Source: Streptomyces sp. adm13(2018)
GTDB lineage: Bacteria > Actinomycetota > Actinomycetes > Streptomycetales > Streptomycetaceae
DNA length: 38,782 nt
NCBI RefSeq assembly: GCF_008042145.1
Contig: NZ_RDBH01000141.1
Span: 454,230-493,011 of the forward strand
Direction of reading: 5' to 3'
Shown here: one piece after another, positions 1 to 38,782 of the stretch
Layout: the number at the start of each line of letters is the position of its first letter
Position numbering within the stretch: the first letter of the stretch is position 1
The notes under the pieces: model-generated
What the model saw: only the letters and a program-made list of their open reading frames with translations
Told to the model about the DNA's origin: nothing
Database searches by the model: none
Translations under genes and position numbers: made by a program

Positions 1-1
1 C

Positions 2-1681
2 CCCCGGCGCAGCTACGCCAAACTGGCCGCCGACGAGAGCCGCGAGGACTACTCGCTGCGCTACGCCCCGCACTCGTTCCGGCGCTGGTCGCCCGGGACC
101 GTGGCGGGCACCGCGCTCGGCGGCATCGCCTACCTCGCCGACTTCGCGATCGGCGCCTCGATCGTCTTCACCTACGGCTTCGGCAGCGGACTCGCCTCGA
201 TCCTCACCGCCGCCACGCTCATCTTCCTCACCGGCATCCCCATCGCCCGGGCCTGCGCCACCTATGGCCTGGACATGGACCTCATCACCCGCGGGGCCGG
301 CTTCGGCTACTTCGGTTCGACGCTCACCTCGCTGATCTACGCCTCCTTCACCTTCATCTTCTTCGCCCTCGAAGGCTCGATCATGGCCCAGGCCATGCAC
401 CAGGCCGTCGGCCTCCCGGTCGAGATCGGCTACCTGATCACCACCCTCATCGTCATCCCGATCGTCTTCCGGGGCATGGGCGCCCTGGCCAAGGTGCAGG
501 CCTGGACCCAGCCGGTCTGGATCATCGGCATGGTGCTGCCCTTCGTCGTCCTGGCCTTCGAGGCCCCCGACGCCTGGGGCGCCTTCGCCTCCTTCGGGGG
601 CACGGAGGGAGCGGGCGCGGGCTTCTCCTGGATCGGCTTCGGCCTCGGCACGGGCGTCGCGCTCTCCCTGATCGCCCAGATCGGCGAACAGGCCGACTAC
701 CTGCGCTTCATGCCGGCCAGGACGGAGGCCACCAAGCGCCGCTGGAACCTCGCCGTGCTCGCCGCCGGCCCCGGCTGGGTCGTCATCGGCGCGGCCAAAC
801 AGCTCGGCGGCGCCTTCCTCGCGTTCGTCGCCCTGGAGGCCGTCGGCAAGACCCACGCCCTGGAGCCGATCGCCCCTCAGATCGAGGCGCTCAAGCCCTG
901 GCTGGGGACCTTCGCCCTGCCCGCCGCCGCGCTCTTCGTGATCGTCTCCCAGGTCAAGATCAACGTCACCAACGCCTACAGCGGCTCGCTGTCCTGGTCG
1001 AACTTCTTCTCCCGCGTCACCCACCGGCACCCGGGCCGCGTCTGGTACATCTTCCTCAACCTCGCCATCGCCCTGACGCTGATGGAGATGAACATGTTCG
1101 CGGCCCTGAACAAGCTGCTCGGGTTCTACTCCAACGTCGGCATCGCGTGGATCACCGCCGTCGCCGCCGACCTCGTCATCAACAAGCGAGCCGGCTGGAG
1201 CCCCCCGTACATCGAGTTCAAGCGCGCCTATCTGTACGCCGTGAACCCGGCCGGCTTCGGTGCCATGGTCATCGCCTCCACCGTCTCCATCCTCGCCTTC
1301 TTCGGCGTCTTCGGTACCTACGCCCAGGCCTTCTCCACCTTCATCGCCGCCGGTCTCGCCCTCGCCCTCTGCCCCCTGATCGCCTGGGCGACCGGGGGCC
1401 GCTACTACCTGGCCCGCCCCAACACCGTGAACGGCCCGGCCGCCGGGACCGTCGACGAGCGCGCCACCCACACCTGCGCGGAGTGCGAGACCGCCTACGA
1501 ACTCCCCGACATCGCCGACTGCCCGGTGCGCTCCGGCCCGGTCTGCTCCCTCTGCTGCTCGCTCGACGCCACGTGCGGCGACGCCTGCCGCAAGAGTCCC
1601 GAGGCCGCCGGCCCGGTCCTCATGCCCGTGCCGACCGTGCCGACCGTGCCGGCCGTGTCCGGAGCCGCCCCTGGAGCGTGA
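2..1681 (+). CDS. NCS1-family purine/cytosine permease, 5'-truncated by window edge
   Basis: The frame is open from base 2, so the true start lies outside the window; about 559 residues are visible. The protein is a chain of hydrophobic segments typical of nucleobase:cation symporter-1 transporters (cytosine, purine, allantoin or hydantoin uptake with Na+ or H+ at the cytoplasmic membrane). The visible N-terminus (SLRYAPHSFRRW, then a glycine-rich first helix) fits the family. After the last helix comes a soluble tail (about 1465-1600) with eight cysteines arranged as CxxC, C, CxxCC and CxxxC, resembling a zinc-ribbon. That tail is unusual for a plain permease. The substrate cannot be assigned from sequence. 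The next gene is 154 bases downstream on the same strand. Confidence 0.85.
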   Translation, partial: PRRSYAKLAADESREDYSLRYAPHSFRRWSPGTVAGTALGGIAYLADFAIGASIVFTYGFGSGLASILTAATLIFLTGIPIARACATYGLDMDLITRGAGFGYFGSTLTSLIYASFTFIFFALEGSIMAQAMHQAVGLPVEIGYLITTLIVIPIVFRGMGALAKVQAWTQPVWIIGMVLPFVVLAFEAPDAWGAFASFGGTEGAGAGFSWIGFGLGTGVALSLIAQIGEQADYLRFMPARTEATKRRWNLAVLAAGPGWVVIGAAKQLGGAFLAFVALEAVGKTHALEPIAPQIEALKPWLGTFALPAAALFVIVSQVKINVTNAYSGSLSWSNFFSRVTHRHPGRVWYIFLNLAIALTLMEMNMFAALNKLLGFYSNVGIAWITAVAADLVINKRAGWSPPYIEFKRAYLYAVNPAGFGAMVIASTVSILAFFGVFGTYAQAFSTFIAAGLALALCPLIAWATGGRYYLARPNTVNGPAAGTVDERATHTCAECETAYELPDIADCPVRSGPVCSLCCSLDATCGDACRKSPEAAGPVLMPVPTVPTVPAVSGAAPGA

Positions 1682-1835
1682 CTTCGGCCTCCCTCCGTCG
1701 GTTCCCGGCCGATCCGTATCTCTTTGTGCAATCCCGTATCCGCTGTGTGAAGGTCAGGCGTAAGCTCCGGCATATGCGGATCGGGGTTTCACCGAGATCC
1801 TCAACGGCGCCCGGACCGGCGGAGGGAGAAGCCTG

Positions 1836-2015
1836 ATGACCGAGAGCGGCCCTGTCCTCGCCTGGCTCGTCATTCGGCAGGACGACAACGGCAACCGCTA
1901 CCGGGTGGGGCGGTACGCCACCGAGGACGAAGCACGGAAGATCGCGGACAGTCTCGACGACCGCGGCCACAAGCAGCTCTACTGGGTCGAGCGCATCGGC
2001 AGCCCCGCGCTCTGA
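1836..2015 (+). CDS. 59-aa SPOR-like small protein
   Basis: An ATG preceded by a good GGAGGG ribosome site (1821-1826) opens a 59-codon frame. The product begins MTESGPVLAWLVIRQDD and continues with a basic, aromatic stretch and an EARKIADSL helix. The pattern of a short beta strand, conserved GRYATEDEA and a helix resembles the small SPOR-type proteins that recur in Streptomyces. SPOR domains bind denuded peptidoglycan, but this copy has no signal peptide or membrane segment, so an intracellular role or a non-canonical fold is as likely. It sits alone between the permease and a Nudix gene. Confidence 0.75.
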   Translation: MTESGPVLAWLVIRQDDNGNRYRVGRYATEDEARKIADSLDDRGHKQLYWVERIGSPAL

Positions 2016-2042
2016 GCCCGGCGGGCACCGGCGGGGCCCGGC

Positions 2043-2048
2043 TACGCT
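2043..2048 (+). promoter_or_regulatory. Possible -10 box of a leaderless Nudix transcript
   Basis: TACGCT (TANNNT) lies 7 nt before the ATG at 2056 and there is no Shine-Dalgarno sequence, the usual layout of leaderless Streptomyces genes. Confidence 0.4.
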
Positions 2049-2055
2049 CGCGCCC

Positions 2056-2508
2056 ATGACCGAACGCACCACCGACCCCGCCACGCCCCGCGAACCCGAC
2101 GTGGTCGTCGTCGCCGGCGCCCTGTACCACCGGGGGCGGCTGCTCGCGGCCCGCCGCAGCGCACCCGTCGAGCTCGCCGGCCGCTGGGAACTGCCCGGCG
2201 GCAAGCTCGAACCCGGCGAGAGCCATGAGCAGGCCCTCGTCCGCGAACTGCGCGAGGAGCTCGGAGTCGAGATCGAGCCGGGCGAGCGACTCCCCGGAGA
2301 GTGGCCGCTCAAACCCGGATACGTCCTCCGCGTCTGGACCGCCCGGCTGCTGGCGGGCGAACCCCGCCCGCTGGAGGACCACGACGCCCTGCGCTGGCTC
2401 ACCCGCGACGAGCTGGACTCCGTCGACTGGCTCGACCAGGACCGCCCCGCCGTCGCCGAGGCCGCCCGGAGACTCCCGGCGGCGCCCGCACCCGGAGCAC
2501 GGGACTGA
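2056..2508 (+). CDS. Nudix (MutT-type) hydrolase
   Basis: A 150-aa protein with a perfect Nudix box at residues 49-71: G49, E55, then R63-E64 and E67-E68, followed by G70, matching GX5EX7REUXEEXGU. The glutamates bind Mg2+ for hydrolysis of a nucleoside diphosphate linked to another moiety. Length and the RRSAPVELAGRWELPGGK run before the box fit (d)NTP pyrophosphohydrolases of the MutT type that clean oxidised nucleotides, but the substrate cannot be fixed from sequence. There is no ribosome site before the ATG; a TANNNT box 7 nt upstream suggests leaderless expression. Confidence 0.9.
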   Translation: MTERTTDPATPREPDVVVVAGALYHRGRLLAARRSAPVELAGRWELPGGKLEPGESHEQALVRELREELGVEIEPGERLPGEWPLKPGYVLRVWTARLLAGEPRPLEDHDALRWLTRDELDSVDWLDQDRPAVAEAARRLPAAPAPGARD

Positions 2509-2652
2509 ACTTTCTACGCCGTTCGTGCCACCGTGCGCCCGCTGCTGCGCCCAGCGCGATATCACGCCCCATATTACGGGTATGTCCTGAATAACCCGTT
2601 GAATGAGGACGTGGGCCTTCCTGCTGACGCATGGCTGGGGAAGTGATCGGGT

Positions 2653-3075
2653 GTGATCGACACCGACGGCGACCGCGCCGAGTGGAACTTCCCTGCGGAG
2701 GCGAACGCCGTGCGCACGGCACGCCACGCCGTCCGCGAGACGCTGCGGTCCTGGGACCTCGACGCCGCCGTCTGCGACCTCACCGTCCTGCTGGTCAGCG
2801 AGCTGGTGACCAACTCCCTGCGGTACGCGTCCGGCCCGATCGGCGTACGGCTCGTCCGCCCCCGGCCCGACGGCACCGACCCCGCCCACCGGCCCGCGCT
2901 GCTGGTGGAGGTCTCCGATCCGCTTCCGGATCCCCCCACCGCGCGCGCCCCGGGACCCGAGGACGAAGGAGGCCGCGGACTCGGACTGGTGGCCTGCTCC
3001 GCCCGCCGCTGGGGCACCCGTAAGGGAAGGACCGGCAAAACCGTATGGTTCGAGCTGGCTCTCCCTGGTGAGTAA
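2653..3075 (+). CDS. Stand-alone HATPase anti-sigma-type ATP-binding protein
   Basis: The first in-frame start after a stop is GTG at 2653, with GGGGA about 11 nt upstream. The 140-aa product is a single HATPase_c_2 domain: the N-box ELVTNSLRYA, then GRGLGLVACSARRWG and a C-terminal KTVWFEL strand. Proteins of this RsbW/SpoIIAB-like class bind or phosphorylate anti-sigma antagonists, though Streptomyces encodes dozens whose partners are unknown. Its last 60 residues closely match the C-terminal domain of the multidomain phosphatase starting 144 bases downstream (shared LVSELVTN-LRY and GKTVWFEL-LP). The two look like paralogous modules, possibly in one partner-switching pathway. Confidence 0.85.
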   Translation: MIDTDGDRAEWNFPAEANAVRTARHAVRETLRSWDLDAAVCDLTVLLVSELVTNSLRYASGPIGVRLVRPRPDGTDPAHRPALLVEVSDPLPDPPTARAPGPEDEGGRGLGLVACSARRWGTRKGRTGKTVWFELALPGE

Positions 3076-3219
3076 ACAGGGAGGGACAACGATCACCGGT
3101 ACTCGGCGCGAGGCGAACGAGACCACCCTGTGATCGTGAACGTCGTACCGCCGGAGCCCGCCGTATTGAATACTGCGGGAATGGCCGGTCCGGTGCGGTG
3201 AGCTGGAGGGGACGGTCGC

Positions 3220-5787
3220 GTGAGCGAGATACCTGAGAAGGCGAGTGGCGGCGTGGTGTGGCAGAGCAGCCCGCCCGGCTCCATCTATGACTACATCCGG
3301 GTGGCGTCCTTCTCCATCGGGCCCGACGGACTCGTCGAGCAGTGGAGCCGACGCGCCGTGGACCTCTTCGGGGTGACCGCCGAGGAGGCCATGGGCAAGG
3401 ACCCCGTCGAGGCCTTCCTGCCCGCCGACCAGCGCGAGCGCGGTCACCGGAGGGTCCGCGAGATCCTCGACGGCAAGGAGTGGACAGGCCTCGTCCCCTT
3501 CCGGATCCCCGGCGACGACCGACCCCACGGCATCGCCGAGATGTACGTCATGCCCAGCGAGACCCCCACCGGGGAACGGGCCGCGCTCTGCATCGTCGTC
3601 GACGTCCGCGCCCTCCGCCGCATCGAGACGGACCTCGCCGCCTCCCAGGCGATATTCGGCCAATCGCCCTTCGGCTTCCTCCTCTTCGGCACCGACCTCA
3701 CCGTGAAGCGGGCCAACCGGCGCTTCGCCACCGTCTTCGGCGGCTCCGCGGACGACCACCGCGGCCGCACGGTCCACGACTACCTCAACCTGCCCGAGGC
3801 CGACCGGATGACCGCGGCCCTCCGTACCGTCCTGGAGACCGGCGAGTCCGTCACCGACTTCGAGATCGTCGGCGCCGCGCCCGGCTCCCGGGACCGGCGC
3901 CACTGGTCCATCAACCTCTACCGCGTCCACAGCGGATCCGGCCGGCCGATCGGCGTCGCCGGCCTCGGCATCGACGTCACCCGCCGCCACAGCGCCGCCA
4001 GGGAAGCCGCCAGCGCCCGCCGCAACCTCGCCCTCCTCAACGAGGCCGGCGCCCGCATCGGCAACTCCCTCGACCTGGAGGCCACCGCCCGCGAGCTCCT
4101 CGACGTCGCCGTCCCCGGCTTCTGCGACCTCGCCTCCGTCGACCTCTACCAGGGCCTGCTCACCGGCGACGAGGCACCGCCCGGCCGCTGGGGCAACTCC
4201 CACGACGTCGGCTACGGCGGCAGCGCCGAACTCCGCAGGGTCGCCTTCGCCAGCGCCGTCTCCGACACCCCGCTGAGGGCCGACGAGCGCCACGGCCCCG
4301 ACGGCGGCTGTCGCGGCACCGAGCCCATCCAGGTCGGCGCCGTCCACCGCTTCCCCTTCAACTCCCCGTGCGCCGGAGCCCTGCGCACCGGCCGCCTCCG
4401 CACCGTGTCCGGCGCCGACGGCGAGCTCGTCCAGAGCACCCTGGTGGTCCCGATGGTCGCCCACGACACCGTCGTCGGACTCGTCCAGTTCTCCCGGACC
4501 AAGGGCAGCGAGTCCTTCGGAGAGCGCGACCGCGCCCTCGCCGTCGAACTCGCCGCCCGCGCCGCCGTCTGCATCGACAACGCCCGCCTCTACCGTCGCG
4601 AGCACGAACGGGCCCTGATCCTCCAGCGCAGCCTGCTCCCGCCCGGCGACCCCGAGGCGGCCGGCCTCGACATCGCCTGCCGCTACCTCCCCGGCACCGC
4701 CGCCACCGAGGTCGGCGGCGACTGGTTCGACGTCATCGAACTCCCCGGCCACCGCACCGCCCTCGTCATCGGGGACGTCATGGGCCGCGGACTGCGCGCC
4801 GCCGTCGCCATGGGCGAACTGCGCACCGCCGTCCGCACCCTCGCCCAGCTCGACCTGGAACCGGCCGAGGTCCTCTCCCACCTCGACGAGATCGCCCGCG
4901 GCCTCGGGGCCCCCATCGGCGCCCAGCAGTCCCGCGGCCACAAGTCCCGCGGCCCCGAGCTGTCCGAGGTGTACCTCGCGACCTGCGTCTACGCCGTCTA
5001 CGACCCGGTCACCCGCCGCTGCACCTTCGCCAACGCCGGACACCTCCCGCCGGTCCTCGTCGAACCCGGCGAGGAGGCCCTGCTGCTCGACGTACCCCCC
5101 GGGATGCCGCTCGGGGTCGGCGGCGAACCCTTCGAGGAGGTCGAGGTCGAACTCCCGGAAGGCGCACTCCTCGCCCTCTACACCGACGGTCTCGTCGAAT
5201 CCCGCGACCATCCCCTCGACGAGGGCCTGACCGCCTTCCGACGCGCCCTCACCGACCCCGCCCGCCCGCTGGAGGACGTCTGCGACCGCGTCCTGACCAG
5301 CCTGGAGACCGGCCACGGCGAGGACGACATCGCCCTGCTCATGGCCAGGATCCAGGGCCTGCCCAGTGAGGCCGTCGGCGACTGGCGGCTCCCCAGGGAA
5401 CCCCGCTCCGTCGGCCGGGCCCGCGAACTCGCCCGCACCCAGCTGAAGGCCTGGGACCTCGAACCGCTCGTCGACACCGTCGAACTCCTCGTCAGCGAGC
5501 TCGTCACCAACGCGCTGCGCTACGGCGAGGGGGAGATCCGGCTCCGGCTGCTCCTCGACCGCAGCCTCGTCTGCGAGGTCTGGGACGCCGGCCTGGTGCA
5601 GCCCCGGCGGCGGCGCGCCAAGGACACCGACGAGGGCGGCCGTGGCCTCCAGCTGGTCGGACTGCTCAGCTCCTCCTGGGGCTCGCGCCGCACCCCGCGC
5701 GGCAAGACCGTCTGGTTCGAACTCCCCCTGCCGGACGGCGAGGGCGCGGCGGAGCCCACCGTGGAGCAGCTCCTCAGCATGTTCTGA
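3220..5787 (+). CDS. PAS-PAS-GAF SpoIIE-type phosphatase with C-terminal HATPase
   Basis: GTG start with GGAGGG at 3205-3210. The 855-aa protein has two PAS sensor domains (about residues 20-125 and 145-255), a GAF domain (about 270-455), a PP2C/SpoIIE phosphatase (about 460-712) and a HATPase anti-sigma-like domain (about 725-845). Metal-binding acidic positions expected for PP2C are present: D501 in VGGDWFD, D519 in GDVMGRG, D656 in LYTDGLVE and D702-D703 in GEDDIALL. The kinase-like N-box ELVTNALRYG is at 760-769. The family dephosphorylates anti-anti-sigma factors, so this is probably a one-piece signal-responsive switch holding both phosphatase and kinase/anti-sigma activities. No transmembrane segment is visible, so it should sense a cytoplasmic signal. 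It converges on pspA. Confidence 0.92.
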   Translation: MSEIPEKASGGVVWQSSPPGSIYDYIRVASFSIGPDGLVEQWSRRAVDLFGVTAEEAMGKDPVEAFLPADQRERGHRRVREILDGKEWTGLVPFRIPGDDRPHGIAEMYVMPSETPTGERAALCIVVDVRALRRIETDLAASQAIFGQSPFGFLLFGTDLTVKRANRRFATVFGGSADDHRGRTVHDYLNLPEADRMTAALRTVLETGESVTDFEIVGAAPGSRDRRHWSINLYRVHSGSGRPIGVAGLGIDVTRRHSAAREAASARRNLALLNEAGARIGNSLDLEATARELLDVAVPGFCDLASVDLYQGLLTGDEAPPGRWGNSHDVGYGGSAELRRVAFASAVSDTPLRADERHGPDGGCRGTEPIQVGAVHRFPFNSPCAGALRTGRLRTVSGADGELVQSTLVVPMVAHDTVVGLVQFSRTKGSESFGERDRALAVELAARAAVCIDNARLYRREHERALILQRSLLPPGDPEAAGLDIACRYLPGTAATEVGGDWFDVIELPGHRTALVIGDVMGRGLRAAVAMGELRTAVRTLAQLDLEPAEVLSHLDEIARGLGAPIGAQQSRGHKSRGPELSEVYLATCVYAVYDPVTRRCTFANAGHLPPVLVEPGEEALLLDVPPGMPLGVGGEPFEEVEVELPEGALLALYTDGLVESRDHPLDEGLTAFRRALTDPARPLEDVCDRVLTSLETGHGEDDIALLMARIQGLPSEAVGDWRLPREPRSVGRARELARTQLKAWDLEPLVDTVELLVSELVTNALRYGEGEIRLRLLLDRSLVCEVWDAGLVQPRRRRAKDTDEGGRGLQLVGLLSSSWGSRRTPRGKTVWFELPLPDGEGAAEPTVEQLLSMF

Positions 5788-5850
5788 CACGCGCCGTGCC
5801 CACCCGGCCGCCCGGCCGAGCAGGCGCCCGGCCGCGACGGCGCGGCCGAG

Positions 5851-5922
5851 GACGACCGCGTGGGCGACGGCGAGTGCGCGGGCGAAGACGACCGCGCGGG
5901 CGACGGCGAGTGCGCCGGCCCG
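5851..5922. repeat. 36-bp direct tandem repeat, two copies
   Basis: Copies at 5851-5886 and 5887-5922 share GACGACCGCG and GGGCGACGGCGAGTGCGC with few differences. They fill the 143-base gap between the convergent phosphatase and pspA genes. No terminator-like hairpin stands out there. Confidence 0.75.
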
Positions 5923-5930
5923 GCGCCGGG

Positions 5931-6638
5931 TCAGTCCTTGAGTGCCGCCAGCCGGGCCTCGATCTCGGCGCTGTCGCCCAGCGCGTCCAGCTGCTCGAAC
6001 TGGGCGTCCAGGGAGGACGCCGCCAGCTCCTGCTTGCCCATGGCCCGCGCCTCCTCCCGGCGCACCTTGTCCTCGAACCGGCTCAGCTCGCTGGTCGGGT
6101 CCAGCACGTCGATGTTCTTCACGGCGTCCATCATCGTGTTCTGCGCCTGGGCCGACCTGGCGCGGGCCACCAGCTCGTCGCGCTTGGCCTGCAACTCGCC
6201 CAGCTTGACCTTCATCTGGTCGAGGCCCGTCCTGAGCTTCGCGACCACCTCGGTCTGCGCGGCGATCGTCGGCTCAGCCGTCCGCGCCTCCTTCTCCGAC
6301 TGGAGCTGGCGGCCGAGCGCCACCTTCGCCAGGTTGTCGAAGCGGTCCGCCTCCGCCGTCCGCCCGCCGCCGCGCAGCTCGTCGCCCTTGCGGCTGGCCG
6401 CCAGCGCCTTTCCGCCCCACTCCTGCGCCGCCGCCACGTCCTCCTGGTGGTCCTGCTCCATCAGCCGCAGGTTCCCGATCGTCGCGGCCACCGCCTCCTC
6501 CGCCTCCGCGATGTTGTTCGCGTAGTCGCGGATCAGCTGGTCCAGCATCTTCTGCGGATCCTCGGCCTGGTCCAGCAGCGCGTTGATGTTGGCCTTCGCC
6601 AGCTGGGTGACCCGGCCGAGGATGGTCTGCTTGCTCAT
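5931..6638 (-). CDS. pspA: PspA/IM30 family protein
   Basis: ATG at 6638 with a strong AAGGAGGAG ribosome site just upstream. The 235-aa product starts MSKQTILGRVTQLAKANINALLD, the amphipathic helix and DPQKMLDQLIRDY signature of the PspA/IM30/Vipp1 family, then is almost entirely alpha-helical and coiled coil (charged Q/E/K/R-rich heptads to about residue 170) and ends in the EIEARLAALKD helix. PspA oligomers bind stressed cytoplasmic membrane and preserve the proton-motive force. In actinobacteria it often lies beside a TPM-domain membrane gene, and remnants of such a gene are found directly upstream here (6692-6757 and 7057-7139). Confidence 0.92.
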   Translation of the reverse strand: MSKQTILGRVTQLAKANINALLDQAEDPQKMLDQLIRDYANNIAEAEEAVAATIGNLRLMEQDHQEDVAAAQEWGGKALAASRKGDELRGGGRTAEADRFDNLAKVALGRQLQSEKEARTAEPTIAAQTEVVAKLRTGLDQMKVKLGELQAKRDELVARARSAQAQNTMMDAVKNIDVLDPTSELSRFEDKVRREEARAMGKQELAASSLDAQFEQLDALGDSAEIEARLAALKD

Positions 6639-6691
6639 GGCTCTCCTCCTTGAGAGGGACAGAAAGGGGGAGGGGACGCGTCGCGCCGCCC

Positions 6692-6757
6692 TCAGAAACG
6701 GCCTCCGCCGCCCAGCCGGCCACGCGTGCCGCCGCCGCCGAAGCTGCCGGGCCCGCC
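6692..6757 (-). pseudogene. 3' remnant of a probable TPM-domain protein
   Basis: On the minus strand, 53 bases upstream of pspA, lie 21 codons reading GGPGSFGGGGTRGRLGGGGRF and a stop. A glycine-rich tail ending in a GGGRF-like sequence is typical of TPM-domain membrane proteins, which are common pspA neighbours. The reading frame runs straight into the palindrome at 6758, where its expected body is missing. I infer that this is the tail of the gene whose start is at 7139. The identification rests on a short low-complexity tail and on context. Confidence 0.5.
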
Positions 6758-7355
6758 GCCGAGCACGAACCAGCGCCCCCGTCGCCACATACTCCTCAGC
6801 CGTCCACTCACCCGAGCCCCCCGTGTGCCGTCGTGTCGGTCGTCCCACCGCTCTCTCACCGTAGCGGCGGCTACCGACAGTGACGCAGGCCTGTGGAGAA
6901 TGGTTTCCGCCGACCCTCGGGGACACCCACCGTCCGGTCGCGGACGGGCATATGCGGACATAACCTCCCCCTTGTGACGCGAACAGCCACCCGAACCCTT
7001 CTCGCGGTACTGGTGGCGGCGTGGTGGCTCCTCGTGCCCGCCGTTCACGGTGCCCGCGGGCACCGTGAACGGCGGGCACGAGGAGCCACCACGCCGCCAC
7101 CAGTACCGCGAGAAGGGTTCGGGTGGCTGTTCGCGTCACAAGGGGGAGGTTATGTCCGCATATGCCCGTCCGCGACCGGACGGTGGGTGTCCCCGAGGGT
7201 CGGCGGAAACCATTCTCCACAGGCCTGCGTCACTGTCGGTAGCCGCCGCTACGGTGAGAGAGCGGTGGGACGACCGACACGACGGCACACGGGGGGCTCG
7301 GGTGAGTGGACGGCTGAGGAGTATGTGGCGACGGGGGCGCTGGTTCGTGCTCGGC
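6758..7355. repeat. Perfect 598-bp palindrome (two 299-bp arms, no spacer)
   Basis: Every base from 6758 to 7056 is the reverse complement of 7057 to 7355. I compared the arms base by base and found no mismatch. The centre is the 12-base palindrome at 7051-7062. Identity ends abruptly at 6757/7356. The right arm looks like the authentic sequence: it continues into the GH18-like gene on the right and contains, on the minus strand, a signal-peptide start for the gene whose tail lies left of the palindrome. The left arm then appears to be an inverted copy that replaces the body of that gene. A spacer-free palindrome of this size is rarely stable in bacteria, so a fold-back assembly or library artefact must be considered. 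Confidence 0.97.
7057..7139 (-). pseudogene. 5' fragment of a probable TPM-domain protein (signal peptide only)
   Basis: GTG at 7139 on the minus strand opens a peptide VTRTATRTLLAVLVAAWWLL followed by VPAVHGAR: basic residues, a hydrophobic core and an A-x-A-like cleavage region, a clear secretion signal. The box TAACCT lies 7 nt upstream of the GTG with no ribosome site, suggesting a leaderless transcript. The frame reaches the palindrome centre after 28 residues and continues only into the mirror copy. With the Gly-rich tail at 6692-6757 it plausibly forms the two ends of one pspA-linked gene whose middle is missing. The same start also exists as a mirror image on the plus strand at 6974. 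Confidence 0.5.
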
Positions 7356-8181
7356 CTCGTCCTGGTCCTCGTGGTGCCCCCGCTGTTCGGCGCGCTCGCC
7401 CTGCGCGTCAACTACGCGGGAGACCTCAGGGCCGACGCGAAGACCCGGGACAAGGACGCCGTCTGGCTCGGCCACGCCTGGGTCGACGGCCGGAAGAAGG
7501 ACGCCGACCTCGCCGCGTTCGCCGCCCGCGTCAAGGACACGGGCATACGCGACCTGTACGTCCACGCCGGGCCCCTGGAGCAACCGGGCCACGTCCCGGG
7601 CCGCCGTCGTGACGTCCGCCCGGCAGATCCTGGACGTCGGCTTCGACGGGGTCCACTTCGACCTGGAGCCGCTGCTGTCCGACGACGCGGACTACCTCTC
7701 CCTGCTCGACGACCTCGGGGAGGTCACCCGGCCGCGGAAGGCGCAGCTGTCCATAGCCGCCCACCAGATCGACCCGCTCCCCGGCCTGCACTCGGCCAAC
7801 AGCCTGTTCACCGGCAGGGAGAAGTGGTGGTCGCAGAAGTTCTTCGGCCAGGTCGCCCGCCGCGTCGACCAGATCGCCGTCATGTCGTACGACACGTGGA
7901 TGCCGCTGGAGAGCCTGTACGGCGGGTACGTCGCCCAGCAGACCAGCCTGGCCCTCGAAGTGACGCCCGAGTCGACCGACCTCCTGATGGGGCTCCCCTT
8001 CTTCCACGAGGACGACCTCGGTCACCACGAGAACGCGGAGACCGTCGAGGCCGCCGTCCGGGGCGTCCGGCTCGGCCTCGGACGCACCGACCCGGACCGC
8101 GCGCGCTTCGGCGTCGCGCTCTACGTCGACTTCGCCGCGGAGGAGGGCGACTGGGCGGCCTACCGCGCGGGCTGGCACTGA
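7302..8181 (+). pseudogene. GH18-like membrane-anchored protein, broken by deletion/frameshift near 7580
   Basis: GTG at 7302 follows a GGGGGG ribosome site (7290-7295). The first part has a basic N-terminus, one transmembrane helix (WFVLGLVLVLVVPPLFGALAL) and runs to RDLYVHAGPLE (about 7581). Homology then jumps to the next frame (RAAVVTSARQILDVGFDGVHFDLEP, from about 7591) and continues to a stop at 8181. The DGVHFDLE stretch resembles the GH18 DxxDxDxE active-site motif with the second Asp replaced by His. The rest (AVMSYDTW, DLLMGLPFF) also fits a TIM barrel. Roughly 45-60 codons of barrel between the two parts appear to be missing, an estimate from the family fold. The 5' end lies inside the palindrome's right arm. 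It could be a true pseudogene or a mis-assembled intact gene. Confidence 0.7.
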
Positions 8182-8229
8182 GGCCGGGCGCGGGCCGGGG
8201 GCGACCCCTGCCGCCCGTACGGGATGAGC

Positions 8230-8333
8230 GACCCCACCCACCCCGTACCGAGGGTGACCGCGCCCGTCCCGCGCGGGGAGCGACCGCGCCCGTCCCGCGC
8301 CGGGAGCGACCGCGCCCACCCCGTACCGGAGGC
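8230..8333. repeat. Four tandem copies of a 26-bp unit
   Basis: Units at 8230-8255, 8256-8281, 8282-8307 and 8308-8333 share the form GACCGCGCCCGTCCCGCGC followed by a GGGAGC-like end. The outer two units resemble each other (CACCCCGTACCG) and the inner two are nearly identical. They lie between the GH18-like remnant and the LpqW-like gene. Confidence 0.8.
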
Positions 8334-8554
8334 GCCGCCACCGCTGCCTGACCGGGTCGCCGATCCGTCTGCCGCTCGCGTACGGGATTCCCCTGCCCGG
8401 CGCGCGGCTCCCCGCGCCGTTGGGCCGCACGAGTGGGGTTCTCCAGCCGTGTCGTCGTGTCGCCATGGCCGGATCCTTTCTGTCCTTTTCAGTGGATGAG
8501 CAATAGGTGTGATCATCTCCAAATGGAATGAATCTGGACGAAGGGGTACAAGTC
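8334..8554. other. Intergenic region upstream of the LpqW-like gene
   Basis: No gene is seen here. The last 90 bases (about 8465-8554) are distinctly richer in A+T than their surroundings and probably hold the promoter of the lipoprotein gene at 8555, but I could not place a convincing -35/-10 pair. Confidence 0.4.
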
Positions 8555-11038
8555 ATGTCCCAGATCGGCGCCCCTCGCGGGAGGACATGCTCCAGGAGCC
8601 CCCGCTCCCGCACGCTCCGCTCCGTCGCCACACTCACCAGTGCCGCCCTCGCCGTCACCGTCCTCGCCGGATGCTCGTCCGACGAGGCGGACGAGAGCCG
8701 GGCCGCGGTCCAGGACAACGCGCCCGCCGCCCGCGAGCGGGTGGCCGACGGAGGAACCCTGCGCTGGGCCGTCGACGCGCTCCCCACCACCCTGAACTCC
8801 TTCCAGGCCGACGCCGACGGCGCCACCTCCCGGATCGCCGGGGCCGTGCTCCCCTCGCTCTACACGATCGACGAGCGGGGCCGGCCGCAGCGCAACCCCG
8901 ACTTCCTGGAGTCCGCGCAGGTCGTCGAGACCGAGCCCAAGCAGGTCGTCCTCTACAAGCTCAACCAGCAGGCGGTGTGGAGCGACGGACGCGAGATCGG
9001 GGCGCCCGACTTCGTGGCCCAGTGGCGCGCGCTGAGCGGCCGCGACACCGCGTACTGGACCGCGCGGAACTCCGGCTACGAGCGGATCGAGAAGATCGAG
9101 CGGGGCAAGAACGACCTGGAGGTGCGGGTCACCTTCGCCAAGCCCTACGCCGACTGGCAGTCCCTGTTCACCCCGCTGTACCCGAAGCAGGTCATGGGCT
9201 CCCCGGCCTCCTTCAACGACGGGGCCCGCACCACCCTCAAGGCCACTGCAGGACCGTTCCTGCTGAAGGCGGTCGACCGCAAGAGCGGTGATGTGACCCT
9301 CGCCCGCAACCCGCGCTGGTGGGGCCAGCCCGCCAAGCTCGACAGCATCGTCCTCAAGGCGGTCGCCCGCGCGGACCGCGCGGACGCCCTCGCCAAGGGA
9401 ACCCTCGATCTGGCCGAGATCGACCGGTCCACCGCCGAGCGCATCTCGCTCGCCCTCCGCGACGCCCGGGCCGGCCGCAACGGAGCCCAGGCGGCCCTCG
9501 CGCACGGCCCCGGCTCCTCGATCACCCCCTCCAAGGCCCTGAAGTCCTGGGCGCTGGCCCACGGCTCCGACGAGGAGAAGGCGGAGGAGGTCCGGGCCGC
9601 CCGCGAGCAGAACCAGCAGGCCATCGCCGCGTACGCGACCGCCCAGGACATCCTGGCGAAGTACGTGGTCCGCAAGTCCCTGGAGCCCGCCTACACCCAG
9701 CTCTCGCTGAACGGCGAGTCCGGGCCGCTCGCCGACGAGCGGGTACGGCGGGCGGTGGCCCGCGCGATCAACCGCCAGGAACTGGCCGAATCCGTACTCA
9801 AGCCGCTCGGCCTCCCGGCGGACCCGCCCGGCAGCCACCTGGCCCTCGCGGGTCAGGCCGCGTACGCGGACAGCAGCGACGCCCTCGGCAGCCAGAACAC
9901 CGACGAGGCGCGGGCCCTCCTCGCCGACGCGGGCTGGGTCCCCGGCGGCGCGGCCCGGAAGCCCGCGGACGGCACCAAGGCGGGCAGCGAGGCGGAGAAG
10001 GACGAGAAGAAGGACGCCGGGGAGAAGGCGGGGGAGGAGGGCGCCAAGGAGCAGGAGGAGGGGGCAGGAAACGCGGAGAAGGAAGAGAAGGCGGAGAAGA
10101 AGGACAGCGCCGGCTCCACCGACGCCAAGAAGCCGACCTCCAGCAGCGCCGCCACCGCCTCCGACACCTCCGCCTCCGACACCGCCTCCGACGAAGGCCT
10201 CTACATCGTCGGCGACGACAAGCCGGGCGAGCGTCGGGCCGCCCCCGCCGTCGGCGGCCCCGAGAGCGGTACCCGCATCCTCGCCCCGGCCCCCGCGGCG
10301 GCCGTCCAGAGCGCCGCGCTCCTCGCCCGCGCCGAGGCACTCGACACGGGGGCCGGCGCCCAGGCCGCCCAGGCCGCCCAGGCCATCACCCGTACGGACA
10401 AGGGAGTGGCCGGGGCCTACGCTCCGCGCGGCACCGCCGCCCCGGTGAGCGCCGCCGACGCGGCCAAGACCCTCGGCAAGGACGGCAAGGCCCTCAGCCT
10501 CCGCTTCGTCCTGCCGTCCGGCCCCGGCTCCGAGTCCCTGCGAGCGGTCGGTGACCGGATCGTCCGGATGCTCGACGCGGTCGGCATCCGCACCGAGGTC
10601 ACCAAGGTGTCCGACGACAGCTTCTTCAAGGACCACATCGCCTCGGGCGACTACGATCTGGCCCTCTACTCCTGGCCCGCCACCGCCTTCCCGGCGACCG
10701 ACGCCCGGCCGATCTTCGCCAAGCCCGAGCCCGCCTCGGACGGCTCCCTCCTGGTCGAGCAGAACTACTCGCGGGTCGGCACCGACCGCATCGACCAGCT
10801 CTTCGACCAGGCCGCGGCGACCCTCGACGAGGAGGAGGCCCGGGAGCTGGTGCGCCAGGCCGACGCCCGGATCTGGGCGGCCGCCGGCTCCATCCCCCTC
10901 TACCAGCGCCCGCAGCTCGTCGCCGCCAAGGCCGATCTGGCGAACGCCGGAGCCTGGGGCCTGGCCGGACCGCGCTACCAGGACATCGGCTTCAAGAAGC
11001 GCGAAACCTCCAAGGGTGCCTTGCGAAACACCCCCTGA
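8555..11038 (+). CDS. LpqW-like family 5 solute-binding lipoprotein with low-complexity insertion
   Basis: I chose ATG 8555 because AAGGGG at 8541-8546 sits 8 nt upstream; an in-frame ATG at 8528 has no ribosome site. The 827-aa protein has a lipoprotein signal with lipobox LAGC (C40), then the family 5 extracellular binding fold: DGGTLRWAVDALPTTLNSF, VWSDGREIGAPDFVAQW and a SIPLYQRPQLV end. About residues 468-645 are a Lys/Glu-, Ser/Thr- and Ala-rich insertion between the lobes, far longer than the family needs. No permease genes adjoin it. Its place directly before typA matches lpqW in mycobacteria, where the protein steers mannolipid synthesis rather than importing peptides. An orphan regulatory or scaffold role is therefore as likely as transport. 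Confidence 0.85.
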   Translation: MSQIGAPRGRTCSRSPRSRTLRSVATLTSAALAVTVLAGCSSDEADESRAAVQDNAPAARERVADGGTLRWAVDALPTTLNSFQADADGATSRIAGAVLPSLYTIDERGRPQRNPDFLESAQVVETEPKQVVLYKLNQQAVWSDGREIGAPDFVAQWRALSGRDTAYWTARNSGYERIEKIERGKNDLEVRVTFAKPYADWQSLFTPLYPKQVMGSPASFNDGARTTLKATAGPFLLKAVDRKSGDVTLARNPRWWGQPAKLDSIVLKAVARADRADALAKGTLDLAEIDRSTAERISLALRDARAGRNGAQAALAHGPGSSITPSKALKSWALAHGSDEEKAEEVRAAREQNQQAIAAYATAQDILAKYVVRKSLEPAYTQLSLNGESGPLADERVRRAVARAINRQELAESVLKPLGLPADPPGSHLALAGQAAYADSSDALGSQNTDEARALLADAGWVPGGAARKPADGTKAGSEAEKDEKKDAGEKAGEEGAKEQEEGAGNAEKEEKAEKKDSAGSTDAKKPTSSSAATASDTSASDTASDEGLYIVGDDKPGERRAAPAVGGPESGTRILAPAPAAAVQSAALLARAEALDTGAGAQAAQAAQAITRTDKGVAGAYAPRGTAAPVSAADAAKTLGKDGKALSLRFVLPSGPGSESLRAVGDRIVRMLDAVGIRTEVTKVSDDSFFKDHIASGDYDLALYSWPATAFPATDARPIFAKPEPASDGSLLVEQNYSRVGTDRIDQLFDQAAATLDEEEARELVRQADARIWAAAGSIPLYQRPQLVAAKADLANAGAWGLAGPRYQDIGFKKRETSKGALRNTP

Positions 11039-11094
11039 AAACCCCGAAAGCCCTGAAAGCGCAGGTCACAACCTCAGAACCAGCTCAATTTCCT

Positions 11095-11119
11095 TGCCCG
11101 CCGGTGATCCCGGCGGGCA
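11095..11119 (+). terminator. Hairpin terminator after the LpqW-like gene
   Basis: A 10-bp perfect GC stem (TGCCCGCCGG with its complement) around the loop TGATC, 56 bases after the stop. There is no U-tract, as is common in Streptomyces. Confidence 0.65.
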
Positions 11120-11205
11120 GGATCGCGTCGGCCCCTTGACCCGGTCGCACGACCTCCCCACACCCTTGCACCCGCTCGATACCACCTCTCGGATCTTGGC
11201 CGGGG

Positions 11206-11234
11206 AAGCCCCTTGCGCGGCAGCCCCGTACCAT
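11206..11234 (+). promoter_or_regulatory. Candidate typA promoter
   Basis: TTGGCC (11206-11211) and TACCAT (11229-11234) are separated by 17 nt, each matching four of six consensus positions for a vegetative sigma factor, 84 nt before the typA start. Confidence 0.4.
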
Positions 11235-11317
11235 GGACATAGCCGTGGCGCGTCCGCCCGGTGGGCGTACGAGGAACTGACGCCGCATCCCACGATCCGA
11301 GAGAAGCGCAAGCACCC

Positions 11318-13219
11318 ATGCCCACGCGCCACGACATCCGTAACGTCGCCATCGTCGCCCACGTCGACCACGGCAAGACGACCATCGTCGACGCCATGCT
11401 CAAGCAGGCCGGTGCCTTCGCCGCCCACCAGCAGCTCGACGACCGCATGATGGACTCGAACGACCTGGAGCGTGAGAAGGGCATCACGATCCTCGCCAAG
11501 AACACGGCGGTGAAGTATCACCCCAAGGACGGCGGGGCCCCGATCACGATCAACATCATCGACACCCCCGGCCACGCCGACTTCGGTGGCGAGGTCGAGC
11601 GCGGTCTCTCGATGGTGGACGCGGTCGTCCTGCTCGTGGACGCCTCCGAGGGTCCGCTCCCGCAGACCCGCTTCGTGCTGCGCAAGGCGCTCCAGCAGCG
11701 CAAGCCGGTCATCCTCTGCATCAACAAGACGGACCGCCCGGACTCCCGGATCGACGAGGTCGTCAACGAGACCTACGACCTCTTCCTCGACCTGGACGCG
11801 GACGAGGACCAGATCGAGTTCCCCATCGTCTACGCCTGCGGCCGTGACGGCGTCGCCTCGCTGACCAAGCCGGAGAACGGCACCGTCCCCGCGGACAGCG
11901 ACAACCTGGAGCCGTTCTTCAGCGCCATCCTGGAGCACGTCCCGGCCCCGGTGTACGACGAGGAGGCCCCGCTCCAGGCCCACGTCACCAACCTGGACGC
12001 CGACAACTTCCTCGGCCGCATCGCGCTGCTCCGCGTCGAGCAGGGCGAGCTGCGCAAGGGCCAGACGGTCGCGTGGATCAAGCGGGACGGCACCATCTCC
12101 AACGTCCGCATCACCGAGCTGATGATGACCGAGGCGCTCACCCGCAAGCCCGCCGAGGTCGCCGGCCCCGGTGACATCTGCGCCGTCGCCGGTATCCCCG
12201 ACATCATGATCGGCGAGACGCTGGCCGACCCGGAGAACCCGATCGCGCTGCCGCTGATCACGGTCGACCAGCCGGCCATCTCCATGACCATCGGCACCAA
12301 CACCTCGCCGCTCGTCGGCCGCGGTGGCACGGGCAAGGGCGCGGACGCCAAGTCCGCCGTCAAGCAGCGCAAGGTCACCGCCCGTCAGGTCAAGGACCGT
12401 CTGGACCGCGAGCTGATCGGTAACGTCTCGCTCCGCGTCCTCGACACCGAGCGCCCGGACGCCTGGGAGGTCCAGGGCCGCGGTGAGCTCGCGCTCGCCA
12501 TCCTGGTCGAGCAGATGCGCCGCGAGGGCTTCGAGCTCACCATCGGCAAGCCGCAGGTCGTCACCAAGGAGGTCGACGGCAAGACGCACGAGCCCGTCGA
12601 GCGCCTCACGGTCGACGTCCCCGAGGAGCACATGGGCGCGGTCACGCAGCTCATGGGCGTCCGCAAGGGCCGCATGGACAACATGTCGAACCACGGCTCC
12701 GGCTGGGTCCGCATGGAGTTCGTCGTTCCGTCCCGTGGCCTCATCGGCTTCCGTACGGAGTTCCTCACCAACACCCGCGGCACGGGCATCGCCCACTCGA
12801 TCCACGAGGGCCACGAGCCGTGGTTCGGCACGCTGACGACCCGTAACAACGGCTCGCTGGTGGCCGACCGCGCCGGTGCCGTCACCGCGTTCGCGATGAC
12901 CAACCTCCAGGAGCGCGGCGTCCTGTTCACCGACCCCGGCACCGAGGTGTACGAGGGCATGATCGTCGGCGAGAACTCCCGCTCCGACGACATGGACGTG
13001 AACATCACCAAGGAGAAGAAGCTCACCAACATGCGCTCCTCCTCGGCCGACTCCTTCGAGGCGATCGTCCCGCCGCGCAAGCTGTCGCTGGAGCAGTCGC
13101 TGGAGTTCTGCCGCGACGACGAGTGCGTCGAGGTCACCCCGGAGGCCGTGCGCATCCGCAAGGTCATCCTCGACCAGAACGCGCGTGGCCGCGCCTCCTC
13201 GCGCGCCAAGAACGGCTGA
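11318..13219 (+). CDS. typA: Ribosome-associated GTPase TypA/BipA
   Basis: A 633-aa translational GTPase. ATG 11318 begins [22 protein letters not shown]; an upstream in-frame GTG at 11261 would add 19 residues lacking family similarity. GTPase motifs are intact: G1 AHVDHGKT (14-21), G3 DTPGHADF (from D82) and G4 NKTD (136-139). Domain II, the two EF-G-like domains ([19 protein letters not shown], then RKGRMDNM and [17 protein letters not shown]) and the TypA-specific C-terminal domain ([24 protein letters not shown]) follow in the usual order. TypA binds the ribosome under stress and aids ribosome assembly. Codon choice is strongly biased, as in highly expressed genes. It is followed by two terminator hairpins. 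Confidence 0.97.
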
Positions 13220-13344
13220 GCCCGGACGCGAGAGGGGCCGCGGTGCGTCGCACGGCCGCGGTGCCGATACGGCTGAACTGGCCGGAATCAGTACGGTCGA
13301 GCCGGCCGAAGATCGGCTGAGTCAGGCCGCATGCGGCCGATGAC

Positions 13345-13380
13345 AGTGGGGTAGATCACGTTCCTGTGATCTACCCCGCT
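13345..13380 (+). terminator. Terminator of typA
   Basis: A 15-bp stem (13345-13359 with 13366-13380, one G-T pair) around a 6-nt loop, containing GGGGTAGATCAC and its complement. It is followed by TTTCGG. Confidence 0.8.
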
Positions 13381-13407
13381 TTCGGTTCTACGGGACCTCC
13401 GCAACGG

Positions 13408-13445
13408 AGCCCGGACCCTCCCGGGGGAGTGGAGGAGTCCGGGCT
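13408..13445 (+). terminator. Second intrinsic terminator with T-tract
   Basis: A 9-bp stem (AGCCCGGAC at 13408-13416 with its complement at 13437-13445), extended inside by CCTCC/GGAGG, is followed directly by TTTTC. It insulates typA from the importer operon. Confidence 0.75.
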
Positions 13446-13802
13446 TTTCGTCAACTTCCGTCAACTTCATTTCGACGGACCGGTGTCCGCATATCGGCCA
13501 TCGCTCTCCGGTACGTGTGTTAACGGTCCGTTTCGGGGGTGTCTGTCTGTGCTCAGTTTGTCCGGATTTCGGTATCCGGGCATGGGGTGATGTTGTCAAA
13601 ACGAGACCACTTAAGTGTGGTTTACAGCCCGGACGTACTTAATAGTTGGCTCCATTGAGCTCGGGTCAATGGGTCACGCACTGTGGGGAGTGCCGACTCA
13701 CGAGCACACTCGGGGCACTTGAGTGCAATGCCGTCAGGGGTGTCGGCAGAACTCGGAGTGCCCCTCTTGTAGTGACAAAAGTGGACTCATGAGGAGGAAC
13801 CC
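13446..13802 (+). promoter_or_regulatory. Long regulatory leader of the first peptide-importer operon
   Basis: This 357-base gene-free stretch is A+T-richer than the coding DNA. It holds a 6-bp hairpin at 13562-13579 (CCGGAT, loop TTCGGT, ATCCGG) and an inverted repeat ACCAC-TTAAGT-GTGGT at 13606-13621. Three related dyads are ACTTAAGT (13609-13616), ACTTAATAGT (13637-13646) and ACTTGAGT (within GCACTTGAGTGC, 13715-13726). GGGGCACT (13712-13719) pairs with AGTGCCCC (13757-13764). These could be operator sites or an mRNA leader fold. I cannot tie them to a known regulator. GAGGAGG at 13791-13797 is the ribosome site. Confidence 0.5.
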
Positions 13803-15440
13803 ATGCGCGGTGCCAAGAGCGCCAAGTGGGTAACGGGCGCGATCATCGTTGCCCTTGCTGCGACCGCCTGTGGCGGGGGTAAGAGCGACAGCGGCGACGC
13901 CAAGGGCGCTGTTGACCCGAACGGAATCTTCTCCGTCGAGCTGGGCGAGCCTGAGAAGCCCCTGCTCACCGGTGACACGATGGAGTCCAACGGCTCCGCC
14001 GTGATGGCCGGCCTGTTCTCGACCCTGGTCGACTACAAGGCCGACGGCTCCCTGGAGATGATCAACGCCGAGTCCGTCACCACGACCGACTCGAAGACGT
14101 GGACCGTCAAGCTCAAGCCGGGCTGGACCTTCCACGACGGCACCCCGGTGACCTCCAAGTCCTACGTGGACGCGTGGAACTGGAACGCCAGCCTGAAGAA
14201 CGCCCAGGGCCTCTCGTCCTGGTTCGCGGACATCAAGGGCTACGACAAGGTCCACCCGGACGCCGAGGGCGCCAAGCAGACCGCCGACAAGCTCGAGGGT
14301 CTGTCGGTCGTCGACGAGACCACCTTCAAGATCGAGCTCTCGAAGGCCGTCCCGTACTTCGGTCACAAGCTCGCCTACATCGTCTTCGCCCCGCTGCCCG
14401 AGTCCTTCTACAAGGACCCGGCCGCCGGCGGCCAGAAGCCGGTCGGCAACGGTCCCTACAAGTTCAAGAGCTGGGACCACAAGAAGAAGATCGAGATCAC
14501 TCGGTACGACGACTACAAGGGCCCGAACAAGGCGAAGAACGGCGGTGTGGTCTTCAAGAACTACACCACCCTCGAGGCCGCGTACGAGGACCTGAAGTCC
14601 GGCAACGTCGACGTCCTGCGTCAGATCGCGCCGAAGGACCTCCCGGTCTACCGCCAGGACCTCGGCGACCGCGCCGTGGACCAGCCGTACTCCGCGATCC
14701 AGACCATCGCCGTCGCCTTCTACGCCGACCAGTGGAAGAAGCCGAAGCAGATCGACCCGCGCGTCGTCCAGGGTCTGTCCATGGCGATCGACCGTGCCAC
14801 CATCACCAAGACGGTGCTGCAGGGTACGCGTGAGCCCGCGACCGGCTGGGTCGCCAAGGGTGTCCTGGGCTTCCAGGAGGACGGTGGCGCCGGCGTCACC
14901 AAGTTCGACCCGGCGAAGGCCAAGGAGCTCATCAAGGCCGGCGGCGGCGTCCCCGGCAACAAGATCTCCATCCAGTTCAACGCCGACGGTGGCCACAAGG
15001 AGTGGGTGGACGCTGTCTGCAACTCCATCCAGCAGGCCACCGACGTCCAGTGCGTCGGCGACAGCAAGCCGGACTTCCAGGCCGACCTGACGGCCCGTAA
15101 GACCAAGCAGGTCAAGTCCCTGTACCGCTCCGGCTGGGTGCTCGACTACCCGGTGAACGCCAACTTCATCTCCGACCTGTTCCGCACGGGTGCGGCGGGC
15201 AACCAGGGCGACTTCTCCAACAAGGAGCTGGACGCCGAGATCGCCAAGGCCGACTCCGCGGCGACGCTGGACGACTCGGTGAAGCAGTTCCAGGCCATCG
15301 AGAAGGAACTGAAGAACTACATGCCGTCCATCCCGCTCTGGTACTACAAGGTCAACGCGGGCTACTCCGAGAAGGTTTCGGGCGTGGCTTACGGTCAGGA
15401 CGGCGACCCGATCCTGACCGGCGTCGAGGTCACGAAGTAA
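13803..15440 (+). CDS. Oligopeptide ABC importer, substrate-binding lipoprotein (operon 1)
   Basis: A 545-aa family 5 binding protein. The N-terminus is a lipoprotein signal with C23 after ALAATA. The mature part shows LKPGWTFHDGTPVTSKSYVDAWNW, VGNGPYKF, QGLSMAIDR and a SIPLWYYK-type end, the landmarks of DppA/OppA/BldKB peptide binders that deliver peptides to the membrane permease. It heads a five-gene operon. A 12-bp hairpin just after the stop probably lets this gene be expressed above the rest. It is paralogous to the protein at 19865 (same MRGA-xx-AKW start, VHP-E motif and paired-Cys AVCNSI region). Peptide transporters of this kind include BldK, needed for aerial growth in Streptomyces; I cannot say which of the two operons is bldK. 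Confidence 0.92.
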   Translation: MRGAKSAKWVTGAIIVALAATACGGGKSDSGDAKGAVDPNGIFSVELGEPEKPLLTGDTMESNGSAVMAGLFSTLVDYKADGSLEMINAESVTTTDSKTWTVKLKPGWTFHDGTPVTSKSYVDAWNWNASLKNAQGLSSWFADIKGYDKVHPDAEGAKQTADKLEGLSVVDETTFKIELSKAVPYFGHKLAYIVFAPLPESFYKDPAAGGQKPVGNGPYKFKSWDHKKKIEITRYDDYKGPNKAKNGGVVFKNYTTLEAAYEDLKSGNVDVLRQIAPKDLPVYRQDLGDRAVDQPYSAIQTIAVAFYADQWKKPKQIDPRVVQGLSMAIDRATITKTVLQGTREPATGWVAKGVLGFQEDGGAGVTKFDPAKAKELIKAGGGVPGNKISIQFNADGGHKEWVDAVCNSIQQATDVQCVGDSKPDFQADLTARKTKQVKSLYRSGWVLDYPVNANFISDLFRTGAAGNQGDFSNKELDAEIAKADSAATLDDSVKQFQAIEKELKNYMPSIPLWYYKVNAGYSEKVSGVAYGQDGDPILTGVEVTK

Positions 15441-15467
15441 TCACCCAAGCGTAGTCCGCACGCCGTC

Positions 15468-15494
15468 GCGGGACTGACGGATCGTCAGTCCCGC
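15468..15494 (+). terminator. Intra-operon hairpin between SBP and permease
   Basis: A 12-bp perfect stem (GCGGGACTGACG, loop GAT, complement), 27 bases after the SBP stop and without a U-tract. It probably acts as a partial terminator or 3' stabiliser that raises SBP mRNA relative to the permease genes. Confidence 0.8.
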
Positions 15495-15611
15495 CTCGGT
15501 GCCTTATGCAGTGGCTGGGGGGCCCTTCCGCGACACAGTTCTGCCCGTCATCGGGGCAGGATGTCGTGGGAGGGCCCCCGGCTGCCGCCGTCACATCTCA
15601 ACGGAGGCATG

Positions 15612-16544
15612 ATGGGGCGCTATGTCGCACGACGACTGCTCCAGATGATCCCGGTCTTTTTCGGGACAACCCTGCTGATCTTCCTCATGGTCTACAGCCT
15701 GCCCGGCGACCCCGTGGCCGGACTGTTCGGTGACAAGGGCGCGTCCCCGGCCACCATCGCCGAGATCAGACACAAGCTCGGCCTCGATCAGCACATCCTG
15801 AAGCAGTACTGGGACTACATCAGCGGGATCATCTTCCACCTCGACTTCGGGACGCAGATCCGCAACGACCGTCCCGTCACCGAAGTGCTGGGTGACGCGT
15901 TCCCCGTCACGCTGCAGCTCGCGGCACTCGCCTTCGCCGTCGAGCTGGTCTTCGGCATCGGCCTCGGCGTCATCGCCGGCCTCCGTGCCGGCCGCATGGC
16001 CGACAACGCCATCCTGATCTTCACCCTGCTGATCATCTCGATCCCGGTCTTCGTGCTCGGCTTCATCATCAAGATGGTGTTCGCCTTCGAGCTCGGCTGG
16101 ATCGAACCAAACGTCAGCAACGACCAGTTGGTCTCCGAGATGATCGCCCCGGCCATCGTCCTCGGCGGTCTCTCCCTCGCCTATGTGGCGCGCCTCACCC
16201 GTACGTCGATGGCGGAGAACCTCCGCGCCGACTACATGCGCACCGCCGTCGCCAAGGGTCTGCCGCGGAGCCGCGTCATCGGCGTCCACCTCATGCGCAA
16301 CTCGATGATCCCGGTCGTCACCTTCCTCGGCACCGACATCGGCGCCCTCATGGGCGGTGCGGTCGTCACCGAAGGCATCTTCAACATCAAGGGTGTCGGT
16401 GGTCTGATCTACGAGTCGATCAGCCGCCGCGAGGGAACCACCCTCGTCGGCCTCGTCACGATCCTGGTGGTCATCTACCTCATCACCAGCCTGCTCATCG
16501 ACCTGCTGTACGCGGTCCTGGACCCGAGGATCCGGTATGCCTGA
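15612..16544 (+). CDS. Peptide ABC importer permease, DppB/OppB type (operon 1)
   Basis: ATG 15612 is chosen over ATG 15609 because GGAGG (15603-15607) is better spaced and MGRYVARRLLQMIPV matches the paralog in operon 2. The 310-aa protein has about six membrane helices, the DFGTQIRNDRPV periplasmic loop of DppB proteins and the EAA loop DYMRTAVAKGLPRSRVIGVHLMRNSMIPV that docks onto the ATPases. It forms one half of the translocation pore with the next gene, whose start lies inside its last codons (8-nt overlap), suggesting translational coupling. Confidence 0.94.
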   Translation: MGRYVARRLLQMIPVFFGTTLLIFLMVYSLPGDPVAGLFGDKGASPATIAEIRHKLGLDQHILKQYWDYISGIIFHLDFGTQIRNDRPVTEVLGDAFPVTLQLAALAFAVELVFGIGLGVIAGLRAGRMADNAILIFTLLIISIPVFVLGFIIKMVFAFELGWIEPNVSNDQLVSEMIAPAIVLGGLSLAYVARLTRTSMAENLRADYMRTAVAKGLPRSRVIGVHLMRNSMIPVVTFLGTDIGALMGGAVVTEGIFNIKGVGGLIYESISRREGTTLVGLVTILVVIYLITSLLIDLLYAVLDPRIRYA

Positions 16545-17484
16545 CGTGACCAAGACCGCGACCGCTCCCACGGCTGCCGTCGACACCCCCTCGGCGAACG
16601 TCTCCGCGGTCAAGGCGGAGAAGGCGCGCAGCCTCTGGGGCGACGCCTGGCGCGACCTGCGCCGCAACCCGTATTTCCTCGTGTCGTCGGTGCTGATCTT
16701 CTTCCTGCTGCTGATCTCCGCCTTCCCGGGCATGTTCACCAGCGCCTCGCCGACCACCGGTGACCTCGTCAAGCACTACGTCGGCAAGCCGGAGCTCGGC
16801 GACATCGGCTCAGCGGGCTGGCTCGGCTACGACATCCAGGGCCGCTCCGTCTACGCCCGACTGATCTACGGCACGCGCGCCTCGATCATCGTCGGCGTCG
16901 CCGTGACCGCGATCGTCACCGTCCTCGGCGGCATCGTGGGCATGATCGCCGGCTACTTCGGCGGCTGGGTCGACGCGGTCCTGTCCCGCCTGACCGACAT
17001 CTTCTTCGGCATCCCGTTCCTGCTCGGCGCCATGGTCGTCCTCCAGGCGTTCGTCGAGCGGACCGTCTGGGTCGTCGTCTTCGCCCTCGCCTTCCTCGGC
17101 TGGACGCAGATGGCCCGCGTCATGCGCGGCGCCGTGATCACGGTCAAGCACGCCGACTACGTCCACGCGGCGAAGGCCCTCGGCGCCGGCACGACCCGGA
17201 TCCTCTTCCGGCACATCCTGCCGAACTCCATGGCCCCCGTGATCGTCGTCGCGACCATCGCGCTCGGCGGCTACATCTCGGCCGAGGCCACCCTGTCCTA
17301 CCTGGGCCTGGGTCTCGCCTCCCCGACCGTCTCGTGGGGTGTCGACATCTCCGCGGGCGTTCAGGCGATCCGTACGTCGCAGCACATCCTGCTGTACCCG
17401 TCGATCATGCTGAGCCTCACCGTTCTGGCGTTCATCATGCTCGGCGAAGCCGTCCGCAACGCCCTCGACCCCAAGCTGCGCTGA
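16537..17484 (+). CDS. Peptide ABC importer permease, DppC/OppC type (operon 1)
   Basis: ATG 16537 overlaps the previous stop by 8 nt. The 315-aa protein has a soluble N-terminal stretch, then SLWGDAWRDLRRNPYFLVSSVLI (OppC_N region) and a five- to six-helix permease core with the EAA loop DYVHAAKALGAGTTRILFRHILPNSMAPVIV. ILPN and the SYLGLGLASPTVSWG segment are diagnostic of DppC/OppC. It pairs with the DppB-type subunit in the cytoplasmic membrane. Confidence 0.94.
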   Translation: MPDVTKTATAPTAAVDTPSANVSAVKAEKARSLWGDAWRDLRRNPYFLVSSVLIFFLLLISAFPGMFTSASPTTGDLVKHYVGKPELGDIGSAGWLGYDIQGRSVYARLIYGTRASIIVGVAVTAIVTVLGGIVGMIAGYFGGWVDAVLSRLTDIFFGIPFLLGAMVVLQAFVERTVWVVVFALAFLGWTQMARVMRGAVITVKHADYVHAAKALGAGTTRILFRHILPNSMAPVIVVATIALGGYISAEATLSYLGLGLASPTVSWGVDISAGVQAIRTSQHILLYPSIMLSLTVLAFIMLGEAVRNALDPKLR

Positions 17485-17498
17485 GGAGGGCGTAAAAG

Positions 17499-18557
17499 AT
17501 GAGCATCATCGACAAGACCGCGTCCGTCCCGGCGCCCCGCGACGGCGCCGACCACAACGGTCCGCTGCTCGAAGTCCGCGACCTGCACGTCGAGTTCCAC
17601 ACCCGTGACGGTGTGGCCAAGGCGGTCAACGGAGTCAACTACTCGGTGAACGCCGGCGAGACCCTCGCCGTCCTCGGCGAGTCCGGCTCCGGCAAGTCCG
17701 TCACCGCGCAGGCCATCATGGGCATCCTCGACATGCCGCCCGGCAGGATCCCGCAGGGCGAGATCCTGTTCCGCGGCCAGGACATGCTGAAGATGGCCGA
17801 AGAGGACCGCCGGAAGATCCGCGGCCGGAAGATCGCGATGATCTTCCAGGACGCGCTGTCCTCCCTCAACCCGGTCCTCACCGTCGGCTACCAGCTCGGC
17901 GAGATGTTCCGGGTGCACCAGGGCCTCTCCAAGAAGGCCGCCACGCTCAAGGCCGTCGAGCTGATGGACAAGGTCAAGATCCCCGCCGCCAAGGCGCGGG
18001 TCGCCGACTACCCCCACCAGTTCTCCGGCGGTATGCGCCAGCGCATCATGATCGCCATGGCGCTCGCCCTGGAGCCGGACCTGATCATCGCCGACGAGCC
18101 CACCACGGCTCTCGACGTGACCGTCCAGGCCCAGGTCATGGACCTCCTCGCGGAGCTCCAGCAGGAATACAACATGGGCCTGATCCTGATCACCCACGAC
18201 CTCGGCGTCGTCGCCGACGTCGCGGACAAGATCGCCGTGATGTACGCCGGCCGGATCGTCGAGCAGGCGCCGGTGCACGAGCTCTACAAGCGCCCGGCCC
18301 ACCCCTACACCAAGGGTCTGCTGGAGTCGATCCCGCGCCTGGACCAGAAGGGCCAGGAGCTCTACGCGATCAAGGGCCTCCCGCCCAACCTGCTCCGGGT
18401 GCCCACCGGCTGCGCCTTCAACCCGCGCTGCCCCCTGGCCGACGACATCTGCCGCACGGAGATCCCGGCGCTGGTGCCCGTCACCGAGCAGAACGGTGCG
18501 GACCTCCCGGGCCGTACGAGCGCCTGCCACTTCTGGAAGGAGACGATCCATGGCTGA
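17499..18557 (+). CDS. Peptide ABC importer ATPase, DppD/OppD type (operon 1)
   Basis: GAGGAGG precedes ATG 17499. The 352-aa ATPase has Walker A GESGSGKS (60-67), the D-family Q-loop MIFQDALSSLNPVL, signature FSGGMRQR (from 175), Walker B IIADEP with D199-E200 and switch H233. The C-terminal oligo-peptide transporter domain contains GCAFNPRCPLADDICR and a later ACHFW. This cysteine pattern is conserved in Dpp/Opp ATPases, some of which carry an iron-sulphur cluster there. It works as a heterodimer with the next ATPase, which overlaps it by 8 nt. Confidence 0.95.
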   Translation: MSIIDKTASVPAPRDGADHNGPLLEVRDLHVEFHTRDGVAKAVNGVNYSVNAGETLAVLGESGSGKSVTAQAIMGILDMPPGRIPQGEILFRGQDMLKMAEEDRRKIRGRKIAMIFQDALSSLNPVLTVGYQLGEMFRVHQGLSKKAATLKAVELMDKVKIPAAKARVADYPHQFSGGMRQRIMIAMALALEPDLIIADEPTTALDVTVQAQVMDLLAELQQEYNMGLILITHDLGVVADVADKIAVMYAGRIVEQAPVHELYKRPAHPYTKGLLESIPRLDQKGQELYAIKGLPPNLLRVPTGCAFNPRCPLADDICRTEIPALVPVTEQNGADLPGRTSACHFWKETIHG

Positions 18558-19638
18558 CCTCAGCAAGAACGAAGAGGCCGTGGCCGCCGCCATCGAGGCC
18601 CCGGTGGGCCGTGGCGAGCCGATTCTCCAGGTGCGCAACCTGAAGAAGCACTTCCCGCTGACGCAGGGCATCCTCTTCAAGAAGCAGGTCGGCGCGGTCA
18701 AGGCCGTGGACGGGGTCTCCTTCGACCTCTACCAGGGCGAGACCCTCGGCATCGTGGGCGAGTCCGGCTGTGGCAAGTCCACGGTCGCCAAGCTCCTGAT
18801 GAACCTGGAGCAGGCCACCGCCGGCGAGGTCTTCTACAAGGGCCAGGACATCACCCGGCTGGGCGGCCGCGCGCTGAAGGCCGTGCGCCGCAACATCCAG
18901 ATGGTGTTCCAGGACCCGTACACCTCGCTGAACCCGCGCATGACGGTCGGCGACATCATCGGCGAGCCCTTCGACATCCACCCCGAGGTGGCCCCGAAGG
19001 GCGACCGGCGCCGCAAGGTGCAGGAGCTGCTCGACGTCGTCGGTCTGAACCCGGAGTACATCAACCGGTACCCGCACCAGTTCTCCGGCGGTCAGCGCCA
19101 GCGCATCGGCATCGCCCGCGGCCTCGCGCTCAACCCGGAGATCATCATCTGCGACGAGCCGGTCTCGGCCCTGGACGTCTCCGTCCAGGCGCAGGTCATC
19201 AACCTGATGGGGAAGCTCCAGGACGAGTTCAACCTGTCCTACCTCTTCATCGCGCACGACCTGTCGATCGTCCGGCACATCTCGGACCGCGTCGGCGTCA
19301 TGTACCTCGGCAAGATGGCCGAGATCGGTACGGACGAGCAGATCTACGAGCACCCGACGCACCCGTACACCCAGGCGCTGCTCTCCGCGGTGCCGGTGCC
19401 GGACCCGGAGGCCCGCGCGCACCGCGAGCGGATCATCCTGACCGGTGACGTCCCCTCGCCGGCCAACCCGCCGTCGGGCTGCAGCTTCCGCACCCGCTGC
19501 TGGAAGGCGCAGGAGAAGTGCGCGCAGGAGACGCCGCTGCTGGCGATCCCGCAGCGCTTCGCCGGCCAGGACACCCCGGCCGCCCACTTCTCGGCGTGCC
19601 ACTTCGCCGAGGAGAAGCAGGTCGTGCCGGTGCACTGA
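18550..19638 (+). CDS. Peptide ABC importer ATPase, DppF/OppF type (operon 1)
   Basis: ATG 18550 with AAGGAG 7-8 nt upstream, inside the end of the preceding ATPase. The 362-aa protein has LKKHFPLTQGILFKK, Walker A GESGCGKS (70-77), [31 protein letters not shown] and the C-terminal [15 protein letters not shown] domain typical of DppF/OppF. It is the last gene of operon 1; a terminator with a 27-bp stem begins 15 bases after the stop. Confidence 0.95.
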   Translation: MADLSKNEEAVAAAIEAPVGRGEPILQVRNLKKHFPLTQGILFKKQVGAVKAVDGVSFDLYQGETLGIVGESGCGKSTVAKLLMNLEQATAGEVFYKGQDITRLGGRALKAVRRNIQMVFQDPYTSLNPRMTVGDIIGEPFDIHPEVAPKGDRRRKVQELLDVVGLNPEYINRYPHQFSGGQRQRIGIARGLALNPEIIICDEPVSALDVSVQAQVINLMGKLQDEFNLSYLFIAHDLSIVRHISDRVGVMYLGKMAEIGTDEQIYEHPTHPYTQALLSAVPVPDPEARAHRERIILTGDVPSPANPPSGCSFRTRCWKAQEKCAQETPLLAIPQRFAGQDTPAAHFSACHFAEEKQVVPVH

Positions 19639-19652
19639 CGCACCGAGCGGCA

Positions 19653-19710
19653 GACACGACGAAGGGCGCCCCGGTCCGTACCCACGGACCGGGGCGCCCT
19701 TCGTCGTGTC
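19653..19710 (+). terminator. Very strong terminator between the two importer operons
   Basis: A 27-bp perfect stem (19653-19679 with 19684-19710) around the 4-nt loop ACCC, starting GACACGACGAAGGGCGCC. It separates operon 1 from operon 2. Confidence 0.92.
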
Positions 19711-19864
19711 CCGCGTGTCCCTCCGCACCACCGCGCCCCCGTCCGGCCTCCGCGTATCCCTCCCGAGCACCCCGGCACCGTCCGGCGGCCGTAAAAGTGC
19801 ACCCCCGTCAAGAACAGGTGATATTGGGGCATAAGTCATACTGAGGACATTCGGGAGGCACTCC

Positions 19865-21490
19865 ATGCGCGGAGCCACGCACGCCAAGTGGGCCGCTCTG
19901 GCCACCGCAGTCGCCCTGGCGGCGACCGCCTGCGGCGGCGGCGACAGCGGCGGTGGCGGAGGGGCCGACGGCATCGTGAGCTCCTCGTGGGGCGACCCGC
20001 AGAACCCGCTGGAGCCCGCCAACACCAACGAGGTCCAGGGCGGCAAGGTCCTCTCCATGATCTTCCGCGGGCTCAAGCAGTACGACCCGAAGACCGGCGA
20101 GGCCAAGGACATGCTCGCCGAGAAGATCGAGACGACCGACTCGACCAACTTCACCATCACGGTGAAGGACGGCTGGACCTTCTCCAACGGCGAGAAGGTC
20201 ACCGCGAAGTCCTTCGTCGACGCCTGGAACTACGGCGCGAACCTGAAGAACAACCAGAAGAACGCCTACTTCTTCGGCCAGATCGAGGGCTACGACCAGG
20301 TCCACCCGGAGAAGGGCGAACCGACCGCCGAGACGATGTCCGGCCTCAAGGTCACCGGCCCGCAGACCTTCACGGTCAAGCTCACCCAGAAGTTCTCCAC
20401 CTGGCCCATCACCCTGGGCTACGCGGCCTTCTCCCCGCTCCCGCAGACCTTCTACACGGACCACTCGGCCTGGCTGTCGAAGCCGGTGGGCAACGGCCCG
20501 TACACCGTCGACTCGTACTCCAAGGGCTCCCAGATGGCCCTCAAGCGCTGGGACGCCTACCCGGGCGCCGACAAGGCCCAGAACGGCGGCATCAACCTCA
20601 AGGTGTACACCGACAACAACACGGCCTACACCGACCTGACGGCCGGCAACCTCGACCTCGTCGACGACGTGCCCGCCTCCCAGCTCAAGAACGTCGAGGC
20701 CGACCTCGGCGACCGGTACATCAACGTCCCCGCCGGCATCATCCAGACCCTGTCGTTCCCGTTCTACGACCCGGCCTGGAACAAGCCCGGACAGGAGAAG
20801 CTCCGGCAGGGCCTCTCCATGGCGATCGACCGGAACCAGATCACCGAGACCATCTTCCAGAAGACCCGGACCCCCGCCGTCGACTGGACCTCCCCGGTCC
20901 TCGGCGAGGACGGCGGCTTCAAGGACGTCTGCGGCGACTTCTGCAAGTACGACGCCGACCAGGCGAAGAAGCTGGTCGCCGAGGGCGGCGGCATCCCCGG
21001 CGGCACCATGAAGATCTCGTACAACGCCGACACCGGCTCCCACAAGGAATGGGTCGACGCGGTCTGCAACTCCATCAACCGCGCCCTCGGCAACAACAAG
21101 GCCTGCGTCGGCAACCCGGTCGGCACCTTCGCCGACTTCCGCAACCAGGTCACCCAGTCGAAGATGGACGGTCCCTTCCGGGCCGGCTGGCAGATGGACT
21201 ACCCGCTCATCCAGAACTTCCTCCAGCCGCTGTACTACACCAATGCCTCGTCCAACGACGGCAAGTACACCGACCCGCAGTTCGACAAGCTGGTCAACGA
21301 GGCGAACGCCGAGGCCGACACCGCGAAGGCCATCGGCCTCTTCCAGCAGGCCGAGGAGGTCCTCCGCGACGACATGGGGGCCATCCCGCTCTGGTACCAG
21401 AACGGCAGCGCCGGCTACTCGGAGCGGGTGAGCAACGTCACGCTGAACCCGTTCAGCGTCCCGGTCTACGACCAGATCAAGGTCAACTGA
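19865..21490 (+). CDS. Oligopeptide ABC importer, substrate-binding lipoprotein (operon 2)
   Basis: ATG 19865 follows a GGGAGG ribosome site. The 541-aa family 5 protein has a lipoprotein signal MRGATHAKWAALATAVALAA ending at C23, a Gly/Asp linker, then VKDGWTFSNGEKVTAKSFVDAW, VGNGPYTV, QGLSMAIDRNQ and AIPLWYQNGSAGYSERV. It is closely paralogous to the SBP at 13803. The length matches BldKB-type binders. It is the first gene of the second importer operon. The gap to the permease carries an unusual inverted copy of permease codons (21497-21576) instead of the hairpin found at the same place in operon 1. Confidence 0.92.
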   Translation: MRGATHAKWAALATAVALAATACGGGDSGGGGGADGIVSSSWGDPQNPLEPANTNEVQGGKVLSMIFRGLKQYDPKTGEAKDMLAEKIETTDSTNFTITVKDGWTFSNGEKVTAKSFVDAWNYGANLKNNQKNAYFFGQIEGYDQVHPEKGEPTAETMSGLKVTGPQTFTVKLTQKFSTWPITLGYAAFSPLPQTFYTDHSAWLSKPVGNGPYTVDSYSKGSQMALKRWDAYPGADKAQNGGINLKVYTDNNTAYTDLTAGNLDLVDDVPASQLKNVEADLGDRYINVPAGIIQTLSFPFYDPAWNKPGQEKLRQGLSMAIDRNQITETIFQKTRTPAVDWTSPVLGEDGGFKDVCGDFCKYDADQAKKLVAEGGGIPGGTMKISYNADTGSHKEWVDAVCNSINRALGNNKACVGNPVGTFADFRNQVTQSKMDGPFRAGWQMDYPLIQNFLQPLYYTNASSNDGKYTDPQFDKLVNEANAEADTAKAIGLFQQAEEVLRDDMGAIPLWYQNGSAGYSERVSNVTLNPFSVPVYDQIKVN

Positions 21491-21496
21491 CGCCGT

Positions 21497-21576
21497 AGCA
21501 GGTGCCGGCTGATGACCCGGCGGCGGGGCAGGCCCTTGGCGACGGCGGTGCGGACGTAGTCGGCGCGCTTGTTCTC
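21497..21576 (-). repeat. 80-bp inverted copy of permease codons in the SBP-permease gap
   Basis: These 80 bases are the exact reverse complement of 22206-22285 in the downstream permease gene (codons 199-225, the EAA loop). I checked every base; identity ends on both sides at the first flanking base. The copy starts 6 bases after the SBP stop and ends 35 bases before the permease start. In the transcript the two copies could form an 80-bp duplex about 630 nt apart. Confidence 0.96.
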
Positions 21577-21611
21577 ACCCCCCTTCCCGGAGCCAACCCC
21601 CGGAGCCCCCC

Positions 21612-22535
21612 ATGGGTCGATATGTGATCCGGCGGCTGCTGCAGATGATCCCGGTCTTCTTCGGCGCCACGCTGTTGATCTTCCTGATGGTGAACGTGAT
21701 GGGCGACCCCATCGCCGGACTGTGCGGCGACCGCCAGTGCGACCCGGCGACCGCCGCCCAGCTGGAGAAGGAGTTCGGCCTCGACAAGCCCGTCTGGCAG
21801 CAATACCTCACCTACATGGGCAACGTCTTCACCGGAGACTTCGGCACCGCCTTCAACGGCCAGCCCGTCACCGAACTGATGGCCAGCGCCTTCCCCGTCA
21901 CCATCCGGCTCACCATCGTCGCGATCGTCTTCGAGATCGTCATCGGCATCAGCCTCGGCGTCGTCACCGGCCTCAAGCGGGGCCGCCCCGTCGACACCAC
22001 CGTCCTGCTGCTGACCCTGGTCGTCCTCTCGGTCCCGACCTTCGTCACCGGCCTCCTCGTGCAGCTGCTCCTCGGCGTCAAGTGGGGCTGGATCAAACCG
22101 GCCGTCTCACCCGAGGCCACCTTCTCCGAACTGATCGTGCCGGGCCTGGTCCTCGCCTCGGTCTCGCTGGCGTACGTCACCCGGCTCACCCGGACCTCGA
22201 TCGCCGAGAACAAGCGCGCCGACTACGTCCGCACCGCCGTCGCCAAGGGCCTGCCCCGCCGCCGGGTCATCAGCCGGCACCTGCTGCGCAACAGCCTCAT
22301 CCCCGTCGTGACGTTCATCGGCGCCGACGTCGGCGCCCTCATGGGCGGAGCCATCGTCACCGAACGGATCTTCAACATCCACGGCGTCGGCTACCAGCTC
22401 TACCAGGGCATCGTCCGCCAGAACACCCAGACCGTGGTGGGCTTCGTGACCATCCTCGTCCTGGTGTTCCTGCTGGCCAACCTCCTGGTCGACCTCCTGT
22501 ACGCCGTCCTTGACCCGAGGATTCGCTATGCCTGA
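21612..22535 (+). CDS. Peptide ABC importer permease, DppB/OppB type (operon 2)
   Basis: ATG 21612 with CGGAG at 21601-21605. The 307-aa protein is collinear with the permease at 15612: MGRYVIRRLLQMIPVFFGATLLIFLM, the DFGTAFNGQPVTELM loop, and the EAA loop DYVRTAVAKGLPRRRVISRHLLRNSLIPV. Codons 199-225, covering that loop, are present a second time in reverse orientation upstream of the gene. It overlaps the next permease by 8 nt, exactly as in operon 1. Confidence 0.94.
   Translation: MGRYVIRRLLQMIPVFFGATLLIFLMVNVMGDPIAGLCGDRQCDPATAAQLEKEFGLDKPVWQQYLTYMGNVFTGDFGTAFNGQPVTELMASAFPVTIRLTIVAIVFEIVIGISLGVVTGLKRGRPVDTTVLLLTLVVLSVPTFVTGLLVQLLLGVKWGWIKPAVSPEATFSELIVPGLVLASVSLAYVTRLTRTSIAENKRADYVRTAVAKGLPRRRVISRHLLRNSLIPVVTFIGADVGALMGGAIVTERIFNIHGVGYQLYQGIVRQNTQTVVGFVTILVLVFLLANLLVDLLYAVLDPRIRYA
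22206..22285 (+). repeat. Source copy of the 80-bp inverted repeat (EAA-loop codons)
   Basis: This is the coding-strand partner of 21497-21576. It encodes ENKRADYVRTAVAKGL and the following ten residues of the permease, and the reading frame is normal. The EAA loop is the best-conserved part of the family, yet the operon 1 permease differs at several bases here, so the inverted copy derives from this gene. Confidence 0.96.
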
Positions 22536-23523
22536 GCAGCCCGAGCCGCTGGAGTCGTACGAAGAGGGCCGAGCCATCGCACCCACCGGCGCCGGCGGCG
22601 CGTCCGACCTCGCGACGGCCGAGGGGGAGACCCTGGAGGCGACGCCCGGCGGCCCCCTCGGCACCGGTGCCGACAAGAAGCCCCGCTCCCTGTGGTCCGA
22701 CGCCTGGCGCGACCTGCGCCGCAACCCCATCTTCATCGTCTCCTCGCTGGTGATCCTCTTCCTGGTCGTCATCTCCATCTGGCCCCAGCTGATCGCCTCC
22801 GGAGACCCGCTCGACTGCGACCTCTCCAAGGCCCAGGAGGGCTCCCAGCCCGGCCACCCCTTCGGCTTCAACGGACAGGGCTGCGACGTCTACATCCGCA
22901 CGGTCTACGGCGCCCGCACCTCCGTGACCGTCGGCGTCCTCGCCACCCTCGGCGTCGCCGTCCTCGGCAGCATCCTCGGCGGCCTCGCCGGTTTCTTCGG
23001 CGGCGCCTGGGACGGCGTCCTCTCCCGGATCACCGACGTCTTCTTCGCCATCCCCGTCGTCCTCGGCGGTCTGGTGCTGCTCTCCGTGGTGACCAGCTCC
23101 ACCGTCTGGCCCGTCATCGGCTTCATGGTCCTGCTCGGCTGGCCGCAGCTCTCCCGCATCGCCCGCGGCTCCGTCATCACCGCCAAACAGAACGACTACG
23201 TGCAGGCCGCCCGGGCCCTCGGCGCGTCCAACTCCCGCATGATGCTCCGCCACATCACGCCCAACGCCATCGCCCCGGTGATCGTCGTCGCCACCATCGC
23301 CCTCGGCACGTACATCGCCCTGGAGGCGACCCTGTCCTACCTCGGCGTCGGTCTGAAGCCGCCGACCGTGTCCTGGGGCATCGACATCTCCTCGGCCTCC
23401 CAGTACATCCGCAACGCGCCCCACATGCTGCTCTGGCCGGCCGGCGCACTCGCCATCACCGTGCTCGCCTTCATCATGCTCGGCGACGCCGTCCGCGACG
23501 CCCTCGACCCGAAGCTGAGGTAG
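22528..23523 (+). CDS. Peptide ABC importer permease, DppC/OppC type (operon 2)
   Basis: ATG 22528 overlaps the preceding stop by 8 nt; an upstream in-frame start at 22510 is ignored because operon 1 uses the same overlap. The 331-aa protein has a longer acidic N-terminus (MPEQPEPLESYEEG, about 55 residues) before SLWSDAWRDLRRNPIFIVSSLVIL. The permease core has EAA loop DYVQAARALGASNSRMMLRHITPNAIAPVIV and SYLGVGLKPPTVSWG. An extracytoplasmic loop contains CDLSKAQEGSQPGHPFGFNGQGC, two cysteines that could form a disulphide and are absent from the operon 1 paralog. Confidence 0.93.
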   Translation: MPEQPEPLESYEEGRAIAPTGAGGASDLATAEGETLEATPGGPLGTGADKKPRSLWSDAWRDLRRNPIFIVSSLVILFLVVISIWPQLIASGDPLDCDLSKAQEGSQPGHPFGFNGQGCDVYIRTVYGARTSVTVGVLATLGVAVLGSILGGLAGFFGGAWDGVLSRITDVFFAIPVVLGGLVLLSVVTSSTVWPVIGFMVLLGWPQLSRIARGSVITAKQNDYVQAARALGASNSRMMLRHITPNAIAPVIVVATIALGTYIALEATLSYLGVGLKPPTVSWGIDISSASQYIRNAPHMLLWPAGALAITVLAFIMLGDAVRDALDPKLR

Positions 23524-23529
23524 CGACCC

Positions 23530-24513
23530 ATGCTGCTCGAAGTGCGCGACCTCCACGTGGAGTTCCACACCCGCGACGGGGTGGCCAAGGCCGTCAACGG
23601 CGTCGACTACTCCGTCGACGCGGGGGAGACCCTCGCCGTCCTCGGCGAGTCCGGCTCCGGCAAGTCCGTCACGGCCCAGGCCGTCATGGGCATCCTCGAC
23701 GTCCCCCCGGGCCGGATCAGCCGGGGCGAGATCCTCTTCCAGGGCCAGGACCTGCTGAAGCTCAAGGAGGACGAGCGGCGGAAGATCCGCGGCGCCAAGA
23801 TGGCGATGGTCTTCCAGGACGCGCTGTCCTCCCTCAACCCCGTCCTCAGCGTCGGCGACCAGCTCGGCGAGATGTTCCAGGTCCACCAGGGCATGTCCCG
23901 GAAGGACTCCCTGGCCAAGGCCGTCGAACTGATGGACCGGGTCCGCATCCCCGCCGCCAAGGAACGGGTCGGCCAGTACCCCCACCAGTTCTCCGGCGGC
24001 ATGCGCCAGCGCATCATGATCGCGATGGCGCTCGCCCTCGAACCCGAGCTGATCATCGCCGACGAGCCCACCACGGCCCTCGACGTCACCGTCCAGGCCC
24101 AGGTCATGGACCTCCTCGCCGAACTCCAGCGCGAACTCAACATGGGGCTGATCCTCATCACCCACGACCTCGGCGTCGTCGCCGACGTCGCCGACAAGAT
24201 CGCCGTCATGTACGCCGGCCGGATCGTCGAACAGGCCCCCGTCCACGAGATCTACAAGGCGCCCGCCCACCCCTACACCCGCGGCCTGCTCGACTCCATC
24301 CCCCGGCTGGACCAGAAGGGCCAGGAGCTCTACGCGATCAAGGGCCTCCCGCCGAACCTCCTCGCCATCCCGCCCGGCTGCGCCTTCAACCCCCGCTGCC
24401 CGATGGCGCAGGACGTCTGCCGCACCGACGTGCCCCCGCTCTACGACGTGACCGAGTCCCCGGTACCGCGCACCAGCGCCTGCCACTTCTGGAAGGAGTG
24501 CCTCCATGGCTGA
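23530..24513 (+). CDS. Peptide ABC importer ATPase, DppD/OppD type (operon 2)
   Basis: ATG 23530 follows the permease stop by 6 nt with only a weak GAGG as ribosome site, implying coupling. The 327-aa protein lacks the 24-residue lead of its operon 1 paralog and begins directly at MLLEVRDLHVEFHTRDG. Walker A GESGSGKS, MVFQDALSSLNPVL, FSGGMRQRIMIAMALAL, IIADEPTTALD and the H-loop THDLGVVADVAD are all intact. The C-terminal cysteine region is GCAFNPRCPMAQDVCR. Confidence 0.95.
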   Translation: MLLEVRDLHVEFHTRDGVAKAVNGVDYSVDAGETLAVLGESGSGKSVTAQAVMGILDVPPGRISRGEILFQGQDLLKLKEDERRKIRGAKMAMVFQDALSSLNPVLSVGDQLGEMFQVHQGMSRKDSLAKAVELMDRVRIPAAKERVGQYPHQFSGGMRQRIMIAMALALEPELIIADEPTTALDVTVQAQVMDLLAELQRELNMGLILITHDLGVVADVADKIAVMYAGRIVEQAPVHEIYKAPAHPYTRGLLDSIPRLDQKGQELYAIKGLPPNLLAIPPGCAFNPRCPMAQDVCRTDVPPLYDVTESPVPRTSACHFWKECLHG

Positions 24514-25630
24514 GGCGATTCTCGAAGTCCGGGACCTCCACAAGCACTACCCGCTCACCCGGGGCATCGTCTTCAAGAAGCAGGTCGGCTCGGTCAAGGC
24601 CGTCGACGGAGTCGACTTCGACCTCCGCGCCGGCGAGACCCTCGGCATCGTCGGCGAGTCCGGCTGCGGCAAGTCGACCGTCGCGAAGATGCTCGTCAAC
24701 CTGGAGCGGCCGACCTCCGGCTCGATCCGCTACAAGGGCGAGGACATCAGCAGGCTCTCTCCGCGCGCGCTCAAGGCCGTCCGCCGCAACATCCAGATGG
24801 TGTTCCAGGACCCGTACACCTCGCTCAACCCCCGCATGACCGTCGGCGACATCATCGGCGAGCCGTACGAGATCCACCCCGAGGTCGCGCCCAAGGGCGA
24901 CCGGCGCCGCAAGGTCCAGGACCTCCTGGACGTCGTCGGACTCAACCCCGAGTACATCAACCGCTACCCGCACCAGTTCTCCGGCGGCCAGCGCCAGCGC
25001 ATCGGCATCGCCCGCGGCCTCGCCCTCCAGCCCGAGATCATCGTCGCCGACGAACCGGTCTCCGCCCTCGACGTCTCCGTCCAGGCCCAGGTCATCAACC
25101 TGATGGGGAACCTCCAGTCGGAGTTCTCCCTGTCGTACGTCTTCATCGCCCACGACCTCTCGATCGTGCGGCACATCTCCGACCGGGTCGGCGTCATGTA
25201 CCTCGGCCGGATCGTCGAGATCGGCACCGACGCCCAGATCTACGACCACCCCACCCACCCCTACACCCAGGCGCTGCTCTCCGCCGTCCCCGTCCCCGAC
25301 CCCGAGGCCCGCGCCCACCGCGAACGCATCATCCTCACCGGCGACGTGCCCTCCCCGGCGAACATCCCCTCCGGCTGCCGCTTCCGCACCCGCTGCTGGA
25401 AGGCCCAGGAGCGCTGCGCCCTCGAAGTCCCGCTGCTCGCCGTCCCGGCCGTCTTCCGCCTCACGGACAGCCCGGCGAAGCACGACTCGGCCTGCCACTT
25501 CGCGGAGGAGAAGCACGTCGTCCCCTCGGAGACCGCGCGCCCCGACGCACCACCGGCGTTCGGCGACACGCCCCCCGCCGCACCGCGGGACCCGGGTGAC
25601 GACCCGTTCAGGAAGCCCGAAGCGCCTTAA
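24506..25630 (+). CDS. Peptide ABC importer ATPase, DppF/OppF type (operon 2)
   Basis: ATG 24506 overlaps the preceding ATPase by 8 nt with AAGGAG upstream. The 374-aa protein has [18 protein letters not shown], Walker [41 protein letters not shown] and the [15 protein letters not shown] domain. It carries an extra Pro/Asp-rich tail of about 35 residues ([20 protein letters not shown]) not present in operon 1. It is the last gene of operon 2. Confidence 0.95.
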
Positions 25631-25650
25631 CGCGACGGCAACTCGGCGGA

Positions 25651-25662
25651 ATCGGATCCGAT
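25651..25662. promoter_or_regulatory. 12-base perfect palindrome after operon 2
   Basis: ATCGGATCCGAT lies 20 bases after the operon 2 stop in a slightly A+T-richer stretch. It could be an operator for the next gene. No matching second site was found, so this is weak. Confidence 0.25.
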
Positions 25663-25711
25663 ATACGAACACGCCAGGCTGTCCAGCGTACGGCCGTGCG
25701 GGTGCCGTGAG

Positions 25712-25745
25712 CCGGGCCGGGGCACGCCATGTCGCCCCGGCCCGG
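25712..25745 (+). terminator. Terminator of importer operon 2
   Basis: A 12-bp perfect stem (CCGGGCCGGGGC and complement) around a 10-nt loop, 81 bases after the stop. Confidence 0.8.
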
Positions 25746-25807
25746 ACCCGTGCGTTCCCCCCGTCCCGCGGGTTTCGCGGAACCGCTTGTTTCGGTTGGT
25801 GGCGACC

Positions 25808-26776
25808 GTGAGTATCGGGACCGTGACTGTGACACGACCGGCACGTCTCGCGGGCGCCGCGCTCTGCGCCGTGCTCGCCCTCATCTGCGCCGGGTGGATT
25901 CTCAAGGACCTCGCCGCGCTCGGCTCGCCCGTCGACCTCGCCTGGCACTGGGCCGGTGACCAGCACCTGCCGGTCCGCGGCCGGCCCGCCACCTCCCTGG
26001 TCGACGCCGTCCTGCTCGTCGCCTCCGCGGCGGCCGCGGTCGCCGGCCTCCGGTCCCGGCACGCGGCCTCCGCGTTCGCCGCCACCGGCACCGTCACGCT
26101 CGCCCTGCGGCTCCCCGGGCTCTGGGAGCCCGACAGCGGGGCCCTCCTCACCGCCCTGGTCGAACTCGCCCTGGCCGCCGCCCTGGTCGTCACCGCCGCC
26201 GTCGGCCGCCGCCCCGGCGCCGCCCCGCACGAGCCGCTCCCCGGCCGTCCGCGGCCCGGCCCCGCCGCCGCCGCCGGGGCCCTCCTCGCGACCGGCGCGG
26301 TCGTCCTGGCCCTGTGGGAGCTGTACTGGGCCGGCGAACTCCCCCTGGAGGCCACCGTCGACCGCTTCACCGGCGGCCGCTCGATCATGAAGTCGGCCCT
26401 GGCGCCCCCGCCGGCCTGGCTGTCGCTGACCCTCGTCGCCCTGTACGGGACCGGCGCCGTCTCCGTCCTCTTACGGGCCCGCCACAGCCGGGCCACCGGG
26501 CTGCTGGCCGGGGCCTTCCTGGCGGCCGGCGGACTCGCCGCCGTGGCAAGGACCACCCGCTACGAGATGATCGGCCACTTCGCGGACCTCCCGGCCTACG
26601 GCCGGCTGACCGTCCTCACCGCCCTCTTCGGACTCCTCGGCGGCCTCGCGGTCCTCGCCCTCCTCGCCGGGCGCGGCGCACCCCCCGGCGCCCCCGGCGA
26701 GGAGGGCGAGGACCGCGAGGCCGCCGAGGAGTCCGAAGAGGGCGGTGAGGACCACCCGCCGCCGCCCGGCTGGTGA
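25808..26776 (+). CDS. Hypothetical multi-pass membrane protein with a TTA codon
   Basis: GTG 25808 is the likeliest start; TTG 25787 would add seven residues, and neither has a clear ribosome site. The 322-aa product has about six hydrophobic segments (for example LAGAALCAVLALICAGWIL, DAVLLVASAAAAVAGL and LTVLTALFGLLGGLAVLALLAG). I do not recognise a family. A TTA leucine codon at 26471-26473 means translation should need the bldA tRNA, as for many developmental Streptomyces genes. The last 40 residues switch from the final helix to a strongly acidic tail (EEGEDREAAEESEEGG), because that tail is the reverse complement of the helix codons. The stop lies 1 nt from the stop of the convergent peptidase. 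Confidence 0.75.
   Translation: MSIGTVTVTRPARLAGAALCAVLALICAGWILKDLAALGSPVDLAWHWAGDQHLPVRGRPATSLVDAVLLVASAAAAVAGLRSRHAASAFAATGTVTLALRLPGLWEPDSGALLTALVELALAAALVVTAAVGRRPGAAPHEPLPGRPRPGPAAAAGALLATGAVVLALWELYWAGELPLEATVDRFTGGRSIMKSALAPPPAWLSLTLVALYGTGAVSVLLRARHSRATGLLAGAFLAAGGLAAVARTTRYEMIGHFADLPAYGRLTVLTALFGLLGGLAVLALLAGRGAPPGAPGEEGEDREAAEESEEGGEDHPPPPGW
26612..26752. repeat. 60-bp perfect inverted repeat with 21-nt loop at a convergent gene end
   Basis: Bases 26612-26671 are the exact reverse complement of 26693-26752; pairing stops at both outer flanks. The left arm encodes the last membrane helix of the upstream gene and the right arm encodes its acidic tail. It lies just before the convergent stops at 26776 and 26778. 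It could act as a giant bidirectional terminator, but it is several times longer than the other stems in this window (10-27 bp). Confidence 0.96.
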
Positions 26777-26777
26777 C

Positions 26778-28952
26778 TCAGCCCCGCCGCGAGCCAAGCG
26801 CGCCCAGGGACCGCTTCAGGAAGTCCACCTGGAGCAGCAGCAGGTTCTCCGCGACCTGCTCCTGCGGGGTCATGTGGGTGACCCCGGACAGCGGCAGCAC
26901 CTCGTGCGGCCGGCCCGCCGCGAGCAGGGCCGAGGAGAGCCGCAGCGCGTGCGCGACGACCACGTTGTCGTCCGCGAGACCGTGCACGATCATCATCGGC
27001 CGGGCGGGCTCCTCCGGCGCGGAGAGCCCGTCGTCGGTGAGCAGCGACTCCGCCGCGTACACCCCGGGATCGTCCTGCGGGGTGCCGAGGTACCGCTCGG
27101 TGTAGTGCGTGTCGTACAGCCGCCAGTCCGTCACCGGCGCCCCCACCACCGCCGCGTGGAACACGTCGGGGCGCCGGAGCACCGCCCGGGCGGCCAGATA
27201 GCCGCCGTACGACCAGCCCCGGATCGCCACCCGCCCGAGGTCGAGCGGGAAGCGCCCCGCGAGGCCCCGGAGCGCGTCCACCTGGTCGTCGAGGGTCGGC
27301 CCGAGGTCCCGGGCGATCGCCTTCTCCCAGGCGGGGGAGCGGCCCGGGGTGCCCCGGCCGTCCGCGACGACCACCGCGAAGCCCTGGTCGGCGAACCACT
27401 GGGACGTCAGGTGCGCGTTGTGCGCGGCGAGCACCCGCGGCCCGTGCGGACCGCCGTACGGGTCCATCAGGACCGGCAGCGGCCCGTCCCCCTCCTCGTA
27501 TCCCGTCGGCAGCAGCACCGCGCACGGGATCCGCCGCTCGCCGGCCTCGGTGAGCCGCACGCGCGCGCGGAGCACCGGATCCTGGGCGTACGAGGCCACC
27601 ACCGCGACCTGCTCACCGTCCCGGAGCACCCGTGCCACGCCGCCCGGCTCGTCCGGCCGCGCCGACACCAGGACGGTCACCGCCCCCGAGCGCGCCGCGC
27701 CGTGCACCCCGGCGCCCTCGGACAGCCGCTGCGCGCCCCGGCCGCTCACCCGGTACACATGGATCTCACCGGTCTCCGGGAGCGCCGCCCCCTCGCCCGC
27801 CGACGCCGACACCAGCACGTCCTCCGCACCGACGTCGAGCACGGCCCGGACGTGCAGCGTCGCGTCGGTCAGCACCCGGTCGCCCACGGCCAGGGACCGC
27901 GCCCCGGTCTCGTCCGTGAGCCGCACCAGCCCTCCGTCCGGGGCCCATGCCGGCACCCCCGGCAGGAGGTCCAGCCACACCGGGTCCCGCTCCTCCCGGA
28001 CGGCCGAGGTCTCCCCGGACTCCGGGTCCACCGCGAGGAACACCTGCTCCCGCTGGTCCCGCGTCTGGACGAGCAGCAGCGGCGCCCCGCCTCCCGACCA
28101 GTGCACGCGCGCGAGGTACGGGTACCGCGCGCGGTCCCACACCACCTCCGTGCGGGACCCGTCGAGGTCCGTGAGGAACAGCCGGACGTCGGCGTTGGCC
28201 GTACCCGCCGCCGGGTACGCCACCGGCTGCGGCTCCCGGCCCGGACGCGCCGGGTCCGCGATCCACCAGCGCCGCACCGCCCGGTCGTCGACGCGGGCCA
28301 CGAGCAGCCGGTCCGAGGCCGGGGACCACCAGAAGCCCCGGTCCCGGCCCATCTCCTCGGAGGCGATGAATTCGGCCAATCCGTAGGTGACCTCGGGCCC
28401 TTCGGGTACGGCGACCCCGCGGTCGCCCGTACCGTCCGCCCCCACGACCCGCAGCGCCCCCTCCGCCACGTACGCGACCCGGCGGCCGTCCGGCGAGGGC
28501 CGGGGGTCGATCACCGGCCCCGGGACCGGCAGCTCCCGGGCCGTGCCCGCCCGCAGCTCCGCCGCGAACAGCCGCCCCGAGAGGGCGAAGGCCGCCAACT
28601 CCACGGCCCCGTCCACCGCGTACGCCACCACGCCGGCCGAGCCCTCCCGGCTCCGTTCCCGGCGCGCCCGCTCCTGGGCCGACAACTCCTCCTCGCCGCC
28701 CGCCAGGAGGACCTCCGGGTCGGCCGCCACCCGCTCCGCGGCCGCGCCGCCGTCGCGGGGAAGGTCGAGGACCCAGAGCCGGTGCGTACGGTCCACGCCG
28801 GACGCGGCCCGGAGGAAGACGACGCGCTCCCCGTCCGGGGAGACCGAGAAGGCACGCGGGACCCCCAGGGTGAACCGCTGGGTGCGGGCGTGATGACGAG
28901 GGAAGGAGAGCGCGGCGGTGGGTGGGGCCGGCTGCTGTCGAGACGAGGTCAT
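26778..28952 (-). CDS. S9 family (DPP-IV-like) prolyl peptidase
   Basis: I start at ATG 28952 (MTSSRQQPAPPTAAL); an upstream in-frame ATG at 29015 adds 21 unconserved residues, and no strong ribosome site is seen. The 724-aa protein has an N-terminal DPP-IV beta-propeller (about 20-490, with FSVSPDGERVVFLR and SPDGRRVAYVAEG blades) and a C-terminal alpha/beta hydrolase. The triad is visible: S581 in GWSYGG, D661 in GLADDNVV and H693 in SGVTHM. The EE pair of substrate-amine binding is plausible in FIASEEMGRD. These enzymes release N-terminal dipeptides after proline. No signal peptide is seen, so it likely acts in the cytoplasm, perhaps on peptides brought in by the two importers. Confidence 0.92.
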   Translation of the reverse strand: MTSSRQQPAPPTAALSFPRHHARTQRFTLGVPRAFSVSPDGERVVFLRAASGVDRTHRLWVLDLPRDGGAAAERVAADPEVLLAGGEEELSAQERARRERSREGSAGVVAYAVDGAVELAAFALSGRLFAAELRAGTARELPVPGPVIDPRPSPDGRRVAYVAEGALRVVGADGTGDRGVAVPEGPEVTYGLAEFIASEEMGRDRGFWWSPASDRLLVARVDDRAVRRWWIADPARPGREPQPVAYPAAGTANADVRLFLTDLDGSRTEVVWDRARYPYLARVHWSGGGAPLLLVQTRDQREQVFLAVDPESGETSAVREERDPVWLDLLPGVPAWAPDGGLVRLTDETGARSLAVGDRVLTDATLHVRAVLDVGAEDVLVSASAGEGAALPETGEIHVYRVSGRGAQRLSEGAGVHGAARSGAVTVLVSARPDEPGGVARVLRDGEQVAVVASYAQDPVLRARVRLTEAGERRIPCAVLLPTGYEEGDGPLPVLMDPYGGPHGPRVLAAHNAHLTSQWFADQGFAVVVADGRGTPGRSPAWEKAIARDLGPTLDDQVDALRGLAGRFPLDLGRVAIRGWSYGGYLAARAVLRRPDVFHAAVVGAPVTDWRLYDTHYTERYLGTPQDDPGVYAAESLLTDDGLSAPEEPARPMMIVHGLADDNVVVAHALRLSSALLAAGRPHEVLPLSGVTHMTPQEQVAENLLLLQVDFLKRSLGALGSRRG

Positions 28953-29013
28953 GCGGCTGAAACTAGCGCTGTGCGCCCCCCTCGTGCCTCCGTCCGCCGA
29001 TCGATGCGGCGGC

Positions 29014-29032
29014 ACGGATAGTTATGATCCGT
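29014..29032 (+). promoter_or_regulatory. Candidate promoter/operator before the small membrane gene
   Basis: ACGGAT and ATCCGT (29014-29019 and 29027-29032) flank a TATGAT-type -10 box (29023-29028). An 8-base palindrome TAGCGCTA follows directly. The -35 is weak. It may serve the small gene at 29135 and, by read-through, mshB. Confidence 0.35.
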
Positions 29033-29134
29033 AGCGCTAGGTGGGTATGCATCCGACGGGCCTGCTCCCCTGGCACATGCTGATCGACCGAACCACTCGA
29101 ATATCCGACTGAAGAAGTGTGGAGGTGAACCGCC

Positions 29135-29329
29135 GTGGCACTCTCGATCTCCGTGGTGGTGCTGCTGGCGATCGTCGTCTTCCTTCTGATCCGGAAGTCC
29201 GGGTTGAAGGCGGGACACGCGGCGATCTGCGCGCTCCTGGGCTTCTACCTGGCCAGCTCGTCCATCGCCCCCTCCATCAGCACCCTCACCACCAACGTGG
29301 CGAACATGGTCGGCAACCTCAAGTTCTGA
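29135..29329 (+). CDS. 64-aa small membrane protein
   Basis: GTG 29135 has the strong ribosome site GGAGGTGA. The product starts MALSISVVVLLAIVVFLLIRKSG and has two hydrophobic segments separated by KSGLKAGH, then a polar ST-rich end. Similar short proteins occur upstream of mshB in Streptomyces. The function is unknown, with no catalytic motif. Good start signal and normal codon bias make it a real gene. Confidence 0.8.
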   Translation: MALSISVVVLLAIVVFLLIRKSGLKAGHAAICALLGFYLASSSIAPSISTLTTNVANMVGNLKF

Positions 29330-29369
29330 CGGTGCCCCCGGGCGCCGCATCCGGCGGGTGCCGACCTCG

Positions 29370-29375
29370 TAGGGT
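29370..29375 (+). promoter_or_regulatory. -10 box of a probable leaderless mshB transcript
   Basis: TAGGGT ends 6 nt before the mshB ATG and leaves no room for a normal ribosome site on a +1 leader, although GGGGA overlaps. A second mRNA could read through from the gene upstream. Confidence 0.4.
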
Positions 29376-29381
29376 GGGGAC

Positions 29382-30272
29382 ATGTCCGATCTCCCCGCCC
29401 GCCGTCTGCTGCTGGTGCACGCGCACCCGGACGACGAGTCGATCAACAACGGCGCCACCATGGCCAGGTACGCGGCCGAGGGCGCCCTCGTCACCCTGGT
29501 CACCTGCACGCTGGGGGAGGAGGGCGAGGTCATCCCGCCCGAGCTCGCCCACCTGGCCCCCGACCGGGAGGACCGGCTCGGCCCGTACCGGGTCGGTGAA
29601 CTCGCCGCCGCGATGACCGCGCTCGGCGTCACCGACCACCGGTTCCTCGGCGGCCCCGGGCGGTTCCGCGACTCCGGGATGATGGGCGCCGAACAGAACG
29701 AGCGCGCCAACGCCTTCTGGAACACCGACGTCGACACGGCGGCCCCCGCCCTCGTCGAGGTGATCCGGGAGACCCGTCCGCAGGTCCTCGTCACCTACGA
29801 CCCCGACGGCGGCTACGGCCACCCGGACCACATCCAGGCCCACCGGGTCGCCATGCGCGCCGCGGACCTCGCCGCCGACCCCGCCTACCGCCCCGACCTG
29901 GGACCGGCCCACACGATCGCCAAGATCTACTGGAACCGGGTCCCCAGGCCGGTCGTGGAGGCCGGCTTCGCCCGGCTCCGCGCCGAGGGCTCCGTCTTCC
30001 CGGCCGTCGCCGCCGTCGACGACGTCCCCGGCGTCGTCGACGAGGAGCGGATCACCGCCGAGATCGACGCGGGCCCGGAGCACATCGCCCGCAAGAGCGC
30101 GGCGATGGCCGCGCACGCCACCCAAGTCGCGGTCGACGGCCCGTTCTTCGCCCTCTCGAACGACCTCGGCCAGCCGATCCTCACCACCGAGTACTACGAG
30201 TTGGTCCGCGGCCTCCCCGGCGCCCCCGAGGGCACCCGCGAGACGGACCTCTTCGCCGGAGTGACCTCATGA
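29382..30272 (+). CDS. mshB: N-acetyl-1-D-myo-inositol-2-amino-2-deoxy-alpha-D-glucopyranoside deacetylase
   Basis: A 296-aa LmbE/PIG-L family zinc deacetylase that removes acetate from GlcNAc-Ins, the second step of mycothiol synthesis. The motif AHPDDES (H15 and D18 are the expected zinc ligands, D17 the catalytic base) and GYGHPDH (H150 as the third ligand) are intact, and the length fits MshB. It overlaps the DUF6113 gene by ATGA. Mycothiol is the main thiol of actinobacteria, consistent with the host. The alternative, the paralogous amidase Mca, is less likely given the gene context (mshB followed by a small membrane protein gene is conserved). Confidence 0.93.
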
Positions 30273-30700
30273 GCCCCAGCGCCCCCAGGAACCCCACGCC
30301 GTCCGCGAAGCGCGCCTCCGGCGGGCCCGTCGCGCCCCGTACGCCCACCCTCTCCCGCAACGCCCGATTCGCCTGGTACGCGGGCCTCGTGGTCCTCGGC
30401 CTGCTCGTCGGCACCGCGGGCTCCCTCGTCCAAGCCGCCTGGCTCCCCCTCGGCCTGATCCTCGCCCTCCTCGCGACGGCCGGCCTCTTCTACGGGGGAC
30501 TGCGGGCCACCGAGACCCAGGTCGGCGTGGTCGCGGGCGGGGTCGGCTGGCTCCTCGCCGTCATCCTCCTCAGCCTCGGACGCCCGGAGGGTGACGGGGC
30601 GTTCGCCGGTGGCGTCGGCGAGCTGCTCTACCTCTTCGGGGGCATGGCGATCGCTGTGATGTGCACCACGCTGGTCCGGTTGCCCCGACCGATCCCGTGA
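30269..30700 (+). CDS. DUF6113 family membrane protein
   Basis: The ATG overlaps the mshB stop (ATGA), so the two are translationally coupled. The 143-aa product has a Pro/Ser-rich cytoplasmic lead of about 30 residues and four membrane helices ([55 protein letters not shown] and [15 protein letters not shown]). Members of this family sit beside mshB in many actinobacteria. The function is unknown. Confidence 0.85.
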
Positions 30701-30875
30701 ACAGGACGAGTTGAGTCCGCGGACGCCCTGACTTCGGCCGGATTGACCGTCGTCAGCCACCCACGGGTCAGCTATGAGAGGGCGGCGCCCAGTATGGTGG
30801 TGCGCGCCGCCGAACCGCCCGGGTCATACGAGCATCAGCAAGAGCGGGCGGTGGAGCCAACCGGGAGATCCTGCT

Positions 30876-32895
30876 TTGAGTCGTGAAACTGGTCGAGAGA
30901 CTGACAGTTCGTCCTCCGGCGCCCAGGGGCGCGGTGGAGCCGCGTACCCCTCGGGTACACCGCCGTACGGATCCCGCCAGTATCCGTCGCTCCACCCCAC
31001 GCAGGACGCGCCGGAGGAGAGTGCCGCCGCGCCCGCGCCCGAGGAGCCCAAGACCGAGACGACGCTGACGACCCGGATCCGGATCAACATCCCGGGTTCG
31101 CGTCCGATCCCGCCCGTCGTGGTCCGCACGCCGGTCGAGTCGTCCGCGGCCTCCCCGGCCGCCGCGCCGGAGCCCGCTCCCGCGCCGGAGCCCGAGCCGG
31201 AGCCGACGGCGGCCCCCGAGCCGCCGCGGGCCGAGGAGGCGCCGAAGGCGAAGGAGACGAGCGACTGGTTCGCGCCGCGCAAGGCGGCGCCCCCCGGCCC
31301 GGCCCCCGAGCCCGCGCATGTACCAGGGCACGCCGCCGGGCGGCACCCCGGTCCACGACGGCACCCCCGCCGGCGGCACGCCCCGGTACGACGGGACCCC
31401 CGCCGGGGGCTCCCCGGTGTACGACGGAACCACGGGCGGCGCGCACCCGGGCGCCGGGAACCCGCTCTACAACGGCACGCCCGCCGGCGGCACCCCGATG
31501 TACCAGGGCACCCCGCCCGGCGGCACGCCCGCGTACCGCGGCCCCGACGCCCCGACCGGCCCCACGACCGGCCCGGTCACCGGCACCGCGGACCTGAGCG
31601 GCCGCCCGGCCGGCCGACCCGGACCTGCGGGCCCCGGCCAGGGCGCGGCCTCGCCGTTCCCCGGCGGCGGCGCCCCCGGCGGCGCTCCCCGGATGTCCGA
31701 CGACACCGCGATCCTCACCCCGCAGGCGCCCGCGCCGACCGGCCCCGGCAGGGGCGGTCCCGGCGGACCGGCAGGACCGTCCGGGGGCGGGGGCGGCCAC
31801 GTCTCCGGCGACACCCTCACCAGCGGCATCCCGGTCGTCCCGCCGAAGGCGGCCCGCCCGAACCTCACGCCCCGCATCGAGGAGCGGACGGCCCCGGCCC
31901 CCGCGCCGCGACCGGCTCCCGCGCCCGACCGCGCCGCCCCGGCGAAGAAGGGCCGCTCCAAGCTGGTCCTCGCCGCCGTCGGCGTCTTCGGCCTCGCCGG
32001 CCTCGCCTACGGCGCCGGGCTGCTCCTCAACCACTCCGACGTCCCGAAGGGCACCACGGTCCTCGGCGTGGACATCGGCGGCGGTACGAAGGAGGAGGCC
32101 GTCAACAAGCTGGACGCGGCCCTCGGCAAGCGCGCCGGAGCGCCCATCCGGCTCGGCATCGACGGCAAGAAGGTGGCGCTCGCCCCGGACCGGGCGGGCC
32201 TGGCCCTGGACAGCGTGGAGACCGTCCGCGCCGCCGCGGGCAGCGACTACAACCCCGTCTCGGTCATCGGCTCCCTCTTCGGCGGCGAGCGCGTGGCCAA
32301 GCCGGTCTTCCCGGTCGACGAGGAGAAGCTCGCCGTCACCCTCACCGACCTCGCGGGCGCGTCGGGGTCGGCGACCGAGGGCACGATCCTGTTCGCCCCG
32401 AACAAGGTGACGCCCGTCGAGGGCAAGCCCGGCAAGGGCCTCGACGTCCAGCGCTCGATGATCTCCGTCCGGGACGCCTTCCGCGCCCAGGTGGAGACCG
32501 GGATGGGCAAGGTGGTCGAGCTGCCGGTCACCGCGCGCCAGCCGAGCGTCGGCAAGGCGGAACTGGACCGGGCGATGAAGGAGTTCGCGACGCCCGCCAT
32601 GTCCGACCGCATCACCGTCCGGGCGGGCGGCAAGGAGATCCAGTTCGGCCCGGCGCGCTCGCTGCCGCAGATCATCTCCATGAAGGCCAGCGAGGGCCGC
32701 CTGGTTCCGGTCTACGACACCAAGGCGATCGAACGGCTCCTCGACGGCGCCTTCAAGGGCGTCATGATCACCGCGGCCGACGGCACCAAGCGGGAGGTCT
32801 CGGCCGACGACGTGGCGTCCGTGATGGGCGAGGCGCTGCTCGGCAAGACCAAGGACGAGCGCACCAAGACGATCGACCTGAACCCCAAGGGCTGA
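30876..32895 (+). pseudogene. Membrane-anchored PG_binding_4-type repeat protein, frameshifted near 31310
   Basis: TTG 30876 (with GGGAG 9 nt upstream) starts MSRETGRETDSSSSGAQGRG, then a Pro/Glu-rich stretch to SDWFAPRKAAPPGPAPEPA at about 31314. There the coding frame shifts: from 31318 the next frame carries repeats of the form Y-x-G-T-P-x-G-G-T-P, a Pro/Gly linker, one transmembrane helix (LVLAAVGVFGLAGLAYGAGLLL) and two domains (VLGVDIGGGTKEEAVNKLD, FPVDEEKLAVTLTDLA) like the VanW-associated peptidoglycan-binding family. It is probably a cytoplasm-to-wall protein. The shift lies in repetitive GC-rich DNA where sequencing errors and slippage are both common. Otherwise a separate gene starting at ATG 31318 without a ribosome site would be needed. 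Confidence 0.7.
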
Positions 32896-32915
32896 CGGCC
32901 CCGATCGCCTTCGCC

Positions 32916-32953
32916 CCGAGCCCCCGGCCCGAGAACCTCGGCCGGGGGCTCGG
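32916..32953. terminator. Bidirectional terminator between convergent genes
   Basis: A 14-bp perfect stem (CCGAGCCCCCGGCC and complement) with a 10-nt loop, between the repeat protein (+) and the DUF1304 gene (-). Confidence 0.85.
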
Positions 32954-32959
32954 CGCGTG

Positions 32960-33325
32960 TCAGTAGTGGGCCACGAGCACGGCGGACAGGGTGAGCGCGC
33001 CGGGCAGCGCCTGGGCGAAGAGGATCCGCCGGTTGGCCGTGGCGGCGCCGTACAGGCCGGCGACGACCACACAACAGAGGAAGAAGACCCGGACGGGGAA
33101 GGCGACCGGGTCGTCCGCGACGAGACCCCAGACGAGGCCGGCCGCCAGGAAGCCGTTGTAGAGCCCCTGGTTCGCGGCCATGGCGGCGGTGGTGCGTGCC
33201 GTCTTCGCGTCGAACCCGGAGAAGCGACGGCCGATGTCCTTCTCCCACAGGAACATCTCCATCACCAGGATGTAGGCGTGCAGCAGGGCGACGAGGGCGA
33301 CGAGGATGTCTGCGGTCAGCGGCAT
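32960..33325 (-). CDS. DUF1304 family membrane protein
   Basis: ATG 33325 gives a 121-aa protein starting MPLTADILVALVALLHAYIL, as in the family; an upstream start at 33373 adds an Arg/Pro-rich leader that looks non-coding. Four helices, FLWEKDIGRRFSGF, the NQGLYNGFLAAGLVWG signature and a GLYGAAT segment identify DUF1304, small integral membrane proteins of unknown role. The ribosome site is poor. Confidence 0.87.
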   Translation of the reverse strand: MPLTADILVALVALLHAYILVMEMFLWEKDIGRRFSGFDAKTARTTAAMAANQGLYNGFLAAGLVWGLVADDPVAFPVRVFFLCCVVVAGLYGAATANRRILFAQALPGALTLSAVLVAHY

Positions 33326-33546
33326 GGCCGCATTCTGCCGCCGGGCAGGCGGAGGCCGGTGGGAGGCGCGCACCGGCGCGCCCGAGGCGCTTCGCGGGAA
33401 TGAACGGCAAATTCCGGATCTGAAACTGAAAAGCAGAAAGTAGTCTCAAAAGCTCGACGGAGCGACCCCGGGACCGGGAAACTGTCAGCAACAGGCCTGC
33501 GCACAGGCCTCGTTGGACATAGTCCGCATCAGAACCGGGGGAGAAC

Positions 33547-34077
33547 ATGGCAGGAAACACACGTCGTCGGGCTGCGCGCGCGGCGGGCCTGGGGGTCGCC
33601 TCGGCGCTCGTCTTCGGCATGACGACGGGCACCTCGTTCGCTATCGAGAACCCGCCCACGGTCACCATCAGCGTGAACTTCGGGGTGGTCGCGACCACGC
33701 ACCCGGACACCGTGGGCTGCAACGGCTACCAGGTGACCGGAGCGGGGACCGCGGGCGGGGCGCCGGTCAACGGCGCGGTCTGGGCGCAGCAGGAGACGGC
33801 CTGTACCGCGACCGTCCCCGGCAGGTACGACATCAAGGGGACGGCGACGCTCACCGAGAGCGACGGCGACAAGCTCTACATCAGCTACGAGCTGTCCGCG
33901 CCGCTGACCTCGGACACCATGGTGTACCCGTCGGGCACGTTCAAGATCCTCAAGGGCGAGGGCAACTTCGAGGACTCGACCGGCGGCGGGCAGATGAGCG
34001 CGAAGGTCAACCTGCTCGACCACGACCACGCGAGCGCCACGCTGACGGGGTACATCCGCAAGTACTGGCAGGTCTGA
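33547..34077 (+). CDS. Small secreted protein of unknown function
   Basis: ATG 33547 with GGGGGAG upstream. The 176-aa product has a Sec signal (MAGNTRRRAARAAGLGVASA, hydrophobic core, cut after TSFA). The mature part is about 140 residues, mostly beta, with two cysteines (in VGCNGY and TACTAT) that may form a disulphide. The late GTFKILKGEGNFEDSTGGG block resembles the G-x-G-x-F-x-x-(A/S)-T-G turn of allene-oxide-cyclase/dirigent-like secreted barrels, but this is only a motif-level likeness. The 221-base stretch upstream is A+T-rich (33400-33460) and likely holds its promoter. Confidence 0.85.
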   Translation: MAGNTRRRAARAAGLGVASALVFGMTTGTSFAIENPPTVTISVNFGVVATTHPDTVGCNGYQVTGAGTAGGAPVNGAVWAQQETACTATVPGRYDIKGTATLTESDGDKLYISYELSAPLTSDTMVYPSGTFKILKGEGNFEDSTGGGQMSAKVNLLDHDHASATLTGYIRKYWQV

Positions 34078-34085
34078 TCCACCCC

Positions 34086-34138
34086 GCCGCACCGCCCACC
34101 GGGGACGCCCGCCGGGGACGCCCGGCGGGCGGTGCGGC
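34086..34138 (+). terminator. Terminator of the secreted-protein gene
   Basis: A 12-bp stem (GCCGCACCGCCC at 34086-34097 with its complement at 34127-34138) encloses a 29-base loop holding the repeat CCGGGGACGCCCG-like twice. Confidence 0.6.
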
Positions 34139-34186
34139 ACCCTTCGGCCGCCGGAAATCCCGTCGCCGTACGGCCGCTTCGGCCGT

Positions 34187-34192
34187 TATGAT
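34187..34192 (+). promoter_or_regulatory. -10 box for the tRNA-like gene
   Basis: TATGAT, 11 nt before the tRNA 5' end. The -35 is not recognisable. The spacing fits a tRNA start. Confidence 0.45.
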
Positions 34193-34203
34193 CATCGCAA
34201 GGG

Positions 34204-34276
34204 CGGGGTCGTAGCACAGAGGTAGTGCGCCGCGATGACATCTCGGAGGACGCCGGTTCGAATCCGGTCGCCCCGC
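34204..34276 (+). tRNA. tRNA-Val(GAC)-like gene with an acceptor bulge
   Basis: The cloverleaf is recognisable: T34212-A34213, D arm GCAC/GTGC with loop AGAGGTA, anticodon loop ATGACAT (anticodon GAC at 34237-34239, with T before and A after), 5-nt variable loop, T arm GCCGG-TTCGAAT-CCGGT. The acceptor pairs seven bases (CGGGG and CG with CGCCCCG) only if T34209 is bulged. The anticodon stem has one C-T mismatch at its fourth pair. CCA is not encoded. It has its own -10 box and a 15-bp terminator. It may be a functional but divergent valine tRNA, a tRNA-derived regulatory RNA or a decaying copy. Confidence 0.7.
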
Positions 34277-34290
34277 CCCCTCCACACGTC

Positions 34291-34322
34291 ACGGGCCCCG
34301 GTGCGAACGCACCGGGGCCCGT
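34291..34322 (+). terminator. Terminator of the tRNA-like gene
   Basis: A 15-bp perfect stem (ACGGGCCCCGGTGCG and complement) with a 2-nt AA turn, 14 bases after the tRNA. It also serves the convergent gene ending at 34365. Confidence 0.88.
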
Positions 34323-34364
34323 TCCTTCGGGCGCCGTCCTCAGTGCACCCTCGGCGCGGACGGC

Positions 34365-35342
34365 CTAGTTCAGCCGCGCCCGTGCCGCCTGGGCCCGGCG
34401 CCGGACCGTCGTCGCCGACTCCGGGTCGACCGCGTCCATGACCTGTGCGTACGCCTCCATCTCCGCCGCCCCGGTCAGGAAGTCCCCGCGCTGGACCAGC
34501 AGCTCGGCGCGCTCGTAGCGGAGCCTCGCCGGGTGCGAGGGGAGCAGCAGGGAGAGTTCCACCGCCCACAGGGCCACGTCGGAGCGTTCCGGGCGGGGCG
34601 CCGCCCACGCGCGGATGTTGTTGAGCACCCGCAGCACGATCGCCCCGGGCTCGGCGGGCCGGAGCATGGAGCGGTCGAGGGCCTCGCCGGTCGCGCTCGT
34701 CACCAGCAGCTCCGCGTCCGGGCCCGTCATCGCGCGGCCGCCGGCGAAGGGGTCGGCGAGGTTCAGGTCGGCGGGGTCCCCGAAGCCCACGACGAAGTGG
34801 CCGGGCAGCCCCAGTCCGTAGACCGGGGCACCGGCCCGGCGGGCGACCTCCATCCAGACGACGGAGAGCAGGATCGGCAGGCCCCGGCGGCGCCTGAGCA
34901 CCTCGTGGAGGAGGGAGGACTCCAGGCGCTGGTAGTCGGCGGGCACGCCCTCGAAGCCCTCGCGGCCGCCGAGGAGGCCGGCCAGGGCGGTGGCCCAGTC
35001 GCCGACGATCCGGGTCGCGTACGGGACGAGCCCGGCGAGGCGGTCGAGCTCGATCTCGGCCTCGGTCAGGACGTGCCGGGTGACGGTGGGGTCGGCCACC
35101 GCGCCGATCAGCAGACAGAGCCGGGCGAGGTCGGGCCGTTCCGACCGCGCCTCCTCCGCGAACTCGCGCCGCCAGTCGGGCGGGTCCGGGCTCTCGCCGG
35201 CGTCCCCGCCGGCCGCTCCGTCCCGGCCCGGCGGCCCGCCCTGCCGGGGCGGTTCGTCCTCCGGTCTCGCCGGTCCCTCCGGTGTGTCCGGTCCGTCCGG
35301 ACCGTCCGCCGGTCCGTCCGGTGGTGGTACGTCCTCCGTCAC
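34365..35342 (-). CDS. SirB1/transglutaminase-like family protein
   Basis: GTG 35342 overlaps the stop of the upstream acetyltransferase (GTGA), so it is probably coupled; ATG 35354 in the same frame would add four residues. The 325-aa protein has a Pro/Asp-rich lead, then the SirB1_N/transglutaminase-like core: LLHEVLRRRRGLPILLSVVWMEVARRAG, YGLGLPGHFVVGF and LADPFAGGRAMT. A C-terminal helical TPR-like region (WAVELSLLLPSHPARLRYERAELLVQRGDF) completes the usual order. The His of GHFVV and the Asp of DPF are family-conserved, but a cysteine nucleophile is not evident. The biochemical role is unknown. Confidence 0.87.
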   Translation of the reverse strand: MTEDVPPPDGPADGPDGPDTPEGPARPEDEPPRQGGPPGRDGAAGGDAGESPDPPDWRREFAEEARSERPDLARLCLLIGAVADPTVTRHVLTEAEIELDRLAGLVPYATRIVGDWATALAGLLGGREGFEGVPADYQRLESSLLHEVLRRRRGLPILLSVVWMEVARRAGAPVYGLGLPGHFVVGFGDPADLNLADPFAGGRAMTGPDAELLVTSATGEALDRSMLRPAEPGAIVLRVLNNIRAWAAPRPERSDVALWAVELSLLLPSHPARLRYERAELLVQRGDFLTGAAEMEAYAQVMDAVDPESATTVRRRAQAARARLN

Positions 35343-36340
35343 GCCTCCGCCCATCGGTAGTGGTGGTAGTGGTGGTGCGGCGCGAAGCCCATGCCGTCGT
35401 ACAGCGCCCGCGCGCCGTCGTTGTCCGCCTCCACCTGGAGCCAGGCCGCCGACGCGCCCTCGTCGAGGGCCTGCCGGGCGAGCGCCGTCATGACGGAGGT
35501 CGCCAGGCCCCGGCGCCGCTGCTCCGGGTCCACCTCGACGGCCATGAAGCCGGCCCAGCGGCCGTCGGCCACGCACCGCCCGATCGCCGCCGGTACCCCT
35601 CCCGTGCCCGCCACGGACGCGAACCACACACTCGGCCCGGACTCCAGCACCGGCCGTACCGCCGGGCCCGGCTCGCCGAAGCGCTGGTAGCGGCGGAGCC
35701 ACGACTCGTCGACGGTGCGGGAGAGGCGCACGGCGGAGACGTCGGCGTCCAGGTCGCCGATCGGGGCCAGGGCCGCGATCCGCACCTCGGCGGAGACCTC
35801 ACGGCGCCACCCGTGTCCTTCGAGCTCCGCGCAGAGCAGCTCCTGGGTGCCCTCGGCGCCGGTGGAGGCCTGGACGATCGGGGGGAGCCCCCGGGACGCG
35901 TACCACGCGCGCACGTGCGCGAGGGCATCGGCGGTCGGCAGCCCCGGATCACCGAGCGGGAGCACCGAGTTGGCCCGCCGGGTGAACCCGCCGGCGGCCC
36001 GCAGGGTCCAGTCGCCGAGCGCCTCGGTCTCGACCGGCTGCCACGCGCGCGCGGTGGCCCGGGCCAGCTCCGGGAAGGTGGCGGAGGGACCGCGGCGGCG
36101 CGCCGGAGCGGCCGGCACGACCTTCCCGGCGGCCAGGGCGGATCCCGCGATCCGGACGCTCGCGCCGTCCTTTCGTGTGATCAGCAGCACACCGTTGTCC
36201 CATGATGTGAGAACTCCGACCGCGTCGGTGAACTTCGGCCCCGTCGCCGCCGAGTCCGTCACGAACCGAACGGAGACACGTTTTCCCACGTCAGCGCTGG
36301 TAATTCGGACCTCAAGGCGTCCTCCGCCGGTGAATTCCAC
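35339..36340 (-). CDS. GNAT family N-acetyltransferase
   Basis: GTG 36340 is preferred to ATG 36400 because GGAG sits 5 nt upstream and VEFTGGGRLEVRITSADVGKRV is the normal first strand; the longer form would overlap the divergent promoter. The 333-aa protein has an N-terminal SH3-like domain (RVSVRFVTD, GVLTSWDNGVLLITRKDG) and a C-terminal GNAT fold with VEVDPEQRRRGLATSVM, the acetyl-CoA loop, and AWLQVEADNDGARALYDGMGF. It ends in a histidine cluster HHHYHHYRW. The substrate is unknown. It is divergent from fdxA. Confidence 0.9.
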   Translation of the reverse strand: MEFTGGGRLEVRITSADVGKRVSVRFVTDSAATGPKFTDAVGVLTSWDNGVLLITRKDGASVRIAGSALAAGKVVPAAPARRRGPSATFPELARATARAWQPVETEALGDWTLRAAGGFTRRANSVLPLGDPGLPTADALAHVRAWYASRGLPPIVQASTGAEGTQELLCAELEGHGWRREVSAEVRIAALAPIGDLDADVSAVRLSRTVDESWLRRYQRFGEPGPAVRPVLESGPSVWFASVAGTGGVPAAIGRCVADGRWAGFMAVEVDPEQRRRGLATSVMTALARQALDEGASAAWLQVEADNDGARALYDGMGFAPHHHYHHYRWAEA

Positions 36341-36452
36341 AGCTTCTCCGCCCCTCCTGTTCGGATCGCCCCCAAGAACGGAGATACTAGGTGCGGGCAT
36401 CGACGACGCCGCGCTCCCGCGCAGACCAGCCCTATCGAGGAGGAACGACAGC

Positions 36453-36773
36453 GTGACCTACGTCATCGCGCAGCCTTGTGTCGACGTGAAGGACAAGGCG
36501 TGCATCGAGGAGTGCCCCGTCGACTGCATCTACGAGGGCAAGCGGTCCTTGTACATCCACCCGGACGAATGCGTCGACTGCGGGGCCTGTGAGCCGGTCT
36601 GCCCGGTCGAGGCGATCTTCTACGAGGACGACACCCCGGAGGAGTGGAAGGACTACTACAAGGCGAACGTCGAGTTCTTCGACGAGCTCGGTTCGCCCGG
36701 TGGTGCCTCCAAGCTCGGCGAGATCGAGCGCGACCACCCCTTCATCGCCGCCCTGCCCCCGCAGAACGGCTGA
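36453..36773 (+). CDS. fdxA: 7Fe ferredoxin FdxA
   Basis: GTG 36453 with GAGGAGG upstream. The 106-aa protein has eight cysteines (9, 17, 21, 25, 40, 43, 46, 50). By family rule C9, C17 and C50 bind the [3Fe-4S] cluster; C21, C40, C43 and C46 bind the [4Fe-4S] cluster; C25 is free. The acidic C-terminal tail with KLGEIERDHPFI is typical. It donates electrons, for example to cytochrome P450s. The adjacent dapC repeats the mycobacterial fdxC-dapC pair. Confidence 0.95.
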   Translation: MTYVIAQPCVDVKDKACIEECPVDCIYEGKRSLYIHPDECVDCGACEPVCPVEAIFYEDDTPEEWKDYYKANVEFFDELGSPGGASKLGEIERDHPFIAALPPQNG

Positions 36774-36901
36774 TCGACCGCACCACGATCGCGGCCGGAC
36801 CCGTCCGGCCGCATCCGGTCCCGTACGGCGTCGGCCGCCGTGCGGGACCGTGGCGTTTCCCCGACGCCGACCCGCGCACGCACAGGAAGTGAGAGCCAAC
36901 C

Positions 36902-37996
36902 GTGAGCGCAGTCTCCTCGCGCCTGCCCGTCTTTCCCTGGGACAAGCTGGAGCCGTACAAGAAGACGGCCGTGGCCCACCCCGACGGCATCGTGGACCTC
37001 TCGGTCGGCACGCCCGTCGACCCGGTCCCCGCGCTGATCCGGCAGGCCCTGGTCGCGGCGGCGGACTCGCCGGGCTATCCCACGGTGTGGGGGACGACGG
37101 AGCTGCGCGACGCGCTGACCGGCTGGTGCGAGCGGCGGCTCGGCGCGGTGGACTTCGTCCACGAGAACGTGCTGCCGGTGGTCGGCTCCAAGGAGCTGGT
37201 GGCCTGGCTGCCGACCCAGCTGGGCCTCGGGGCGGGCGACCGGGTGGCGTACCCCCGGCTCGCCTACCCGACGTACGAGGTCGGCGCGCGGCTCTGCGGC
37301 GCGACGCCCGTCGTCTACGACGACCCGACGGAGCTCGACCCGGCCGGGCTCAGGCTGCTCTGGCTCAACTCCCCGTCCAACCCGACCGGCAGGGTCCTCG
37401 CCAAGGACGAGCTGACCCGGATCGTCGCCTGGGCGCGCGAGCACGGTGTCCTCGTCTTCTCCGACGAGTGCTACCTGGAGCTGGGCTGGGAGGCCGACCC
37501 GGTCTCCGTGCTGCACCCCGACGTCTGCGGCGGCTCGTACGAGGGCATCGTCGCCGTGCACTCGCTGTCCAAGCGCTCCAACCTGGCCGGCTACCGCGCC
37601 GCGTTCGTCGCGGGCGACCCGGCGGTGCTCGGTGAGCTGCTCCGGATCCGTAAGCACGGCGGCATGATGACCGCGGCGCCGGTGCAGGCGGCGACGGTCG
37701 CGGCGCTCGGCGACGACACGCACGTGGCCGAGCAGCGCGAGCGGTACGCGGCCCGCCGCGAGGCCCTGCGGGCCGCTCTGGAAGCGCACGGCTTCCGGAT
37801 CGAGCACAGCGAGGCGAGCCTGTACCTGTGGGCGACCCGGGACGAGCCCTGCTGGGACACCGTGGCCTACCTGGCGGAGAAGGGCGTGCTCGTGGCGCCG
37901 GGCGACTTCTACGGCGAGGCGGGGGAGCGGTTCGTGCGGGTCGCGTTCACGGCGACGGACGAGCGGGTCGCGGCGGCGGTCAAGCGGCTCGGCTGA
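36902..37996 (+). CDS. dapC: Succinyldiaminopimelate transaminase DapC
   Basis: GTG 36902 follows AGGAAGTGA. The 364-aa protein is a class I/II PLP aminotransferase: LPVFPWDKLEPYK and DLSVGTPVDPVP at the start, NSPSNPTGRVL, DECYLELGW and the PLP-lysine motif HSLSKRSNLAGYR with K224. These are the hallmarks of actinobacterial DapC, which makes N-succinyl-L,L-diaminopimelate for lysine and peptidoglycan. A spacer of 128 bases separates it from fdxA, and two hairpins follow. Confidence 0.95.
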   Translation: MSAVSSRLPVFPWDKLEPYKKTAVAHPDGIVDLSVGTPVDPVPALIRQALVAAADSPGYPTVWGTTELRDALTGWCERRLGAVDFVHENVLPVVGSKELVAWLPTQLGLGAGDRVAYPRLAYPTYEVGARLCGATPVVYDDPTELDPAGLRLLWLNSPSNPTGRVLAKDELTRIVAWAREHGVLVFSDECYLELGWEADPVSVLHPDVCGGSYEGIVAVHSLSKRSNLAGYRAAFVAGDPAVLGELLRIRKHGGMMTAAPVQAATVAALGDDTHVAEQRERYAARREALRAALEAHGFRIEHSEASLYLWATRDEPCWDTVAYLAEKGVLVAPGDFYGEAGERFVRVAFTATDERVAAAVKRLG

Positions 37997-38014
37997 CGGC
38001 CGGGACCAGGCCGT

Positions 38015-38060
38015 ACGGGGAAGGGCCCGGGGAGCAGCTGCTCCCCGGGCCCTTCCCCGT
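38015..38060. terminator. 46-base perfect palindrome, bidirectional terminator
   Basis: 23-bp arms with no unpaired centre (ACGGGGAAGGGCCCGGGG ... and mirror), 18 bases after dapC and before the convergent secreted-protein gene. Confidence 0.85.
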
Positions 38061-38063
38061 GTG

Positions 38064-38099
38064 CGCCGCACGGCCCACGCGTGCGCGTGCCGTGCGGCG
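38064..38099. terminator. Second hairpin between dapC and the convergent gene
   Basis: An 11-bp perfect stem CGCCGCACGGC / GCCGTGCGGCG around a 14-nt loop, directly after the 46-base palindrome; likely a terminator for the minus-strand gene ending at 38124. Confidence 0.7.
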
Positions 38100-38123
38100 G
38101 TGGTGCGTGCGGTGCCCGTCGGG

Positions 38124-38585
38124 TCAGCCGCCGATCGGCAGGCCACCGAGCGTCTGACCGGTGGGCAGGCCGCCGAGGCCGCCGCCCAGGGCGCCGCCGG
38201 TCGGGCCCTCGGCGCTCTCGGTGGCGGCGCCGGCGGTCTTGCCGACCACCTCGCCCGCGCTGCCGGCGGTCTCGCCGGCGACCTGCTGGGCGGCCGGGGT
38301 GGCGGTCTTGCCCGCCGCGCCGACGGTCTTGCCGGCCGCGGGGACGGCCGTGCCGACGGCCTCGCTGCCGGCGGAGCCGACGACCCCGGTGGCGGTCTGC
38401 GAGGCGCTGTCGACGGCGGTGCCCGCACCGGCGGCGTCCAGGGCGGTGACGCCGCCGAGCGCGCCGGTCGGCGCGAGGCTGTGGTCCAGGGCGCTCGCGG
38501 AGCCGGCCGCACCGACCACGGGGGCTGCTCCGGCCGCGATGAGGAGGGCGGCGCGGGCGATCCGACGGGTCAGGGGGAGGGACAT
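38124..38585 (-). CDS. Ala/Gly-rich secreted protein, unknown function
   Basis: ATG 38585 with AAGGAG upstream. The 153-aa product has a signal peptide (MSLPLTRRIARAALLIAAGA, ending near ASA) and a low-complexity Ala/Gly/Thr/Val body with repeated VGSAG, VGAAGKT and TAG motifs and a GLGGLPTGQTLGGLPIGG end. No cysteines or catalytic residues are evident. Such proteins recur in Streptomyces as presumed cell-envelope or surface components. I do not recognise the family. Confidence 0.82.
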   Translation of the reverse strand: MSLPLTRRIARAALLIAAGAAPVVGAAGSASALDHSLAPTGALGGVTALDAAGAGTAVDSASQTATGVVGSAGSEAVGTAVPAAGKTVGAAGKTATPAAQQVAGETAGSAGEVVGKTAGAATESAEGPTGGALGGGLGGLPTGQTLGGLPIGG

Positions 38586-38782
38586 GGTGCTCCTTCGACG
38601 AGGTGCGAGGTGGTGTTCGGACGCAGTGACAACCGGCCCTGGGGCGGGAGAGGTTGCGGAGGCCCAAGGTAAAGAATTGGCAATGCGTCGTATTGTCGGG
38701 CGGGGAGGAAAACGGACGAAGGTGTCATTGCGGGGACGTCTGGCGAACCGTCACTTCCCTTACGGTGCACGGTGATTGAGGG
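38586..38782. other. Upstream region of the secreted-protein gene
   Basis: An A+T-richer patch at about 38668-38700 (TAAAGAATTGGCAATGCG) probably contains the minus-strand promoter. No further gene start is convincing before the window ends. Confidence 0.4.

Follow-up and report, generated by a model that had tools for sequence, protein, structure and literature searches.

Inverted chimeric sequence has published counterparts in several kinds of data. One example is Escherichia coli DNA amplified by MDA, in which 406 of 475 chimeras were inverted joins, mostly less than 10 kb apart and formed at short complementarity (Lasken and Stockwell, PMC1855051). The inverted repeats considered here, from the draft genome of Streptomyces sp. 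adm13(2018) (G000; 7.92 Mb in 346 contigs), share with these chimeras the nearby inverted join, the deletion of the intervening sequence and, at 8 of 13 measured turn points but not at the focal one, a few complementary bases, whereas the MDA chimeras come from single reads of the amplified DNA of one E. coli cell and the present case is known from an assembly. Likewise, artificial palindromes and fold-back chimeras are known from long-read data (PMC6218980, PMC12870357), and there, as here, a chimeric sequence turns back on its own complement; those artefacts, however, are described at the level of reads, whereas the arms in G000 are at most 299 nt long and a third of the repeats lie at scaffold gaps. 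Additionally, short-read library preparation yields chimeric reads with inverted repeat sequences (PMC10908179), a likeness to G000 that extends to the inverted repeats in chimeric sequence but not to the consequence, which was variant-calling errors in human tumour DNA in that report and would be assembly errors here. Some papers on gap closing describe the frequent insertion of wrong sequence. Among the matches listed, represented by titles and starts of abstracts, there was no description of inverted local copies at contig ends.

The window, i.e., the whole stretch of 38,782 nt that was analysed (G000:C48:454230-493011), spans exactly the interval between two 100-N scaffold gaps (454130-454229 and 493012-493111), and the contig immediately to its left also ends in an exact inverted repeat (452811-454129). 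A script scan of the window located a perfect palindrome at 6758-7355, with arms of 299 + 299 nt, no mismatches and a spacer of 0, and a separate repeat search of the window recovered the same pair of arms, bearing out the preliminary description of a perfect 598-bp spacer-free palindrome in the interval between pspA and a GH18-like gene. The palindrome is flanked by pspA on the minus strand at one side and by the GH18-like gene on the plus strand at the other, its right arm terminates within the opening codons of the latter (Table 1), and the nearest 100-N gap is 6757 nt away. Since the second-longest palindrome of the window has arms of just 23 nt (38015-38060) and the third arms of 9 nt, a chance origin of the 598-base palindrome was rejected. 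The 23 + 23 nt palindrome, which is also perfect, lies close to the right end of the contig. A mobile element or a terminator was likewise discarded as an explanation, as the arms consist of the starts of the neighbouring genes and their intergenic region.

Table 1. Features at and around the palindrome, in window coordinates.
Feature	Position	Strand	Remarks
Left arm, foreign	6758..7056	none	Reverse complement of 7057-7355; occupies the place of about 1.94 kb of TPM gene body
Right arm, natural	7057..7355	none	TPM gene 5' end, intergenic region and first codons of the GH18-like gene
TPM-domain gene, remaining 5' end	7057..7139	-	Residues 1-29 of the intact L034 protein, 93% identity; GTG start at 7137-7139
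TPM-domain gene, remaining 3' end	6692..6757	-	Glycine-rich tail and stop (22 codons, stop counted); alignable with six of seven relatives
pspA (PspA/IM30 family), intact	5931..6638	-	Pfam PF04012, 125.7 bits
GH18-like gene, broken and frameshifted at about 7582/7583	7323..8181	+	Start codon at 7323 is the analyst's reading

Relatives of the isolate carry a different arrangement at this locus. In the near relative Streptomyces sp. CB02009 (L034), the right-arm sequence is present once, and the GH18-like gene is followed by the intergenic region, a TPM-domain gene (430-2535, 701 aa) and then pspA; the intact TPM protein of the relative matches Pfam PF04536 with 61.3 bits. In the relatives G015, G004 and G162, collinear sequence covers 99-100% of the right arm but 8% of the left arm, and the window has 275-276 nt where these genomes have 1938-1942 nt. 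Given this difference in collinear cover and the missing gene body, the right arm is the natural one and the left arm is a reversed copy. The earlier statement that the left arm replaces a gene body thus holds, with TPM remnants (6692-6757 and 7057-7139, both on the minus strand) flanking that arm. Residues 1-29 of the TPM protein were found twice in the whole assembly at E 1e-5, once per arm, and residues 30-701 had no match there at the same threshold. At the left joint, 5 nt (GCCGA) are shared with five of the six relatives with an intact TPM gene. Almost certainly, an assembly error removed about 1.94 kb of an ordinary TPM gene and put a reversed copy of the adjoining DNA in its place.

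A TPM gene of normal length, i.e., a stop-free stretch of 726-785 codons with the expected glycine-rich tail, is found in six of the seven relatives compared. The seventh, G041, has 661 codons with a different ending, and its tile, unlike those of the other six, offers no sensible match to the 3' remnant (6692-6757). Three exact inverted repeats lie in the region of its TPM gene (L039 2282-4000, corresponding to G041:C225:446781-448499). A palindrome of the focal kind is absent from the tiles of all seven relatives, the inverted repeats of G041 being other ones, and a 24-nt probe is found once, in L034; a natural repeat conserved in the genus was discarded on these grounds.

The focal palindrome has company on its scaffold. 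A minimum arm length of 40 nt within 5 kb selects 33 exact inverted repeats in the examined 664 kb (G000:C48:1-664000), about half of a scaffold of 1,301,391 bases. Nineteen repeats in the same stretch have arms of at least 100 nt within 3 kb, and three other places carry palindromes that lack a spacer (arms of 64, 67 and 68 nt). With the spacer limit set at 30 kb, no repeat in G000 had a spacer longer than 4461 nt. Direct repeats of at least 40 nt within 30 kb (25 in 664 kb of G000 versus 13 in G015, 13 in G004 and 6 in G162, each per 381 kb) showed no enrichment relative to these three genomes. Therefore, the excess consists of inverted, nearby copies. The control relatives G015, G004 and G162, examined over 381 kb each, have no arms of at least 100 nt within 3 kb; arms of at least 60 nt are absent from 381 kb each of G015 and G162, G004 has a single case, of 83 nt, and the shorter repeats found in the three sit mostly in one small cluster per genome. 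Similarly, 386,162 bases from 20 other genomes (12.8-20 kb each), searched within 5 kb, are free of arms that reach 40 nt, and so are the 29 short loci L005-L033. One other draft resembles G000 in this respect: G041, from another species of the genus, where eight arms reach 100 nt or more over 381 kb.

The position of these repeats relative to scaffold gaps is informative. In a set of 36 repeats from G000, which includes three with arms of only 20-23 nt, 12 have their outer arm end at most 5 nt from a 100-N gap. Over 2000 trials of random placement the mean was 0.03 and the maximum 2, so the adjacency is more than 100 times chance. Seen from the gaps, 11 of the 36 in G000 are marked by such a repeat. 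Two further repeats enclose a gap, and 22 of the 36, the focal palindrome included, neither abut nor enclose one. In G041, 7 of 20 repeats lie at gaps (random mean 0.003), and 7 of its 11 gaps are marked. As scaffold gaps are a product of assembly, the association between repeats and gaps has no biological reading.

Comparison of the two arms with relatives, carried out for the repeats of G000, extends the asymmetry of the focal locus to the rest. Collinear relatives reach 22 of the 33 repeats, the other 11 being outside their reach, and 21 of these 22 consist of one natural and one foreign arm. At 17 of them, the chain of BLAST hits to one or more relatives takes in one arm and hardly any of the other. 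At four more (225319, 309137, 475726 and 480841), the BLAST chain crossed both arms, and finer alignment gave 80-100% identity for one arm and 12-20% for the other; two of these four lie in the window (21497-22285 and 26612-26752). The repeat left over, 198484, has an ambiguous arm assignment, and none of the 21 resolved repeats has two natural arms. Four repeats overwrite sequence of nearly equal length instead of deleting it.

We prefer an assembly artefact as the explanation of the palindrome, whether it originated in chimeric molecules or in software, because the inverted repeats are many, a third of them are at gaps, nearly all of those that can be assessed have a foreign arm, and the sampled stretches of 23 other genomes lack them. 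This explanation is held with high confidence, with chimeric molecules taking about two thirds of it and an origin purely in software one third, and the palindrome is very probably a property of the database record and not of the organism. The preliminary description had offered a natural fold-back duplication and an assembly or library artefact side by side; recurrence, gap adjacency and foreign arms strongly favour the second and turn against the first. At the focal locus, reads would first have dropped out over the G+C-rich body of the TPM gene. The contig end beside the drop-out would then have been extended by a fold-back chimera, in which synthesis had jumped to the opposite strand and run back through the same locus for 299 nt. 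In a last step, this wrong end may have been joined, via a few matching bases, to the contig carrying the 3' end of the gene.

Base composition is consistent with read loss in G+C-rich stretches, albeit only modestly. The reference stretches missing at three repeat sites have 75.6-79.6% G+C, compared with 1-kb means of 71.9-72.6% (s.d. 3.1-3.4), and those missing at 100-N gaps have 72.5-78.4%; missing stretches with neither a repeat nor a gap have a mean of 73.1-75.3%, so the contrast is modest. The bases at the turn points bear on how the arms were made. At least 2 nt matching the natural continuation were present at 8 of the 13 measured junctions (13 of 22 being measurable), as opposed to 10.8% of random starts. 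This comparison favours the observed side, for which the best match among up to three references was taken, whereas the control is computed per reference. The other five junctions have 0 or 1 matching bases, and the focal turn point has 0 relative to the references. The arms are more probably the work of chimeric library molecules than of software by itself, and we would guess that a maximum arm of 299 nt suits reads of about 300 nt.

The alternative that fares best is contained in the artefact explanation itself, namely a purely computational error in which a gap filler or scaffolder misoriented reads, or a graph walk turned back, with no chimeric molecules involved. Such an origin is less probable than chimeric molecules. 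The four repeats that overwrite nearly equal lengths are the expected product of filling a gap whose size is known, and this near-equal replacement fits gap filling better than a simple chimera; the spacer-free palindromes at three more places and the focal turn point without matching bases point the same way. Against it, matches at the turn points are above chance overall, which strand switching would predict, although a filler that works with short overlaps could leave such matches too.

A real event at this single site is very improbable. It would have been a fold-back duplication with deletion in the organism, by template switching at a replication fork, and the exact, contiguous sequence of the record and the few matching bases at the left joint are in line with it. 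However, the examined 664 kb contain another 32 exact inverted repeats of 40 nt or more, and 12 of the 36 listed repeats end at scaffold gaps; both observations argue against it, as does the fact that long spacer-free palindromes are unstable in bacteria. That the isolate stably carries and tolerates a 598-bp spacer-free palindrome, and that a template switch deleted its TPM gene, is equally hard to credit. A strain with a real genome-wide tendency to inverted duplications, e.g., through a repair defect, would explain the high number of repeats in one genome, but is the least probable explanation in view of the biologically meaningless adjacency to gaps and of the like pattern in G041, another species, where it includes the same TPM gene region.

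The assembly artefact that we prefer has consequences beyond this locus. Exact local inverted repeats in the G000 draft mark places where genes have been lost or overwritten, and therefore claims of gene loss, pseudogenes or palindromes drawn from this draft are unsafe; those drawn from the G041 draft are probably unsafe as well. Rather than a real feature, the palindrome is a warning for genome scans, and a simple screen is available, which looks within 5 kb for exact arms of 40 nt or longer, one of them non-collinear with relatives. At another repeat site, a gene for a 1180-aa protein has likewise lost residues 101-598. A search for a protein missing at a plain scaffold gap came back empty, but it had no positive control and is hence uninformative. 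A family scan of 10 of 17 candidate reading frames at foreign-arm sites gave matches that include a fumarase/aspartase-family lyase, a PfkB-family kinase, an HtrA-like protease and a UvrD-like helicase with a nuclease domain; the scanned frames overlap in places, so the true gene is ambiguous, and none is claimed to be essential.

Several further differences from relatives occur within the window. At about 7582/7583, the GH18-like gene is 140-156 nt short in comparison with all seven aligned relatives and is frameshifted, a feature that the preliminary description did not mention and that is probably another assembly loss; its 3' part scores 20.1 bits against Pfam PF00704, under the cut-off of 29.6. 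The interval from this gene to the following collinear stretch is about 0.2 kb long in the window (8190-8382) and 3.9-4.8 kb long in relatives, a contrast that can be read either as a real difference or as an assembly loss. An exact 80-nt inverted repeat (21497-21576 and 22206-22285) lies at a transporter-permease-like gene, named from its repeat pattern. Here it is the first arm that is foreign (12%, versus 92-95% in G015 and G004), and it overwrites a stretch of nearly equal length. Farther along, an exact 60-nt inverted repeat with a 21-nt spacer is located at 26612-26671 and 26693-26752, and in this case the second arm is the foreign one (15%, versus 80-87% in G004 and G015).
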